Shown in pieces: positions 1 through 64,000 of a stretch of DNA of 64,000 nt. This DNA is from Leptotrichia sp. oral taxon 847 (GTDB lineage: Bacteria; Fusobacteriota; Fusobacteriia; Fusobacteriales; Leptotrichiaceae), in the NCBI RefSeq assembly GCF_001553645.1, contig NZ_CP014231.1, positions 1,240,001 through 1,304,000 of the forward strand, read 5' to 3'. The notes beneath the pieces were generated by a model, which was not told the origin of the DNA, did not search any database, and saw only the letters and a list, made by a program, of their open reading frames with translations. A program made the position numbers and the translations under genes. Positions within the stretch are counted from its first letter, which is position 1. Each line of letters opens with the position of its first letter.

Positions 1-119
1 GTTATGATTGTTATAAAGAAATAACAGAGTTTAAAATATATGGAGTTTCAAAAGGGGCAGGAATTGTTGATATTTCTCATAGCTATAAAATTGATGGAGA
101 AAATATAAATAAATTTTAG
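1..119 (+). CDS. C-terminal end of an unidentified protein (partial)
   Basis: An open frame enters from the left edge (first full codon at base 3) and stops with TAG at 117-119, giving about 38 residues ending in NINKF. The next gene starts 25 bases later on the same strand, so this is probably the preceding gene of the polysaccharide locus. The fragment is too short to assign a function. Confidence 0.6.
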   Translation, partial: YDCYKEITEFKIYGVSKGAGIVDISHSYKIDGENINKF

Positions 120-144
120 ATAAATTAAATTTTAGGAGGAATTT

Positions 145-789
145 ATGATAATATTAGCTCATAGAGGATATTGGAAAAAATTATCCGAAAGAAACACAGA
201 AGAAGCCTTAAAAAAAGCATTTTCAAAAGGTTATGGAATCGAATCAGATATTCGTGATTACGATGGGAAATTAGTTATATCTCATGATCCAGCAAACAAA
301 AATTGCATGGCTGCAGAGGAACTTTTTAAAGAACTTACAAAATACGATAATAAACTTTGTTTTGCCATAAATATAAAAGCGGACGGATTAGGAGAAGAAT
401 TGTCAAAACTTTTGAAGGAAAATAATATAACAAATTATTTTTGTTTTGATATGTCTGTACCACAAATGATATATTATTGTGAGAATAATTTTAATGTCTT
501 TGCTAGACAAAGTGAATATGAATCTGAGCCTTTATTATTGTATAAAGAGTCTCAGGGTGTCTGGATAGATGCTTTTTATGACGACAGCTGGATAACAGAA
601 GAATTGATTTCAAAACATATAAAAAATGGTAAAAAAATATGTTTAGTATCTCCAGAACTGCATTCACAATCACATTTAGATTTTTGGAAAAAATTAAAAA
701 ATTTCAATTTAGATTATTCAAAAATTATGTTGTGTACAGATGTACCTGATGAAGCAAATGAATTCTTTAATAAGGAGATGACTAAATAA
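145..789 (+). CDS. small glycerophosphodiester phosphodiesterase-like (GDPD) protein
   Basis: A 214-residue protein with the GDPD signature: LAHRGYW near the N-terminus (His6-Arg7 pair), then IESDIRDYDG (Glu and Asp metal ligands) and ISHDP (second catalytic His). GDPD-family TIM barrels hydrolyse glycerophosphodiesters to an alcohol and glycerol-3-phosphate. No signal peptide is visible, so it should be cytoplasmic. AGGAGG lies just before the ATG. Its stop codon overlaps the next ATG by one base (TAATG), so it is translationally coupled to a HAD phosphatase and nucleotidyltransferases. That context suggests it makes or trims a phospho-glycerol-type precursor or decoration of a surface glycan rather than scavenging phospholipid; this is inference. 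Confidence 0.75.
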   Translation: MIILAHRGYWKKLSERNTEEALKKAFSKGYGIESDIRDYDGKLVISHDPANKNCMAAEELFKELTKYDNKLCFAINIKADGLGEELSKLLKENNITNYFCFDMSVPQMIYYCENNFNVFARQSEYESEPLLLYKESQGVWIDAFYDDSWITEELISKHIKNGKKICLVSPELHSQSHLDFWKKLKNFNLDYSKIMLCTDVPDEANEFFNKEMTK

Positions 790-1418
790 TGATAAAAGCT
801 ATTATTTTTGATATGGATGGGGTTCTTATAGAAGCAAAAGATTGGCATTATGAAGCTTTAAATAAGGCTTTATCTCTTTTCGGATATGAAATAAGTAGGT
901 ATGATCATTTAGTTACTTACGATGGTTTACCAACATCAAAGAAACTTGAAATGCTGAGTATGGAAAGAGGATTGCCAAGAAAATTACATAAATTTATAAA
1001 TGAATTAAAACAACAATATACTGTAGATAAAATTTTTACAGATTGTTTTCCTATGTTTCATCATGAATATGCTTTGGCAAAACTAAAAAGTGAAGGATAT
1101 AAATTAGCTGTTGGATCTAATTCGATAAGAAATACAATAGATTTGATGATGCAAAAAAGTAATTTAAAAGAATATTTGGATTTCTTTTTGAGCAATCAAG
1201 ATGTTAAGAAAGGAAAACCAGATCCTGAAATTTATAATAAAGCAATAGAAAGATTAGGATTAAGTCCAAAAGAATGTATGATTGTAGAAGATAATTTTAA
1301 TGGAATTGCTGCGGCAAAAGCATCAGGAGCTCATGTGATGGAAGTTGAAACAGTTTATGATGTAAATTATGAAAATATAAAAGCACATATAAAAAAAGCG
1401 GAAGAGGGGGTAATATAA
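789..1418 (+). CDS. HAD-superfamily hydrolase, beta-phosphoglucomutase/phosphatase-like
   Basis: This 209-residue HAD protein has FDMDGV at residues 7-12 (nucleophile Asp8, acid/base Asp10), the GSNS motif II, a KKGKPDP motif III lysine and the VEDNFNG motif IV acidic pair. A helical cap lies between motif I and motif II (about residues 15-85). It most resembles the phosphatase/beta-phosphoglucomutase branch acting on small sugar phosphates. It sits between a GDPD-like gene (one-base overlap) and a nucleotidyltransferase (no gap), so it probably handles a phosphorylated intermediate of the same pathway. The substrate cannot be read from sequence. Confidence 0.8.
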   Translation: MIKAIIFDMDGVLIEAKDWHYEALNKALSLFGYEISRYDHLVTYDGLPTSKKLEMLSMERGLPRKLHKFINELKQQYTVDKIFTDCFPMFHHEYALAKLKSEGYKLAVGSNSIRNTIDLMMQKSNLKEYLDFFLSNQDVKKGKPDPEIYNKAIERLGLSPKECMIVEDNFNGIAAAKASGAHVMEVETVYDVNYENIKAHIKKAEEGVI

Positions 1419-2141
1419 ATGAAAATAATAGTTCCTATGGGTGGAGATAACGAAAGTATTACAACACAATATATGCGTTCATTATATGAAATAGAAAAGA
1501 AAACAGTATTACAACATGTTTATGAACATCTATCCAAAATAGACAATGCGGAGTTTATATTTATTGTAAAAAGAGAAGATGTTTCAAAATATCATATAGA
1601 TGATATGATAAAATTATTAGTACCGAATGTTAGAGTAATTATAGCGGAAAGAGATACAAAAGGCTCAATTTGTACTTGTTTATTAGCTATTGATAGTCTT
1701 GATGATGAAGAATCTCTAATTATAGTTGGTGCTGATCAAGTGTTAAACATTAACTTGAATGAAGTTGTAAATAATTTTATTAAAAATGATTACGATGCCG
1801 GAACAATTATTTTTGAAGATATTCACCCAAAATGGTCTTATGTAAAATTAGATGAAAGTGGACTTGTCATACAGGCTGCAGAAAAAAGACCGATAAGTAA
1901 AAATGCAACTACAGGATTTTATTATTATAAAAAAGCAAAAGATTTTCTTGATTCAGCGACATTGATGATAAAAAAAGGAGCAAGTGTAAATGGGGTTTAT
2001 TATGTTGCACCTTCCTTGAATGAAATGGTTTTAAAACAGAAAAAAATAGGTACTTATAGAGTTGATAAGTCAAATTACTTTAATTTGAAAAAACAAAGCG
2101 GAAGAGAAGAGTATGAAAATTACTTAAAAGGAGTAAAATAA
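1419..2141 (+). CDS. sugar-nucleotidyltransferase-like protein (copy 1)
   Basis: A 240-residue GT-A-fold protein of the NTP_transferase type. It opens with MKIIVPMGGDN, in the place of the usual nucleotide-binding G-x-G-x-R loop, and has GADQVL where the metal-binding Asp normally lies. The loop lacks the Arg seen in the paralogue two genes downstream (GRGSRF). The two share the order of WSYVKLDE/WSFIKYDE, TTGFYYYKKA/TVGIYNFAKG and VNGVYYVAPSLNEM/VNGEYYVAPVYNEM. They are therefore an unequal duplicated pair, and this copy may be catalytically altered. It abuts the HAD gene and overlaps the cupin gene by one base. Confidence 0.75.
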   Translation: MKIIVPMGGDNESITTQYMRSLYEIEKKTVLQHVYEHLSKIDNAEFIFIVKREDVSKYHIDDMIKLLVPNVRVIIAERDTKGSICTCLLAIDSLDDEESLIIVGADQVLNINLNEVVNNFIKNDYDAGTIIFEDIHPKWSYVKLDESGLVIQAAEKRPISKNATTGFYYYKKAKDFLDSATLMIKKGASVNGVYYVAPSLNEMVLKQKKIGTYRVDKSNYFNLKKQSGREEYENYLKGVK

Positions 2142-2470
2142 TGAAAGTGTCACACATTAGTAAAATGAAAGGTGGATGGTTTGTAGGAAATTTTGAACCG
2201 ACACTTTATAAAACAAATGATGCTGAAGTCGCAGTAAAAGAGTATAAAACAGGAGATTATGGGGTAAGACATTATCATAAAATAGCAACAGAATTAACTG
2301 TTATAGTCAGAGGTACTGTTAAAATGAATGATATTGAGTACAACGAAGGAAGTATTATAATTATGGAACCAGGTGAAAAAACGGACTTTTTAGCGGTGAC
2401 AGATACAATAACTGTCGTTGTAAAACTTCCAGGTGCAAATAATGATAAATATATTGATAAAGGAGAGTAA
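2141..2470 (+). CDS. cupin-domain protein
   Basis: A 109-residue single-domain cupin. VRHYHKIATEL supplies the two His and the Glu of cupin motif 1, and the strand pair ending in IIIMEPGEKTDF corresponds to motif 2. Small cupins bind metals or act as sugar or small-molecule isomerases and sensors. It is translationally coupled to both neighbours in a five-gene module, so a role in the same precursor pathway is likely. Its reaction cannot be assigned. Confidence 0.75.
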   Translation: MKVSHISKMKGGWFVGNFEPTLYKTNDAEVAVKEYKTGDYGVRHYHKIATELTVIVRGTVKMNDIEYNEGSIIIMEPGEKTDFLAVTDTITVVVKLPGANNDKYIDKGE

Positions 2471-2474
2471 AAGA

Positions 2475-3215
2475 ATGTTAAATATAGTAGTTCCTATGGC
2501 AGGAAGAGGAAGTAGATTTGCAAATGCAGGATATAAATTACCAAAACCATTAATAATGGTTCATGATAAACCAATGATACAATATGTTACAAATAATATA
2601 AGACCAAAAAAAGAACATAGATTTATATATCTTTGTTTACAAGAACATATCGAAAAATATGATTTAATAAACAAATTGGAAGAAATTTCACCAAATTGTA
2701 TTATCGTTCCTGTTGACAGAGTAACAGAAGGAGCAGCTTGTACTGTTTTGTTGGCAGAAAAATATATAAATAATGATGATGAGATGATGATAGCAAATTC
2801 GGATCAATATGTAGATATTGATATAAATGATTATATCAAAGCTCAAGAGGGATATGATGGGCTTATCATGACAATGAAAGCTGATGATCCAAAATGGTCA
2901 TTTATAAAATATGATGAAAATAATTTGGTAACAGATGTTCAAGAAAAAGTGGTAATATCTGATGAGGCTACAGTTGGAATATATAATTTTGCTAAAGGAT
3001 CAGATTTTGTGAAATATGCAAAACAAATGATAGAAAAAGAAATTCGTGTAAATGGTGAGTATTATGTAGCTCCAGTATATAATGAAATGATAAAAGATAA
3101 AAAGAGAATAACATTTTATAATATAGGAAGCGAAAATAACGGAATGTATGGTTTGGGAATTCCAGCAGATTTAAATAAATTTTTAGAAAACCCAATTTCA
3201 AGAAAAATAGATTGA
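2475..3215 (+). CDS. sugar-nucleotidyltransferase (copy 2)
   Basis: A 246-residue GT-A nucleotidyltransferase with a good N-terminal loop, VPMAGRGSRFANAGYKLPKP, like glucose-1-phosphate thymidylyl/uridylyltransferases. NSDQYVD is the metal-binding segment. The ATG at 2475 is chosen over an upstream in-frame ATG at 2433 because AAAGGAGAG lies at 2459-2467 and the longer form would run back into the cupin gene. It is a diverged paralogue of the gene at 1419. Having two nucleotidyltransferases around a cupin is unusual and suggests one activates the sugar or polyol phosphate while the other modifies or regulates. Confidence 0.82.
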   Translation: MLNIVVPMAGRGSRFANAGYKLPKPLIMVHDKPMIQYVTNNIRPKKEHRFIYLCLQEHIEKYDLINKLEEISPNCIIVPVDRVTEGAACTVLLAEKYINNDDEMMIANSDQYVDIDINDYIKAQEGYDGLIMTMKADDPKWSFIKYDENNLVTDVQEKVVISDEATVGIYNFAKGSDFVKYAKQMIEKEIRVNGEYYVAPVYNEMIKDKKRITFYNIGSENNGMYGLGIPADLNKFLENPISRKID

Positions 3216-3229
3216 GGAGAGTATAATTA

Positions 3230-4468
3230 ATGAATGAAGAATATTTATTAAATTTAGCGCAGGAATCTAATAACAAACAAGCTTGGATTGGTACAAGACC
3301 CCCATTTAATATGGAGGTGGTAGATTTATTAAATTGTACTAATTTTAGACTAACAACAGAATATCACCAGAAATATGATGTAGTGTGGTTATATGAACAT
3401 ATGCTCAGCGATTTGAAATATAATGGTTGGAAGATTATTTTGGATGAAATTATTAGAATGATTTCACAAAAAGGGAAAATTGTTATAAGAAGTTGTGAAA
3501 CAGAACAAATGACAATAGTGAAAATAAAAAGTTATTTTTATAGAAGATATGGACTTAATGTGTTCTTAGAATTTGAAAGTTTTAATAAAGAAAGTATGAT
3601 ATGGACAATAGTTTTAAATGTACAAAGAGAAAATTTTGAGCTATATAAAGATAGTAGCTGGACATTTGCTATGTTAACAAGTGGGAAAAAAGAAGAAAAT
3701 GTCTTAAAATTTATAAAATCTATAAGAAATTCAGAAGAGGGATTAAAACACGAGATTATTATTGCAGGCCCAAGAAGTAAAAACTATGATATTTATAATG
3801 TAAAATATTTAGATTTGTCTGATTTTAGAGATGAGCAATATGCTGAAATAAGCAGAAAAAAAAATGCAATAGCTAATATTGCAACAAAAGCAAATATTTT
3901 GATAGCACATGATAGATATGTTCTTAGCGATTCATTTTTTTCAGGGTTTAAAAATTTTGGTTATGATTTTGATTTTCTTACAATAAAGCAGTATTATGAA
4001 TCAGGAAAAGAATTTCCCGCTTATTGTTGTAGAGCAAGTTCCGATTTGATATGGGCGACTCCTTTTAAAGTTGATAATTACAATCAGTGTTATGAAAGTC
4101 AGTATATAAATGGTGGATTAATGATATTTAAAACTAATACTTTAAAAAATATAAAATTTAATGATTTACTTATGTGGAATCAAATGGAAGATGTAGAAAT
4201 TTGCAAAGAATTTATGAAATGTGGAATAGTTCCTAGAATGAATTATTTTTCTGCTGCAAAAACATTGGGAATTAGTGAAAAATATACAGGAACTTTTAAG
4301 AAAGTTCCTAGAAATTTGGAATTAATCGTTAATCCTGTGAATATGGAATTAGAAGATTATGATGAAAAAAATAATTATATTTATTCTTTTATTGCTAAAA
4401 TATTACCTAAAAAGTTCAAGAGTAGTAAATTTTATTTAAAAATTAGAAAAAAACTTATAGGAAGATAA
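3230..4468 (+). CDS. two-part protein: degenerate methyltransferase-like N-terminus plus GT-A glycosyltransferase
   Basis: A 412-residue protein. Residues 1-130 resemble the second half of a class I SAM methyltransferase (YDVVWLYEHM, then KGKIVIRSCE), but the glycine-rich SAM loop is missing. From about residue 140 a GT-A glycosyltransferase fold starts: FAMLTSGKKEENVLKFIKSI, LIAHDRYVL (in the DXD position), YINGGLMIFK, and MEDVEICKEF, which matches the catalytic ED-E motif of family 2 enzymes. The C-terminus ends in basic residues. GGAG precedes the ATG at normal spacing. It probably adds a sugar to the locus glycan; the N-terminal half may be structural. Confidence 0.7.
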   Translation: MNEEYLLNLAQESNNKQAWIGTRPPFNMEVVDLLNCTNFRLTTEYHQKYDVVWLYEHMLSDLKYNGWKIILDEIIRMISQKGKIVIRSCETEQMTIVKIKSYFYRRYGLNVFLEFESFNKESMIWTIVLNVQRENFELYKDSSWTFAMLTSGKKEENVLKFIKSIRNSEEGLKHEIIIAGPRSKNYDIYNVKYLDLSDFRDEQYAEISRKKNAIANIATKANILIAHDRYVLSDSFFSGFKNFGYDFDFLTIKQYYESGKEFPAYCCRASSDLIWATPFKVDNYNQCYESQYINGGLMIFKTNTLKNIKFNDLLMWNQMEDVEICKEFMKCGIVPRMNYFSAAKTLGISEKYTGTFKKVPRNLELIVNPVNMELEDYDEKNNYIYSFIAKILPKKFKSSKFYLKIRKKLIGR

Positions 4469-4491
4469 AGAGGGTTGGAGGATATAATTAA

Positions 4492-5697
4492 ATGAAAAAG
4501 GTAGCATTTTTAGTGGAACCTAATTTTAAAAAATTGCATTATGGAGTGAGAAATTATTTTTCTACAATTAAAGAAATTCTTTCAGAGAAATTTGAAGTAG
4601 AGTATATTACATATATTATTTTTGAAAGTGAAGTTTTGTGGTATAAATTGAATTTTCAAGATATTGAAACTGGAGAAAAAAAGAAGACAAGTATATTAAA
4701 ATTGATAAAAATATAAAAAAATTTAATTATTTCAAATATTTGAGATTTGAAAAAAAACTTGTTAAACAAAAAGATATTTTTGATTGCTATTTTCAGTTTT
4801 TAGGAACTTCTTTAAAGAATCAGAATTACGATATATGTATTATTACAAATCCTTGGTTATTAAAAAAAAATTGTAAAATAGAGGCAAAAAAGATTTATGG
4901 ATTTGTATATGATTTTATTGCAAATTTGTTTGTATTAACAAAAGAAGAAAAGCCTTTTGACTGGTCAAATAAACATAGAATAGGTTATGAAGTCTATAAT
5001 AAAATCTGTGATTGTATAATTGCAGATTCTGAAATAATATGTAAACAATATAAAAAAATATATCCAGAAGTTAGTGATAAAGTTTTTTATTTAAAGCCTT
5101 TCCCTCCAATATATTATAAAAACGTTAAATATACAACAGAAAAAAAAGAAAATTCGATAATTCTTGCTGCACCTTTTGATAGTAGAAAAGGATTGTATAA
5201 TATGCCAGAATTGATTAATTCAATTGCTTCAAAATTAGATTATTTGTATATTTTTGGTAAACCACGATGTACAATTGATGAATTTAATGATTTTTTTTCT
5301 GGATTGAACGTAAAAAAAATTGTATATTATCCTTCTGTTTCAAATGAAAAATTAATTGAATTGTATAAAAAATGTAAATTTTTATTATTCCCATCTTTGG
5401 AAGAAGGACTAGGATTGCCTCTTATTGAAGCTCAAATTTGTGGATGTAGAGTGGTTACAACAAATAAAAAACCGATGAATACATTAGGGGTTAATGGATA
5501 TTTATATTTAAATATTAATGATGATGCTGCAAATAAAAAAGATAAAAAAATAAACAAACAGAAAAAAATTCAATGAAATTGAAATAAAAGAAATAAATGA
5601 AATTCTATTAGATAATGATTTTGATTTTAAGAATTTAAGTAAATTGTCGTGGGAAAGATTTTCGTTTCAAAAAATATTGGATTTTTTTAGTGAATAG
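4492..5697 (+). pseudogene. GT4-type glycosyltransferase, reading frame broken twice at A7 tracts
   Basis: Three frame segments join into one group-1 glycosyltransferase of about 400 residues. The first (from ATG 4492, preceded by TTGGAGG) reads to GETGEKKK. A -1 shift in the A7 tract at 4676-4682 enters the frame that carries APFDSRKGLYNMPELI, LFPSLEEGLGLPLIEAQICG (the GT4 E-x7-E nucleotide-sugar motif) and VTTNKKPM. A second shift of opposite sign in the A7 tract at 5562-5568 restores the original frame, which ends LSWERFSFQKILDFFSE. As given, the gene is interrupted. Sequence error, phase variation or real decay are all possible; at the first break the heptamer is A AAA AAG in the phase used for -1 programmed frameshifting. 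Confidence 0.75.
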
Positions 5698-5709
5698 GAG
5701 GAGTTTTTC

Positions 5710-6932
5710 TTGAAGGTTATACAAAAATTTTTTATTTTTTCATTTTTGACTGTTATATTTGTAGTTGGAATTTTTTTTATGTTAAATATAAATATCCAAA
5801 TACCATTGTATAAAGTTGCAGATAAATATTCGAAGCCTGATGTAAAATGGAAAAAATTTTATATGGAAAATATCAAACAGAATATGAAAATTGGTTTTCT
5901 GAAAATGTTTCTTTTAGAAGTTTTGGATTAAAGGGAATGAATCAAATATTATATGCTTTTGATAGTTTAAGTGATATAGATAGAGGAAAAAGTAATGTTT
6001 TATTTTATAAAGATTGGACAAAAAGGTTTTTTATAAATGAAGAATTTGATAATTTTATAGGAAAAAAAGGGAATTTGGATAAGTATATTGAAAATATTGA
6101 ATATATTAATAAATATTTTAATTCTCATAATAAAAAATTAATTTATCTTATCACGCCTAATAAAGCAGAGGTGTATGAAGAAAAACTGCCATTACGTTAT
6201 AAAATAATAGATAAACTAATTTCAGAAAATGAAAAAACAAAAATAAGAAGAGAAATTTCGAATAAACTGAAAGAAAAAAATATTTTAAATATAGATTTTA
6301 CACCTCAGATTGAACATTTAAAAGATAAAGGTGTAAAAGTTTTTCCGAAAACAGGAGTTCATTGGAATGGAATATCTGCTTCTGAAGCAATTAGAGAAAC
6401 AGTAGATAAACTAAATACAGAAGGAACTCAAATTCCAAAAATAGAAGGTACAAGGATAGTAAAATTAAAAACTCCTTTTCGTCAAGAAGAACTTGACGGG
6501 AAAAATTTAATGAATGTTTATTTTTCTAAATTTGATTCAAAATATTTTGATGTAAAGTTAATTACTGAAAAAAAAGAAAAAAAAATAAACGTTTTCTCAA
6601 TATCTACTAGTTTTTCTCAAGCGTTAGTAGATACATTAAATTATGATATGCCATTTAAAAAATATAAAAGATATTTTTATAATACTTATTTTTCTGTACT
6701 TGAATACAAAAATGGAAAAAATACATTATCTGATATGAATATGGGGAATATGAAAAATTCGGATTACGAAGATATAGTAAAGAATTACGATATTCTAATA
6801 ATTGAGCATACAAGTATTCAACTTCCAGAATCCCATATTGAATTTGTAAATAATTTTTCTAATTATTTAAGAAATTTAGAAAATAAAAAAGTTTTTACAG
6901 AAAACAAGAATATACACAAAGGAGGGAATTAG
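5710..6932 (+). pseudogene. AlgJ/AlgX-like SGNH O-acetyltransferase partner, frame broken once
   Basis: The TTG start at 5710 has AGGAGG in front and gives a membrane anchor (residues 5-30), then KVADKYSKPDVKWKK. At the A6T4 run 5851-5860 the frame must shift by one to reach YGKYQTEYENWFSEN, the conserved start of AlgJ/AlgX/DltD-like proteins. The rest is one open frame to 6932. FPKTGVHWNG carries the His-Trp of the AlgX family signature, with Gly where the family usually has Asp; ISTSFSQALVD may be the SGNH serine region. The joined protein is about 407 residues and extracytoplasmic. It lies 3 bases before an MBOAT gene, the usual pairing for O-acetylating a polysaccharide outside the membrane. 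Confidence 0.72.
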
Positions 6933-6935
6933 ATA

Positions 6936-8366
6936 ATGGTATTTACATCATCAATATTTCTATTTTTATTTTTACCAATAACATTATTTGGCTATTATTT
7001 TATTAATCCAAAGTTTAAAAATGGGTGGTTATTTTTAATGTCATTAATTTTTTATTCTTGGAGTGGTATTTATTATGCATTATTATTTTTATTTTCGGCA
7101 TATGTAAATTATTTATTTGGTCTTTGGATGAGTAAAAATAATGAAACAAAAACTAGAAAATTAATATTAAGTTGTTCATTAATTTGGAATTTAGGATTAT
7201 TATTTTTCTTTAAATATTTTTCTTTTGTATTAGTTAATTTTGAAAAAATTGTAAAAGTTTTTATTCCAACTTTTGTAATAGAAATTCCTAAAATTACATT
7301 GCCAGTAGGAATATCATTTTTTACATTTCAAATAATGTCCTATATAATCGATTTATATAGAAACCAAATTCAAGTTCAAAGAAAATTTACTAATTTAGGA
7401 TTGTATATAATGTTATTTCCACAGTTAATAGCAGGACCTATTGTAAGATACATTGACGTAGAAAAAGAAATCAATGATAGAAAAGTTAGTATAGATTTAT
7501 TTGATGAGGGAATTCGAAGATTTATATTAGGATTTTCAAAAAAAATATTAATTGCGAACACAATGGGCGCTTGGGCAGATATAGTTTTTAATACGCCATG
7601 GGATAAAATGAGTTCTCCAATGGCTTGGTTAGGAGTTTTTGGGTATTCAATGCAGATTTTTTTTGATTTTTCAGCGTATTCAGATATGGCAATAGGATTA
7701 GGAAAAATGTTAGGATTTAATTTTTTAGAAAATTTTAATTATCCTTATTGTTCAACAAGTATACAAGAATTTTGGCGAAGATGGCATATGTCATTGTCGC
7801 AATGGTTTAGAGATTATTTATATATACCACTTGGAGGAAATAGAAAAGGGGAAAAAAGAACATATATAAACTTAGTAATAGTATTTTTTTGTACTGGATT
7901 ATGGCATGGTGCCTCTTGGAATTTCGTGATTTGGGGATTATTTCATGTTTTTTTTATAATTTTGGAGAGAATAAAATTAAAAAAAACATTGGAAAGAGTA
8001 CCTAAAATATTACAACGTGTTTATTTATTATTAGTAATTAGTATAAGTTGGGTTTTTTTTCGTTCTGATAATGTTTTAAATGCAATTATTTATATAAAAA
8101 GGTTATTTTTCTTTAAATTTGATCATTTAGAATATTTTATCATTGAGTTAGAAAATTGGAAGCTATTCATAGCACTACTTGCAATATTATTTTCAACACC
8201 ATTAATTCCAAAAATAGAAAAATATTTATTAAAAAAGTTAAAATCTGAAAACTTAAGAATAATTCATGAAATAATAGTTCGATGTGGTTATATAATAATA
8301 TTTATTATAGCAATATGTTTCATGTTTGGAGAAAATTTTAATCCATTTATTTATTTTAGATTTTAA
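6936..8366 (+). CDS. MBOAT-family membrane O-acyltransferase (AlgI/PatA-like)
   Basis: A 476-residue polytopic protein with about 10-12 hydrophobic segments. It has the AlgI/DltB hallmarks: VGISFFTFQIMSY, FPQLIAGPIVR, EFWRRWHMSLSQWFRDYLYIPLGGN and FFCTGLWHGASWN, whose His324 is the conserved catalytic histidine. MBOAT proteins pass acetyl groups across the cytoplasmic membrane to an extracytoplasmic transferase, here the AlgJ/AlgX-like protein immediately upstream. AAAGGAGGG precedes the ATG. The pair implies that the glycan made by this locus is O-acetylated. Confidence 0.92.
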   Translation: MVFTSSIFLFLFLPITLFGYYFINPKFKNGWLFLMSLIFYSWSGIYYALLFLFSAYVNYLFGLWMSKNNETKTRKLILSCSLIWNLGLLFFFKYFSFVLVNFEKIVKVFIPTFVIEIPKITLPVGISFFTFQIMSYIIDLYRNQIQVQRKFTNLGLYIMLFPQLIAGPIVRYIDVEKEINDRKVSIDLFDEGIRRFILGFSKKILIANTMGAWADIVFNTPWDKMSSPMAWLGVFGYSMQIFFDFSAYSDMAIGLGKMLGFNFLENFNYPYCSTSIQEFWRRWHMSLSQWFRDYLYIPLGGNRKGEKRTYINLVIVFFCTGLWHGASWNFVIWGLFHVFFIILERIKLKKTLERVPKILQRVYLLLVISISWVFFRSDNVLNAIIYIKRLFFFKFDHLEYFIIELENWKLFIALLAILFSTPLIPKIEKYLLKKLKSENLRIIHEIIVRCGYIIIFIIAICFMFGENFNPFIYFRF

Positions 8367-8400
8367 AAATAGGTTATGAATGTGAAAGGGATTATATATT

Positions 8401-9459
8401 ATGAGAGAATTTAAAGCATTGGAAAGTTTAAGATTTTTTGCAGCGATTTTAGTTGCGTTGGTACATATTTTTGGCGTTTACGGTAAAGGAAATTTGATTC
8501 CTTACTCTTTTGTTTTATCTGTTGACTTCTTTTTTGTTTTGAGTGGATTTGTTATAACATATAAAAATTCAAAAATTAAAAACAGTTTGGATTACACAAA
8601 AAAGTTTTTATATGGAAGGGTAATTAGACTTTTGGTTCCGTACATGTTAATTATTGTATTCTATTATATTGTATTATATAGAATACTTTTTGGACGTCAT
8701 ATCACATTAATTCAAGGGTTCGTAGAGTTTTTTATGTTACAAATTATGGGATTGAATATAGACAATACTGCTAATTTAAGTGTTTTGACTACAGCATTAA
8801 TTGCATGGGCTGTTGGATTAGAATTGTATATAGGAAGTTTTTATTTTCCTGCTATTCATTGGATTAAGAATAAAAGTAGAGTTTTGTTGTTTCTTTTTTG
8901 TATAGCACTATTTATAGTTTCTTTAAGTATTATTACACATAATTCTGATAGATTTTTAGATGTTCATTACCAAGAATGGCATGGGATCCCGCTGGGGATT
9001 TTCAGAATACTAATTTCTTATAGTGTTGGAACTGTATCGGCATTGGTTTATGATAAAATAAAAGAAATTAAATTCAAGTATAACGAAAATCTGCTTTATA
9101 GCGGTTTAGAAATAATAATATTTTTAATATTACTTAGATATTATGGTAGAGTAGATTATTATAGAGGAAATGAATATTTATTTCCTATAATTGCAGGATT
9201 AATGATTATAGTATTTGCACAAGAAAAAGGGATTTTATCAAACCTTTTAAATAAAATATATTATTTGGGATTATTAAGTTATTCAATATATTTATTACAT
9301 CCTATTTATATTCGTATATTTCAATATTTTAATCTAAAATTTGATATCTATTTAATTATTATTTATTTAGTGTGTATTATAGTGGGTTCTTCTTTATTTT
9401 ATAAAAATATAGAAAAATTTATAATAAAATGGAAATACGATGTAAAAAATAAATGTTAA
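8401..9459 (+). CDS. acyltransferase-3 family membrane protein (OafA/WecH-like)
   Basis: A 352-residue protein with about 10 membrane segments. Its N-terminus, FKALESLRFFAAILVALVH, is typical of acyltransferase 3, with the conserved Arg and His in the first helix, followed by FFVLSGFVITY. LYSIYLLHPIY marks the late conserved segment. Members O-acetylate surface polysaccharides or small molecules. It follows the MBOAT gene by 34 bases and ends the first gene block of the polysaccharide locus. It gives the locus a second acylation system independent of the AlgJ/MBOAT pair. Confidence 0.9.
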   Translation: MREFKALESLRFFAAILVALVHIFGVYGKGNLIPYSFVLSVDFFFVLSGFVITYKNSKIKNSLDYTKKFLYGRVIRLLVPYMLIIVFYYIVLYRILFGRHITLIQGFVEFFMLQIMGLNIDNTANLSVLTTALIAWAVGLELYIGSFYFPAIHWIKNKSRVLLFLFCIALFIVSLSIITHNSDRFLDVHYQEWHGIPLGIFRILISYSVGTVSALVYDKIKEIKFKYNENLLYSGLEIIIFLILLRYYGRVDYYRGNEYLFPIIAGLMIIVFAQEKGILSNLLNKIYYLGLLSYSIYLLHPIYIRIFQYFNLKFDIYLIIIYLVCIIVGSSLFYKNIEKFIIKWKYDVKNKC

Positions 9460-9618
9460 AATCATGAGCATTAAACATTTTGTATTCAACAAAAAAGAAC
9501 AATAAATCAATAGCAGCATAATGACAACTACAAATAAGTAACTGTGATTAAAAGTATTTTATTTCTCCAAATTTATATTTTGTAATTCTGTAATATGAAT
9601 AGATTTTTTTCTTCAAAA

Positions 9619-9633
9619 ATAGTATAATAAATT
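9619..9633 (+). promoter_or_regulatory. -10 region upstream of the AAA-like/PD-(D/E)XK gene
   Basis: In the 204-base gap 9460-9663, the sequence ATAGTATAATAAAT carries a consensus TATAAT about 35 bases before the AGG ribosome site of the next gene. No clear -35 is present. The gap holds nothing else recognisable and separates the acylation genes from the next block. Confidence 0.45.
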
Positions 9634-9663
9634 ACAATAGAAAAAAAGGCTGGAGGTTTATTC

Positions 9664-11316
9664 ATGGAGGATAAATTGAAAAGAGGATTACCAATAGGCA
9701 CTGAAGATTTTGGAGAAATTATTGAACAAGGAAGTTTTTATGTTGATAAAACTGCATTTATAGAAGAAATATTGAAAGATAATGCTAAAGTAAAGTTATT
9801 TACACGTCCTAGAAGATTTGGTAAGACATTAACGCTATCTATGTTAAGATATTTTTTTGATATAGAAAATAAAAATAGGAATAGAGAACTCTTTTCTGAA
9901 TTATATATTTCAAATAGTGAATATATAAAATATCAGGGGCAATATCCTGTGATTTTTGTTACATTTAAAGATTTGAAGGAAGATACATGGGAAGAGTGTC
10001 TTAAAAGTGTGAAATCGTTAATTTCAGATTTGTATGATAAGTATAGTTTTATACGAAAAAATCTGGATGACAGGAATAAAAAGAAATTTGATAAAATATT
10101 TTATGAAGAAGATGGAAATTATGAGAAAGGATTATTAGATATTTCGAAATATTTATATCGATATTATGGTAAAAGAGTAATTCTTTTGATAGATGAGTAT
10201 GATACTCCTCTTATAAATGCCTATGAGAAAGGATTTTATGACAAGGCAATAACTTTTTTTAGTACGCTTTATAGTTCGGTATTAAAGACAAATGATTATC
10301 TTCAAACTGGAGTTCTTACTGGGATACTTAAAGTTGTAAAAGAAGGAATATTTTCTGGACTTAACAATATCGAAGTTTATACAGTTTTTGATGAACACTA
10401 TTCCAGTTTTTTTGGATTTACTGAAAAAGAGGTGGAGAAAACTGTCAAGGAATATGGATTGGCAGATGAGATTGCGAAAGTTAAGAAGTGGTATGATGGG
10501 TATAAGTTCGGAAATTCAGAGATTTATAATCCTTGGAGCATATTAAAATATTTAAAAAGAGGAAAAACAGAGTCATACTGGATAAATACAGCTTCCGATC
10601 TTACAATATTAAGACTTTTAAAACAGGCAAATGATTCTATGTTTGAAGGGCTATTAAATATTTTTAATGGAGAAAATTCAGTGCAGCAAATAGATGTGTC
10701 TTCTGAAATGAATAGTATGCAAGATTCTCAAGAAATATGGCGACTAATGTTATTTAGTGGATATTTAACTGTTGATAAAAAGATAGACGAGAAGACATAT
10801 TCTCTAAAATTGCCAAATTATGAAGTTAAGTCATTTTTTAAAGAAAAATTTTTGGATTATAACTATAAAGAAAATAAAGGCTTATTTAAAAAGATGATAA
10901 ACGCGTTATTATTAAAAGACATTACTAAATATGAAGAAATTTTACGGAAAATATTACTAAATTCTATGAGCTATCACGATGGTGCAAAAGAAGAAAAATT
11001 TTATCATAACCTGATTTTAGGAATGCTTCTGTATCTTGATGATAAATATAGTATAAAATCGAACATAGAAGAAGGATATGGAAGAACAGATGTATTAATG
11101 TTTCCTCTAAACAAAAAATTAAACCCAGGATTTATATTTGAATTTAAGGTATCTGAAAAAGGCGATGATGAATCAATGGAAAAAGCAGTAAATGAAGCAT
11201 TAAATCAAATAAAAGATAAAGAATATGAAGTAGAGATGCAACAACATAAAGTAAAGGATATATTAAATTTAGGAATAGCTTTTAATGGTAAAAAAGTAAA
11301 AGTAAAATTGGGATAA
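9664..11316 (+). CDS. AAA-ATPase-like / PD-(D/E)XK nuclease fusion protein
   Basis: A 550-residue protein of the two-domain family PF09820 (AAA-ATPase-like) plus PF08011 (PDDEXK_9). RPRRFGKT at residues 48-55 is the P-loop and VILLIDEYDTPL near residue 175 the Walker B. The C-terminal domain has YGRTDVLMFP and GFIFEFKV, giving the D and E-x-K of a PD-(D/E)XK nuclease. These genes are numerous in fusobacteria and some Bacteroidetes and are generally thought to be mobile or defence-related, though their role is not settled. It has its own promoter and interrupts the polysaccharide genes, so it is more likely a passenger than part of glycan synthesis. Confidence 0.88.
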   Translation: MEDKLKRGLPIGTEDFGEIIEQGSFYVDKTAFIEEILKDNAKVKLFTRPRRFGKTLTLSMLRYFFDIENKNRNRELFSELYISNSEYIKYQGQYPVIFVTFKDLKEDTWEECLKSVKSLISDLYDKYSFIRKNLDDRNKKKFDKIFYEEDGNYEKGLLDISKYLYRYYGKRVILLIDEYDTPLINAYEKGFYDKAITFFSTLYSSVLKTNDYLQTGVLTGILKVVKEGIFSGLNNIEVYTVFDEHYSSFFGFTEKEVEKTVKEYGLADEIAKVKKWYDGYKFGNSEIYNPWSILKYLKRGKTESYWINTASDLTILRLLKQANDSMFEGLLNIFNGENSVQQIDVSSEMNSMQDSQEIWRLMLFSGYLTVDKKIDEKTYSLKLPNYEVKSFFKEKFLDYNYKENKGLFKKMINALLLKDITKYEEILRKILLNSMSYHDGAKEEKFYHNLILGMLLYLDDKYSIKSNIEEGYGRTDVLMFPLNKKLNPGFIFEFKVSEKGDDESMEKAVNEALNQIKDKEYEVEMQQHKVKDILNLGIAFNGKKVKVKLG

Positions 11317-11381
11317 AATAAAAATTTTTAGTAGTTATTAAGTTCGTTATGATTTTTTATTAATAAAATTCAGGAGATTTT

Positions 11382-12485
11382 ATGAGCAGAAAAACAATAG
11401 TTTTATCAGGAATAAATTTCAGCGAAGGCGGTCCTTTAACAATTTACAAGGAATGTCTTAGATGTGTGGAAGAATATCTTTTAAAGGATTATGAAATAAT
11501 AGCTCTTGTGCATAATAAAGAACTTTTTTCTGAATTTGATTCTAGGATAAGATTTATTGAATTTAAGGATTCTAAAAAAAGTTATCTTAAAAGAATATAC
11601 TATGAGTACATTTATTTTAAAAAGTTGTCAAAAAAATTTAAGCCATATCTATGGTTTTCTTTACACGATATGACGCCAAATGTAACAGCAGATAAAAGAG
11701 TGGTATATTGTCATAATCCAATGATGTTTTATAATATGACAAAAGAAGAGAGAAAAAAATCATTTAAATTATTTCTTTTTTCAAAATTTTATAAGTATAT
11801 CTATAAAATAAATATAAAAAAAAATAATTATGTTATTGTACAACAGGATTGGATACGAGAGGAATTTAAAAAAGCTTTTAAAATAAAAAATGTTATTGTG
11901 GCACATCCAGAAGTTAATTTAGGTAATTTGAAAATAAATAAAAATATAGAGATTGAGAAAAACAGTTTTCTTTATCCTAGTTTTCCACGAGTTTTTAAAA
12001 ATTTTGAAGTGATTTGTGAAGCCACTAAAATATTGGAAAATAAAGGAATTAAAAATTTGAAGGTTTATTTGACGATAGACGGGAGTGAAAATATTTATTC
12101 AAAAGAAATTGTTGAAAAATATAGTCAACTTGAATGTATTGAATTTATTGGATTACAGTCAAGAGAAAATTTAATGAAATATTATAATAAAGTGGAAACG
12201 GTAGTATTTCCTTCTAAAATTGAGACTTGGGGATTGCCAATTACAGAAGCAAAGGAATTAAGAAAAAAAATAATTTTAGCTAATTTACCTTATGCGCATG
12301 AAACTTTAGGAGATTATGAAAATGTGTTTTTCTTTGATCCGAATTCATCTAGAGATTTGGCAGAGAAAATGGAGTTAGTCATTAAAGGAGAAAATATTAA
12401 ATTTGATGGAAATATTGAGAAAAATATTGAAGAGCCTTATTGTAATAACTGGAAAGAACTTTTTGAGATAATATTAAAAAAATAA
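11382..12485 (+). CDS. GT4-family glycosyltransferase
   Basis: A 367-residue GT-B glycosyltransferase. The N-terminal domain opens with the loop SGINFSEGGPL that binds the acceptor side. The C-terminal domain has LYPSFPRVFKNFEVI, IEFIGLQSRENLMKYY and VVFPSKIETWGLPITEAKEL, the last being the E-x7-E-type donor-binding motif (ETWGLPITEA). It resembles rhamnosyl- or mannosyl-type group-1 transferases. AGGAG precedes the ATG. It starts a second + strand glycan block that runs, with a two-gene interruption, to rfbD. Confidence 0.88.
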   Translation: MSRKTIVLSGINFSEGGPLTIYKECLRCVEEYLLKDYEIIALVHNKELFSEFDSRIRFIEFKDSKKSYLKRIYYEYIYFKKLSKKFKPYLWFSLHDMTPNVTADKRVVYCHNPMMFYNMTKEERKKSFKLFLFSKFYKYIYKINIKKNNYVIVQQDWIREEFKKAFKIKNVIVAHPEVNLGNLKINKNIEIEKNSFLYPSFPRVFKNFEVICEATKILENKGIKNLKVYLTIDGSENIYSKEIVEKYSQLECIEFIGLQSRENLMKYYNKVETVVFPSKIETWGLPITEAKELRKKIILANLPYAHETLGDYENVFFFDPNSSRDLAEKMELVIKGENIKFDGNIEKNIEEPYCNNWKELFEIILKK

Positions 12486-12497
12486 TATGGAGATGAT

Positions 12498-13079
12498 ATG
12501 GAAAAGTCATTTTATGAGATTTGGAAACTTGGAATGAATGTTATTAAAACGAAAATATTTTTTCCAAAGGCTAGATTGATACGGTTTCCTTTTGATATAA
12601 GGGGGAAAAAGTATATAAAATATGGGAAAAATTTTACGACTGGGACAGGATGCAGAATAGAAGCATATAAATTTGATGGAAAAGTACCTAATTTAGAAAT
12701 AGGAGATAATGTTCAGATAAATGATTATGTACATTTTTCGTGTGCAGAATCTTTAATAATAGGAGATAATGTACTTATTGCGAGTAAAGTTTATATAACT
12801 GATTTGAATCATGGAAACTATTCTGGAAAAGAGCAGTCTAATCCGCAAGAAATAGCGAAGGAAAGAAAGATTTATACTAAGCCAGTGAAAATAGAAAATA
12901 ATGTCTGGATTGGAGAAAATGTATCAATTTTACCTGGGGTAGAAATAGGAGAAAATGCTATTTTAGGTGCAAATTCTGTCGTAACAAAAAATGTTCCTAA
13001 AAATAGTATTGTTGCTGGAAACCCTGCAAAAGTAATAAAAGTTTACAATAAAAATACTGGAAAATGGGAAAAAATATAA
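12498..13079 (+). CDS. left-handed beta-helix (hexapeptide) O-acetyltransferase
   Basis: A 193-residue protein with hexapeptide repeats (IGDNVQINDYVHF, IGDNVLIASKVYI, then IENNVWIGENVSILPGVEIGENAILGANSVV) and the WcaF/MaaA-type end IVAGNPAKVIK. DLNHGNY carries the catalytic His. Such enzymes move acetyl from acetyl-CoA to a sugar hydroxyl in the cytoplasm. It starts 12 bases after one glycosyltransferase and lies 23 bases before another, so it probably acetylates a sugar precursor of the same glycan. Confidence 0.9.
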   Translation: MEKSFYEIWKLGMNVIKTKIFFPKARLIRFPFDIRGKKYIKYGKNFTTGTGCRIEAYKFDGKVPNLEIGDNVQINDYVHFSCAESLIIGDNVLIASKVYITDLNHGNYSGKEQSNPQEIAKERKIYTKPVKIENNVWIGENVSILPGVEIGENAILGANSVVTKNVPKNSIVAGNPAKVIKVYNKNTGKWEKI

Positions 13080-13102
13080 AATAGTTTTGAAAGGTTTAAA
13101 GT

Positions 13103-14149
13103 ATGAAAAAAGAAAAATGTGTAATATATTTTGGGTTTAATAATCCTTTGAAATTTAAAAGAGGTGTTGAAAATGAAATTTTATTTCAAGCTCAGTCTCT
13201 AAAAGAAAATGTAGAAAAATACTATATTTTTTTTGATGATGAAAATACTAAATTTGATTGGCATGGAATAAATTGTATTGGAATTAAAAAAAATAAATTT
13301 AGATTTTTTTATTTAAACGCATTAATTAGGAAAAAATTTAATAATAAAAAATATATTATACATTCTCATAATTATCTTATGAGCTTTTTCTTATTTAGAA
13401 AAACGGATATTTTTACGGTAAATGACGGACTTTATTATCAGGCGAATGAATTAAATCATAAATTAAAAAATTTATTTAAAATTATTGAAAAAAAAGTGTA
13501 TAAAAAATCCAAATTAATTCATTTTATTTCTAAATTTTCAAAAGAAAAATCTTTATATTATGGGAGTAATTATAAAATAATTTATATAACTACCCCTTTT
13601 GAGAAAGTGAAAAAAGTTGATGAAAAAGTGAATTGGGAAGATGACAAACTTAAAATTTTCACTGTTCGTAGCATTGAAGAGAGAGCGAATATTGAGTTAT
13701 TGATAGAATTGGCGAAAAGGAATCCAAATTATGATATTAAAGTAGCTGGAAAAGGGCCTTTGTTAAAAAAGTATAGAGAAGAAATAAAGCAAAAGCATTT
13801 AAAAAACATTGAATTGTTAGGTTATGTTTCAGATGAAAAAGTTAGGAACTTTTATGAAACAGCTAATTTAATAACAGTTTTGGCAAAATATGGAGAAGGA
13901 TTTGGGTTGCCGATAATTGAAGGTTATCTTTATGATAAGCCAGTTTTTGCTTCGGATATTTGTGCTATACCAGAAATTATAATAAATAAAAATTTTTTAG
14001 TGAAAAATAATGTTGAAGATTTAGAAAATAAAATAAAAAAGTATTATGAGGAAACTCCAACTTATAATTTTAAAAAATACTATGAAGAAAACTTTTCTTA
14101 TGATAAAATATTAGAAAAATATAAAAAGCTATATGATAAATTTTTTTAG
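13103..14149 (+). CDS. GT4-family glycosyltransferase
   Basis: A 348-residue GT-B protein. FGFNNPLKFKRGVENEI is the N-terminal acceptor loop. The C-terminal half has FTVRSIEERANIELLIELA, VAGKGPLLKKYREEI, ELLGYVSDEKVRNFYETA and EGFGLPIIEGYLYDKPV, the donor-binding E-x7-E-type motif. Codon use is like its neighbours, very A-rich. It is followed after 18 bases by the AAA ATPase gene, so the defence-like pair is transcribed through from the glycan genes. Confidence 0.87.
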   Translation: MKKEKCVIYFGFNNPLKFKRGVENEILFQAQSLKENVEKYYIFFDDENTKFDWHGINCIGIKKNKFRFFYLNALIRKKFNNKKYIIHSHNYLMSFFLFRKTDIFTVNDGLYYQANELNHKLKNLFKIIEKKVYKKSKLIHFISKFSKEKSLYYGSNYKIIYITTPFEKVKKVDEKVNWEDDKLKIFTVRSIEERANIELLIELAKRNPNYDIKVAGKGPLLKKYREEIKQKHLKNIELLGYVSDEKVRNFYETANLITVLAKYGEGFGLPIIEGYLYDKPVFASDICAIPEIIINKNFLVKNNVEDLENKIKKYYEETPTYNFKKYYEENFSYDKILEKYKKLYDKFF

Positions 14150-14167
14150 GAAAGGGGAAATAATAAA

Positions 14168-15289
14168 ATGCTAAAAAAATTGGAAGTTCAAAATTTTAAA
14201 AATTTTGAACATGTAGTATTGGATTTTGGAAATGTTGGAGAATATAATTTCAATGAAGAAATAATAAAAAATGGAATTATTTCACGGTCATTAGTGTTAG
14301 GTCAGAATGCTAGTGGAAAATCTAATATTGGATTAGCAATTTTTGATATAGTGATTCATTTAACAGATAAAAATAAAAAATTAAAAGATTATAATAATTA
14401 TCTGAATTACAATTTGAAAAATTTAAAAAGTGCAGAGTTTTGTTATACTTTTAAATTTAATGATGATGAGGTTAAGTATGAGTATAAAAAAATTGAAAGT
14501 GAAGTTGTAATCGAAGAAAAGTTATTTATAAATAACGAGTTATGTTTAGAGTATAATAAAGAGAAAAATATTATTCAGTTAAAAATAGAAAGGTATGTCA
14601 ATAATTTTGAGAACTTCAATACCGAATTTTCTGTAGAAGATTTTGAAAATATTTCGTTATTAAAGTATGTAAAAGGAAATACTTTACTTATAAAAAATGG
14701 AATTTTGGAAAAGTTTTTTAATTTTGTGGATAACATGCTATGGATTCGTTCTTTACAAGAAGGAAATTCATATATGGGTTACAGAAATGGTAGCCAAAAT
14801 ATAATGAAAAGCATAATAGAAGCAGATAAAGTAAAGGATTTTGAAAAATTTTTAAAAAAATTTGAAATAAATCAAAAGTTAGTTCAAAATGATGAAGAAA
14901 TTTTTGTTGAATTTGAAAATGGAAAAAAAGTGAGATTTTATGAAATTGCATCAAGTGGAACTAAAATTTTAGCATTATTATTTCTCTGGATGGAGGTTAC
15001 AATAAAAAATGTTAGTTTTTTATTTATAGATGAATTTGATGCGTATTTTCACTATAAACTATCAAGAGCAATATTAGAAAATTTATTGAAAAGTGATAAA
15101 ATTAAACAACTGGGACTTTCATCGCATTCAACAGCCTTAATAGATAATGAAGTTTTAAGACCAGACTGTTATTTTATTTTAAATAATAAAGGAAATGTAA
15201 AACAATTATCAGAAATTAGTAATCAAAAATTGGAAGAATATCATAATATCGAAAAAATGTATCGTGCAGAGGTATTTGATTATGAATAA
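14168..15289 (+). CDS. AAA/ABC-type ATPase of a two-gene, defence-like module
   Basis: A 373-residue ATP-binding protein of the AAA_15/AAA_21 (OLD-like, SMC-like) type. It starts LKKLEVQNFKNFEHV, has the P-loop GQNASGKS at residues 45-52, the ABC-signature-like ASSGTKILALL near residue 260, Walker B FLFIDEFDAYFH near residues 284-295 and the switch segment LGLSSHSTAL. Its stop overlaps the start of the next gene by 8 bases (ATGAATAA), so the two are coupled. ATPases of this class paired with a TOPRIM protein are found in PARIS (AriA/AriB), RloA/RloB and AbiL systems. I cannot tell which, if any, this is. It does not fit glycan synthesis. Confidence 0.82.
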   Translation: MLKKLEVQNFKNFEHVVLDFGNVGEYNFNEEIIKNGIISRSLVLGQNASGKSNIGLAIFDIVIHLTDKNKKLKDYNNYLNYNLKNLKSAEFCYTFKFNDDEVKYEYKKIESEVVIEEKLFINNELCLEYNKEKNIIQLKIERYVNNFENFNTEFSVEDFENISLLKYVKGNTLLIKNGILEKFFNFVDNMLWIRSLQEGNSYMGYRNGSQNIMKSIIEADKVKDFEKFLKKFEINQKLVQNDEEIFVEFENGKKVRFYEIASSGTKILALLFLWMEVTIKNVSFLFIDEFDAYFHYKLSRAILENLLKSDKIKQLGLSSHSTALIDNEVLRPDCYFILNNKGNVKQLSEISNQKLEEYHNIEKMYRAEVFDYE

Positions 15290-16052
15290 TTCAAAAATAT
15301 TGATATTGACTGAAGGAAAATCGCCTGACAAGTCAGTTATTCAAAATATAAATGAAAAGTTTGATATTGGTGGAGAAATTATTTGGACAAAAGTTGGAAC
15401 TATTTATGCATTTTATAAATTGCTGAAAAAAGAGTATGAAAAAACTCCATATATTAAGATGGCTAGTTATATAAAAACAAGATATAAGAGTAAAATAAGT
15501 GAAGATTTTTTAAGTTCTCAAATATCAAGAATATATTTATTTTTTGACTATGATATTCATTCGGAATTAGATAGTGAGTATGATAATCTTGAAAAAATAA
15601 GTGAAAAAATAAAAGAAATTGAAGAAATAAGTAAATTCTTTGCAAATGAAACTGAAGAAGGGAAATTGTATTTGAGTTTTCCAATGATTGAAGCGTATAG
15701 TAAGCCGGTAGGAGTAAATTTTAAATACAGAAAAGAAAATTTTGAAGAATTATTGAAAAATTTTTCTAATTTTAAATCAAAAATAAAAAAAGAAACTAGA
15801 AACAGAGGAAATGCTTATATTAATTCAAAGTATTTAAAAATTATAAAATTTTATATTGAAAATTCAAAAAAATTACTAGATTTAAAAATTGAAGAAATAG
15901 AACGGATTAAAGTTTTGGAGTTTGAAAATAATTTATTAAAGAATAATAGAAAAATTAATGTATTTTCAGCAATTCCTATTTTTTTAAAAGAATATTTTGG
16001 AATGAAAAAATTGAATAAAATCTTAATTGAAAAGAGTAAAAAAGAAAGTTGA
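15282..16052 (+). CDS. TOPRIM-like nuclease partner of the AAA ATPase
   Basis: A 256-residue protein. ILILTEGKSPDK (Glu11) and IYLFFDYDIHS (Asp89 and Asp91) match the E...DxD metal-binding pattern of TOPRIM domains as found in RloB and DUF4435 proteins. LYLSFPMIEAYSKP is a further conserved-looking segment. The rest is charged and helical. The ATG at 15282 is chosen because AGAGG lies 9 bases before it; a GTG at 15264 lies deeper inside the ATPase gene. With the ATPase it would form a sensor-effector pair, the TOPRIM protein being the likely nuclease. Family assignment is by motif only. Confidence 0.68.
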   Translation: MNNSKILILTEGKSPDKSVIQNINEKFDIGGEIIWTKVGTIYAFYKLLKKEYEKTPYIKMASYIKTRYKSKISEDFLSSQISRIYLFFDYDIHSELDSEYDNLEKISEKIKEIEEISKFFANETEEGKLYLSFPMIEAYSKPVGVNFKYRKENFEELLKNFSNFKSKIKKETRNRGNAYINSKYLKIIKFYIENSKKLLDLKIEEIERIKVLEFENNLLKNNRKINVFSAIPIFLKEYFGMKKLNKILIEKSKKES

Positions 16053-16060
16053 GATAAAAA

Positions 16061-17176
16061 ATGAAAAAAATATCATTAGAGTTACAATGGGCAATTGGAA
16101 AGAAGACAGGAGTAGGTTGGTATATTTATAATATTGTAAGAGAATTAAACAAATCAAGAAAAAATGAATATGTAGCAGAATTTGTCAATTTTTTGAATAA
16201 ATATGATGCAAGAAAAGAAATTAATTGTGATATAGAAATTAAAGAAAATAAATTGATGCCATATAAAATATATAATTTTTTGACTAAAAAATTAAATATT
16301 AGTCATAATTTAATTTTTGGAACCAAATCAGATATTTATCATTTTTTTAATTTTACAATTCCAAAAAATATAAAAGGAAAAGTGATAAATACAATTTATG
16401 ACACTGTCTTTATTTCTGCACCTGAAACAATGGGAGATAGAAAAACACTTAAAGAGTATAAATATGGAGCTCAAAAGTCGGATTTGATAATTACAATTTC
16501 TGAAAGTGCTAAAAAGGATATTGTTGATCATTTGAAAGTGCCAAAAGAGAAAATTAAAATAATTTATCCAGGGATTGATTTTGAAAAATATTCTCGAGAG
16601 ATTGAAAAAAATAAATTACGAAAAATTAGAAAAAAATATAAGTTACCTAAAAAGTATATTTTGTATTTAGGAACGATTGAGCCTAGAAAAAATATTGTTA
16701 GAATAATAAACTCTTTTTTAGAGTATAGAAATCTAACAAAATCAGATATAAAATTAGTCATTGCCGGTGGAAAAGGTTGGAAATATGAAAAAATTATGAA
16801 ATTAGTAGAGCAAAATAAAGAAAATATTGTTTTGACAGGATATATTGAAGAAGAAGATAAAATATCATTATATAAAATGGCTGAAATTTTTGTATTTCCT
16901 TCACTTTATGAAGGTTTTGGAATGCCTGTATTAGAGGCTATGGCCTGCGGTGTGCCAGTGATTACTTCAAATGTGTCTTCGCTTCCAGAAGTAGCTGGAA
17001 AAGCAGCAATATTAGTAAATCCATTAAAAGAAGAGGAAATGACAGACGCATACAATAAAATTTTATCAAATGAAAAATTCCAGAAAGAAATGATAGAAGA
17101 AGGGATAGAACAGTCTAAAAAATTTCAGTGGAAGGAATCTGCAAGAAAACTGGAAAAAATTTATGAAGAATTATAA
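16061..17176 (+). CDS. GT4-family glycosyltransferase, mannosyltransferase-like
   Basis: A 371-residue GT-B protein close to the WbpZ/MtfB type: [15 protein letters not shown] in the N-terminal domain, [10 protein letters not shown], then [53 protein letters not shown] and the donor motif [18 protein letters not shown]. It is the best conserved glycosyltransferase of the locus. Only 8 bases separate it from the TOPRIM gene and 15 from rfbD, so transcription runs through. Confidence 0.92.
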
Positions 17177-17191
17177 ATCGAGAGGTTAATA

Positions 17192-18049
17192 ATGAAAATA
17201 CTACTAACAGGCTCAAACGGCCAACTGGGACACGATTTTAAAAAATTATTCGATAGAGAAAATATTGAATATATCGCAACTGATTCTAAAGAATTGGACA
17301 TCACAAATGATGAGAAATTAAAGAAATTTTTTCAAGAAAATAGAGGAATTACTCATATAATAAATTGTGCGGCGTATAATGATGTGGATAAGGCAGAAAA
17401 TGATGAGAAAGTTTGGCTATTAAATGCTAAAGCTCCTAAAAAGTTAGCTGAAATTTCTAAAGAAATAGGAGCAATCTTTGTAACTTATTCGACGGATTTT
17501 GTGTTTGATGGGAATAAAAGTTTTCCGTATTTGGAAGAGGATGAAACAAATGGGTTATCGGAATATGGAAAATCAAAGGCTAAAGGTGAAAAAGAAGTTT
17601 TTAAAATATATGATAAATCTTTTGTAATACGAACTTCATGGGTGTTTGGAATAGCGAATAATAATTTTAATAAGCAAGTTATAAATTGGAGTAAATCAAG
17701 AAATGAATTGAATATTGTGGATGACCAAGTGTCAGCTCCTACTTATTCAGTAGATTTGGCTAAGTTCTCCTGGAAACTAATCCAAACTGAAAAATTTGGT
17801 TTATATCACATTACAAATGATGGAATCGCAAGTAAATACGATCAAGCAAAGTATGTTTTGGAAAAAATTGGTTGGAATGGGACATTGGGAAGAGCTAAGA
17901 CAGCTGATTTCAATCTTCCTGCAAAACGACCATCTTATTCAAAATTGGATTCTAGCAAAGTTGAAAAATTGCTAGATGAAAAAGTTCCTACTTGGCAGTC
18001 AGGAATTGATAGGTTTCTGGAAGAGATGAAAGAAAATGGGGACTTATGA
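17192..18049 (+). CDS. rfbD: dTDP-4-dehydrorhamnose reductase RfbD
   Basis: A 285-residue short-chain reductase that makes dTDP-L-rhamnose from dTDP-4-dehydro-L-rhamnose with NAD(P)H. TGSNGQLG at residues 6-13 is the dinucleotide-binding loop, NCAAYNDVDKAE the family segment, STDFVFDG the Ser/Thr site and YGKSK the catalytic Tyr125/Lys129. The TSWVFG and DDQVSAPTYSVDLAK stretches are also typical. It implies that rhamnose is in the glycan; rfbA, B and C are not in the window and may lie upstream or elsewhere. Its last 13 codons are repeated after the toxin-antitoxin genes. Confidence 0.94.
   Translation: MKILLTGSNGQLGHDFKKLFDRENIEYIATDSKELDITNDEKLKKFFQENRGITHIINCAAYNDVDKAENDEKVWLLNAKAPKKLAEISKEIGAIFVTYSTDFVFDGNKSFPYLEEDETNGLSEYGKSKAKGEKEVFKIYDKSFVIRTSWVFGIANNNFNKQVINWSKSRNELNIVDDQVSAPTYSVDLAKFSWKLIQTEKFGLYHITNDGIASKYDQAKYVLEKIGWNGTLGRAKTADFNLPAKRPSYSKLDSSKVEKLLDEKVPTWQSGIDRFLEEMKENGDL
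18004..18042 (+). repeat. direct repeat, left copy (rfbD 3' end)
   Basis: These 39 bases at the end of rfbD recur without mismatch at 18708-18746, 704 bases downstream. The similarity continues more loosely past the stop codon through the terminator hairpins (18075-18112 and 18760-18802). The YefM/YoeB genes lie between the copies. Confidence 0.95.
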
Positions 18050-18074
18050 TTTGAGAGTAATTTTTGTTTTAGAG

Positions 18075-18115
18075 AAAGGCTATTTTAAAGGATTTTCTTA
18101 GATAGTCTTTTTATA
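18075..18115 (+). terminator. terminator after rfbD
   Basis: AAAGGCTAT at 18075-18083 pairs with ATAGTCTTT at 18102-18110 (one G-T wobble), followed by a T-rich tract. It resembles the hairpin after the right copy of the rfbD repeat. Confidence 0.7.
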
Positions 18116-18121
18116 TTTTTA

Positions 18122-18161
18122 TTGACATTTTGTACAAAAAGTACTAGAATAAATTGTACAA
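18122..18161 (+). promoter_or_regulatory. promoter and likely operator of the yefM-yoeB operon
   Basis: TTGACA at 18122-18127 and TAGAAT at 18145-18150 are separated by 17 bases. Two TTGTACAA palindromes lie at 18130-18137 (inside the spacer) and 18154-18161 (just after the -10), with AGTACT between them. TGTACA is the known core recognised by E. coli YefM, so this arrangement fits autorepression. Confidence 0.8.
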
Positions 18162-18182
18162 GTTGATAAAGGAGTGATAGAT

Positions 18183-18437
18183 ATGTTGGCTGTAAATTTT
18201 TCAACCATGAGAAATAATTTAAAAAGTTACTGTGATAAGGCAGTAAAAGAAAATGAAGATGTAATAGTAACAAGAAAAAATGAAGAAAATGTAGTTTTAA
18301 TAAATCTCAAAAAATATAATCAATTTTTGAAAGCAGTTAAAAATTCTGAATATCTTGCGAAATTGGATAGAGGATTTGAGCAGGTAAAAAGTGGAAAAGG
18401 ACAAGTGCATGATTTGATAGAGGTTGACGATGAATAA
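18183..18437 (+). CDS. yefM: YefM/Phd-family antitoxin
   Basis: An 84-residue antitoxin. LAVNFSTMRNNLKSYCDKAVKENEDVIVTRKNEEN matches the N-terminal DNA-binding fold of Phd/YefM, and the acidic C-terminal tail (KSGKGQVHDLIEVDDE) is the toxin-binding part. The ATG at 18183 is chosen because AAAGGAG ends 8 bases before it; a GTG at 18174 overlaps that site. It overlaps the toxin gene by 8 bases. It should bind the TGTACA sites in its promoter and neutralise YoeB. Confidence 0.92.
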   Translation: MLAVNFSTMRNNLKSYCDKAVKENEDVIVTRKNEENVVLINLKKYNQFLKAVKNSEYLAKLDRGFEQVKSGKGQVHDLIEVDDE

Positions 18438-18684
18438 ATTATGGACTGATGAAGGATGGAGCGATTATTTATATTGGCAGTCTCAAGATAAAAAGACTTT
18501 GAAACGAATCAATGAACTTATAAAAGATATTGAAAGAAATGGGGCATTAAATGGTATAGGTAAACCCGAAGCTTTAAAATATAGAAAAGGATTTAGTCGA
18601 AGAATTGATGAAGCGAATAGGCTTGTATACACTATTGATGAAAATGGGACTTTGTGGATAATTTCTTGTAGAGGACATTACTAA
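18430..18684 (+). CDS. yoeB: YoeB-family toxin, ribosome-dependent mRNA endonuclease
   Basis: An 84-residue protein, the exact usual length of YoeB. It keeps WSDYLYWQ, INELIKDIERN, KPEALK (catalytic Glu47), FSRRIDEANRLVY (active-site Arg) and the C-terminal His83-Tyr84. YoeB binds the ribosomal A site and cleaves mRNA. All key residues are intact, so the toxin should be active. The ATG at 18430 has AGAGG in front and overlaps the antitoxin stop; an upstream TTG at 18424 is less likely. Confidence 0.93.
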   Translation: MNKLWTDEGWSDYLYWQSQDKKTLKRINELIKDIERNGALNGIGKPEALKYRKGFSRRIDEANRLVYTIDENGTLWIISCRGHY

Positions 18685-18707
18685 AATATAGCTATAATTT
18701 TTGTGAA

Positions 18708-18746
18708 AATTGATAGGTTTCTGGAAGAGATGAAAGAAAATGGGGA
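18708..18746 (+). repeat. direct repeat, right copy (orphan rfbD 3' end)
   Basis: This is a 39-base exact copy of the end of rfbD; its codons read on to ENGEL and a stop (rfbD itself ends ENGDL). It lies 23 bases after yoeB and has no start of its own, so it is a leftover gene tail, not a gene. Confidence 0.95.
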
Positions 18747-18759
18747 ATTATAGTTTACC

Positions 18760-18802
18760 AAAAAAGGCTGTTTCAAAAAAATTTTGAAATGGTCTTTTTT
18801 CT
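18760..18802 (+). terminator. terminator downstream of the orphan rfbD tail
   Basis: An A-rich arm with GGCTGTTTCAAAA pairs with TTTTGAAATGGTC (wobble pairs included), followed by TTTTTT. It can terminate the yefM-yoeB transcript. Its resemblance to the hairpin at 18075 supports duplication of the whole rfbD tail region. The rest of the gap to 18956 holds only the promoter below. Confidence 0.75.
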
Positions 18803-18896
18803 TTTATTTTTATTGAATATTGTGATAAAAATAGAAATAAACTCATAGTAATATTAAATTGAAATTTAAAGGTAAAGATAAAATTAAAAAAAACTA

Positions 18897-18925
18897 TTCA
18901 AAAATTTTTAAAAATGGTTTATAAT
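18897..18925 (+). promoter_or_regulatory. candidate promoter for the GH16 gene
   Basis: TTCAAA at 18897-18902 and TATAAT at 18920-18925 are separated by 17 bases, and the ATG follows 31 bases later after a GGAG. The -35 is weak. Confidence 0.5.
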
Positions 18926-18956
18926 TAAATAAATAATTTGGAATGGAGATAAATAA

Positions 18957-20099
18957 ATGAAAAAGGCAAATATGTTAATTTTACTAGGATTTTTGAGTTT
19001 TGGTGTTATTGGAAGTGCAAAAACTATAAAAACTTTTGATAAAAAAAATTATGCTATTGAAATAGCTTCAAAAAAAGAAGGTTTGATTAGTGAGGCAGAA
19101 AATAAAGTTTTGGATACTACTCAAAATCAATTGGCTGTCAAGAATGTGACTGATGATGAAGGAACTGGAAGAGAAACAGAAAATCTTTTGGGAAAAAGAA
19201 GAAAAAAAGTTACTGAAAAGACACAGGCTGGAGAAAAATCTGTGAAAAAATCATTTTGGAGTAAAATTTTGAACAGAAAAAAAAGTGATAAAAATGAAAC
19301 TTGGAAACTAGTTTGGGATGATGAATTTGATTCAAATAGCTTAGATACTTCTAAATGGAGTTACTGGGGAGATAATAATGTCCCTTGGAATGCTGGAAAC
19401 TATTTGGATGAAAATGGTAATTTGGTGGACCAGTCTGGATTTAAAGTTAAACATTATTATTTAAAGGACAATGTTAAAGTAAAAGATGGTAATTTGGTGA
19501 TTGAAGTAAAAAAAGAAAATAATAAAACTGTGAATATTGACGGAAAACAGAGAAGAATATTGTATAGCTCTGGAGCAATTCATACAAAAGGGAAATTTTC
19601 TGTACAAGAAGGAAAAATAGAAATGAGAGCAGCAATGCCTAAAGGTGTGGGAACTTGGCCTGCGTTTTGGATGTGGCCTGAATGGTACAGTCAAGGAACG
19701 AATAAATTAGCGGATGGAGAAATTGATATTTTTGAAATTTATGGTTCCGATTTATCCAGAGTAACTGGGACAGCGCATGTTTTAAAGACAACAGAAAATA
19801 GATACGAAATGTTTGACAAAGATGATGAAAAAATTAAAAAGAGTGAAGATTTGACAAAATTTAACACTTATGCTGTCGAATGGGATTCAAAAGAGATAAA
19901 ATGGCTATTTAACGGAAGAGTTTATAAAAAAAGAACTATGAAGGAAATGGAGAAAAAAGCTGGAAGAAATCCGTATAATCAACCATATTTTATTATGATA
20001 AATGTGGCTCTTGAAAATCAGACTGGAAGTGATGGAGATGTGGACTTTCCTACTGAAATGAAAGTTGACTATGTAAGAGTTTATAAAAAAGTTAAATAA
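18957..20099 (+). CDS. secreted glycoside hydrolase family 16 (beta-glucanase/laminarinase-like)
   Basis: A 380-residue exported enzyme. Residues 1-21 are a signal peptide (MKKANMLILLGFLSFGVIGSA). Residues 22-115 are a charged linker rich in Lys and Glu. From about 117 a GH16 domain starts with WKLVWDDEFDSNSLDTSKW. EIDIFE at residues 255-260 is the catalytic E-x-D-x-x-E motif, and FHxxAVEWD-type (TYAVEWDSKEIKWLFNG) and DYVRVYKK end segments complete the fold. GH16 enzymes cut beta-1,3/1,4-glucans or galactans. It may act on dietary or host-associated glucans, or on the cell's own surface polymer. Confidence 0.93.
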   Translation: MKKANMLILLGFLSFGVIGSAKTIKTFDKKNYAIEIASKKEGLISEAENKVLDTTQNQLAVKNVTDDEGTGRETENLLGKRRKKVTEKTQAGEKSVKKSFWSKILNRKKSDKNETWKLVWDDEFDSNSLDTSKWSYWGDNNVPWNAGNYLDENGNLVDQSGFKVKHYYLKDNVKVKDGNLVIEVKKENNKTVNIDGKQRRILYSSGAIHTKGKFSVQEGKIEMRAAMPKGVGTWPAFWMWPEWYSQGTNKLADGEIDIFEIYGSDLSRVTGTAHVLKTTENRYEMFDKDDEKIKKSEDLTKFNTYAVEWDSKEIKWLFNGRVYKKRTMKEMEKKAGRNPYNQPYFIMINVALENQTGSDGDVDFPTEMKVDYVRVYKKVK

Positions 20100-20114
20100 A
20101 AGGAGGTTTAGGTT

Positions 20115-21083
20115 ATGGAAGTTAGAGAATTTAATAAAAGTGATGTAAAGATATTTGCAGGCTCTTCGGCGAAAAAATTAGCTAAAAAAATAGCGGATTA
20201 TGTGAGGTTGCCGCTTTCAGAAAATCAGTTTCAAAAATTTGCGGACGGGGAGATATTTACAAAATCTCTTGAAAGTGTCAGAGGAAGTAAGGTTTTTGTC
20301 GTACAGTCAACAGCAAGAAAAGTAAATGAAAATTTGATGGAACTTTTGATTTTTATCGATGCGCTAAAAAGAGCTTCCGCTAAAGAAATCATAGCAATTA
20401 TTCCGTATTTTGGGTATGCAAGACAGGATAGAACAATAAATCCACATGATCCAATTACTGCAAAATTAATTGCAAATTTGCTGTGTGCGGCAGGTGCAAC
20501 AAGAATTGTAACAATGGAATTCCATACGAGGCAGGCACAGGGATTCTTTGACATTCCAGTGGATCATATGGAACCGCTTCCAATTTTGGCAAAATATTTT
20601 GAAAAAAGAGGATTTTCTCGAAATGAAGACATCGTAGTAGTGGCGCCAGACATAGGTTCACTAAAAAGAGCAAGAGGTTTTGCTAAATGGCTTGAAGTGC
20701 CACTTGCAATTGTGGAAAAAAGAAAAACTGAAAATGGAGAATTTGAAGTTAAAAATTTAATTGGAGATGTGAGAGGAAAAAAAGTTATTTTGGTTGATGA
20801 TATGATTAATACAGGAAAAACAATTTGTAACGCTGCAAATGCATTAGTCAAAAATGGTGCGACAGAAGTTTATTGTTGTGCAACTCATGCGGTATTTTCA
20901 GATAATGCGGTAGAAAGATTAAAAAATTCCATAATTAAAGAAGTTGTTGTAACGGATACAATCGAGTTAAAAGAAGATGAGTGTTTTGAAAAACTTATTG
21001 TTTTATCAACTGACAAAATTTTTGGAGAGGCAATAAAAAGAATAGTTGTTTGTAAAGAAATGAGTAATTTATTTGTAAAATAA
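20115..21083 (+). CDS. prs: ribose-phosphate pyrophosphokinase
   Basis: A 322-residue PRPP synthase (ribose 5-phosphate + ATP to PRPP + AMP), feeding nucleotide, His and Trp synthesis. IFAGSSAKKLAKKIADYV, KFADGEIF, YFGYARQDR, ITAKLIANLL, MEFHTRQAQGFFDIP (active-site His) and VLVDDMINTGKT (PRPP loop) are in order. The loop reads INTGKT where most bacterial enzymes have IDTGGT, and the segment after RQDR lacks the usual basic residues (TINPHD). This may mark a divergent subclass. AAGGAGG precedes the ATG, 15 bases after the GH16 stop. Confidence 0.93.
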   Translation: MEVREFNKSDVKIFAGSSAKKLAKKIADYVRLPLSENQFQKFADGEIFTKSLESVRGSKVFVVQSTARKVNENLMELLIFIDALKRASAKEIIAIIPYFGYARQDRTINPHDPITAKLIANLLCAAGATRIVTMEFHTRQAQGFFDIPVDHMEPLPILAKYFEKRGFSRNEDIVVVAPDIGSLKRARGFAKWLEVPLAIVEKRKTENGEFEVKNLIGDVRGKKVILVDDMINTGKTICNAANALVKNGATEVYCCATHAVFSDNAVERLKNSIIKEVVVTDTIELKEDECFEKLIVLSTDKIFGEAIKRIVVCKEMSNLFVK

Positions 21084-21092
21084 GGAGGGGAA

Positions 21093-21704
21093 ATGAGCCA
21101 TTATTTTTCTGAAAAGCAAGATGTGAAATCGGCAAAAAAAGTAATAAATTATAAAATTAAAGATGAAAAATTTGAATTTTTGACTGATAATGGAGTTTTC
21201 TCAAAGACAAAAGTAGATTTTGGGACAGATGCGATGCTAAGAGTTTTTTTAGATGAAAATAAAAAATTGGGAAATATTCAAATTTTGGATATTGGCTGTG
21301 GATATGGAGTCGTTTCAGCTGTTTTAAAAAGATTTTTTGAAAAAGTAAAAATTTTGTCGACAGATGTCAATGAAAGAGCGCTAGAATTGACAAAAGAAAA
21401 TATAAAAAAAAATAATGGAAAAGATGATTTTGAAGTTAGAAAGTCTTTTGTGTTTGAGAATATTTCTGAAAATTTTGATATAATTTTATCCAATCCGCCA
21501 ATTAGAGCAGGAAAGCAAGTAATTTTTCAAATTTATGAAGAAAGTTTTTCTCATTTAAACAAAGATGGAAAATTTTATTGCGTGATTCAAACTAAGCACG
21601 GAGCAAAAAGTACGCAAAAAGAATTACATAAACTTTTTGGAAATTGCACTACACTTGCGATTGAATCAGGTTATCGAATTTTTAAATGTGTTAATAAAAA
21701 ATAA
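21093..21704 (+). CDS. RsmC-like class I SAM methyltransferase
   Basis: A 203-residue methyltransferase. ILDIGCGYGVVSAVL is the SAM loop, LSTDVNERALELTKEN motif II, and LSNPPIRAGK the NPP-type catalytic motif. The IRAGK continuation is typical of the RsmC/RlmG family that methylates guanine N2 in rRNA (G1207 of 16S rRNA for RsmC). The N-terminal half of RsmC is absent, as in many short homologues. It is 9 bases after prs, so the two are co-transcribed. Confidence 0.88.
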   Translation: MSHYFSEKQDVKSAKKVINYKIKDEKFEFLTDNGVFSKTKVDFGTDAMLRVFLDENKKLGNIQILDIGCGYGVVSAVLKRFFEKVKILSTDVNERALELTKENIKKNNGKDDFEVRKSFVFENISENFDIILSNPPIRAGKQVIFQIYEESFSHLNKDGKFYCVIQTKHGAKSTQKELHKLFGNCTTLAIESGYRIFKCVNKK

Positions 21705-21724
21705 AATTTTGGGAGGAAATGATG

Positions 21725-22429
21725 ATGATAAAAGAAATATTGTATTTAGTAATGATGGGATTGATAGCGACAACATCGTTAAATGCGGCTGGGAAAACTA
21801 ATGGATTGGTTTGTATTGATCCAGGACATCAATTGAAAGGAAATTCAGGACTTGAGCCTGTGGCGCCAGGTTCGAAAGTTAGAAAAGTAAAGGTTTCGTC
21901 TGGAACAAGAGGAGTTGCAACTAAAAAAAATGAATATGAATTGACGCTTGAAGTTGGATTAAAATTAAGAGATGCGCTAAAAGCAAAGGGATACCCTGTT
22001 TATATGATAAGAGAAACACATGACGTGAATATAAGTAACAAAGAAAGAGCGGAAAAAGCAAACAGCATGGGATGTGAAGCCTATATCAGAATACATGCCG
22101 ATGGAATAAATAATTCGAGTACAAACGGAGTATCGGTATTGACTGCTTCAGCTAAAAATCCATATACAAAAGATGTTCAGCGTCCGAGTGAAAAATTGTC
22201 AAGAGATATTTTATCTGAATATGTAAAATCGACAGGTGCTAAAAACAGAGGAATTTCATACAGAGATGACCTAACAGGGACAAACTGGTCAAAAGTTCCA
22301 ACTACATTAATAGAATTAGGATTTATGTCAAATCCTACAGAAGATAGAAAAATGGCAACACAAGAATATCAAAATAAAATGGTAACAGGAATTGTAAATG
22401 GGATAAAAAAATATTTTAGGGAAAAGTAG
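21725..22429 (+). CDS. exported N-acetylmuramoyl-L-alanine amidase (Amidase_3)
   Basis: About 234 residues with a signal peptide ending near LNAAG. The catalytic domain has VCIDPGHQ, NEYELTLEVG, YIRIHADG and TLIELGFMSNPTED, supplying the two His and Glu zinc ligands and the catalytic Glu. It cleaves the amide bond between muramic acid and the stem peptide during cell division or remodelling. Three ATGs occur in tandem (21719, 21722, 21725). The third is at the best spacing from GGGAGG and is chosen; only two residues are in doubt. Confidence 0.92.
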   Translation: MIKEILYLVMMGLIATTSLNAAGKTNGLVCIDPGHQLKGNSGLEPVAPGSKVRKVKVSSGTRGVATKKNEYELTLEVGLKLRDALKAKGYPVYMIRETHDVNISNKERAEKANSMGCEAYIRIHADGINNSSTNGVSVLTASAKNPYTKDVQRPSEKLSRDILSEYVKSTGAKNRGISYRDDLTGTNWSKVPTTLIELGFMSNPTEDRKMATQEYQNKMVTGIVNGIKKYFREK

Positions 22430-22557
22430 ATAGATTTATTTAATAATTTAAAATTTTTATCAAAAAGAAAAATTTAGGGAGTGATGTAAAAAATAATTTA
22501 AAATTATTTTTAGTTTGAAAATTGGAAATGTTAAATTAAAAAACTATGTCGTTACCC

Positions 22558-22586
22558 TTGACAAAAGGACTTTTTTAGTATAAAAT
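22558..22586 (+). promoter_or_regulatory. strong promoter of the ribosomal-protein cluster
   Basis: TTGACA at 22558-22563 and TAAAAT at 22581-22586 are spaced by 17 bases, close to the sigma-70 consensus. It lies 301 bases before rpsL and so produces a long untranslated leader. Between 22430 and 22557 I see nothing else recognisable. Confidence 0.8.
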
Positions 22587-22600
22587 GTCTTTTGTGAAAT

Positions 22601-22794
22601 GTTGCAAAATAAAATTGCAACATATTTTCAGGACCGAGCATCCGGTGTGCCTGATATTAAAATATCAGGAATTGCTTTACGTTATAACTCATAAACTAAA
22701 TCAATAAAAGTATATTAAAATATTTTTATAGAGTCAATTTAGAAGTAAGTTGTTACATCTAAAATAGATGTACATCTATGTTTTTTTAAACATA
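22601..22794 (+). promoter_or_regulatory. structured leader RNA upstream of rpsL
   Basis: The leader holds five inverted repeats: GTTGCAA/TTGCAAC (22601-22621); CAGG-ACCG/CGGT-CCTG with a GTG bulge (22629-22653); CCTGATAT/ATATCAGG (22650-22669); ACATCT/AGATGT (22755-22771); TATGTTT/AAACATA (22777-22794). The second and third share CCTG at 22650-22653, so they exclude each other. The segment 22629-22650 is far richer in G+C than its surroundings. This looks like a regulatory leader, for example a ribosomal-protein binding site or attenuator. I do not recognise it as a named RNA family. Confidence 0.6.
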
Positions 22795-22886
22795 AACTGA
22801 AGAAATGAGCTTTATTTTAAAAAAGTTTTAGTTTTGAAAATAACGACAGATATATATAAATTAAGAAATTTGAGAGGAGGAAAAAG

Positions 22887-23267
22887 ATGCCTACTATTAA
22901 TCAATTAGTAAGATTTGGTAGAAGTACAACTGAAAAAAAGAAAAAATCACCTGCATTAAAAGGTAATCCACAAAAAAGAGGGGTTTGTGTAAGAGTATAT
23001 ACAACTACGCCTAAAAAACCGAATTCAGCGTTAAGAAAAGTAGCGAGGGTTAAATTAGTAAATGGAATTGAAGTTACTGCTTATATTCCAGGGATAGGAC
23101 ACAACTTACAGGAACACAGTATCGTTCTTTTAAGAGGAGGAAGAACAAAAGATTTGCCAGGGGTTAGATATAAAATAATTAGAGGAGCATTGGATACGGC
23201 AGGAGTTGTAAACAGAAAACAAGGTAGATCAAGATACGGTGCAAAAAAACCGGCAGCAGCTAAATAA
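22887..23267 (+). CDS. rpsL: 30S ribosomal protein S12
   Basis: A 126-residue decoding-centre protein. It starts [12 protein letters not shown] and has [16 protein letters not shown] and [13 protein letters not shown]. Both classical streptomycin-resistance lysines are wild type in these segments. AGAGGAGG lies just before the ATG. It is the first gene of the cluster and stands behind the long leader. Confidence 0.98.
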
Positions 23268-23288
23268 TTAAAATTTTTGAAAAAGTAA

Positions 23289-23770
<482 letters not shown>

Positions 23771-23885
23771 TTTTCGTATAAAAAAATCTCTTGATATAGC
23801 AGATTTAAGAGAAGTTTTAAAAATTTTTGTAAAAAAATTTTTATTTGGTCAAAAGACTGTTAATAGATTAAGGAGGAAAACTTAA

Positions 23886-25970
23886 ATGGCAAGAAAAGTT
23901 GCTTTGAAAGATACTAGAAACATTGGTATTATGGCTCATATTGATGCCGGAAAAACAACTACTACTGAAAGAATTTTATTCTATACAGGGGTTAACCATA
24001 AAATCGGAGAGGTTCACGAAGGAGCCGCTACAATGGATTATATGGAACAAGAACAAGAAAGAGGAATCACAATTACATCAGCAGCAACAACTGCATTTTG
24101 GAATAAACACAGAATCAATATAATAGATACACCAGGACACGTTGACTTTACTGTGGAAGTAGAAAGATCTTTAAGAGTATTAGACGGTTCTGTTGCTGTG
24201 TTTTCAGCAGTCGATGGGGTGCAACCACAGTCTGAAACTGTTTGGAGACAAGCGGATAAATATAATGTACCAAGAATGGCATTTTTAAATAAAATGGACA
24301 GAGTTGGTGCGGACTTTGATATGTGTGTAAATGATATCAAAGAAAAATTAGGTGGAAATGGAGTGCCTATTCAATTACCAATCGGTGCTGAAGATGATTT
24401 TGAAGGAATTATTGACTTGGTATCTATGAAAGAGTATTTATTCAAAGATGAAACTATGGGTGCTGATTATGATATAACAGATATCAGAGCAGAATTGGCG
24501 CAAAAAGCTGAGGAAGCTAGAGAACATATGATTGAGTCTATAGTTGAAACTGATGATGAATTAATGGAAAAATACTTTGGCGGAGAAGAAATTACAGAAG
24601 AAGAAATCAAAAAAGCATTAAGAACTGCTACAATTGCAGGAACAGTTGTACCGGTATTATGTGGAACAGCGTTTAAAAACAAAGGAATTCAGCCATTACT
24701 TGATGCAATAGTTGCTTATATGCCATCACCTGTTGACATTAACGAAGGAAAAGTCAAAGGAACAGATCCTAAAACTGAAGAACCAATGGAAAGAGAAATT
24801 AGTGATGACGCTCCATTTGCAGCTCTGGCATTTAAAATCATCACAGATCCATTTGTTGGAAGATTGTCATTCTTTAGGGTTTACTCAGGAGTGTTAGAAA
24901 AAGGTTCTTATGTATTAAACTCAACTAAAGGTAAAAAAGAAAGAATGGGAAGATTGCTTCAAATGCACGCTAACAAGAGAGAAGAACTTGATGTAGTTTA
25001 CTCTGGAGATATAGCTGCAGCGGTTGGATTGAAGGATACTACAACAGGAGATACATTGTGTGCTGAAAATGCTCCAATTATCCTAGAAAAAATGGAATTT
25101 CCAGATACAGTTATTCAAATAGCTGTTGAACCAAAAACAAAAGCTGACCAAGAAAAAATGGGAACAGCACTTTCAAAACTTGCTGAAGAAGATCCAACAT
25201 TTAAAGTTACAACTAACCAAGAAACTGGTCAAACATTGATTTCAGGAATGGGAGAATTACATTTGGAAATCATCGTGGATAGAATGAAACGTGAATTTAA
25301 AGTTGAAGCAAATGTAGGTAAACCACAAGTTGCATACAGAGAAACAATCAATGGTGTAGCAGATGTTGAAGAAAAATATGCTAAACAATCAGGTGGACGT
25401 GGACAATACGGACATGTTAAGATGAAAGTTGAAGCAAATCCAGACAAAGGTTATGAATTTATTAACCAGATTACAGGAGGAGCTATTCCAAGAGAATATA
25501 TTCCAGCTGTAGATAAAGGTATTCAGGAAGCACTAGAAGCGGGAGTAGTTGCTGGATACCCAGTTCAAGATGTAAAAGTTACATTATATGACGGATCTTA
25601 CCATGAAGTCGATTCATCAGAAATGGCATTTAAAATTGCAGGATCAATGGCAATCAAAAAAGCTTTAAGAACTGCAAACCCAGTATTATTGGAACCAATT
25701 TTCAAAGTGGAAGTTACAACACCAGAAGAATATATGGGAGATGTTATAGGGGATTTAAATGCAAGACGTGGACAAGTTTCAGGAATGACTGACAGAAATA
25801 ATGCAAAAATCATTGATGCACAAGTACCACTAGCTCAAATGTTTGGATATGCAACTGACTTAAGATCGAAAACTCAAGGAAGAGCATCATATTCAATGGA
25901 ATTTGAAAAATATGTAGAAGTACCTAAAAATATTGCACAACAAGTAATTGATGAAAGACAAGGAAAGTAA
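23886..25970 (+). CDS. fusA: elongation factor G
   Basis: A 694-residue translocase GTPase. It has [13 protein letters not shown] (G1), RGITITSA (G2), DTPGHVD (G3), NKMDR (G4), then domains II-V with [12 protein letters not shown] in domain IV and a normal C-terminus. Length and motifs are standard. It lies 115 bases after rpsG; that gap is A/T-rich with a weak hairpin (CTCTT/AAGAG) and AAGGAGG before the start. Confidence 0.98.
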
Positions 25971-26022
25971 ATAAAATAAAAATTTAAGATAAAAAAATAA
26001 AATATGGAGGAAAAAGAGAAAT

Positions 26023-27207
26023 ATGGCAAAAGCTAAATTTGACAGAAGTAAACCACACGTAAACATAGGAACAATTGGTCACGTAGACCACGGAAAAACT
26101 ACTTTGACAGCAGCAATTTCAAAAGTGTTGTCTGATAAAGGGCTTGCAGAAAAAGTTGATTTTGAAAATATCGACCAAGCTCCTGAAGAAAGAGAAAGAG
26201 GAATCACAATTAACACAGCTCATATTGAGTATGAAACAGCAAAAAGACACTACGCACACGTAGACTGTCCAGGACATGCGGATTATGTAAAAAATATGAT
26301 TACAGGAGCAGCTCAGATGGATGGAGCAATCCTAGTAGTATCAGCAGCTGATGGACCAATGCCTCAAACAAGAGAACATATCCTACTAGCAAGACAGGTT
26401 GGAGTACCTTATATTGTAGTATTCTTAAACAAAGTTGATATGGTAGACGACGAAGAATTACTAGAATTGGTAGAAATGGAAGTAAGAGAATTATTAAATG
26501 AATACGGATTCCCAGGAGATGATGTACCAATAATAGCTGGATCAGCATTAGGAGCATTAAATGGGGAAGCAAAATGGGTAGAAAAAATAATGGAATTAAT
26601 GGATGCGGTAGATACATATATTCCGACACCAGAAAGACCAATTGACCAACCATTCCTTATGCCGATTGAAGATGTGTTCACAATTACAGGAAGAGGAACA
26701 GTAGTAACAGGAAGAGTAGAAAGAGGAGTAGTAAAAGTTGGGGAAGAAGTGGAAATAGTAGGAATCAAACCGACTTCAAAAACTACAGTAACAGGAGTGG
26801 AAATGTTCAGAAAGTTATTGGATTCAGGACAAGCTGGAGATAATATAGGAGCATTGCTAAGAGGGACTAAGAAAGAAGAAGTTGAAAGAGGACAAGTGTT
26901 AGCAAAACCAGGAACAATCACACCACATACAGGATTCAAATCAGAAGTATACGTACTTACAAAAGATGAAGGTGGAAGACATACACCATTCTTTACAGGA
27001 TACAAACCACAATTTTATTTCAGAACGACTGACATTACAGGAGAAGTAAAACTACCAGAAGGAGTAGAAATGGTAATGCCAGGAGATAACATTGAAATGA
27101 CAGTGGAATTAATTCACCCAATTGCGATGGAAGAAGGATTGAGATTTGCGATAAGAGAAGGTGGAAGAACAGTAGCTTCAGGAGTAGTTGCAACTATTAC
27201 TAAATAA
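26023..27207 (+). CDS. tuf: elongation factor Tu
   Basis: A 394-residue GTPase that delivers aminoacyl-tRNA. [14 protein letters not shown] (G1), [12 protein letters not shown] (G2), DCPGHADY (G3) and NKVDMVDD (G4) are present, followed by complete domains II and III ending VVATITK. TGGAGG precedes the ATG. Synonymous codon choice is strongly biased, as expected for a highly expressed gene. Confidence 0.98.
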
Positions 27208-27223
27208 CTGATTTACTAAGATA

Positions 27224-27270
27224 AAATTTCAAAGGTCTGAGGAAAATATTTTCTCATTCCTCTGAAATTT
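27224..27270 (+). promoter_or_regulatory. nested hairpin between tuf and rpsJ
   Basis: AAATTTCA (27224-27231) pairs with TGAAATTT (27263-27270), and inside it TGAGG-AAAATA/TATTTT-CTCA forms a second stem. No U-run follows, so it is not a simple terminator. It lies 17 bases after tuf, where the S10 genes begin, so it may be a processing or regulatory site. Confidence 0.5.
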
Positions 27271-27334
27271 GATAACAAAAAGATTTTGTAACTTTGAAAG
27301 AAAAGTACTTTATAAAATAATAGGAGGAAAAAAA

Positions 27335-27640
27335 TTGGATAAATTAAGAATATATCTTCAATCTTACGATCATAAATTGTTAGACCAATCTGCTAAAAAA
27401 ATTGCAGAAGTAGCTAAAAAGAATGGTTCACAGCTAGCAGGACCACTTCCATTACCTACAAAAATCAAAAAATATACAGTTTTAAGATCTGTTCATGTGA
27501 ACAAAGATTCAAGAGAACAATTTGAAATGAGAATACATAGAAGATTTGTAGAAATTAAAAATTCTAATCAACAAATCGTCAATGCATTGGCATCATTAAA
27601 CTTACCATCAGGTGTGGGAGTTGAAATTAAGCAATCGTAA
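27335..27640 (+). CDS. rpsJ: 30S ribosomal protein S10
   Basis: A 101-residue protein: (M)DKLRIYLQSYDHKLLDQSAKKI and RSVHVNKDSREQFEMRIHRR are diagnostic. The TTG at 27335 is chosen because TAGGAGG lies just before it and the product then has the normal S10 length. An upstream start at 27269 would add a non-homologous 22-residue leader. Confidence 0.96.
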   Translation: MDKLRIYLQSYDHKLLDQSAKKIAEVAKKNGSQLAGPLPLPTKIKKYTVLRSVHVNKDSREQFEMRIHRRFVEIKNSNQQIVNALASLNLPSGVGVEIKQS

Positions 27641-27695
27641 GCTTAGTACAAGTTGGGGTGAACTCAACCAATATATTAAGGAGGAAAAGTAAAAA

Positions 27696-28322
27696 ATGAT
27701 ATTAGGAAAAAAAGTTGGAATGACTCAAATTTTTGAAAACGAACAATTAATTCCAGTTACAGTAATTGAAGCTGGAACAAACTTTGTAACACAAATCAAG
27801 ACAGTTGAAAAAGAAGGATATAACGCTATAACTTTAGCATATGGAGATAAAAAAGAAAAAAATACAACTAAACCAGAATTAGGAATTTTTAAAAAAGCTG
27901 GAATTACTCCAAAAAGATTCTTAAGAGAATTTAAAGTTGAAAATCCACAAGAATTTTCATTGGGACAAGAAATTAAATTGGATGTTTTAGATGGAATTGA
28001 CTTTATAGACATTACAGGAACTTCAAAAGGTAAAGGGACTGCTGGTGTTATGAAAAGACATAACTTTGGAGGAAACAGAGCGTCTCACGGGGTTTCAAGA
28101 AATCACAGACTTGGAGGTTCAAATGCCGGAGGTGCTGCTTCAAACAGTAATGTGCCTAAAGGTAAAAAAATGGCTGGAAGATTAGGAGCTGAAAAAGTTA
28201 CAGTTCAAAACTTAAAAGTTGTTAAATTTGATGTAGAAAATAGTCTTTTATTAGTAAAAGGTGCGGTTCCAGGACCTAAAAATGGACTTTTAATAATAAA
28301 AAAAGCAGTAAAAAAATATTAA
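27696..28322 (+). CDS. rplC: 50S ribosomal protein L3
   Basis: A 208-residue protein starting MILGKKVGMTQIF. The central loop SKGKGTAGVMKRHNFGGNRASHGVSRNHR reaches toward the peptidyl-transferase centre, and GAVPGPKNGLL is near the end. Length and motifs are normal. AAGGAGG precedes the ATG. Confidence 0.98.
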   Translation: MILGKKVGMTQIFENEQLIPVTVIEAGTNFVTQIKTVEKEGYNAITLAYGDKKEKNTTKPELGIFKKAGITPKRFLREFKVENPQEFSLGQEIKLDVLDGIDFIDITGTSKGKGTAGVMKRHNFGGNRASHGVSRNHRLGGSNAGGAASNSNVPKGKKMAGRLGAEKVTVQNLKVVKFDVENSLLLVKGAVPGPKNGLLIIKKAVKKY

Positions 28323-28348
28323 TCAAGTAGGAAAGAGAGGAGGATAAA

Positions 28349-28993
28349 ATGCCAGTTTTAAACGTATACAAATTAGACGGTTCACAAGCAGGAACTGTGG
28401 AAGTAAACAACGAAATATTTGGAATTGAACCAAACAAAAATGTAATGCACGAAGTTTTAGTTGCAGAATTAGCGGAAGTTAGACAAGGATCTGCATCAAC
28501 AAAAACTAGAGCAGAAGTAAGAGGTGGAGGAAGAAAACCCTTCAGACAAAAAGGAACAGGAAGAGCTAGACAAGGATCAACAAGAGCTCCACATATGGTA
28601 GGTGGAGGAGTTGCTCACGGACCAAAACCAAGAAATTACGCTAAAAAAATTAACAAAAAGGTTAGAAAATTAGCTCTAAAATCAGCATTAGCTACAAAAA
28701 TTAATGAAGGAAATGTAATTGTATTAGATGACTTTAGTTTAGAAACTCCAAAAACTAAAACATTTATAAATTTTGCAAAAGCTTTAAATTTTGATAACGC
28801 AAAACAATTATATGTAGTAAGTTTTGATTCTGAAAACTTTGATAGAGATTATTTTGTAGAATTGTCTACTAGAAATATTGAAAAAGTTATTACAATCAGT
28901 ACGAGAGAATTAAATATCTACTGGTTGATTAAACAAGATAAAGTAGTTCTTACAAAAGAAGCACTAGCAACTATCGAGGAGGTGTTAGCGTAA
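28349..28993 (+). CDS. rplD: 50S ribosomal protein L4
   Basis: A 214-residue protein. The extended tunnel loop [19 protein letters not shown] is intact and carries the residues tied to macrolide response. In some bacteria L4 also represses its own operon through the S10 leader, which makes the hairpin before rpsJ of interest. It overlaps rplW by one base (TAATG). Confidence 0.97.
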
Positions 28994-29277
28994 TGCATAT
29001 TACTGATATAATTAAAAAACCTGTAATTAATACAGAAAAAGCGAGAACTTTATTAGAAAACAACGAATATGTTTTTATCGTGGATAGAAGAGCAAACAAA
29101 ATTCAAATAAAAGATGCTGTAGAAAAATTATTTAATGTAAAAGTTAAAGGTGTAAATACATTAAACATTAAACCAAAATCTGAAAGATTCAGAATGTCTA
29201 TGTACAAAACACCAGCTATTAAAAAAGCAATTGTTAAATTAAAAGACGGAGAAACTATTTCAGCTTACGAAGAATAA
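28993..29277 (+). CDS. rplW: 50S ribosomal protein L23
   Basis: A 94-residue protein at the exit of the peptide tunnel, where trigger factor and SRP dock. IIKKPVINTEKARTLLENNEYVFIVDRRANKIQIKDAVEKLF matches the family, and VNTLNIKPKSERF is in the loop. It is coupled to rplD by overlap. Confidence 0.96.
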   Translation: MHITDIIKKPVINTEKARTLLENNEYVFIVDRRANKIQIKDAVEKLFNVKVKGVNTLNIKPKSERFRMSMYKTPAIKKAIVKLKDGETISAYEE

Positions 29278-29350
29278 AATAGTTTTTTGAAGTAAAATTT
29301 TAGATAGATAGAAATTTTATAATTTTTTTGTGGAAATTATTTGTAAAAAA

Positions 29351-29359
29351 TGATATAAT
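29351..29359 (+). promoter_or_regulatory. candidate internal promoter before rplB
   Basis: TGATATAAT is an extended -10 (TG-n-TATAAT) in the unusually wide 151-base gap between rplW and rplB. No good -35 lies 17 bases upstream, but extended -10 promoters do not need one. It could boost rplB and downstream genes. Confidence 0.45.
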
Positions 29360-29428
29360 ATACGCAATTATGCAAAAAAATAATAATTTTAAAGAGAAAT
29401 ATTAAAAGGAAAAGAGGTAAAAAAAGTT

Positions 29429-30256
29429 ATGCCAATCAAAAAATTAAAGCCGATAACTAGTGGGACACGGCATATGTCGATATTAGTTAACAATGAATTA
29501 GATAAAGTTAGACCTGAAAAATCTTTAGTTGAACCTTTAAATTCTTCATACGGAATTGACAACTATGGACATAGAACGGGTAGAAACAGACATAAAGGAC
29601 ATAAAAGATTATACAGAGTAATCGACTGGAAAAGAAATAAAATTGGAGTGCCTGCAAAAGTTGCAACTCTTGAATATGATCCAAACAGAACTGCAAATAT
29701 TGCATTATTGCACTATGCAGATGGAGAAAAAAGATATATCTTAGCTCCAAATGGATTAAAAAAAGGTGATACAGTAATAGCTGGAGAAGATGTTGACATA
29801 AAGCCAGGAAATGCTTTAAAATTGAAAAATTTACCAGTTGGGACTGTAATTCACAATGTTGAACTAATGCCTGGAAAAGGTGGACAGTTAGCAAGATCTG
29901 CAGGAACAGCTGCAAGACTTATTGCAAAAGAAGGAACTTACTGCCACGTAGAATTGCCATCAGGAGAGTTGAGATTAATTCACAAAGAATGTATGGCTAC
30001 AATTGGAACAGTGGGAAATTCTGAACATTCATTAGTATCATTAGGTAAAGCTGGAAGAAATAGACACTTAGGTAGAAAGCCTCATGTTAGAGGATCGGTA
30101 ATGAATCCTGTGGATCACCCACATGGAGGAGGAGAAGGTAGATCTCCAATAGGTAGAAAATCACCAGTCACACCTTGGGGTAAACCAACTCTTGGTAAGA
30201 AAACTAGAGGTAAAAAACTTAGTGATAAATTTATTGTTAGAAGAAGAAAAAAATAG
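29429..30256 (+). CDS. rplB: 50S ribosomal protein L2
   Basis: A 275-residue protein of the peptidyl-transferase region. [48 protein letters not shown] and [21 protein letters not shown] (with the functionally important His) are present. It starts at ATG 29429 after an AGAGG. Spacing to its neighbours is wide on both sides. Confidence 0.98.
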
Positions 30257-30276
30257 TATTTTAATGATATTAGATG

Positions 30277-30331
30277 AAAATGCTGCTTGACGCATCTAAA
30301 ATATTATTTTACGATGTGTGAGCGTCATTTT
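30277..30331 (+). promoter_or_regulatory. long interrupted hairpin between rplB and rpsS
   Basis: AAAATG pairs with CATTTT, ACGCATC with GATGTGT, and TAAAATA with TATTTTA, giving a three-part stem of about 20 pairs. Only a short T5 run follows before the rpsS ribosome site. It could be an attenuator or ribosomal-protein binding site inside the operon. Confidence 0.55.
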
Positions 30332-30365
30332 TATGAGTTTAGAAAATTTGATAAAGGAGGAAAGG

Positions 30366-30638
30366 ATGGCTCGTTCATTAAAAAAAGGACCTTTTGTTGA
30401 TGCGTATTTATTAAAAAAAATAGAAGCATTGGGAGGTAAAAAACAAGTTATTAAGACATGGTCAAGAAGATCAACTATATTCCCTCAATTTATTGGACAC
30501 ACATTTGCTGTGTACAACGGTAAAAAACATATACCTGTATATATAACTGAGGAAATGGTAGGACATAAGTTAGGTGAATTTGCACCAACTAGAACTTTCT
30601 ATGGACACGGAAAAGAAGCGAAAAAAGCTAAAAATTAA
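30366..30638 (+). CDS. rpsS: 30S ribosomal protein S19
   Basis: A 90-residue protein: [39 protein letters not shown] and [13 protein letters not shown] are typical. The ATG at 30366 directly follows AAAGGAGG; an in-frame upstream start at 30318 lies inside the hairpin and would add 16 foreign residues. Confidence 0.97.
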
Positions 30639-30655
30639 CGAAAGGAGGCCTTTAG

Positions 30656-30997
30656 ATGGCAGTAGTAGCTAAATTAAAATATCAAAGATTGAGTCCTCAA
30701 AAAGCAAGATTAGTTGCTGATATAGTAAGAGGGAAAAATGCACTGCAAGCATTAAATGTATTAAAATTTACAAATAAAAAAGCGGCAAAATATATTGAAA
30801 AAACTTTAAGATCAGCAATTGCAAATGCTGAACACAATAATAATATGGATCCTGACAAATTGTTTGTTTCAAAAATCTTAATTGATAAAGGACCTGTGTT
30901 AAAAAGAATTAGCCCAAGAGCAATGGGAAGAGCAGATGTTATAAGAAAACCAACTGCTCATATAACAGTTGAAGTTGATGAAAGACAAGAAGGATAA
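30656..30997 (+). CDS. rplV: 50S ribosomal protein L22
   Basis: A 113-residue protein lining the exit tunnel. LSPQKARLVADIVRGK, LRSAIANAEHNNNMDPDKL and the beta-hairpin RISPRAMGRADVIRKPTAH are intact. AAAGGAGG precedes the ATG. Confidence 0.97.
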   Translation: MAVVAKLKYQRLSPQKARLVADIVRGKNALQALNVLKFTNKKAAKYIEKTLRSAIANAEHNNNMDPDKLFVSKILIDKGPVLKRISPRAMGRADVIRKPTAHITVEVDERQEG

Positions 30998-31024
30998 TTT
31001 TAGACAAATAAAGGAGGTAAGTCT

Positions 31025-31681
31025 GTGGGACAAAAAGTAGATCCTAGGGGGATGAGATTGGGAATCACAAGAACTTGGGATTCAAAATGGTTCGCTGAAG
31101 GAAAAGAATATTTAAATAACTTTCATGAAGATTTAAAAATAAAAGAATATATCAAAAAAAATTATTATCATGCAGGAATTTCTTCTATTCAAATAGAAAG
31201 AACATCACCTACTGAAGTAGGAGTTATTGTTGAAACTGGAAAAGCGGGAATTTTAATTGGTAGAAAAGGTCAAGAAATTGAAACTTTAAAAATAAAATTA
31301 GAAAAGTTAACTGGTAAAAAAGTACAAATCAAGGTTCAAGAAATTAAAAACCCAAATAAAGATGCACAATTAGTGGCTGAAAGTATTGCGACAGCAATTG
31401 AAAAAAGGGTTGCTTATAAAAGAGCGGTTCAACAAGCTATTCAAAGAGCTGAAAAAGCTGGAATTAAAGGAATTAAAGTTATGGTATCCGGAAGATTAAA
31501 TGGTGCTGAAATTGCAAGAAGTGAATGGACACTTTCAGGAAGAGTACCACTACATACTTTAAGAGCAGATGTTGACTATGCAACAGCGACAGCACATACT
31601 ACATACGGTGCATTAGGATTGAAAGTATGGATTTTCAATGGAGAAGTTCTTTCTACTACAAAGGAAGGAGGAGAAAAATAA
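31025..31681 (+). CDS. rpsC: 30S ribosomal protein S3
   Basis: A 218-residue protein with a GTG start after AAAGGAGG. (M)[22 protein letters not shown], the KH-domain loop [13 protein letters not shown], and [17 protein letters not shown] with [13 protein letters not shown] are diagnostic. It ends one base before the rplP start. Confidence 0.97.
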
Positions 31682-31682
31682 T

Positions 31683-32108
31683 ATGTTAATACCTAAAAGA
31701 ACAAAATATAGAAAACAGTTCAGAGGGAAAATGGGTGGAGTTGCGACTAAAGGAAACAAAGTTAGCTTTGGAGAATTTGGACTTGCAGCAAAAGAATTTG
31801 GTTGGGTTACTTCAAGACAGATAGAAGCTTGTAGAATTACAATCAACAGAACATTTAAAAGAGAAGGTAAAATTTGGATCAGAATATTTCCTGACAAACC
31901 TTATACAAAAAGACCTGAAGGAACAAGAATGGGTAAAGGTAAAGGTAATGCAGAAGGTTGGGTAGCAGTAGTAAAAAAAGATAAAGTAATGTTTGAAGTT
32001 GGCGGAGTATCGGAAGAAACAGCCAAGGAAGCATTAAGAAAAGCTGGACATAAACTACCTATAAAAGTTAAATTTGTGAGAAAAGAAGAAGTAGGTGGTG
32101 ATAAGTAA
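31683..32108 (+). CDS. rplP: 50S ribosomal protein L16
   Basis: A 141-residue protein: [39 protein letters not shown] and [21 protein letters not shown] are typical. The start at 31683 has GGAGG in front; an upstream TTG in rpsC is rejected. It overlaps rpmC by one base. Confidence 0.97.
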
Positions 32109-32299
32109 TGACAATCAAAGAAATTAGAGAATTATCATTAGAAGAATTGGAAACTAAAGTAAATGAATTGAAACAAGAATTATTTAATTTAAAATTTCAA
32201 AAAACTCTTGGACAATTACAAAACACTGCTAAAATAAAAGATGTTAAAAGAACAATAGCAAGATTAAAAACTGTTGTGACTGAAAAAACTGTTAAATAG
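32108..32299 (+). CDS. rpmC: 50S ribosomal protein L29
   Basis: A 63-residue two-helix protein. IKEIRELSLEELETKVNELKQELFNLKFQ and IKDVKRTIARLKTV are the classical L29 segments. It is coupled to rplP through TAATG. Confidence 0.96.
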   Translation: MTIKEIRELSLEELETKVNELKQELFNLKFQKTLGQLQNTAKIKDVKRTIARLKTVVTEKTVK

Positions 32300-32310
32300 G
32301 AGGGTCCTAA

Positions 32311-32571
32311 GTGGAAGGTAAGAGAAACGAAAGAAAAGTAAGAGAAGGAATTGTTGTTTCTGATAAAATGGATAAAACAGTAGTTGTTTTAGAAGAAACA
32401 ATGAGATTACACAAAATTTATAAAAAAAGAGTGAAAACTTCTAAAAAATATAAAGCACATGATGAAAAAAATGAATGTGGTGTAGGGGATAGAGTTCAGA
32501 TTATGGAAACTAGACCATTAAGTAAAGATAAAAGATGGAGAGTTGTTACTATTTTAGAAAAAGCTAAATAA
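32311..32571 (+). CDS. rpsQ: 30S ribosomal protein S17
   Basis: An 86-residue OB-fold protein with a GTG start after [46 protein letters not shown] and [14 protein letters not shown] match the family. Confidence 0.96.
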
Positions 32572-32632
32572 TTTTTAATAGTAAAATTCAAATTTAAATG
32601 TATTTTTAATTTTTGAGAGGAGGAAATTTTAA

Positions 32633-33001
32633 ATGGTTCAACAACAAACAATACTTAATGTTGCTGATAATACTGGAGCTAAAAAGATTATGATTATCAG
32701 AGTATTAGGTGGTTCAAGAAGAAGATTCGGTAAAATTGGTGATATCGTAGTAGCAACAGTTAAAGAAGCTATCCCTAATGGAAATGTTAAAAAAGGGGAA
32801 GTCGTAAAAGCTGTAATCGTTAGAACAAAAAAAGAATTAAAAAGAGCAGATGGTTCTTATATAAAATTTGATGATAATGCTGCTGTTATTTTAAATACTG
32901 CCTTAGAGTTGAGAGGGACGAGAATTTTCGGACCTGTTGCAAGAGAATTAAGAGCTAAAAACTTTATGAAAATTGTTTCGTTAGCACCAGAAGTACTATA
33001 A
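32633..33001 (+). CDS. rplN: 50S ribosomal protein L14
   Basis: A 122-residue protein. [58 protein letters not shown] and [13 protein letters not shown] are strongly conserved. The 61-base gap before it is plain A/T sequence plus GAGAGGAGG. Confidence 0.98.
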
Positions 33002-33056
33002 ATATTTAAAATAAAGTTTTAGATAAAAGATAATTAATAGGAAGGAGAGTTTGAAA

Positions 33057-33440
33057 GTGGCAAAACCAAAAGTAAAATCAGTACCTAAAAAATTACATGT
33101 TAAAACTGGAGATACAGTTGTTGTAATTAGCGGAAGATCTAAAGATTTACCTAGAAGTGAAAAAAGCGCTCAAACTGGAGATAAAGGAAAAATAGGAAAA
33201 ATATTAAAAGTATTCCCTAAAACTGGAAAAATTATTGTTGAAGGTGTAAATATTCAAAAAAGACACGTTAAACCTAATGCAACGAACCCACAAGGCGAAG
33301 TTGTCGAAAGAGAAATGCCAATTTTTGCTTCTAAAGTTATGCTTTGGGACGAAAGTGCAAAAAAACCAACTAGAACTAGAAAAGAATTTAGAGACGGAAA
33401 AAAAGTGAGAGTATCAGTGGTATCTGGTAACGAAATATAA
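33057..33440 (+). CDS. rplX: 50S ribosomal protein L24
   Basis: About 127 residues with a KOW motif. Where most L24 proteins read GKDKGK, this one has GRSKDLPRSEKSAQTGDKGKIGK, so the KOW loop carries an insert of about 14 residues. The rest (VNIQKRHVKP, PIFASKVML, DGKKVRV) is normal. The GTG at 33057 lies 9 bases after AAGGAG and is preferred to a TTG at 33051, which is too close to that site. Confidence 0.94.
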   Translation: MAKPKVKSVPKKLHVKTGDTVVVISGRSKDLPRSEKSAQTGDKGKIGKILKVFPKTGKIIVEGVNIQKRHVKPNATNPQGEVVEREMPIFASKVMLWDESAKKPTRTRKEFRDGKKVRVSVVSGNEI

Positions 33441-33464
33441 TATTTTAGAGAGGAGGATGAATAA

Positions 33465-34019
33465 ATGTCTGAAAAATATATACCAAGATTGCAAAAATTA
33501 TATAAAGAAGAAATTATCTCTTCTTTGATGAAAGAATTAAATTTGAAAAATATTATGCAAGTTCCAAAACTTGACAAAATTATCGTAAATATGGGGATTG
33601 GTGAAGCAGTAAGCAATCCTAAGTTAATAGATGCAGCATTAAATGAATTAAAACTGATTACAGGACAACAGCCTGTTCCAAGAACTGCTAAAAAATCAGA
33701 AGCTGGATTTAAATTGAGAGAAGGACAAAAAATTGGAGTAAAAGTAACATTGAGAAAAGAAAAAATGTACGAATTTTTAGATAGATTAATCAGTGTTACT
33801 TTACCAAGAGTGAGAGATTTTGAAGGTGTTTCTCCAAAAGGATTTGATGGAAGAGGAAACTATACATTGGGATTAAGAGAACAAATCGTATTCCCTGAAA
33901 TTGAAATTGATAAAGTGGACAAAATTTTCGGATTGGGAGTTACAATCGTATCCACTGCTAAGACAGACGAAGAAGGAAGAGCATTATTAAAAGCATTTGG
34001 AATGCCATTTGCAAGATAA
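33465..34019 (+). CDS. rplE: 50S ribosomal protein L5
   Basis: A 184-residue 5S rRNA-binding protein. [50 protein letters not shown] and [16 protein letters not shown] are typical. GAGAGGAGG precedes the ATG. Confidence 0.98.
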
Positions 34020-34052
34020 TTTTGTATTTTAGAAGGAGGTGTAGTTTAATCA

Positions 34053-34340
34053 ATGGCTAAAAAAGCGATGGTTGAAAGAAACTTAAAAAGAGCAAGAACA
34101 GTTGAAAAATATGCAGCTAAAAGAGCTGAATTAAAAGCAAGAGCTAAAAAAGGTGATAGAGAAGCAGTTTTGGAATTATCTAAATTGCCTAGAAACGCTT
34201 CGCCTACAAGAGTTAGAAACAGATGTCAAATTAATGGTAGACCAAGAGGTTACATGAGAGAGTTTGGAATATCAAGAGTTATGTTTAGACAATTAGCAGG
34301 AGAAGGAGTTATTCCAGGAGTTAAAAAATCAAGTTGGTAA
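34053..34340 (+). CDS. rpsN: 30S ribosomal protein S14, zinc-free long form
   Basis: A 95-residue protein. [29 protein letters not shown] and [21 protein letters not shown] mark S14. It is the long form without the paired CxxC zinc motifs of the short form; a single Cys remains. AGAAGGAGG precedes the start. Confidence 0.96.
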
Positions 34341-34349
34341 TCCAGTAAG

Positions 34350-34369
34350 AGTAATTTTTTTAAATTACT
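34350..34369 (+). other. small hairpin between rpsN and rpsH
   Basis: AGTAATTT pairs with AAATTACT around a TTTT loop, 9 bases after the rpsN stop. No U-run follows, so it may be a processing or mRNA-stability element. Confidence 0.4.
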
Positions 34370-34419
34370 TGAAATAATTAAAATTAAAATTTTTCGAAAG
34401 ATTGAGAGGAGGAAAATTA

Positions 34420-34815
34420 ATGTATTTAACAGATCCTATTGCTGATATGCTTACTAGAGTTAGAAATGGTCAAATGGCTAAACATTCACAAGTAGCAGTT
34501 CCATTTTCTAAAATTAAGGAGAGTATGGCTAGTATATTAAAAAATGAAGGATACATAGCAGGTTATGAAATAAAAGAAGAAGGAGCTATAAAAAATATAG
34601 TTGTATCTTTAAAATATGTAGATGGAGAAGCTGTAATAAAAGGTTTAAAAAGAATATCTAAACCTGGAAGAAGAGTATACACATCTGTTGAAAATTTACC
34701 TAAAGTATTAGGTGGGTTAGGAATTGCCATTGTCTCAACGCCAAAAGGTGTTATTATAGACAAAGAATGCAGAAAGCATAATGTTGGTGGAGAAGTTCTT
34801 TGCTACGTGTGGTAA
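34420..34815 (+). CDS. rpsH: 30S ribosomal protein S8
   Basis: A 131-residue protein: [40 protein letters not shown] and the C-terminal GGEVLCYVW are typical. The ATG at 34420 has GAGAGGAGG at good spacing; an upstream TTG at 34402 falls before that site and is rejected. Confidence 0.97.
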
Positions 34816-34848
34816 TTTACGCATTTTATAAATATAGGAGGATAAACA

Positions 34849-35382
34849 ATGTCAAGAATAGGTAACAAACCTATAACTATACCAGCTGGTGTAGAAGTTA
34901 AACAAGATGGTAATAAATTTACTGTAAAAGGACCTAAAGGACAACTTGAAAGAGAATTTTCCAGTGAAATAAAAGTAAAAATAGACGGTAATGAAATTAA
35001 ATTTGAAAGATCAAGTAATTTACCAAATATTAGAGCACTTCACGGAACTACAAGAGCTAATTTAAACAATATGATTGTTGGTGTAAGTGAAGGATTTTCT
35101 AAAGGATTGGAATTGGTAGGGGTTGGATACAGAGTACAAACTAGTGGAAAAGGATTAACTTTAGCATTAGGATATTCTCATCCAGTTGAAATTGAAGCTG
35201 TAAAAGGTATTACTTTCAAAGTGGAAGGAAATACAAAAATTTTGGTAGAGGGAATTGATAAACAACTTGTCGGACAAGTTGCTGCAAATATAAGGGCAAA
35301 AAGACCACCTGAACCTTACAAAGGAAAAGGGGTTAAATATGCTGATGAAGTAATTAGAAGAAAAGAAGGTAAAAAAGGATAG
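34849..35382 (+). CDS. rplF: 50S ribosomal protein L6
   Basis: A 177-residue protein. [50 protein letters not shown] and [17 protein letters not shown] are diagnostic. Both L6 domains are complete. ATAGGAGG precedes the start. Confidence 0.98.
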
Positions 35383-35403
35383 AAAGATAGGAGGTAGATT
35401 TTA

Positions 35404-35766
35404 GTGATTAAAAAGCTTGATAGAAATAAATTAAGACAGAAAAAACATAAAAGTATTAGAAAAAAAATCGCAGGAACTGCACAAAGACCTAGACTTTCTG
35501 TGTATAGAAGTTCAAAAAATATTTTTGTTCAAATAATTGACGATGTGACTGGAAATACTTTAGTTTCTGCATCAACAATTGAAAAAGGTGCCAAAATTGA
35601 AAATGGTTCTAACATTGAAGCAGCAAAAAAAGTCGGAGAATCAATTGCTAAAAAAGCGTTGGATAAAGGAATAACAACTGTTGTATTTGATAGATCGGGA
35701 TACATTTACACAGGAAGAGTTAAAGCATTGGCAGATGCTGCAAGAGAAGCAGGATTACAATTCTAA
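35404..35766 (+). CDS. rplR: 50S ribosomal protein L18
   Basis: A 120-residue 5S rRNA-binding protein with a GTG start after [69 protein letters not shown] is the classical C-terminal half. Confidence 0.97.
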
Positions 35767-35787
35767 GAGAAAAGGAGGAAAATAACT

Positions 35788-36309
35788 TTGGCAAGAGAGA
35801 GAGAGAATAGAGATTCAAGAGATAATAAAGACAATGAATTCAATGAAAAATTGTTAAGAATAAGCAGAGTATCAAAAACTGTTAAAGGTGGAAGAAGAAT
35901 ATCATTTTCAGTATTGGCAGCAGTTGGTGATAAAAAAGGTAGAGTAGGTATTGGACTTGGAAAAGCAAATGGTGTACCTGATGCAATAAAGAAAGCGATT
36001 GCAAGTGCTAAGAAAAATTTAGTAAATGTATCATTAAAAGGTGGAACTTTACCACATGAACAAATCGGTAAATTTAATGCGACATCTGTATTATTAAAAC
36101 CAGCTTCTAAAGGAACTGGAGTTATCGCAGGTTCTGCCGCAAGAGAATTATTAGAATTAGCAGGAGTGACAGACGTACTTACAAAAATTAGAGGTTCAAA
36201 AAACAAAGATAACGTTGCAAGAGCAACATTAGAAGGTCTTAAACAACTACGTTCTATTGAAGAAGTAGCAAGACTTAGAGGAAAATCAGTTGAAGAAATT
36301 TTAGGATAA
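35788..36309 (+). CDS. rpsE: 30S ribosomal protein S5
   Basis: A 173-residue protein with a TTG start after AAAGGAGG. It has a charged N-terminal tail ([16 protein letters not shown]), then [25 protein letters not shown] and [20 protein letters not shown]. The spectinomycin loop region is normal. Confidence 0.97.
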
Positions 36310-36331
36310 TATAGGTTAGGAGGTAAAATTA

Positions 36332-36511
36332 ATGTCTAAAATAAAAGTAACACTTGTTAAAGGAATTAATGGAAGAAAGCCTAATCATGTTGCGACTGTT
36401 AAATCACTAGGATTAAGAAAAATCAGTCAAAGCGCAGTTCACAATAAAACTGCTGATATAGAAGGAAAAATAAAATTAGTTTCTTATTTACTTAAAGTAG
36501 AGGAGGTTTAA
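36332..36511 (+). CDS. rpmD: 50S ribosomal protein L30
   Basis: A 59-residue protein that is easily missed because of its size. It starts MSKIKVTLVKGINGRKPNH and contains VKSLGLRKISQSAVHNKTADIEGKI, which is the L30 signature, ending LLKVEEV. TTAGGAGG precedes the ATG, and its stop lies inside the ribosome site of rplO. Confidence 0.96.
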   Translation: MSKIKVTLVKGINGRKPNHVATVKSLGLRKISQSAVHNKTADIEGKIKLVSYLLKVEEV

Positions 36512-36517
36512 AAATAA

Positions 36518-37132
36518 ATGAATCTTAATGAATTAAGACCTGCCGAAGGTTCTAAAAGAGAAAGAAGAAGAATCGGAAGAGGACACGGTACTGGTTGGGG
36601 AAAAACAGCTGGTAAAGGACATAACGGACAAAAACAAAGATCAGGTTCATATGTATCACCTATATTTGAAGGTGGACAAATGCCAATAGTTAGAAGAATT
36701 CCTAAAAGAGGATTTTCTAATCATGCATTTAAAAAAGATTTTATTGTAATTACATTAGACGATGTTGTTAAAAAATTTAATGACGGAGATGTAATTAGTT
36801 TAGAAACATTAGTTGAAAATGGAGTAGTTAAAAACCCACGATTTATAACTAAATATTCTGATGAAGCATTGAGAAATATTAAAGGAAGAAAAGCTGTAAA
36901 AGCTTACTTAAAAGAAAATATTGAATCATATGTGAAAGAAAGAGAATATACAAGTTTATTAAAAATTATTGGGAATACAGAAGTTAACAAAAAATTAACA
37001 GTAAAAGCTCATAGAATCTCAAAAACAGCTAAGGAATTAATTGAAAAAGCTGGTGGAAACGTAGAGTTGTTAGAAATAAGAACATATTCAGCTAAAGCAG
37101 GAAATAATAAAAAAGAAGATGAAGTTAAGTAA
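36518..37132 (+). CDS. rplO: 50S ribosomal protein L15, enlarged
   Basis: MNLNELRPAEGSKRERRRIGRGHGTGWGKTAGKGHNGQKQRSG is a clear L15 start and the end KAHRISKTAKELIEKAGGNVE is equally clear. The protein is 204 residues against the usual 145 or so. About 45 extra residues lie between NGVVKNPRF and LLKIIGNTEVN (roughly residues 107-152), and a basic tail of about 20 follows the normal end. GAGGAGG in the rpmD end precedes the ATG. Confidence 0.96.
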   Translation: MNLNELRPAEGSKRERRRIGRGHGTGWGKTAGKGHNGQKQRSGSYVSPIFEGGQMPIVRRIPKRGFSNHAFKKDFIVITLDDVVKKFNDGDVISLETLVENGVVKNPRFITKYSDEALRNIKGRKAVKAYLKENIESYVKEREYTSLLKIIGNTEVNKKLTVKAHRISKTAKELIEKAGGNVELLEIRTYSAKAGNNKKEDEVK

Positions 37133-37179
37133 GATTTTAATATCTTGCTTTTTCTTCATATATTAAAGGAGTGGTAAAA

Positions 37180-38487
37180 TTGACTCTAGCTGAAGCAGTA
37201 ACTAGTAGATTAAAAGCTATATTTAATATTCCTGAGCTAGAAAAAAGAGTTACATTTACATTGCTTATGATACTTGTCGCAAGAGTTGGAATTCATATTG
37301 CAGTACCAGGAATAAATCAGGAAGCTTTTAAAAATTTTCAAAGTAACAATGCAATTGCTCAATTTTTAAATTTATTTTCCGGTGGAGCGGTGGAAAGAGC
37401 ATCTATTTTTGCGCTAGGAATAGTTCCGTACATCAACGCTTCAATTGTGTTTCAATTATTGGGAGTAATTTTCCCTAAAATTGATGAAATGCAAAAAGAA
37501 GGTGGAAAAGAAAGAGATAAAATAACTCAGTGGACTAGATATGTAACCATTGTATTGACATTTATTCAATCATTTGGGATAGCAATTATGCTACAGAATC
37601 AAGGTTTAGTATTGGAGCCAGGAGCTAAGTTTGTAATTAGTGCAGTAGTTTTAATTACAGGTGGAACTTCGTTTCTTATGTGGATTTCTGAAAGAATTTC
37701 CATAAGAGGAATTGGAAACGGGACTTCAATGTTAATTTTCTTAAATATTGTTGCAGGATTGCCGAATGTTGTAAATCAGATGATGATTCAGTTAAAATCA
37801 GGTATGGGAGCAGTTTTACAGACATTGTCATTTGTGGCTTTTGTTGTGTTCATAACTCTTATGGTATACGTGCAGTTAGCTGAAAGAAGAATTCCTATTC
37901 AATACGCAGGAAAAGGAAGTCTTGGTTTTGGTGGAGGAACAAGTTCAGTCGGAAAAAGAACTTACTTGCCATTAAAAATAAATATGTCTGGAGTAATGCC
38001 AATCATTTTTGCCTCAGTATTAATGGCAGCACCACCATTTTTGGTAGGAATGTTGAAAAGTGGAAGAATAAAAAATATATTGGCAGCTCAGTTTGAGCCA
38101 AAGGGTCCGCTATATTTATTATTATTCGCAGTATTAATTACAGTTTTTTCATTTTTTTACACACTTACAATAGCTTTTGATCCGGAAAAAGTGGCCGAAG
38201 ATTTGAAACAAAGTGGAGGAACAATTCCAAGTATAAGAGCTGGAGCCGAAACGGCAGATTATTTAGAAAAAGTTGCAACGAGAGTAACATTTGGAAGTGC
38301 CCTATTTTTATCAGTATTGGGAATTATGCCTAATATATGGTTTGGATATGTTCTAAATCTTCCTGTTATGCTTGGTGGAACAAGTTTACTAATCTTGGTG
38401 GGGACAGCGGTAGAATTATTACTACAAATTGATTCTTATCTGGCGGTTAAAAAAATGAAAGGTTTTGTAACAAAAAAACATAGATAA
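37180..38487 (+). CDS. secY: preprotein translocase subunit SecY
   Basis: About 435 residues with ten membrane segments, the central channel of the Sec translocon. RVTFTLLMILVARVGIHIAVPGI, YINASIVFQLL, RRIPIQYAGK (cytoplasmic loop) and PSIRAGAETADYLEKV (C5 loop) are typical. The TTG at 37180 sits 8 bases after AAAGGAG; a GTG at 37171 overlaps that site, so the shorter form is preferred. It is the last gene of the cluster; adk, map, infA and the alpha-operon genes do not follow. Confidence 0.96.
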   Translation: MTLAEAVTSRLKAIFNIPELEKRVTFTLLMILVARVGIHIAVPGINQEAFKNFQSNNAIAQFLNLFSGGAVERASIFALGIVPYINASIVFQLLGVIFPKIDEMQKEGGKERDKITQWTRYVTIVLTFIQSFGIAIMLQNQGLVLEPGAKFVISAVVLITGGTSFLMWISERISIRGIGNGTSMLIFLNIVAGLPNVVNQMMIQLKSGMGAVLQTLSFVAFVVFITLMVYVQLAERRIPIQYAGKGSLGFGGGTSSVGKRTYLPLKINMSGVMPIIFASVLMAAPPFLVGMLKSGRIKNILAAQFEPKGPLYLLLFAVLITVFSFFYTLTIAFDPEKVAEDLKQSGGTIPSIRAGAETADYLEKVATRVTFGSALFLSVLGIMPNIWFGYVLNLPVMLGGTSLLILVGTAVELLLQIDSYLAVKKMKGFVTKKHR

Positions 38488-38492
38488 AAAAT

Positions 38493-38531
38493 AAAGTGCT
38501 TTTGAATGTTTAACATTTTTAGCACTTTTTT
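38493..38531 (+). terminator. terminator after secY
   Basis: AAAGTGCT at 38493-38500 pairs with AGCACTTT at 38521-38528, followed by a T-run. It ends the ribosomal-protein transcript. Confidence 0.85.
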
Positions 38532-38552
38532 ATTTAAAATTTAATGTTTCTG

Positions 38553-38561
38553 TGATATAAT
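38553..38561 (+). promoter_or_regulatory. extended -10 promoter of the outer-membrane barrel gene
   Basis: TGATATAAT, preceded by TG, is an extended -10 located 31 bases before the ATG at 38593. It is identical to the element before rplB. Confidence 0.55.
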
Positions 38562-38592
38562 AAACGTAACAAAAAGAATTAGGAGGTTTGTT

Positions 38593-39315
38593 ATGAAAAA
38601 ATTAATTTTATCAGTTTTTATACTTACAACATTAGTTTCTTTTGCAGAAGGAAATAGCGTAGATGTCAGAGCAGGACTAGATTTAGGTTCAAAGTCTAAA
38701 GTCAAAAATGAAGATTTTAGTTTTGATTTATTAAAAAAGGGATTTGAAATTGGTACAGAATATAGAAGAAATTTAGGTGCTGGATTTGAAGCAGGAGCAG
38801 GTATTTTTTATAAGAGAAATAATTTTAAAAAAGAAGTTTTGGATGATGCTCTTGTAGATGAGGCTTCATATGATACAAAATATAAAAGTTTTAATGCAGT
38901 TCCGATTTATGCAACAGCAAGATATAACTTTAATACAAATTCAGACTTTGTTCCTTATATAAAAGCTAATTTGGGATATTCTATAAATTCAGGGAAAGCT
39001 GAATCAAATTATACTGGAGTAGGTACATCTAAGTATTATGATATAGCAGGAAAATTAAATGAAAAATTTGAATTTAAAAATGGACTTTACTATGGGCTTG
39101 GAACAGGATTAAAATATAAAAATTTCTTTGCTGATTTATCATATAATGTAATCAGAGCTAAAGTTGAAAATAACTATATGAGTAGTGCAAGATATTCTTC
39201 GGTAACTGCTTCAGGAACAACTACGAGAAGTACAGAATATGAATTTGATAAAGATGATTATAAAGTTAATAATAGATTTGTTACATTAAGTTTTGGATAT
39301 AGTTTCGAATTTTAA
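38593..39315 (+). CDS. outer-membrane beta-barrel protein
   Basis: A 240-residue protein with a signal peptide (MKKLILSVFILTTLVSFAEG) and alternating beta-strand patterns: GFEIGTEYRRNLGAGFEAGAGIFYKR, AVPIYATARYNFNTNSDFVPYIKANLGYS, LYYGLGTGLKYKNFFADLSYNVI. It ends RFVTLSFGYSFEF with a C-terminal Phe, the usual barrel-assembly signal. About eight strands are predicted, as in the OmpA/OmpX or porin-like barrels of fusobacteria. Its function is unknown. It supports a two-membrane host. Confidence 0.85.
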   Translation: MKKLILSVFILTTLVSFAEGNSVDVRAGLDLGSKSKVKNEDFSFDLLKKGFEIGTEYRRNLGAGFEAGAGIFYKRNNFKKEVLDDALVDEASYDTKYKSFNAVPIYATARYNFNTNSDFVPYIKANLGYSINSGKAESNYTGVGTSKYYDIAGKLNEKFEFKNGLYYGLGTGLKYKNFFADLSYNVIRAKVENNYMSSARYSSVTASGTTTRSTEYEFDKDDYKVNNRFVTLSFGYSFEF

Positions 39316-39321
39316 TAAGAT

Positions 39322-39367
39322 AAAAAAATCTCTAATTTAGAATAATTTCTTTTTTAGGGATTTTTTT
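39322..39367. terminator. bidirectional terminator between convergent genes
   Basis: AAAAAAATCTCTAA pairs with TTAGGGATTTTTTT (one G-T pair). A- and T-runs on the two sides let it work on both strands, for the barrel gene and for the phn operon coming from the right. Confidence 0.8.
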
Positions 39368-39375
39368 ATAAATTT

Positions 39376-40209
39376 TTATTTTTTCAAATAATTTTTCTTC
39401 AAAAAATAAGAAATAAGTTCTAGTATAACTGCAACTGAAAAAATTAAATAGACGAAAACTCCAATTTCTTGAATATCAAAATACATCGTTCCAGCCATAA
39501 ACATATCGTATCCTGTTCCACCAGCTCCGGCGGCAGCTCCTACCAAAACTGCATTTGTAAAATTTATTTCAAAACGGATAAAAGTCCAAGATAAAATGGA
39601 TGTAATTGTGCTGGGAAAAATTGCGCAAAAGACAATTTGCCAAAAAGAAGCTCCAGTTGATTTTAATGCTTCAATGATGCCACTATCAATCTCTTCAAAA
39701 CTTTCTGAATAAGCTTTTACGAGGTAAGCTACACTGTGAAAAGTCATTCCTATTACAGCTGCTTCGACCCCAATATTTGCAACCACTGAAAAAACCATTA
39801 CCCATAAGATAGTTGGAATTGCACGGATAAATGACATTATCACTTTTATGATTTTTGAAGTCTTTGCACCTGATAAATTTTTTGCTGATAGAAATGCTAA
39901 AAATAGTGCAATCACTGAGCCGATTATTGTCGATAATATCGCCAGTGAAATTGTGATTAATAAATCATTTAGGACTTCTAAAAAAGTGTATCTGTCAGAT
40001 AACTGCGGTGAGAAAAACATAAGTTTTAAATCTTTAAAAAGACTTCTCGTCGAAATTTTTATATTTACTCCGCCAAAGTCCATAGTGGCAAATGTGTAAA
40101 TCGTCAAAAGAAATAAAACTGCAAAAGTTAAATATAAATATATTTTTTGCTTTGTAATTTTTTTTATTTTTATATTCTTGTTGTAATTATTTTTCAAAAT
40201 AAAAATCAC
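39376..40209 (-). CDS. phnE: phosphonate-type ABC transporter permease (PhnE), second copy
   Basis: About 277 residues with six membrane segments. The binding-protein-dependent permease loop is SGIIEALKSTGASFWQIVFCAIFPS (EAA motif), and the family ends FVYLIFSVAVILELISYFLKK. It is the last gene of a three-gene operon and a paralogue of the gene before it. The exact start is uncertain: the GTG at 40209 lies too close to AAAGGA, while a TTG 12 bases on is too far. The pair would form a heterodimeric channel for phosphonate, phosphite or a related anion. Confidence 0.85.
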   Translation of the reverse strand: MIFILKNNYNKNIKIKKITKQKIYLYLTFAVLFLLTIYTFATMDFGGVNIKISTRSLFKDLKLMFFSPQLSDRYTFLEVLNDLLITISLAILSTIIGSVIALFLAFLSAKNLSGAKTSKIIKVIMSFIRAIPTILWVMVFSVVANIGVEAAVIGMTFHSVAYLVKAYSESFEEIDSGIIEALKSTGASFWQIVFCAIFPSTITSILSWTFIRFEINFTNAVLVGAAAGAGGTGYDMFMAGTMYFDIQEIGVFVYLIFSVAVILELISYFLKKNYLKK

Positions 40210-40214
40210 TTCCT

Positions 40215-41009
40215 TTACATCATTTCGTTTCGCAATTTGTTAGAAAGAAGTTCAATGCTTACTACAATTACTGTTATAACTAGAATAACCAATCCTGCGG
40301 CGTCATATCTAAAACTTCTGTAATATAAGTTAAATGTAAATCCAATTCCGGTTCCTGTTAAAATCCCAATTAATGTCGCTTCTCTTATGTTATTCTCGAT
40401 GAAGTAAAGTAGCCACGAAATAAATTGTGGAAAGACGGTTGGAAAAACTCCGCAGAAAATAATTTGTAGATATGATGCTCCTACAGATTTTAGCGCTTCT
40501 ATATTGTCATTTGCAACTTCGTCAATTGTTTCTGAAAAAGCTCTGGTTAAGTATCCAAAAGTTATGAAAAATAGGGATAAAAAACCAGTAAATTCACTTT
40601 GCTTAAAAGAGAAAAGCAAGATTAAAGACCAGGCTACAACTGGCATATTTCTAAAAAAAGAAGCGATAACTTTGGATAGAATTTTTGTTAAAATATTAAT
40701 TCCAGTAGTATTTGAGCCAATAATTGCTAAAAATAGTGCAAATACTGCGGAAATCATCGTAGAACTTATGGAAAGTAAAATAGTTTTTATGGCAGAATCC
40801 AAAATTATTGGAAAGTATTGGATAGAATTTTGAGTTGGAATAAATTTTTGAAATAGCCAAAAGATTCCAGAAGGAATTGAAAAAAAGGCAGTTCCATTTT
40901 TAAATCCAGCTGTGATTGAGGAAATTAGATAAAGGCCTATTAGTATTAAAAAAAATATTATTTTGGAATAAAGTCGTTTTTTGAAAATATCTTTTTGATT
41001 TAGTTCCAT
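40215..41009 (-). CDS. phnE: phosphonate-type ABC transporter permease (PhnE), first copy
   Basis: A 264-residue permease with about six membrane segments. EAA-type loop DNIEALKSVGASYLQIIFCGVFPTVFPQFISW matches PhnE, as do YLTRAFSETIDEV and EATLIGILTGTGIGF. AGGAGG precedes the ATG and overlaps the end of the ATPase gene region. It shares the EALKS-GAS core with the downstream permease. Confidence 0.88.
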   Translation of the reverse strand: MELNQKDIFKKRLYSKIIFFLILIGLYLISSITAGFKNGTAFFSIPSGIFWLFQKFIPTQNSIQYFPIILDSAIKTILLSISSTMISAVFALFLAIIGSNTTGINILTKILSKVIASFFRNMPVVAWSLILLFSFKQSEFTGFLSLFFITFGYLTRAFSETIDEVANDNIEALKSVGASYLQIIFCGVFPTVFPQFISWLLYFIENNIREATLIGILTGTGIGFTFNLYYRSFRYDAAGLVILVITVIVVSIELLSNKLRNEMM

Positions 41010-41018
41010 AAATTCCTC

Positions 41019-41768
41019 CTACTCATTCTCCTCATTTTTATAAACATCTTCAATTATTTCGTTTGTCAAATTTTCGACTTTTCCATCAAAAACTTTTTTT
41101 CCTTTATTAAGTGCGACAATTCTAGTCGAATATTTTTTTGCTATTTCGACTTGGTGAAGATTTATTATACAAGTAATTTTCATTTCTTTGACAATTTTTT
41201 TCAAATAATCCATTATATTTTTTGAAGATTTAGGATCAAGTGAAGCGATTGGCTCGTCGCATAAAAGTAGTTTTGGGTTTTGCATAATAGCTCTTGCAAT
41301 CCCTATCCGCTGTTTTTGTCCACCGGAAAGTTCACTGCATTTTTGATAGGCATATTTTGTCATGTTGACTTTTTCCAGTAAGTTAAAAGCATTTTTCTTT
41401 TCCTCTTGTGTATAAAGTCCAAAGATGGAAGAAAAAGTAGATTTATATCCAAGTTGACCATGCAGTACGTTTTCAATCCCAGTAAGCCGTTCCACTAAAT
41501 TATAATTTTGAAAAATCATTCCCATTTCTCTGTGAATGTTTTTTATTTCTTTTTTTTTCATCTTTGTAATGTCATTGTTTTCAAAATAAATCGAACCAGA
41601 AGTTATATCAATCATTTTATTAATACTTCTAAGCAAAGTTGACTTTCCTGCGCCAGATGGTCCAATTATCGAAATAAATTCTCCTTTTTCCACATCCAAA
41701 GAAACGTTATTCAAAGCAACTATCCCATTTTTATATTTTTTTGAAACATTTTTTAGACTGAGTAACAT
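41019..41768 (-). CDS. phnC: phosphonate-type ABC transporter ATPase (PhnC)
   Basis: About 249 residues. GPSGAGKSTLLRSIN is the Walker A, MIFQNYNLVERL the Q-loop, LSGGQKQRIGIARAI the ABC signature, LLLCDEPIASLDP the Walker B and INLHQVEIA the switch His. The combination LVERLTGIENVLHG and LHQVEIAKKY is typical of PhnC. The ATG at 41768 has AAAGGA at good spacing. No phnD substrate-binding gene is present upstream or downstream in the window. Confidence 0.9.
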   Translation of the reverse strand: MLLSLKNVSKKYKNGIVALNNVSLDVEKGEFISIIGPSGAGKSTLLRSINKMIDITSGSIYFENNDITKMKKKEIKNIHREMGMIFQNYNLVERLTGIENVLHGQLGYKSTFSSIFGLYTQEEKKNAFNLLEKVNMTKYAYQKCSELSGGQKQRIGIARAIMQNPKLLLCDEPIASLDPKSSKNIMDYLKKIVKEMKITCIINLHQVEIAKKYSTRIVALNKGKKVFDGKVENLTNEIIEDVYKNEENE

Positions 41769-41892
41769 AATTTTCCTTTCCAAAAATATAATAAAAATAC
41801 ATTTTTAAAAGAGCTAAGTTAATGCCAGTATATCATTTTTTTTAGTAATTATCAAGATAGTAAATATCTAATAACAGAGTAAAATATTTAGG

Positions 41893-42647
41893 AGTAAGTC
41901 AAGACCACCCTTCAAAAGGGTGGCTTGCTCTACGGCTATAAGCCGTCGGGTCTCCTACTTCGCCTAAAGACGATACTTGACCTTCGTTCAAGCTACTGTT
42001 GTATTTGACTCGTTGCTACCTCTTAAAGAGGTATCCGTACTACTTGCTACCCTTAAAAGGGTCTTCATATTCCTTTACACTTAATTTGTCCATCGCTATA
42101 TCATGTTTCTCCTGTTCGGCTATATATTTTTTTATTGTTGCTTCATTTAAGCCTACTGTGCTTACATAATATCCTTCTGACCAGAAATGTCTGTTTCCAA
42201 ATTTATATTTTAAGTTTGCATGCTTATCAAACATCATCAATGCACTTTTCCCTTTCAGATATCCCATAAAACTTGATACACTTATTTTTGGTGGTATGCT
42301 TACCAGCATATGCACGTGATCTTTCATCAGATGTCCTTCTATTATTTCAACTCCTTTATATTCACATAATCTTCTTAAAATTTCTCCCACACTTTTTCTG
42401 TATTGACTATATACAATTTTTCGTCTATACTTAGGTGTAAATACTATATGATACTTACACATCCATTTAGTATGAGACAGGCTATTAGTTTTATTAGCCA
42501 TATAAACACCTTCCTTTCATTAATAGTAGCTTGAACAACTCTATTATAACGGAAGGTGTATTTTGTTGCAAACTTACGTTTCCGCACCCGCATAGCAGGT
42601 GGTTTTATGTTTCGCACGCTTTGCGTACTCAACTGACTAAAGTCAAT
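41893..42647 (-). mobile_element. IS200/IS605-type insertion sequence
   Basis: An element of about 755 bases holding one transposase gene and structured ends. On the low-coordinate side are hairpins CCACCCTT/AAGGGTGG (41905-41923) and ACGGCT/AGCCGT (41932-41946), as well as TACCTCTT/AAGAGGTA and ACCCTT/AAGGGT. Such subterminal hairpins are recognised by TnpA single-strand transposases. No terminal inverted repeats or target duplication are expected. The boundaries are estimated from flanking sequence that matches an intergenic repeat at 58.4 kb on both sides. No TnpB/IscB gene is present. Confidence 0.8.
42040..42501 (-). CDS. tnpA: IS200-type TnpA transposase (Y1 HUH)
   Basis: A 153-residue Y1 transposase. 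MCKYHIVFTPKYRRKIVY is the family start, DHVHMLVSIPP contains the HUH pair, and VGLNEATIKKYIAEQEKHD carries the catalytic Tyr. Length is normal and no frame break is seen, so it may be active. AGGAAGG lies before the ATG. It cuts and joins single-stranded DNA during replication. Confidence 0.95.
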   Translation of the reverse strand: MANKTNSLSHTKWMCKYHIVFTPKYRRKIVYSQYRKSVGEILRRLCEYKGVEIIEGHLMKDHVHMLVSIPPKISVSSFMGYLKGKSALMMFDKHANLKYKFGNRHFWSEGYYVSTVGLNEATIKKYIAEQEKHDIAMDKLSVKEYEDPFKGSK

Positions 42648-42709
42648 AATAAAAACTTCTATTTTAAGTTTTTTATTCAACTCACGAAATTACTAAAATA
42701 ATTTTTTTT
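42648..42709 (-). repeat. intergenic repeat copy flanking the insertion sequence
   Basis: Read on the - strand, this segment (TTTTAGTAA ... GTTGAAT ... AAACTTAAAATAGAAG, then TTTTTAT) is closely similar to two segments at 58387-58466 and 58547-58621 on the + strand. The other flank, 41874-41892, matches the reverse of 58470-58488. The insertion sequence seems to have entered a copy of this repeat. Confidence 0.75.
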
Positions 42710-42749
42710 GTTAAGTAAAAAATATTTTGGGTACAGATTTTTAGTTTTA

Positions 42750-42785
42750 TATAAAAAAATAGGAAGTAAAAAATTCTTCCTATTT
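42750..42785 (-). terminator. terminator of the coiled-coil protein gene
   Basis: On the - strand AAATAGGAAG pairs with CTTCCTATTT (10 pairs, 9-base loop), followed by seven T. It lies about 35 bases after the stop of the gene at 42821. Confidence 0.88.
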
Positions 42786-42820
42786 GCTGTTTTTGTAATC
42801 TAGTTTTGAATTTGTGAACT

Positions 42821-44257
42821 TTAATTGCTTTTTTCATTTTGTCCATTCGTTTGACTATTTTCATTTAACGAATTTGGTAAAGTGCTATTTTTATTTTGCT
42901 CATTAGTTTGCGGTTGTTCTAATACAACAATTTTATCAAGCGATAACAAATCTTTTTTTAGTGTATCAAGTTTATTTACTTTAATATTTACATTTTCAAT
43001 AAGATTTTCAATTACTCTTGTCTGCTCTGCATATTTTGCCATCAATTGATTGTAATCATTAACTTTTAGACTTTCCATCTTTTGTAGTAATAATTGCTTT
43101 TCTTCATCGGTTAAAATTGTGTTATTTAAGTTTTTAAAGTTATTATTTTCTAATACGACTTCAGAAACTAATTTTATAATTTTTCCAGAAATTAAGTTAT
43201 TTTTTAGGTATTCAATTACAGTATTTATTTTTTTATCTGAATATAATATTCTCATCGACAAATCATTTTCTCTATAGGCAATTTGATAATCTTCATTTTT
43301 TTTATTTATCAAAGCTTTTAAATTATTTTGAGAAATATATCCATTTAAGTTTTGAGGATTTTTCAAATCATTTACAACAACCTCTCCGTTATTTATATTT
43401 ACATTACTAATAGAAATTTTTAAATTTTCTATTTCTTTTATTAATTTTACAACTTTTAAAGATTTACTTAATGTATTTCCTATTACTTTTCCTTTGTCCA
43501 TAAAGATATATAAATTCATATTTTGAATGTTGTTATTATTCATTTTATTGACGTCGTTCATTGATATTTCCTTTTCCAGCTTTGTCAATTCGGTTGAAAC
43601 GTTTTGTAGCATCAGATTTCTTTCGTCTTCAATTTTTGAAAGCGATTTTTCTGCATTTTCTTTTTCCTCGTTTATCGACTTTACAAGTGGGTTAAGTTCA
43701 CTATTCAAATCTACAATTTTTTGTGCTTTATTTTTTAAATCTTTGGAAGTGCTGTAATCATTTTTTAGTGTATTTGTTTTTATTATGTCTTCTTTTATTT
43801 TATTATTTATAAAATTATCGATGTCATTTGCCAAAACTTTGGTATTTAGTGTAGTTTCTCTCACGAATTCGTCGGTTGTCTTGTTTTCTTTTTGTGAACT
43901 TTCTGGGATTTCTAATTTTTCAATAAAATTATCAATTTTTTCATCTTTTTCTTTATAAATTTTGTCCAAATTTACTTGTTCTAATTTAAGATTTGATAAT
44001 TTCACAGAAGGGATCATTTTAAAAAGTCCACTTCGTGTTGGAATAACCGTAGCTCTTCCTCTACCCAAATTGTTTCCGTTTATGACAAAATTATCAAAAG
44101 TCATTTCTCTATTTTTTAAAGAAAATTTTACATTTTGAAATTCTGAATTTTTTGTTTTAGTCATAAATGAGATAATATTATTTGAAAAAATTACTCCACC
44201 AAGCAACAAAAATAGAACCAATAAAACTAAAACAAGTATAAATTTTAAAAATTTCAT
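42821..44257 (-). CDS. membrane-anchored periplasmic coiled-coil protein, AsmA/TIGR03545-like
   Basis: A 478-residue protein. An N-terminal membrane segment (FILVLVLLVLFLLLGGVIF) is followed by an AsmA-like opening, VKFSLKNREMTFDNFVINGNNLGRG and VPSVKLSNLKLEQVNLD. Residues 100-240 are a long charged coiled coil. A second beta-rich stretch follows (ISNVNINNGEVVVNDLKNPQNLNGYI), then more coiled coil and a Gln/Asn-rich tail. The layout fits TIGR03545-type envelope proteins of unknown role. It is preceded by GGAG and by a hairpin at 44278. The assignment is by architecture only. Confidence 0.6.
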   Translation of the reverse strand: MKFLKFILVLVLLVLFLLLGGVIFSNNIISFMTKTKNSEFQNVKFSLKNREMTFDNFVINGNNLGRGRATVIPTRSGLFKMIPSVKLSNLKLEQVNLDKIYKEKDEKIDNFIEKLEIPESSQKENKTTDEFVRETTLNTKVLANDIDNFINNKIKEDIIKTNTLKNDYSTSKDLKNKAQKIVDLNSELNPLVKSINEEKENAEKSLSKIEDERNLMLQNVSTELTKLEKEISMNDVNKMNNNNIQNMNLYIFMDKGKVIGNTLSKSLKVVKLIKEIENLKISISNVNINNGEVVVNDLKNPQNLNGYISQNNLKALINKKNEDYQIAYRENDLSMRILYSDKKINTVIEYLKNNLISGKIIKLVSEVVLENNNFKNLNNTILTDEEKQLLLQKMESLKVNDYNQLMAKYAEQTRVIENLIENVNIKVNKLDTLKKDLLSLDKIVVLEQPQTNEQNKNSTLPNSLNENSQTNGQNEKSN

Positions 44258-44277
44258 AATCTTCTCCTTATTAAATA

Positions 44278-44316
44278 AGCTGTCAAAAATAGAAAATCTT
44301 TCTATTTCAAACAGCT
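44278..44316 (-). other. two-part hairpin between lipoprotein and coiled-coil genes
   Basis: AGCTGT pairs with ACAGCT, and inside it AAATAGAAA pairs with TTTCTATTT. There is no U-run on the - strand after the outer arm, so it is a weak terminator or a processing site. It sits just upstream of the ribosome site of the gene at 44257. Confidence 0.55.
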
Positions 44317-44342
44317 CCTATTTTTATTTTATTAATATTTAA

Positions 44343-45236
44343 TTATTTTACATCTTTTATTTTATCAGCTATATTAGTTATTTTAAATTCATCCGCTACT
44401 GCTTTCATAAAAACTTGCTGTTCCATCTGTCTTTTTTGTGCTCTTATTTGTGCTTTTATATCTTCTTTAACTGTTTCAAAAGGAATTTGTCCTTTAGGAT
44501 TTTTTTGCAATACTTTTACGATGTATAATTCATTTGCACCAACAGGAATTACGCTATTTACAACTTGACCACTTGACACAGTTTGTACAGCTTTACTGAT
44601 TGGTTCAAAACTTTTTGTTAATTGAGATATAGGTATTTCTTGAGTTTCTCCTGTTCCGCTGCTTGAATTTCCATTATATTTTTGTACGTAAGAAGTAAAG
44701 TTTGATGGGTTTGCCATAACTTCTCTTAAAGCTGTATCCGCTTTTGCTTTATCACTTGCACGAAATACGATAAGTTGTAATTTTACAGTGTCTTCTGGTC
44801 TTTGGAATTTTGCAATATTTGCATCATAAGCCGCTTTTGCGTCAGAATCAGACACTTTTACTTTTTCATTTAAGTCATTGACTACAGCAAGTGTCGCTAA
44901 AGCCTGTTCCTTTATGATATCTTCACTTTGTGTATATTTTTTATCTTTGTCCAATTTTTGCTCTTTTGCTTTTAAAACTAATGCTCTATTTAAAGCTATA
45001 TTTTGAATAATATTTTTTTTCATTTGAGCTATTTGATCCGCCGTCAAATCTTTTTCAGAAACACCGCTAGAAAATAAAGATTTTTCTAGTTCAAGATTTA
45101 CTTCATTTTCGTATACTTTTATTTTTTTATCATCTGATTGAAATAAAACTTTTCCTCCTTTTCCACCATTTCCACATGATACAGCAAATGCACACAATGC
45201 TGCTATTACTATAACTAATTTCATTTTATTTTTCAT
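44343..45236 (-). CDS. PpiC/SurA-like peptidyl-prolyl isomerase lipoprotein
   Basis: About 297 residues. The signal peptide ends in the lipobox FAVSC, so the mature protein is a lipoprotein. An N-terminal SurA-type helical part (EVNLELEKSL, VKVSDSDAKAAYDANIAKFQ) leads to a parvulin-like domain: VKLQLIVFRASDKAKADTALREV, FTSYVQKYNG, VNSVIPVGANELYIVKVLQK. It should help fold or deliver exported proteins to the outer membrane. The ATG at 45236 has GGAGG in front; an earlier TTG is in that site. Confidence 0.85.
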   Translation of the reverse strand: MKNKMKLVIVIAALCAFAVSCGNGGKGGKVLFQSDDKKIKVYENEVNLELEKSLFSSGVSEKDLTADQIAQMKKNIIQNIALNRALVLKAKEQKLDKDKKYTQSEDIIKEQALATLAVVNDLNEKVKVSDSDAKAAYDANIAKFQRPEDTVKLQLIVFRASDKAKADTALREVMANPSNFTSYVQKYNGNSSSGTGETQEIPISQLTKSFEPISKAVQTVSSGQVVNSVIPVGANELYIVKVLQKNPKGQIPFETVKEDIKAQIRAQKRQMEQQVFMKAVADEFKITNIADKIKDVK

Positions 45237-45366
45237 TAAACTATCCTCCAAATTTTAATTGCATTAATAAATTTTTTTACTTAATTTTACGTGCTTTTAT
45301 TCTAGTATAGAATTACATTTTTGTCAAGATATTTATATAGATACGATGAAGTAAAATAAAAAAATC

Positions 45367-45395
45367 TTGAAAAATTTAGAAAAAAATGGTATTAT
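45367..45395 (+). promoter_or_regulatory. promoter of tRNA-Gln
   Basis: TTGAAA at 45367-45372 and TATTAT at 45390-45395 are spaced by 17 bases, 20 bases before the tRNA. Confidence 0.7.
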
Positions 45396-45415
45396 ATGTC
45401 TGTTAAAAAACTTAT

Positions 45416-45489
45416 TCAGGAATAGTCTAATGGTAGGACGTCCGGCTCTGACCCGGCAGGTAGTGGTTCGAATCCATTTTCCTGAGCCA
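45416..45489 (+). tRNA. tRNA-Gln (anticodon CUG)
   Basis: The acceptor stem TCAGGAA/TTCCTGA has seven pairs, with discriminator G and an encoded CCA. The D arm is GTC...GAC, the anticodon loop CTCTGAC gives CUG (Gln, CAG codons), and the T arm holds GGTTCGAATCC. The outermost anticodon-stem pair is a T-C mismatch. In an AT-rich genome CAG codons are rare, so this is probably a second Gln tRNA besides a UUG species. An open frame on the other strand here is a shadow. Confidence 0.9.
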
Positions 45490-45796
45490 AATAAATATAA
45501 AAAATTTAAAAATTTGAATTGTACCCAGAATCTTGAACTATAAGATATGTGGTGCATTTTTTAATTTTACAGAAAAATAGAAAATTAAATATCTGAAAAA
45601 AATGCTTTTTGTATAAAGACGAATGAGAAGATTTAAAGCTCAAAGATCATATAAATATAAATGGATCTATTTAATGGATTTATTTCAGATTCAAATCAAA
45701 AAAGGATTAATTTCTGCTTTACACAGAAAATCAATCCTTGATAGAGTATTTAGTATTTAATTTTTCTTGAGTTAGTTTCCTTTGTTTCCCTGTTCT
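45490..45796. other. gene-free stretch after tRNA-Gln
   Basis: These 307 bases hold no convincing gene. The only structure is the - strand terminator at 45700-45739. A 45-codon frame starting near 45630 on the + strand (MRRFKAQRS...) has no ribosome site and runs through that terminator. Confidence 0.6.
45694..45739 (-). terminator. terminator of the 5'-nucleotidase gene at 45797
   Basis: On the - strand AAGGATTGATTTTCTG pairs with CAGAAATTAATCCTT, followed by six T. It is 57 bases beyond the stop codon. Confidence 0.8.
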
Positions 45797-47587
45797 TTAA
45801 TATTTGAAAACCACATTTGAGCTCTTCGGTCTTGAAATTTCTTTTTTAGCTTTTACATAGTCAATAAAAATAGGGACGTCGCTTAAATATGTATTTGTTC
45901 CACCACGAGTTTTTATGATTTCACCAAGAGTTTTGTAACCGTCTTTTCCACTTGCAATGTATGAATTTGTTCCCATTACATAAGTTTTGTTTGAGTCAAT
46001 TGGAACCCATTCGTTTGATTTTCTGTCAAGCACTTCGATTTTTTTGACTCTTGTTCCAAGTTTTCCCGCTTTTGTAGCTTCATATCTGATTCCTGCACCA
46101 TAAGGGAATGATCCAGTTGAACCACCTGTAAGTGAATAATCTATCGCATCTTCAAGCACCTGTTTTACTTCTGAACCTTTGATTTCAAGCGTATAAATTG
46201 TATTTGTGGCAAAAGGAAGCAAAGTATACGCAAGGTCATAGTTAAATTCTCCTGGTTCCAGAGTAATTCTTATATTTCCGGCATTTCCAATGACAAAGTC
46301 GATATTTCTAGTTCCAATAGTTTTTAATTTATCTAAAACTGATTCCATGACAAGAGTTGTTGCAAGAGAACCTTCTGGATTTTTTGCGTCTGGAATACGG
46401 TTTTCAGAACCACCTGGAATTTTATCTAAAATTTTTCCAACTGATTTTTTACCCATTTCATTTTTTTCTTTTTTGTAACCTTCTAATAATTTTTCAGCTT
46501 GAGGTTCATTTTTTACAAATTTAATATTTTTGTTTTCATTTACAAATTTAATAACTTTATCTTTTTCTGCTCCAGTCAATTGAATTTTTTTATCGTCTTT
46601 ATCCTTCACTTCAAAAAAATTATCTCCAATTAATAATTGTGGATTTGCTACGACATTTGTAACAACTCCTTTTGGGTTAAAGTCTAATTTTAATTGACCA
46701 AGTAAATAAGCATAACACCAAGCTTCTACTACATAAGTTGGCTCACCGTTAGCATGGTCAATTTTTTTTGGATAATCAGGATCTGCCACTTTTAGTCCAA
46801 ATTGTTCAAATTGAGAACCCAATAAATAGTGTGTGTCTCCTGATACGATTAAGTCAATTCCTTCAACTTTTTTTGCAATTTCGAGATTTCTTTCGTATCC
46901 TGCATGGGAAAGCAGGATTATTTTGTTAATTCCTTTATCTTGAACTTCTTTTACATATTTTTTCGCTGTTTCCACTTCGTCGTAAAATTTTATATCGTCT
47001 CCAGGGCTTGAAGATTCTTTAGTTTTTTTCACAACTTCGATTCCGATAATTGCAACTTTTTCGCCATTTATATTTTTAATGATGTAAGGTTTCCATTTAT
47101 TTTCTAAGATGCTTCCTTTATCAGGTACGACATTTGCTGAAACAACTGGAACTTTTAGAACATCTAAAAATCCTTTTAATCCTTTATTTCCAGCATCGAA
47201 TTCGTGATTTCCCAATGTGAATGCGTCAAATTTGATTTCGTTCATTATATTTGCGTCCGCTTTTCCTTCAAATAATGTGAAATAAAGAGTTCCTGTTTGT
47301 GCATCTCCAGCGTGTAAGACAAGGGTGTTTTTGTTTTTAGCTCTAAATTCGTCAATCGCTTGAGCCATTCTGGCCATTCCGCCAATATTTACTGTAACTG
47401 TCTTATCCCCAAGCTTTAATGGCATTTTTTCTTCTTCCAGATGCGAGTGATGGTCGTTGATGTGAGCGACGTTTAACTCAAAAGTAGAGTTAACATTTTT
47501 TTTACTTTTAGCTGTTTTTGCTACTGTAATATTTTGTGTAGCAGAAAATGCTGTAATTGTCAGCGCTAATAAAAATAATTTTTTCAT
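45797..47587 (-). CDS. exported 5'-nucleotidase family enzyme (UshA/NadN-like)
   Basis: A 596-residue secreted metallophosphatase. After the signal peptide (MKKLFLLALTITAFSATQNITVA) come the metal motifs HINDHHSHLE, HAGDAQTG, TLGNHEFDAG, LLSHAGYER and SGDTHYLLG. The 5'-nucleotidase C-domain follows: FVIGNAGNIRITLEPGEFNYDLAYTLLPFATNT, and MGTNSYIASGKDGY for nucleoside stacking. It should remove phosphates from external nucleotides, and possibly NAD, to release nucleosides for uptake. AGGAGG precedes the ATG. Confidence 0.92.
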   Translation of the reverse strand: MKKLFLLALTITAFSATQNITVAKTAKSKKNVNSTFELNVAHINDHHSHLEEEKMPLKLGDKTVTVNIGGMARMAQAIDEFRAKNKNTLVLHAGDAQTGTLYFTLFEGKADANIMNEIKFDAFTLGNHEFDAGNKGLKGFLDVLKVPVVSANVVPDKGSILENKWKPYIIKNINGEKVAIIGIEVVKKTKESSSPGDDIKFYDEVETAKKYVKEVQDKGINKIILLSHAGYERNLEIAKKVEGIDLIVSGDTHYLLGSQFEQFGLKVADPDYPKKIDHANGEPTYVVEAWCYAYLLGQLKLDFNPKGVVTNVVANPQLLIGDNFFEVKDKDDKKIQLTGAEKDKVIKFVNENKNIKFVKNEPQAEKLLEGYKKEKNEMGKKSVGKILDKIPGGSENRIPDAKNPEGSLATTLVMESVLDKLKTIGTRNIDFVIGNAGNIRITLEPGEFNYDLAYTLLPFATNTIYTLEIKGSEVKQVLEDAIDYSLTGGSTGSFPYGAGIRYEATKAGKLGTRVKKIEVLDRKSNEWVPIDSNKTYVMGTNSYIASGKDGYKTLGEIIKTRGGTNTYLSDVPIFIDYVKAKKEISRPKSSNVVFKY

Positions 47588-47679
47588 AAAAAACTCCTCC
47601 TAAATATCTTTTTATATTTAAATTATAGTATAATTTTACAAAAAAATCACGAAAAATTTTATATTTAGATAAAATTTTT

Positions 47680-48333
47680 TTAAATTTTAGATTTGTTCCA
47701 TTCATAGTAACTCTGATTTAAGCTATATGCACAAAATCCATGATTTGTTAGTATCCTAGAAGCAATATTAGCATAGGCGCAGTTTCTTCCACGACAATAG
47801 ACAATGATTTTTTTATCTTTTGGCAAATCTTCCAATCTTCCTTCCAACATTTTCATTGGAATATTTATGGCATTTTCAATATGATTAGAATTAAATTCAT
47901 CTTCTGGTCGCAAGTCGATTATTAAAACATTTTCTTTTTTTACCATCTCTTGTGCTTCTTTAACAGTTAAAATTTTTGCCTTGCAACATTTTTCATAAAA
48001 CTCGTCGTGAATTTTTTGAACATCAGAAAGCTGTGTTTCTCCAACATTTATCAAAAGATACACCAAATCAATAATTTTTTCATTGGAAATTTTATAGACA
48101 ACAAAATTTTTCTTTTTTTCACACGAAACCAAATTTCCATCTTTTAATATTTGCAAGTGTCTAGAAGTGTTCGCAACTGTCATTCCTGTTTCAAGTGAAA
48201 TTTTTTCCACAGTTTTTTTCCCTTGTGCAAGTAAATCTAAAATTTCAATTCGTTTATCACTTGACAGACATTTTCCAATTTTTGAAAGTCCATTGTAAAG
48301 ACTGTTTTTATATTTAATACACAATTCATCCAT
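47680..48333 (-). CDS. ArsR-family regulator fused to a rhodanese domain
   Basis: A 217-residue two-domain protein. Residues 15-95 are an ArsR winged helix (SDKRIEILDLLAQGKKTVEKISLETGMTVANTSRHLQILKDGNLV). A Cys pair (Cys116-Cys117) lies between the domains. Residues 120-215 are a rhodanese domain with LIIDLRPEDEFNSNHIENAINIP and the active-site loop YCRGRNCAYAN (Cys180). Such fusions are thought to sense sulfur species or persulfide. It is divergent from the thioredoxin operon with a shared promoter region carrying an ArsR-type palindrome, so it probably represses itself and trxA. Confidence 0.9.
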   Translation of the reverse strand: MDELCIKYKNSLYNGLSKIGKCLSSDKRIEILDLLAQGKKTVEKISLETGMTVANTSRHLQILKDGNLVSCEKKKNFVVYKISNEKIIDLVYLLINVGETQLSDVQKIHDEFYEKCCKAKILTVKEAQEMVKKENVLIIDLRPEDEFNSNHIENAINIPMKMLEGRLEDLPKDKKIIVYCRGRNCAYANIASRILTNHGFCAYSLNQSYYEWNKSKI

Positions 48334-48358
48334 TTTTTACCTCATTTTTTCTTTTGTA

Positions 48359-48387
48359 ATTATATTTTTAAATAAAATTGTTGACAA
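48359..48387 (-). promoter_or_regulatory. promoter of the ArsR-rhodanese gene
   Basis: On the - strand TTGTCA (48387-48382) and TATAAT (48364-48359) are separated by 17 bases. The -35 uses the same bases as the -35 of the opposite promoter. Confidence 0.7.
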
Positions 48388-48409
48388 AATTTTTTAAATA
48401 TGTTATTAT
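48381..48409 (+). promoter_or_regulatory. promoter of trxA-trxB
   Basis: TTGACA at 48381-48386 and TATTAT at 48404-48409 are separated by 17 bases. The -10 is partly covered by the palindromic operator at 48407-48428. Confidence 0.8.
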
Positions 48410-48428
48410 TCAATTACTTAATTGAATA
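48407..48428. promoter_or_regulatory. ArsR-type operator palindrome
   Basis: TATTCAATTA-CT-TAATTGAATA is a perfect 10-2-10 inverted repeat. ArsR/SmtB/CadC regulators bind A/T-rich palindromes with TTCAA...TTGAA arms. It overlaps the -10 of the trxA promoter, so binding would block transcription of trxA. Confidence 0.75.
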
Positions 48429-48523
48429 GTTGAATTTCTAAAATTAGTATATCATAATTTTTAGAAAAAATAAACTATAAAATTTTAAATAAATGAAATT
48501 AATACAGAAAGAGGCGATGTTTT

Positions 48524-48835
48524 ATGGCAATAAATTTAAGTAAAGATAATTTTGAAACAACAATTTCAAGCGGAGTGGTTTTGGTAGATTTTTGGGCAAG
48601 TTGGTGTGGACCTTGTAAAATGCAGCTTCCTATAGTTGAAGAACTATCGAATGAATTGGGAGAAAAAGCAAAAGTTGGGAAAGTGAATGTTGATGAGCAA
48701 TTAGAATTAGCACAACAATTTGGAATCCAAAGTATCCCTACATTGATTTTGTTCAAAGATGGAAAACCTTTAGAAAAAATGGTTGGACTTCAATCGAAGG
48801 AAACTTTGTACGAAAAGATAAACGGTGCATTATAA
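48524..48835 (+). CDS. trxA: thioredoxin
   Basis: A 103-residue thioredoxin with VLVDFWASWCGPCKM (redox Cys28 and Cys31), cis-Pro in QSIPTLILFKDG and VGLQSKE at the end. It reduces disulfides in cytoplasmic proteins. It is first in a likely three-gene redox operon, behind a promoter with an ArsR-type operator. Confidence 0.95.
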   Translation: MAINLSKDNFETTISSGVVLVDFWASWCGPCKMQLPIVEELSNELGEKAKVGKVNVDEQLELAQQFGIQSIPTLILFKDGKPLEKMVGLQSKETLYEKINGAL

Positions 48836-48937
48836 AAAATTAAAATTTAATTTTGGGTAAAAGATTTTAAAGAAAAATTATGAATTTTAGAAATTGTCTT
48901 TATTTGTAATTTTTCTTTTTTTAGAAAGGGAGAAAAA

Positions 48938-49864
48938 ATGTTATATGATTCAGTAATTATAGGTTCTGGACCTGCTGGACTTACAGCTGCAATTTATTTG
49001 GGACGGGCAGGACTAAAAAATATTATAATAAACGGAATGGAACCGGGAGGACAGCTTACAACTACGACTGAAGTGGAAAACTTTCCAGGATTTCCTAAAG
49101 GAGTTGACGGGTCACAATTAATAGAAGATATAAAGTTGCAAGCAAAAAATTTTGGGACAGAATTTTTACAGGCGGAAGTAAAAGAGATTGAATATAATGA
49201 AAGACCCTTTAAAATTCACTTGGACAATAAAAATATTATTGAAGCTAAAACAATAATTGTGTCGACAGGTGCGAGTGCAAGGTATTTGGGAATTGAAAAT
49301 GAAAGAGAAAATATTGGAAGAGGTGTCAGCGTTTGTGCAACTTGCGATGGGTTTTTTTATCGTGGAAAAGAGGTCGTTGTAATTGGCGGAGGAGATACCG
49401 CGATGGAAGAAGCAACTTTTCTTACAAGATTCGCAACAAAAGTTACAATTGTTCACAGGAGAGATGAGCTAAGAGCATCAGCAATTATGCAAAAAAGGGC
49501 TAAAGATAATGAAAAAATTGCTTGGAAATTGAATTACACTCCTAAAAAAGTTTTGTCTGATGGAAAAGTTACAGGAATTGAATTGATAAATAATAAAACT
49601 GGAGAAACAGAAATTTTGAAGACAGATGGAATTTTTGTGGCAATTGGAAGAAATCCGAATACAAAATTTTTAGGAAATGCTGTTGAATTGGATAAAAATG
49701 GATATATTTTGACAAAAGGTAAATCCTCAAAAACAAATATACAGGGAATCTTTGCTGCTGGAGATGTATGTGATGCTAGATACCAGCAAGCCATAGTCGC
49801 TTCAGGAAGTGGAGCAATAGCGGCACTTGATGCAGAAGAATATTTAGTGGAAAATAGTTTATAA
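48938..49864 (+). CDS. trxB: thioredoxin reductase
   Basis: A 308-residue flavoprotein: IIGSGPAGLTAAIYLGRAG (FAD), VSVCATCDGFFYRG (redox Cys133 and Cys136), VVIGGGDTAMEEA (NADPH), and GIFAAGDVCDARYQQAIVASGSG (FAD). It passes electrons from NADPH to TrxA. It lies 102 bases after trxA; this gap has no clear terminator. Confidence 0.96.
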   Translation: MLYDSVIIGSGPAGLTAAIYLGRAGLKNIIINGMEPGGQLTTTTEVENFPGFPKGVDGSQLIEDIKLQAKNFGTEFLQAEVKEIEYNERPFKIHLDNKNIIEAKTIIVSTGASARYLGIENERENIGRGVSVCATCDGFFYRGKEVVVIGGGDTAMEEATFLTRFATKVTIVHRRDELRASAIMQKRAKDNEKIAWKLNYTPKKVLSDGKVTGIELINNKTGETEILKTDGIFVAIGRNPNTKFLGNAVELDKNGYILTKGKSSKTNIQGIFAAGDVCDARYQQAIVASGSGAIAALDAEEYLVENSL

Positions 49865-49878
49865 TTTAAGGAGTTAAA

Positions 49879-50193
49879 ATGAAAGAAATATTAAATTATG
49901 AAAAATTAATAGAAGTTATTAATAACGAAAAATTATTTTTGCTTTATATTTCAAGTCCTACTTGTGGAGTTTGTAAAGCAGATTTTCCAAAAATTAAAAA
50001 AATTGCAGAAAAAGAAAATATTAAAAGTTATAAAATTGATATAACAAAAGTTAAAAAAGCTGCAGGACAGTTGCTACTCTTTTCTGTTCCTGCCGTTCTT
50101 CTTTTCTATGAAACAAAAGAAATTCATAGACAGTCTAGAATTATAGATTTTGAAGAATTAAAATTTAGAATCAAACAAAGTAAATTAATGTAA
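49879..50193 (+). CDS. thioredoxin-like protein with CGVC active site
   Basis: A 104-residue thioredoxin fold: LFLLYISSPTCGVCKADFPKIKKIAEKE (Cys29 and Cys32), then LLLFSVPAVLLFYETKEIHRQSRIIDFEELK with the cis-Pro. The CGVC site differs from CGPC of TrxA, which usually shifts redox potential. It starts 14 bases after trxB. It may serve as a special electron carrier, for instance for a persulfide or peroxide reductase. Confidence 0.88.
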   Translation: MKEILNYEKLIEVINNEKLFLLYISSPTCGVCKADFPKIKKIAEKENIKSYKIDITKVKKAAGQLLLFSVPAVLLFYETKEIHRQSRIIDFEELKFRIKQSKLM

Positions 50194-50227
50194 TTTAAAA
50201 TTTTTTTAAAAGTGTTATGTTATCAAT

Positions 50228-50256
50228 TTGACATTTTCTCAGATTTGGTATATTAT
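50228..50256 (+). promoter_or_regulatory. promoter of the NRAMP-like gene
   Basis: TTGACA at 50228-50233 and TATTAT at 50251-50256 are separated by 17 bases; the start codon is 36 bases downstream. Confidence 0.75.
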
Positions 50257-50292
50257 ATGTACTATAATTAAATACTAAGTTAGGAGAAAAAA

Positions 50293-51561
50293 ATGGAAAA
50301 TTCAATTACAAATGAAACAAAATCAACTTGGAAAACAAAATTAAAAGCAATGGGACCCGGTATTGTTATGGCGTCAGCAGCTGTAGGAGGTTCGCACATT
50401 GTATCGTCAGCACAAGCAGGAGCAATTTACGGATGGCAATTACTACTTGTTGTTATTTTAGTAAATTTATTTAAGTATCCATTTTTTAGATTTGGTGTTC
50501 AATATACACTAAATACAGAAAAAACTTTGGTTGAGGGTTACGAAAAAAGAGGAAAAGGTTATCTTTGGGTATTTTTTATATTGAATGTATTTTCTGCAAT
50601 GGTAAATACAGCAGCAGTAGGTATGCTTACCGGTGCAATTATGATGAATATTATCCCAAATGGTTTTGGACTTTCAGTCGGGCAAATCACAATAATATTA
50701 ATCGTTTTAATGTGGGCTATGATAATTCTTGGAGGATATGGAGTTCTTGATGGAATTTCAAAATTTGTTATGATTTCTTTGACGTTAGCAACTACAATTG
50801 CAGTAATTATAGCTGTTATTAAAGGAGGACGTCATATTCCAGCAAATTTTGTGGCACCATCTCCATGGCATCTTGCATCGCTTCCATTTATCATATCACT
50901 GATGGGTTGGATGCCTGCGCCAATAGAAATTTCAGCAATAAATTCAATGTGGTTAAAAGAAAAAAAACGTTCATCAAATGTTTCGTATGAAGATGGATTA
51001 TTTGATTTTAATGTTGGATACATAGGAACAGCTATTCTTGCAGTTATATTTTTAGCACTTGGAGCATTAATCCAATACGGTTCACCTGAAAAAGTAAAAC
51101 CAGCAAGTGCCGCTTACATTGCGCAACTTATAAAAATGTACATGACTGAAATTGGTTCATGGTCGAGACTACTTATTGCGTTTATAGCATTTATGTGTCT
51201 GTTTGGAACAACAATTACTGTTATTGATGGATATTCTCGTGCAAATAATGAGACATTAAGACTTCTTTTAGGAAAAGAAAAACCTTCACAAAAATCTCTT
51301 AATATCTGGTTTACAGTAACTTCAATAATCGGTATTTTGATCGTGCTTTTATTCTCGGGAAATGTTGCTAAAATGATGCGTTTTGCAATGATTGCTTCAT
51401 TTATCTCAACACCAGTTTTTGCGTGGTTAAATTTGCAACTTGTTAAAACAGGGAAACATAAAGTGTCAGGAGCTTTATATTGGCTTTCAGTTGTAGGACT
51501 AATTTATCTTTCGGCTTTTGCAATTTTCTTTATGGTAGCCTATTTCGGAGGACTTTTATAA
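50293..51561 (+). CDS. NRAMP-related divalent-metal transporter
   Basis: A 422-residue protein with about 11 membrane segments. KLKAMGPGIVMASAAVGGSHIVSSAQAGAIYGW is the TM1 region and SLMGWMPAPIEISAINSMW the TM6 region of the NRAMP (SLC11) fold. The classical metal-binding motifs DPGN (TM1) and MPHN (TM6) are replaced by AVGGSH and MPAP. It therefore belongs to a divergent branch whose substrate may not be Mn or Fe; Mg or another solute is possible. It has its own promoter. Confidence 0.82.
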   Translation: MENSITNETKSTWKTKLKAMGPGIVMASAAVGGSHIVSSAQAGAIYGWQLLLVVILVNLFKYPFFRFGVQYTLNTEKTLVEGYEKRGKGYLWVFFILNVFSAMVNTAAVGMLTGAIMMNIIPNGFGLSVGQITIILIVLMWAMIILGGYGVLDGISKFVMISLTLATTIAVIIAVIKGGRHIPANFVAPSPWHLASLPFIISLMGWMPAPIEISAINSMWLKEKKRSSNVSYEDGLFDFNVGYIGTAILAVIFLALGALIQYGSPEKVKPASAAYIAQLIKMYMTEIGSWSRLLIAFIAFMCLFGTTITVIDGYSRANNETLRLLLGKEKPSQKSLNIWFTVTSIIGILIVLLFSGNVAKMMRFAMIASFISTPVFAWLNLQLVKTGKHKVSGALYWLSVVGLIYLSAFAIFFMVAYFGGLL

Positions 51562-51661
51562 AAAAATTTAAAAATTAAAATTTGTACCGAAAAACTAAGT
51601 AATACAAAAAGTTTGGAGGTACATTTTTTATTTATAAGAAAATTAGGTTTATATTTTTTTA

Positions 51662-51692
51662 TAAAAAAATAGTCAAATAATTTATTCGACTA
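51662..51692 (-). terminator. terminator of the gene at 51729
   Basis: On the - strand TAGTC-G-AATAA pairs with TTATT-T-GACTA, followed by seven T. It lies 37 bases past the stop codon. Confidence 0.65.
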
Positions 51693-51728
51693 CTTCTTAT
51701 TACTAATAAAATTAAAATTTTTAAATTT

Positions 51729-53402
51729 TTAAAGTCCTATTATTTCCCAGTTATCATGACTTTTTCCATTAATCACTCCATTTTTTACATTTTGAATGTA
51801 AGCTATCATCATATTCTGAATAGTTCCAGCATCGCCTCCCAGTTCGTCTTTTGATGACCACAGTATTTTTATATTTTCTCCTTCAAATATTCCGCCTTTT
51901 TTTATTAACTGTTGAAATCTGTATGAGTTCATTCCAACTTTCAATTTCATCTCGGGAGTGATTTTCTCTCCATTTTCAAGTGCCAAATTTATAACTTTTT
52001 GACCTTTTTGATTTCTTAAGTCAATTTTATATTTTACACCGCCAAAAATATCAAAATTAACATATTTTGACTTCAATCTTTCCTTGTTGTAACGATAGTT
52101 TTTGTCGTCTCTCTGAATCGTGTCAAAATAATCTGCTGACCATTCCATATATTTTTTTAACTGAGCTCCCGTCATTTCAAAAACTGTTACATCTCCTCCA
52201 GCGTATCTGTAATTGTAAATAATATCTTTTCTTTTTATATCCCCTCTATTCAATTTTATATTTTCATAGTCGTAAGAAAATGAAACAACATCAGCTTTAC
52301 TGTAATACTTTTCCACATCGGTAATAAATGATGACATCCCTGTATCTTTTGCAAATGAAATTGATACTCCACAAGTTTTTCCTTGCGGTACCATATCGTT
52401 TAGCGTAACTCCAATTTTTTCATTGGCAATTTTACGAAGTCTATCGTGGTAGGGTTTGTAAATTTTTTCTACTTCTTTGTCAGCTTCTTCTTTTGCGACG
52501 GAAACTGTTTTTGAGTCTTTGTTCAGTAATTCCACTTTTTTCCCATTTACATTAAATTTTAAATTAATTTCAGAAACAACCATTCCATATTTGAAAGGTT
52601 CTGTGATAAGAACACCATTTATAATATTTTTAGATACATTTTGATGCATATGTCCCGCTAGGATAACATCTATCTCAGGCACGGCATTTGCTAGATCTTT
52701 TACGCCTGTTTCGCTTATGCCGTTTTCATTGTCAATGCCCATATGAGCGACAACAACTATTGCATTTGCACCTTGCTTTTTTAAAATTTTAATCTGTTCT
52801 TTTGTTTCGGAAATTATGGGTGCAAAGTGAAAATCTTTTAAAAAACCTGTGTCTTCTTCAAATTTTTTTGACATAGGAGTTGAAAGTCCAATAACTCCAA
52901 TTTTTACTCCATCTTTTTCAATAATTGTTGCAGCGTCTAAGTATCTTTTTTTTTCTTTGGATAAATTGAAGTTGTTTTTGTTTTTGTCGTTGTAAAATAA
53001 ATTTGCAAGTAATTTTTTTGCTTCCATATCTTTTAAAATATTTGTCAAAGTTGGCATTCCAAAGTTAAACTCATGATTTCCCGGCACAAAGACATCGTAT
53101 TTCATATAATTTAACACTTGTGGAACTGGGTGCTTTTTATCATTTGCAAAGTATTCAATCCAGTTATCCTGAATAGCATCTCCAACTTCCATAAGAAGCA
53201 CATTTTTGTTGTTTTTTCTCACTTTGTTTACATAAGTGGAAATTTGTGCATAAGAACCTGATTTATCTTCTTTGTCAGCAGCGTAGTCCCAAGGTACAAC
53301 TTTCCCATGAACATCGCTTGTCCCCAGTATTTTGATGTTTACTTCTCTCGTAAATCCTATTGCAGATAACGCCAGTAAAAAGGCACTCACTTTTCTTCTC
53401 AC
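51729..53402 (-). CDS. exported cyclic-nucleotide phosphodiesterase/5'-nucleotidase (CpdB/YfkN-like)
   Basis: About 557 residues. The GTG at 53402 has AAAAGGAG 8 bases before it and starts a short signal peptide (RRKVSAFLLALSAIGFTREV); upstream in-frame starts would add a non-signal leader. Metal motifs are GTSDVHGKV, LMEVGDAIQD, VPGNHEFNFG, VVVAHMGIDNENG and LAGHMHQN. The 5'-nucleotidase C-domain (INLRNQKGQ region; YRYAGGDVTVFEMTGAQLKKYMEWS) follows. It probably hydrolyses 2',3'-cyclic nucleotides and 3'-nucleotides. It complements the UshA-like enzyme at 45797. Confidence 0.88.
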   Translation of the reverse strand: MRRKVSAFLLALSAIGFTREVNIKILGTSDVHGKVVPWDYAADKEDKSGSYAQISTYVNKVRKNNKNVLLMEVGDAIQDNWIEYFANDKKHPVPQVLNYMKYDVFVPGNHEFNFGMPTLTNILKDMEAKKLLANLFYNDKNKNNFNLSKEKKRYLDAATIIEKDGVKIGVIGLSTPMSKKFEEDTGFLKDFHFAPIISETKEQIKILKKQGANAIVVVAHMGIDNENGISETGVKDLANAVPEIDVILAGHMHQNVSKNIINGVLITEPFKYGMVVSEINLKFNVNGKKVELLNKDSKTVSVAKEEADKEVEKIYKPYHDRLRKIANEKIGVTLNDMVPQGKTCGVSISFAKDTGMSSFITDVEKYYSKADVVSFSYDYENIKLNRGDIKRKDIIYNYRYAGGDVTVFEMTGAQLKKYMEWSADYFDTIQRDDKNYRYNKERLKSKYVNFDIFGGVKYKIDLRNQKGQKVINLALENGEKITPEMKLKVGMNSYRFQQLIKKGGIFEGENIKILWSSKDELGGDAGTIQNMMIAYIQNVKNGVINGKSHDNWEIIGL

Positions 53403-53551
53403 AATTATTTCTCCTTTTCTCACTAGTTTCATTGAAACGACATAAACGAGAGTGTAAATTTTTTGTGAATACAATAACTGCTATATTATTGAATTTATAT
53501 CTATAATTACATAAAATTATGGACACCCTCACATAACAAACAATATTTTTT

Positions 53552-53923
53552 TTATTTATTCAATTTTTTATAATGTTCTCTTCCTTCTTTTAAAGTAAAT
53601 TTTCTCTTATATTTTTTTTCATTGATCTTATCTTTAATCTCAAAAATTTTTTCTAAATCAATTCCATATTCATTGGCGATGGCAATCGTGTAATAAAATA
53701 CATCAAAAACTTCTTCTTCAATAGTTCCTTTGATATTTTTCCCATCAAACCGCGTATTTTTTCTAATATCTTCAGCAAGTTCACCAAATTCTTCAATTAA
53801 TTTTAAGACAATTCTCTGAATATTGTCCTTTTTTTCTCTTTCATCACATAAATCTTCTTTTTCGTCCAAAGTCCCCATTTCAATATGTTTAATCAGATAT
53901 TGAACTTCTTTTAAAGTCATCAT
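53552..53923 (-). CDS. MazG-like nucleotide pyrophosphohydrolase
   Basis: About 123 residues of the all-alpha NTP-PPase fold. LKLIEEFGELAEDIRKN supplies the E-E-x-x-E metal motif and EEEVFDVFYYTIAIANEYGIDLE the E-x-x-D partner. It should hydrolyse (d)NTPs or related nucleotides to monophosphates. The ATG at 53923 has AGGAG in front; an upstream in-frame start is rejected because that site would then lie inside the gene. Confidence 0.85.
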   Translation of the reverse strand: MMTLKEVQYLIKHIEMGTLDEKEDLCDEREKKDNIQRIVLKLIEEFGELAEDIRKNTRFDGKNIKGTIEEEVFDVFYYTIAIANEYGIDLEKIFEIKDKINEKKYKRKFTLKEGREHYKKLNK

Positions 53924-54097
53924 AGTTTTTCTCCTATTTTTTTCTATCATGTTAAAAAAATTATACAATTTTTTGGAAATATAGTCAAATAAATTGCTAT
54001 ATTTTACACCATCTCAAAGAAATTGAAATATTGAAAAAAAAAAGAAAATAGGATATAATAAAAAAGGGTTAAAAAAATTGAGGGGATTATAATTATA

Positions 54098-54795
54098 ATG
54101 GAAGAAATTATACAAAAAGATGAGGAAAAAGAAAAAGGGCATCGTAAGCGATTAAGAGAAAAATTTTTAATTAGTGGAACTAAGGGGATGTTTGATTATG
54201 AAATTTTAGAATTGCTTTTAACTTATACGATCGTGCGAAAAAATTGTAGGGGGCTTGCGAGAGGGCTACTTTTGAAATATGGGGATTTGTATACTATTTT
54301 AAAGCAACCTAGTAAAGAATTGCAAAAAAATAAAAATATAACAGAGAGGACTGTTGTTTTTTTAAAGTTGATATTTGAAATAATTGAAAATGGGTTGTAT
54401 AAAAAATTTATAATAAAAAAATTGAACTATCCAGTAATACTAAATTATTAGATTATCTAAGCTGTTCCCTTTTGAAAAGGGATGTTGAAGTTTTTAAAGT
54501 ATTATTTTTAAACAGTCAAAACGAACTATTAAAAGAAGAAGAGTTATTTTTTGGGACTTTGGACAGAAGTACGATTTATATAAGGGAATTGATAAAAAAG
54601 ATATTGAATTACAATGCAAAATCAATAATTATTGTCCATAATCATCCAGCAGGATCACTTAAACCATCAAATGCAGATATTTTTTTGACGAAAAAGATAA
54701 AAGAACTTTTTGACAAAATAGAAATACAGCTTCTAGACCATTTGATAATTAGTGAACGGGGATATTTTAGCTTTTTAGAAGGTGGAATACTGTGA
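54098..54795 (+). pseudogene. radC: RadC-family JAB/MPN-domain protein, frame broken at an A7 tract
   Basis: The N-terminal segment (EKGHRKRLREKFLISGTKGMFDYEILELLLTY) and the C-terminal segment (DVEVFKVLFLNSQNELLKEEELFFGTLDRSTIYIRELIKK, VHNHPAGSLKPSNADIFLTKKI) are both RadC. They lie in different frames. A one-base shift in the A7 tract 54415-54421 joins them through IELSSNTKLLDYLSCSLLKR. The HxHPxGxxxPSxxD metalloprotease-like site is intact. RadC is not essential, so real decay is possible, but the same kind of break in rpsG makes a sequence error equally likely. Confidence 0.85.
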
Positions 54796-55304
54796 AAATA
54801 ATTAATATAAAATTTAGAAAAACAAAAAAGGTTTATCCGTTTATAATTAATGAATTGGAGAATTATAAAAAAGGAGATTATGTGTTGGTTGACACTATTC
54901 GTGGGGAGCAAATTGGAATTGTTTTGGATACTGTGTTGAATCAAGAAAAGATTCTAGCGGAAAAAGAAGAGCTCAAAATGCGGGAAGTTAAGAGAAAATT
55001 GAGCCAAAATGAGGTAAATAAACTTGCTGAATTGGACAAAAGAGCGGATGAAGCTTATTTTAGATGTAAAAAGATTGTGAAAAGACTTCTTCCTGAAATG
55101 AATCTTGTAATAGGCGAATATACTTTTGATGAAAATAAATTAATTTTTTATTTTACGGCGGAAAAAAGGCTGGATTTTAGGGAATTGGTAAAAGAAGTGA
55201 ACAGAACTTTTAAAAAAAGAGTGGAATTTTATCAGATTAAAGTAAACGATGAAGGTCGTATCTTATCAGCATTTGGAAAATATGGAAGAGAAATTTATTG
55301 GTAA
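54792..55304 (+). CDS. short PSP1/RicT-like protein
   Basis: A 170-residue protein with the PSP1 domain: YKKGDYVLVDTIRGEQIGIVL, KMREVKRKLSQNEVNKLAEL, MNLVIGEYTFDENKLIFYFTAEKRLDFRELVKEV. RicT (YaaT) is normally about 275 residues and continues GGIGPCGRELCC with Cys ligands for an Fe-S cluster. Here the chain ends FGKYGREIYW and stops exactly there, without those cysteines. The GTG start overlaps the radC stop. No continuation in another frame is seen after the stop, and a terminator follows. Confidence 0.82.
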   Translation: MKIINIKFRKTKKVYPFIINELENYKKGDYVLVDTIRGEQIGIVLDTVLNQEKILAEKEELKMREVKRKLSQNEVNKLAELDKRADEAYFRCKKIVKRLLPEMNLVIGEYTFDENKLIFYFTAEKRLDFRELVKEVNRTFKKRVEFYQIKVNDEGRILSAFGKYGREIYW

Positions 55305-55327
55305 TTTAAATTTTGAATCAAAAAATA

Positions 55328-55366
55328 GGTAAAAATTAGAAAATATCTAAAATTTACCTTTTTTAT
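55328..55366 (+). terminator. terminator after radC-PSP1
   Basis: AGGTAAAAATTAGA pairs with TCTAAAATTTACCT around a short loop, followed by TTTTTT. The remaining bases to 55498 hold nothing recognisable. Confidence 0.85.
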
Positions 55367-55498
55367 TTTCAAATTTTTTAAATTAAAGTAAGCTAACTTG
55401 TTAGAGTATAAGTTTTGTTTATCATAACTACACCAAGTTTATATAAAAGCATACAAAAATTATAGATATTCTTTTAATTTTTGTTTTTTATAAAAACT

Positions 55499-57982
55499 TT
55501 ACTCATTTTCCACATATTTTTTTATAATATTTTGTGCTTTCTTGCAAATTTCGTCATAACTGCCATCTGGCTTAAATTTTTCTAGCACTGCAACTTCAAT
55601 TTTTTTTGGTCTTGGAAATTTCATATATCTGGAGTACGCTTTAAATGCACCTTTTATACCGAGACACTGAATATCGATTCCCATTTCTTTGGCTATGATT
55701 GCAAAAACCTTTTTAAACTCGGCAACTTTGCCATCTTTTGTCCTTGCACCTTCAGGAAAGATTAATACGCTCTTTCCGCTTTTTAAATGTCCAACAATCT
55801 CTTCCACGCTTTTTCTTATATTTTTATTTATATCGACTAGTATAACGTTTCCGTGACTCACAAGAAGTTTCATAAAACCTTTTTTAAAATACCAGTCAAT
55901 CGCTAAAAATAAAGTGTTATTTAATATTTTTCGAGGAAGCAGAGTTCCTAATACAACTGGATCAGCAAAACTTTGATGGTTTGAAACAAAAATTTGCGGT
56001 TCTGTCGTAAGATTTTTTTTATTTATTTTTTTTGTTCTAAAATACAAATCAACTATTGGTTGAAGTGGTTTTAATATTTTTGTAACCCAACGATTTTTAT
56101 TGTCAACAATCGGTTTAGTTTCATCAATTATCTTTTTCCAGTCAACTTCATTATCTTCAATTTTTGTAGCTTTTTGGTTGATGTATTCAGAAAGTAAAAG
56201 CAAATTAGGCATTTTAGAAAACTCATCTTCATCCAGTCTAATTCCAAAATTACTTTCAATATATGCAAAAAATTCGACGATGTCAAGTGAGTCCATTCCA
56301 ATTTCAAGTTCTAGATTTTCTTGTGGCTGTGGAGCAATTCCCTTATTCTTTTTGACATATTCTTTTAAAATTTTGTAAATTTCGTTATCTGGCTCAATCA
56401 CTTTTTCTTTTTTATCCGTCTCACCTTTTTCGTATAAGTCTGGCAGCATAAATCTTCTTGTTTTTCCAACTCTTGTTTTCGGCAATTCATTTTCAAACAA
56501 TTTGTAATCCAGTATTTTTTCATAGTTATGAGCTTTTAAGTTGTAGTCTTCCACAATATTTTTTATGTAAGTTTTTGTGTTTGTAATATTTCTTTTTCTA
56601 AATTCCAATAAATCTGGAACGATTATTGCCGTAAGTTTATTTTTATGATTAAAAATCCCAATTTCTTTTATAAGACCGTTGCTTTTGGCAAGAACTCTGT
56701 CTTCTAGTGTTTCAGGGTCGATGTTTTTACCATTTGATAAAACAATCATCGTATTTCTTCTTCCACGAATTGTAACAAATCCTTCGTCATCAATTGTCAC
56801 CAAATCTCCAGTTTTAAACCAGCCGTCTTCGGTAATCACCTCTTTTGTCTTTTCAGGTTTTTTGTAATACCCTTTCATCACAATCGGTCCTTTTACCATA
56901 AGTTCTTCATTTTCAATCTTTACTTCGACATTAAAAAGTTTTTTCCCAACAGTTCCAATTTTTCTTTCTTTTTTAGAATTTACTGCTATAACTGGCGAAG
57001 TTTCAGTAAGTCCGTAACCCTCCAAAGAATAAATTCCCAAAGTTTCGTAAAATCTTGAAATTTCAGGATCCATTTTGGCTCCACCGACGACGATAAAATC
57101 CAAATGTCCTCCAAATTTTTTGTGAACTTTTGCAAACACTTTTCTTTTTAGCTTTATGGAATTTGATTTTTTCATAATTTGGTAAATAATTCTCGTTATG
57201 AATTTTGAATTAATTTGTTCCATAATTCCATCATAAAACAGCTTAAACACTCTAGGGACACCAATTAACGCCGTAACTCTATTTTTTTCAAGAGCTTCGA
57301 AAATCTCTTTACTTGCAATTTTTTCCACAAAAACGATGGAAGTCTGATATTTTAACATCAAAAGCACAGTCGCTGTAAGTGGCAAAATGTGGTGAAATGG
57401 AAGCAGCGCCAAAATTTGGTCACGGTAGTCAAAAATTCCTTTTTCATAAATTCCTTCCATTTCAGAATTTAGGTTGTCAAATGAAAGCATAACTCCTTTG
57501 GGATTTCCAGTCGTTCCAGAGGTGTAGAGCATAGCAGCAGTTTCATTTCCAGTCGGATTATTTAACTCAAAATCTGAATTTTTTATAGAATTTAACTTTT
57601 CTTCTGAGATTTTAACTTTATCAACATTAATTATTTTTATTTTATCCTTAAATTCATATTGATTGACAGCATCAATTATATTTTTTTGAGTTTCATCAGA
57701 ACACAAAATAATATCAGGATTTGCGTCATTTAACACATACAAAATTTCTTGAGGGTTGCTATTCGCATCAAGCGCAATTCCCGCCGAATTTTTATCCCAA
57801 ATGGCCATAAATCCATAAATCCACTCAGGACGATTTTCCATAATTATAAGTCCAAATCTGTCTTTTTCTAAATTTACTACATATTCTGAAAAATATTTAA
57901 TATTATTTATAAGCTCAGTATAATTTATATGTCTATTTTTAAAATCGACTAAAGCAAGTCTGTCCGCTCTTTGTAAAAACAT
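55499..57982 (-). CDS. Aas-like three-domain acyl-ACP synthetase / acyl carrier / acyltransferase
   Basis: An 827-residue fusion. Residues 1-510 are an AMP-binding adenylation domain (MLYTSGTTGNPKGVML, EGYGLTETSPVIAVN, GWFKTGDLVTIDDEGFVTIRGRR, LPKTRVGKTRR). Residues 545-620 are an acyl-carrier domain with IGMDSLDIVEF, the phosphopantetheine Ser. Residues 640-827 are a PlsC acyltransferase with NHQSFADP (HX4D) and LIFPEGARTKDG. E. coli Aas has acyltransferase and synthetase but no internal carrier domain. This version could activate a fatty acid, hold it on its own carrier and pass it to a lysophospholipid or glycerol-phosphate. AGGAGG precedes the ATG. Confidence 0.92.
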   Translation of the reverse strand: MFLQRADRLALVDFKNRHINYTELINNIKYFSEYVVNLEKDRFGLIIMENRPEWIYGFMAIWDKNSAGIALDANSNPQEILYVLNDANPDIILCSDETQKNIIDAVNQYEFKDKIKIINVDKVKISEEKLNSIKNSDFELNNPTGNETAAMLYTSGTTGNPKGVMLSFDNLNSEMEGIYEKGIFDYRDQILALLPFHHILPLTATVLLMLKYQTSIVFVEKIASKEIFEALEKNRVTALIGVPRVFKLFYDGIMEQINSKFITRIIYQIMKKSNSIKLKRKVFAKVHKKFGGHLDFIVVGGAKMDPEISRFYETLGIYSLEGYGLTETSPVIAVNSKKERKIGTVGKKLFNVEVKIENEELMVKGPIVMKGYYKKPEKTKEVITEDGWFKTGDLVTIDDEGFVTIRGRRNTMIVLSNGKNIDPETLEDRVLAKSNGLIKEIGIFNHKNKLTAIIVPDLLEFRKRNITNTKTYIKNIVEDYNLKAHNYEKILDYKLFENELPKTRVGKTRRFMLPDLYEKGETDKKEKVIEPDNEIYKILKEYVKKNKGIAPQPQENLELEIGMDSLDIVEFFAYIESNFGIRLDEDEFSKMPNLLLLSEYINQKATKIEDNEVDWKKIIDETKPIVDNKNRWVTKILKPLQPIVDLYFRTKKINKKNLTTEPQIFVSNHQSFADPVVLGTLLPRKILNNTLFLAIDWYFKKGFMKLLVSHGNVILVDINKNIRKSVEEIVGHLKSGKSVLIFPEGARTKDGKVAEFKKVFAIIAKEMGIDIQCLGIKGAFKAYSRYMKFPRPKKIEVAVLEKFKPDGSYDEICKKAQNIIKKYVENE

Positions 57983-58047
57983 ATATTTTCCTCCTTTTTT
58001 TAGATAAAAAAATTATATCACATTTTGGGTTGATACGCTATTTTTTT

Positions 58048-58101
58048 CTATTTTGGAGATAGTGTAAAAATTTTAGGGGCATATTTTGATTATAGGATGT
58101 T
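58048..58101 (+). repeat. direct repeat A, left copy
   Basis: About 53 bases starting CTATTTTGGAGATAGTGTAA and ending GATTATAGGATGTT recur at 58490-58542 with a few differences. They bracket the palindromic part of the region. Confidence 0.9.
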
Positions 58102-58132
58102 ATTTTGTTTAATATAGTTTTTTATTTTTTAC

Positions 58133-58163
58133 ATAAGGGGAAAGGACCGCCATTTCCCCTTAT
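58133..58163. repeat. perfect hairpin, 11-base stem
   Basis: ATAAGGGGAAA (58133-58143) pairs with TTTCCCCTTAT (58153-58163) around a 9-base loop. It has no downstream T-run on the + strand. Confidence 0.85.
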
Positions 58164-58200
58164 AATCCCCACGCTCGTCTAAGCATTTTTTTGAAGCAAA

Positions 58201-58359
58201 GCCGAAACTCACTTCGTTCAGACAGTCGTCTTTACTCCAAAAAAATCACGACACCTTTTGTATAATAGTAAAATTTAAACCGTCGGAGCATTTTTATGTG
58301 CTGACAAAACTGTCTGAGCGAAAGCGAGTTTTTTGGCAGTGCATAAAAATGCCGAAGAC
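58201..58359. repeat. large imperfect palindrome
   Basis: GCCGAAACTCACTTCG plus TTCAGACAG (58201-58225) is nearly the reverse complement of CTGTCTGAGCGAAAGCGAG plus TTTTTTGGC (58310-58337). A second pair, GTCGGAGCATTTTTATGTGC (58282-58301) and GTGCATAAAAATGCCG (58339-58354), interlocks with it. The shape resembles non-autonomous palindromic elements. Confidence 0.7.
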
Positions 58360-58386
58360 TAGCCGGGGTGCAGGGGTGCGGCGATG

Positions 58387-58466
58387 AGCACTTCTGCTTA
58401 AAAAAGAAAAAATTATTTTAGTAACTTTCTGGATTGAATAAGAAACTTAAAATAGAAGTTTTTATT
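58387..58466 (+). repeat. intergenic repeat B, copy 1 (empty-site form)
   Basis: About 80 bases from AGCACTTCTGCTTAAA to AAAATAGAAGTTTTTAT. They recur at 58547-58621 and, reversed, at 42648-42709 next to the insertion sequence. Here the repeat runs directly into CCTAAATATTTTACTCTGT (58470-58488), which is the other flank of that insertion sequence. Confidence 0.85.
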
Positions 58467-58489
58467 TCCCCTAAATATTTTACTCTGTC

Positions 58490-58542
58490 CTATTTTGGAG
58501 ATAGTGTAAAATTTTAGGGAAACATTTTGATTATAGGATGTT
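58490..58542 (+). repeat. direct repeat A, right copy
   Basis: Second copy of the element at 58048-58101, differing at a handful of positions. It is followed after four bases by the second copy of repeat B. Confidence 0.9.
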
Positions 58543-58546
58543 GAAG

Positions 58547-58621
58547 AGTACTTCTACTTAAAAAAATAAATATTTTAGTAATTTTGTAAGTTGAATGGGA
58601 AACTTAAAATAGAAGTTTTTA
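58547..58621 (+). repeat. intergenic repeat B, copy 2
   Basis: About 75 bases from AGTACTTCTACTTAAA to AAAATAGAAGTTTTTAT, matching 58387-58466. Here the sequence after the repeat diverges (GAGTTATG). Confidence 0.85.
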
Positions 58622-58716
58622 TGAGTTATGACAGAACACTCCCAATTTTAGTCGTGAGATGTTCAGTTAAATAAAGAGCAATTCTATTTTGTAATAAAAT
58701 TGCTCATTTAAACTAT

Positions 58717-58968
58717 TTATGGTTTTAGGTTAGGATGTTTCTTAAAATATTCTTCCCTCACTTTTTTGTAATTAGTAGGTGGTTTTCGATTGGGGTCAGG
58801 ATATTTTGCCAAATCAAGAAAACTAAATCTTCTCATATTCATAGCATCTTTTTTTGTAGATTTTGTTCTAGTTGATGTTGTTTTTCTTTTTGTTTTTTTA
58901 GACCCTTTACTTGCTGAAGAGGCAAATAAAGATATTACGAGTGTTAATAATAGTATAATTTTTTTCAT
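58717..58968 (-). CDS. small exported basic protein
   Basis: An 83-residue protein with a clear signal peptide (MKKIILLLTLVISLFASSA), then a Lys/Thr/Ser-rich stretch (KGSKKTKRKTTSTRTKSTKK) and a short end with FLDLAKYPDPNRKPP and REEYFKKHPN. GGAAGG-type ribosome sequence precedes the ATG. The strongly basic middle could bind the envelope or nucleic acid. No family is recognised. Confidence 0.7.
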   Translation of the reverse strand: MKKIILLLTLVISLFASSASKGSKKTKRKTTSTRTKSTKKDAMNMRRFSFLDLAKYPDPNRKPPTNYKKVREEYFKKHPNLKP

Positions 58969-59006
58969 ATATTTTTCCTTCTTTCTTTTTTTATAATTTT
59001 TTTATT

Positions 59007-61046
59007 TTAATTTAACAAGGCATACCCTTGTGAACTCATCGCAGCCTGAACTTCTCCTGCATTATTATATTTTTCTGTGGAAAAAGAGTTAGATTTTATT
59101 TCTTTATAAGAAGTAATATTATTGTTTTTATCTAAAACTATTTTCCCAATTTCAACTGGTTCAAAAGATTCAGTGTTGCCAAAAAATCCAGCAAATGTGT
59201 TTTGAATGAAATATTTAACTGATAAATTTCCATTTTCATCTTGTTTGTAATAAATTCCTGCTAAATTAGGATTGTCGGAAGAATTATCATCTTTTTGCAA
59301 TTCAATTTTTCTTTGTGCAAGTTTTGTAATATAATTTTTCAAATCTTTTACTTGATTGGCATTTTTAGCATATTCAAGAAGTCCACTGACTTTTATTTTA
59401 AATTTGCTGTTTTGAGGACGAATTTTTAATTTTTTTGCTACGTCTTTATTGTAAGAAATGTCAACATCTATTGTATCCCCATTTTGTATTCCTTCAGTTT
59501 TTGAAAAATTAAATGTAATTCCTCCTTCTTTTGCAAACTCTTCCTCTTTTTTAGGTTTTTCTGTATTGCTATTTGCAGTTTCTAGAGGAAATTCAGGATT
59601 TTGATAATTTGTTATTTTCCCGCTTCCAGAAGCTCCGTCAATTCTAACCGTATAATATTTATTAAAGTCAAAATTTTGCAAAAATATAAAATTTGCACAG
59701 ATGTAGTATAGTGCAATAATTCCTATTACAGCAATTCCAATAGTTGTATATTTTTTCTTTTTCTCAGGATCCATTGCATTTATTTTTTTAGCTCCGTTAT
59801 TCCATTCTGATTTTATATCTTCAATTTCTACATTTTTTCCTTTAAAAATAACAAAATAATTAGTTACTACTGAACCTAGTGAAGTTATCAAAGTTAATAT
59901 TAAAACAAATTGTGTAAAACCTAAATTTGGTGCTGAACCTGTCGCTGCTCCAAACATACCTGACAAGGAAGTGAACGCTTTTATAACTTTATTTACCGCA
60001 TATATTTCTAAAAGTCCTAATATTCCAAATCCGAAGATAAAGTAATAATTTAGATTCTTTAATTTTTCTATTTTATTTTCTTTTTTTGCTTTTAGATAAA
60101 TTAAAACAGTAACTGCAATTACAGCGATTACTATTAAATTCAAAATGCCTTGCAATGTTTTTGCTGTTGAGATAAATCCCATTCCTTCTCCCAGTGTATT
60201 CATCCCACTGTTAAACAAATTGTCTAAAGAACTCGAACTAGCAGCTTCTGAGGCAAGTTTTTTTGCATTAAAATACAAACTCAAACCTTTTATTCCAGCA
60301 TAAAGAAGTATTACGGAAGCTATTGTTGACAACCAAAATATTATTTTTAAAAAAAGTTTACTATTTTCATTATCTTTTTGTAAAATATTATCTAAAAATC
60401 CTGGTTGTGAAACATTTTCAGAATTATTATTTGCATTTGAGCTATTAATTATTTGACTTTGTTTATTATCTGTATTTTCCAAATTTTGAGCTATGTTATT
60501 ATTAACATTAACGCCATTATCTTTTTGAAAAACAATAGGATAGTTTTTTAATAATGTAAGAGCAGAAAATACAATGCAGGCGATTAAAGCAACTAAACCT
60601 ACAATTACAGCAAATTTTGAAAGAAATTCTGGCATCAAGCCTATCATAGATAGGAGTAATATAACAAGAATTACAATACCTGATATTGCTAGTCTAAAAG
60701 GATTTGCATAATTTGGAATATTCATTTTTTGAAAATTATTAGAATTTAATGCTTTAGAACGAATATTAAAGATTACAACTATATTTATTATACTTGCAAT
60801 TCCAAAAATAGCTAAAAGAGTTATTAATAATTTCATTGAGTTAAATCCATCAACTGCTCCTCCAATCATTCCGCCAAATCCGCTTGTAAGTTGTCCCAAT
60901 ATTCCAATTATTTTTATAAGAACAATTGCTAATGTTACAAATATTACGGCACTTAACCAAAATAATAATTTTATTTCTCCAAATTCTATCAAATTATTGG
61001 TGTTTTGGTTATTTGTTTTGTTTTCTATATTTTTATTATTATCCAT
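59007..61046 (-). CDS. large membrane protein of unknown function with C-terminal soluble domain
   Basis: About 679 residues. Two similar blocks of membrane helices (residues 20-165 and 225-400) each start with a KLLFWLS/KIIFWLS helix and contain a small-residue-rich loop, which suggests an internal duplication. A further helix near 445-465 leads to a soluble domain that opens YTVRIDGASGSGKITNYQNP, like the Gly-rich opening of repeat domains in some Gram-positive membrane proteins. Asn-rich linkers lie at the N-terminus and near residue 200. The ATG at 61046 has AGGAGG in front; an earlier start is rejected. Confidence 0.75.
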   Translation of the reverse strand: MDNNKNIENKTNNQNTNNLIEFGEIKLLFWLSAVIFVTLAIVLIKIIGILGQLTSGFGGMIGGAVDGFNSMKLLITLLAIFGIASIINIVVIFNIRSKALNSNNFQKMNIPNYANPFRLAISGIVILVILLLSMIGLMPEFLSKFAVIVGLVALIACIVFSALTLLKNYPIVFQKDNGVNVNNNIAQNLENTDNKQSQIINSSNANNNSENVSQPGFLDNILQKDNENSKLFLKIIFWLSTIASVILLYAGIKGLSLYFNAKKLASEAASSSSLDNLFNSGMNTLGEGMGFISTAKTLQGILNLIVIAVIAVTVLIYLKAKKENKIEKLKNLNYYFIFGFGILGLLEIYAVNKVIKAFTSLSGMFGAATGSAPNLGFTQFVLILTLITSLGSVVTNYFVIFKGKNVEIEDIKSEWNNGAKKINAMDPEKKKKYTTIGIAVIGIIALYYICANFIFLQNFDFNKYYTVRIDGASGSGKITNYQNPEFPLETANSNTEKPKKEEEFAKEGGITFNFSKTEGIQNGDTIDVDISYNKDVAKKLKIRPQNSKFKIKVSGLLEYAKNANQVKDLKNYITKLAQRKIELQKDDNSSDNPNLAGIYYKQDENGNLSVKYFIQNTFAGFFGNTESFEPVEIGKIVLDKNNNITSYKEIKSNSFSTEKYNNAGEVQAAMSSQGYALLN

Positions 61047-61119
61047 TTTTCCTCCTGTTTTTAATTTAAACAAAATAACTTTACATTTTTTAGTATAAAT
61101 TTAAAATAATTTATATGGA

Positions 61120-62289
61120 TTATTTTTCATATTCTTTTATTATAAGAACAAATTTTTTCTCTTCTGGATTTAAAATTTCATCTGTATTATATCTTCCGTT
61201 GTACCAACTTTTTTTAGAAAAATAATCAGCATATTCACGACTTTTTGTGAATATATATCCCTTTTTTGCAAATAGCGTATTTCTTATATATCCCAATTTT
61301 TGTTTTGAAAAAGTCTTTAGTATGTCTTTGTTATTTTTGTGCATAACCTCGTCGTAAACTCTGTCCAATGTCGCCAAATCATCGTCATTTTGATTAGACT
61401 GTGCTGGTGAAGTAATTGGATTAGGATTAGTTGAATTTGCTGCATCTGTTGTATTTGGAGCAGCAGTTCCTGTATTTTGCTGTACTGGCTGTTCTGGAGC
61501 TGGAGTAGAAGGATTTGTGTTTTCTCCAGTAGCTGACATTATTCTTCTAAATAAAGTCATTCCATTTTCAAGCACCATATTAATTTCACTTAATTTTCTA
61601 ACTCCAGACAATATTTCGCTTTTTTGTTTTTTGGAATCAAGTTTATATTGTGTTTCAGAAACTTCTCCAGTTGAGTTGTCAAAGTTATAGTAAATTTTAT
61701 AAATTCCGCCATTTTCTTCAACTACTCCACTTACATATTTTTGATAATCTTCTTCTTTTACTTCCAAATTTTTCAAAGTTTTTCCATTTTTTTGAATTTC
61801 TCCATCCAAAGTTACAAAATCCATTGAATACAAGTTTTTATCATATTTTGTAGCAACCTTTACAATTTTTCGATTATCGATAGAAGCAGGATCATCAGAA
61901 TAATCTACAACAGTTGTTACACTATTTTCAGTTTGAGTAAGCTGCATAAGTTTTCCTTGCTCATAAACTTGCACTTTCTTCGTTCCAGTCAATTTATAAT
62001 TTATTTCAGTTTCCCCTTGCAATTTTCCATTACTTACAAAGAAATATCCGCTTTTTTGTGGAAGATCAAATGTAATTTTTCCTGTAAAAATTGCTCCTTT
62101 ATAATAGATAAAATCGTTGTCGACCCTAAAATCAGTTGAATTTAATGCAACCGTAGCTCCTTGTGGATTTTGCGGCTTTGTATAAGTAGCAGATTGATAT
62201 CTAGTATCTTTTGCATTATTATCCTTATTTTGGTTTGAACAAGATGCCATAAGTGCCAAAATAAGAACTACTATTGATAGTTTTTTCAT
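61120..62289 (-). CDS. lipoprotein with C-terminal YARHG domain
   Basis: About 389 residues. The signal peptide ends in the lipobox LMASC. The middle (residues 40-250) consists of repeated beta-strand pairs of the MORN-like antitoxin type (FVSNGKLQGETEINYKL, VYEQGKLMQLTQ). A Pro/Thr/Asn-rich linker follows. The end has LGYIRNTLFAKKGYIFTKSREYADYFSKKSWYNGRYN, the YARHG domain (PF13308), of unknown role at the cell surface. The ATG at 62289 has AAAGGA in front. It lies 73 bases upstream of the membrane-protein gene. Confidence 0.82.
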   Translation of the reverse strand: MKKLSIVVLILALMASCSNQNKDNNAKDTRYQSATYTKPQNPQGATVALNSTDFRVDNDFIYYKGAIFTGKITFDLPQKSGYFFVSNGKLQGETEINYKLTGTKKVQVYEQGKLMQLTQTENSVTTVVDYSDDPASIDNRKIVKVATKYDKNLYSMDFVTLDGEIQKNGKTLKNLEVKEEDYQKYVSGVVEENGGIYKIYYNFDNSTGEVSETQYKLDSKKQKSEILSGVRKLSEINMVLENGMTLFRRIMSATGENTNPSTPAPEQPVQQNTGTAAPNTTDAANSTNPNPITSPAQSNQNDDDLATLDRVYDEVMHKNNKDILKTFSKQKLGYIRNTLFAKKGYIFTKSREYADYFSKKSWYNGRYNTDEILNPEEKKFVLIIKEYEK

Positions 62290-62307
62290 ATTTAAATATT
62301 TCCTTTC

Positions 62308-62328
62308 TCTAGCAGTTTGTGGACTGCT
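62308..62328 (-). other. hairpin upstream of the YARHG lipoprotein gene
   Basis: AGCAGT and ACTGCT form a six-pair stem just before the ribosome site. A related but less perfect sequence (CTCTCTGTTTTTGGACTACTCAT) lies near 62948, before the next gene upstream, so the intergenic regions here share a short common element. Confidence 0.45.
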
Positions 62329-62385
62329 CATATTTATAATTTTTATTTGACAATCCCAAATTTTCTTTTCAAAATTCTATCAAAA

Positions 62386-62844
62386 TTATTTAATTTCATC
62401 AGTAAATGGCAATTTTTTGTAGTCTGCCGCTTCAAAACCAAAATAGTTTTTTACAGTTTTCTCAAAAAATCCGACATTTTCAAAGCCAAGCTCAGATGAT
62501 TTTGAGTAACCTGTTCCACGCATTTCTACAGTATAGTTTTTTTCAAAATTTAATTTTGTACCCGCATTAAAGTATGTTTTATGATTAGCCTTTAACTTTT
62601 TATTAAAAAATTTATATGGAGCTACATTATCGCTTCTTCCCCAAGTGTATCCAAGAGCTACATCATTGTATTCTTTTCCGTTAATATTACAAACTTTATA
62701 AAATCTAAAAAATTCTCCCGCTCCAGAACCATGATCTCCACCAATAGATGTAATTCCTGTGCAATAGCTTCCTTTTTTTGTTACGATTGTTTGTCCAAAC
62801 GCAAAACTTCCTAATAATAATCCGACTAATAATAATTTTTTCAT
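62386..62844 (-). CDS. small exported protein of unknown function
   Basis: About 152 residues with a signal peptide (MKKLLLVGLLLGSFAFG). The mature part has two cysteines (SYCTGI and KVCNINGKEY) that could form a disulfide, and mixed beta patterns (FRFYKVCNINGKEYNDVALGYTWG). The ATG at 62844 is chosen because AAAGGAAG lies 8 bases upstream; a GTG at 62853 is too close. No family is recognised. It is in a run of envelope-protein genes on the same strand. Confidence 0.72.
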   Translation of the reverse strand: MKKLLLVGLLLGSFAFGQTIVTKKGSYCTGITSIGGDHGSGAGEFFRFYKVCNINGKEYNDVALGYTWGRSDNVAPYKFFNKKLKANHKTYFNAGTKLNFEKNYTVEMRGTGYSKSSELGFENVGFFEKTVKNYFGFEAADYKKLPFTDEIK

Positions 62845-62987
62845 TATTTTCACTTCCTTTTTTTAGTTATGTTTTTGTAAATTATTTTCTTTTAATTTAA
62901 TAAAATATATCTTCTGATTTAAAAAATTTACTATTTAAATATTTCATTTCTCTCTGTTTTTGGACTACTCATGATTATATTTTATAA

Positions 62988-63689
62988 TCAAAATTTTTTA
63001 TTTCTATTGTCCATTCTTTCTTTAATTTGTTGTGCTTCTGAATCAGAAATAATTCTTTCGTTTTCATTGTGAACTCCGTATTGTTGTCTTTTATAAGCAG
63101 CCATGTCAATATCATCTTGAACTTCTTGAATTCTATTTGATGCTATCCCCGCTACAAAGCCTGTAATACTTAGGAATTTGAATACTACGTAAGCCGCTGC
63201 AACAAATAAAATTATTGGTATAGCAAACAATAATCCAAAAAATGCTAAAATTCCTATGCCAATTAGTTTTAGAAGTAAAAGTATGTATTGTTTTGTATCT
63301 GTAGCTTCTTCTCTGCCTATATTTTTTTCTGAAGTTAGATATCGTTTATTTAATACAGCAAAAATAATTGCATTAGCTACTGCATGTAAAGAGTATCCAA
63401 TCATAAAAATAGTTGATTCATCTATATGTGCATAATTCAAAAAATTTAAAATGGCAAAAATACCTTGTAAAATAAGTATTACCAAAAGACTTATAACCAT
63501 ACCTCCGATAAGTCCTGCTACCCAGTAAATTACAGCATATGTAATCCATATTCTTCCTTTTGTTATTCCTTCATTAGCTTTTCGTCTTGCTGCTTTAAAT
63601 ATAATAAACATATGTAGCAATATTGCTGCTAAAAATATAGATTTCATTATTAATGAAGAGTCATTAATAACTGCTATAAAATGGTTCAT
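62988..63689 (-). CDS. membrane protein of unknown function
   Basis: A 233-residue protein with about five membrane helices (for example MKSIFLAAILLHMFIIFKAA, WITYAVIYWVAGLIGGMVISLLVILILQGI, YILLLLKLIGIGILAFFGLLFAIPIILFVAAAYVVF) and a charged cytoplasmic tail (IISDSEAQQIKERMDNRNKKF). AAAGGAAAG precedes the ATG. No family is recognised. Confidence 0.75.
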   Translation of the reverse strand: MNHFIAVINDSSLIMKSIFLAAILLHMFIIFKAARRKANEGITKGRIWITYAVIYWVAGLIGGMVISLLVILILQGIFAILNFLNYAHIDESTIFMIGYSLHAVANAIIFAVLNKRYLTSEKNIGREEATDTKQYILLLLKLIGIGILAFFGLLFAIPIILFVAAAYVVFKFLSITGFVAGIASNRIQEVQDDIDMAAYKRQQYGVHNENERIISDSEAQQIKERMDNRNKKF

Positions 63690-63719
63690 ATTTCTTCTTT
63701 CCTTTCTTTTTTATTTTTT

Positions 63720-64000
63720 TTAGTAATTCCATTCATAATCCCCTTGTAAAATATGTGCTACATTTACATTTGGACCCACTAATGAAACATCAGAATTTTT
63801 TAGATTTTCTTTAGAAATAAGTTTTGAAATTTCATTATATGTTTTAACTGTTTCTTGTTCCAATTTATTTGGATCTAAGTTTTCTAATTCTTTTTGCATT
63901 TGTGCATATTCATCTATATGTTTCCTTTGTTCTTCAAATGTTTTATATGTAAGATTAAGTTTGTAAGTTTTTAAAATATCAAGTGGATACGTTGCTTTAT
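63720..64000 (-). CDS. C-terminal end of an unidentified protein (partial)
   Basis: An open frame of about 93 codons enters from the right edge on the - strand and stops at 63722-63720. It reads ...QMQKELENLDPNKLEQETVKTYNEISKLI and ends HILQGDYEWNY. It looks helical and charged. It belongs to the same run of - strand genes as the membrane protein 31 bases downstream. Too little is present to name it. Confidence 0.75.
   Translation of the reverse strand, partial: KATYPLDILKTYKLNLTYKTFEEQRKHIDEYAQMQKELENLDPNKLEQETVKTYNEISKLISKENLKNSDVSLVGPNVNVAHILQGDYEWNY

Follow-up and report, generated by a model that had tools for sequence, protein, structure and literature searches.

A conserved rpsL leader in Leptotrichia resembles the S7-site junction of 16S rRNA and may sense ribosomal protein S7

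Whether the diverse leaders found ahead of rpsL respond to ribosomal protein S7 is a question raised in PMC2965389, and the rpsL locus of Leptotrichia sp. oral taxon 847 raises it again. We examined this locus within a window of 64,000 nucleotides, positions 1240001-1304000 of a 2.19-Mb single-contig genome; all positions below are those of the window, on its forward strand. The gene rpsL, for ribosomal protein S12 (22887..23267; TIGR00981, E 3e-66), opens a cluster that reads rpsL, rpsG, fusA, tuf, rpsJ, rplC and on, in other words str running into the S10 genes. It is preceded by a sigma-70-type promoter with 11 of the 12 consensus bases (22558..22586), whose -35 box TTGACA (22558-22563) and -10 box TAAAAT (22581-22586) are separated by 17 bases. 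This promoter ranks first of 10 promoter-like sites between 22400 and 24000, a region for which shuffles yield a mean of 7.2 sites of any quality, and the relatives whose upstream regions were read have a similar promoter ahead of rpsL. With a transcript start near 22593, the leader is about 295 bases long, so that the preliminary description of this DNA, which had announced a near-consensus promoter and a leader of this length, was right on both counts. The leader ends with the Shine-Dalgarno sequence GGAGG of rpsL (22876..22880), and its calculated fold (-61.1, against a shuffle mean of -45.0; z -3.98) beats 200 of 200 dinucleotide shuffles. The second gene, rpsG, encodes S7, the proposed regulator (23301..23770; TIGR01029); this single copy of the genome is broken once by a frameshift in a T run near 23424-23429, which is missing in 6 of 6 compared relatives, and the frameshift is probably a sequencing error. 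Elsewhere in the window, we noted a gene pair for a Phd/YefM antitoxin and a YoeB-like toxin (18174-18684), and a glycosyl hydrolase family 16 protein (18957-20099) with an N-terminal signal-like stretch, judged by eye.

The leader contains a conserved core (22681..22844), here called the type A element, which is present as a single copy ahead of rpsL in 18 of the 33 genomes of its family, the Leptotrichiaceae, which includes Streptobacillus. We located rpsL in 32 of these 33 genomes and compared their upstream regions (30, plus L032 and L033); in the order, 90 genomes have rpsL, 50 upstream regions were read (30 and a further 20), and the other 40 were covered by a model, R1, only. The 18 genomes belong to four genera (g1, g3, g6 and g8). 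The core directly follows the promoter in 15 of them, and about 86 extra bases separate the two in the window genome, G010 and G013. Model R1, searched under strict filters, matches 18 of 96 genomes of the order (E<=4.1e-14), at one place each and always at the rpsL leader, counts to be read with 9 of the 18 matched sequences having served to build it and 13 of the 18 genomes coming from one genus. Its other matches are just two, with E values of 0.13 and 0.67, and it finds no credible match in the 14 other family loci, the 16S rRNA or the E. coli locus (best E 0.58).

The structure of this core is maintained by paired changes. From the 18 sequences, aligned with MAFFT without regard to structure, RNAalifold predicts 34 pairs, 9 of which show both-sided changes. 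In the named structure, 99.5% of 576 cells are paired, and 12 of the 32 pairs, or 35 cells, have changed on both sides. The shuffle means are 5.1 pairs (none of 500 shuffles being as high as 12) and 8.7 cells, and controls with the structure slid along the alignment reach at most 4 pairs and 6 cells, a comparison in which the named structure is favoured because it was derived from those same 18 sequences. Moreover, 79 of the 244 columns of the core are invariant, unpaired junction strands included. In its conservation, its covariation and its place ahead of a ribosomal protein gene, the element thus agrees with ribosomal protein leaders in general, and we class it as a new variant among them.

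What does this RNA resemble? In the genome's own 16S rRNA, aligned to Rfam RF00177, a part of the 3' domain reads closing stem, AA, long helix, UAGUA, a helix starting with A and ending with U, GAAUAC, and the closing stem again. We take these parts to be helices H28, H29 and H43, and their junction to be the site held by S7. In all 18 leaders, the order is the same: CUCAU, AA or AAA, CUAAAU to AUUUAG, AGUA, an A..U helix, GAAG, and AUGAG, with CUAAGU also counted at the CUAAAU position and with the linker AAGUA rather than AGUA in the clade of the window. Thus, as read from its sequence, the leader can form a junction with the layout and the linkers of the S7-site junction of 16S.

In the window, the closing stem is formed by CUCAU (22688..22692) and AUGAG (22805..22809), both invariant in 18/18. 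The H29-like helix pairs CUAAAU (22696..22701; CUAAAU or CUAAGU in every sequence) with AUUUAG (22737..22742), as found by the 18-sequence comparison. There follow the junction strand A-AGUA (22743..22747), whose AGUA is found in 18/18, then the four-pair H43-like helix (22748..22751 with 22795..22798), and finally the junction strand GAAGAA (22799..22804), whose GAAG is likewise common to all 18. In the H43-like helix, 72 of 72 cells are paired and 3 of the 4 pairs have changed on both sides, giving AAUC/GAUU, AGUU/AACU and AGCC/GGCU. Between its strands stand two covarying hairpins, P3 (22754..22772; both-sided changes in 5 of 8 pairs) and P4 (22777..22794; in 4 of 7), the latter with a loop of very variable length. 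A weakly supported outer stem could join 22681..22685 to 22840-22844, with no both-sided change and 1 of 72 cells broken. The GUUA of the core may be a start-site feature and not a stem, since GUUA is common at presumed rpsL starts elsewhere.

How far could chance account for this likeness? The combination of AGUAA, three further pairs and UGAA within 130 bases occurs once in the genome's own 16S and 23S rRNAs, at that very junction. The probability of finding AGUA before and GAA after one given helix is about 3e-4 by the composition of the leader; a coincidence at the percent level is still conceivable, since the choice lay among several helices and several candidate targets. Plain alignment of 7 of the 18 leaders with the genome's own 16S and 23S does no better than shuffles at any site. 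When a single A+T-rich leader is shuffled, AGUAA..UGAA with four pairs comes up 4-11% of the time, so that conservation and layout are what carries the case. As chance predicts, the string occurs with three pairs in 2 of 12 other upstream regions of the family (L025 and L031) and with four pairs in 2 of 20 further family and order loci (L032 and L042). It is no universal mark of S7, since it is missing, at three pairs, from all 80 rpsL-rpsG spacers of distant bacteria that were searched (17 of which exceed 60 bases).

A close comparison is offered by E. coli, in which the published S7 operator of the str operon is the rpsL-rpsG spacer, and the two RNA targets of S7, 16S rRNA and str mRNA, bear similar S7 sites (PMC10931766). 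This spacer contains AGUAAGG...CCUGAA inside CUCCGUU/AACGGAG, a string that we noticed after the S7 idea had arisen and that played no part in forming it; it arises in 20 of 2000 shuffles of the spacer, and folding does not favour its AGG/CCU inner helix (pairing probability of about 8%). The Leptotrichia element would thus share with the E. coli operator the operon, the proposed repressor and AGUAA...UGAA inside a closing stem. It differs from it in preceding rpsL rather than lying between rpsL and rpsG, and in being able to form a three-way junction, which is nearer to 16S. In 30 of 30 loci of the family, rpsL and rpsG stand only 15-33 bases apart (96 in E. coli), too close to accommodate a site of the E. 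coli type.

A second conserved pairing suggests how such an element could act. The CUAAA strand has two conserved partners, AUUUAG nearby and UUUUAGUUU far downstream (22826..22834), and all of these strands are found in 18/18. The alternative long-range helix, AACUAAA/UUUAGUU, in which AAACUAAA (22693..22700) pairs with 22827-22834, overlaps the CUAAAU helix of the junction, so that the two would compete. Covariation is uninformative on the closing stem, the alternative helix and the outer stem, since there is hardly any variation in these three. By calculation, all 18 leaders fold with the alternative helix at an energy no higher than that of the junction fold, and in 17 of them the junction fold leaves the rpsL Shine-Dalgarno less open (the order is reversed in L019), a modest effect obtained from folding calculation alone. 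The H29-like helix by itself is weak (-1.7 kcal/mol), as would be expected if this structure depends on a protein to keep it together.

These folding results suggest S7-dependent repression of rpsL translation. Surplus S7, beyond what free 16S rRNA can take up, would bind the rpsL leader where it copies the 16S junction. When S7 is absent, AACUAAA would pair with the downstream UUUAGUU in the form that is more stable by calculation, leaving the Shine-Dalgarno of rpsL more open. When S7 holds the junction, the downstream U-rich strand would be freed to pair near the Shine-Dalgarno, and translation of rpsL would decrease, along with that of the following genes, through coupling or mRNA decay. 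What the sequences show is the conserved element, its covariation and its agreement with 16S in linkers and layout; that S7 is the ligand, that its effect is repression and that translation, not transcription, is the controlled step are inferred. We judge it fairly probable that the leader is an S7-sensing autoregulatory RNA in which an alternative helix competes against the junction. The fuller proposal is that, in a phylum with no recorded S7 control, the leader rebuilds the H28-H29-H43 junction of 16S at the front of the transcript instead of between rpsL and rpsG, and that this placement would let one S7 switch govern the whole str-S10 run by means of an internal alternative helix; we hold it more tentatively, giving it slightly less than an even chance. 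Through an S7-sensing leader of this kind, a cell with S7 to spare may damp the expression of its own ribosome genes. The element offers a compact case for experiment: four bases of AGUA, three of GAA, one short RNA and one protein.

The leader might instead answer to a different protein encoded in the cluster, such as S12, L4, S8, S10 or an elongation factor; it would then be by chance that it looks like the S7 junction. Str running into the S10 genes (rpsL, rpsG, fusA, tuf, rpsJ and rplC) provides many possible ligands. We consider this rather unlikely, given that local alignment to the whole of 16S and 23S reveals no other site beyond shuffles and that the linkers match the very junction that we take to be bound by S7. 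It does draw some strength from rpsL leaders elsewhere, which are diverse and whose partners are described as not known in the parts of PMC2965389 and PMC2704228 concerned with them. Less probable still is a structural leader with no ligand at all, which would stabilise the mRNA or keep a ribosome standby site open: the modest size of the calculated Shine-Dalgarno effects and the lack of a clear terminator would suit it, but the 79 invariant columns extend to unpaired junction strands, whose invariance simple stabilisation would not call for.

The S7-sensing reading places the switch in the core, whereas the preliminary description had placed it upstream, in two mutually exclusive hairpins. 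The region between promoter and core (22587..22680) comprises the transcript start and a clade-specific 5' add-on, the extra bases being counted beyond the -10-to-core distance of the relatives. It folds into a first hairpin of 8 pairs (22600..22622; 22600-22607 with 22615-22622), with 24 of 24 cells paired and one both-sided change (G-C to A-U); a second hairpin with a bulged stem (22629..22653; 22629-22636 with 22643-22653; -7.8 kcal/mol), with 23 of 24 cells paired, the unpaired one being in G013; and a third with a perfect stem (22650..22669; 22650-22657 with 22662-22669; -8.0 kcal/mol), with 24 of 24 cells paired. These figures come from 3 genomes, and shuffles often equal the pairing values of the add-on stems in these 3 sequences. 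The bulged and perfect stems do share CCTG (22650-22653), just as had been described, and this CCTG is fixed in 3 of 3 genomes, the perfect stem being kept through one-sided G-U changes, which is weakly compatible with a competition between the two hairpins. The test proposed for them was covariation, and among the window genome (G000), G010 and G013, three sequences that give it little power, neither stem shows any both-sided change, so that both fail. The add-on occupies its orthologous place in just 3 of the 13 genomes of the genus (DNA search E 2.8e-46, 1.3e-27 and 2.2e-19), the remaining matches being short and weak (best E 0.003); with no multiple copies, and with this one place, a mobile or repeat origin was rejected. 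An anti-Shine-Dalgarno CCUCC in a loop of G010 was also set aside, as it is missing from the window and from G013.

Control of the cluster by competition between the bulged and perfect hairpins (22629-22669) is thus very improbable, since their nearly equal calculated energies and their common, unchanged CCTG are outweighed by their absence from the locus in 10 of 13 genus genomes, by stems devoid of both-sided change and by a U-rich terminator tail that is poor in the window and missing in G010 and G013. The preliminary description is borne out in its broader idea: ahead of rpsL stands a structured leader in which pairings alternate, and its likely ligand is a ribosomal protein, S7 having been among those guessed. 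The named hairpins are not supported as the switch, and both the hairpin at 22600-22622 and the covarying structure downstream had been overlooked. Beside the proposed S7-sensing core, the extra 5' hairpins of this clade (22600-22669) would be accessory, perhaps shielding the 5' end.

A terminator/antiterminator reading was likewise abandoned: before rpsL there is no proper intrinsic terminator, the sole candidate being the 22650-22669 hairpin with its poor, unconserved tail, where 0.4 would be expected by chance. An idea of boxA and NusB-S10, suggested by UGAGCUUUUUAAAAG, was dropped as well, for the genome's own five rRNA leaders, inspected by eye, show no such boxA. In Rfam searches over the window, only a tRNA (45416-45486) reaches its gathering score and no leader family does, in agreement with the earlier remark that the leader matches no named RNA family; over 22400-23000, the whole library gives just RF01197 and RF02751 at E<=10, at chance level and far below their gathering scores.

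Other ribosomal leaders are comparable in part. The rpsL motif of 'Candidatus Pelagibacter ubique', which we take to be Rfam RF01773 (rpsL_psuedo), is also an rpsL 5' leader; the leader of the window has no match to it at E<=10, and it is by description and by this Rfam search that we set the two apart. That motif has a three-stem junction with a nearly invariant J2-3, and in the part of PMC2704228 devoted to it, its authors saw no likeness to an S7 site. The multiform attenuators of Listeria, Xanthomonas, Pseudomonas and Rickettsia are rpsL leaders with alternative pairings too, but they end in intrinsic terminators (PMC2965389), whereas the core here has none. The S4 leader of Fusobacteriales, likewise ribosomal and from this very order, may imitate rRNA as well, but its ligand is S4 and its genes are rpsM, rpsK and rpsD (PMC7247131); Table 1 of that paper gives 20 leaders, none of them ahead of rpsL (S12). 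Leptotrichia buccalis was analysed in PMC11109978, whose main text does not mention rpsL. In the literature searched, which for the latter paper means its main text, we found no description of a Fusobacteriota rpsL leader.

The rest of the family and order have rpsL leaders of other kinds. Nine genomes (L020-L028, of the Streptobacillus type and related genera) have a different long leader, type B, in which a GUACA hairpin on the 5' side is combined with a second one that has AGAACGU in its loop; 8 of these sequences were aligned (all except L022), and they were rejected as members of the core, having another conserved hairpin and a poor fit. The leader of L029 (G004) looks like a hybrid, in which GUUAUGACUCAUAAACUA and AUGAUUUUAGUUU are like those of the window's type and the AGAACGU hairpin replaces the junction. 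Finally, L030-L033 and the Fusobacteriaceae L034-L051 have short rpsL leaders, many of them with GUUA where transcription presumably starts.
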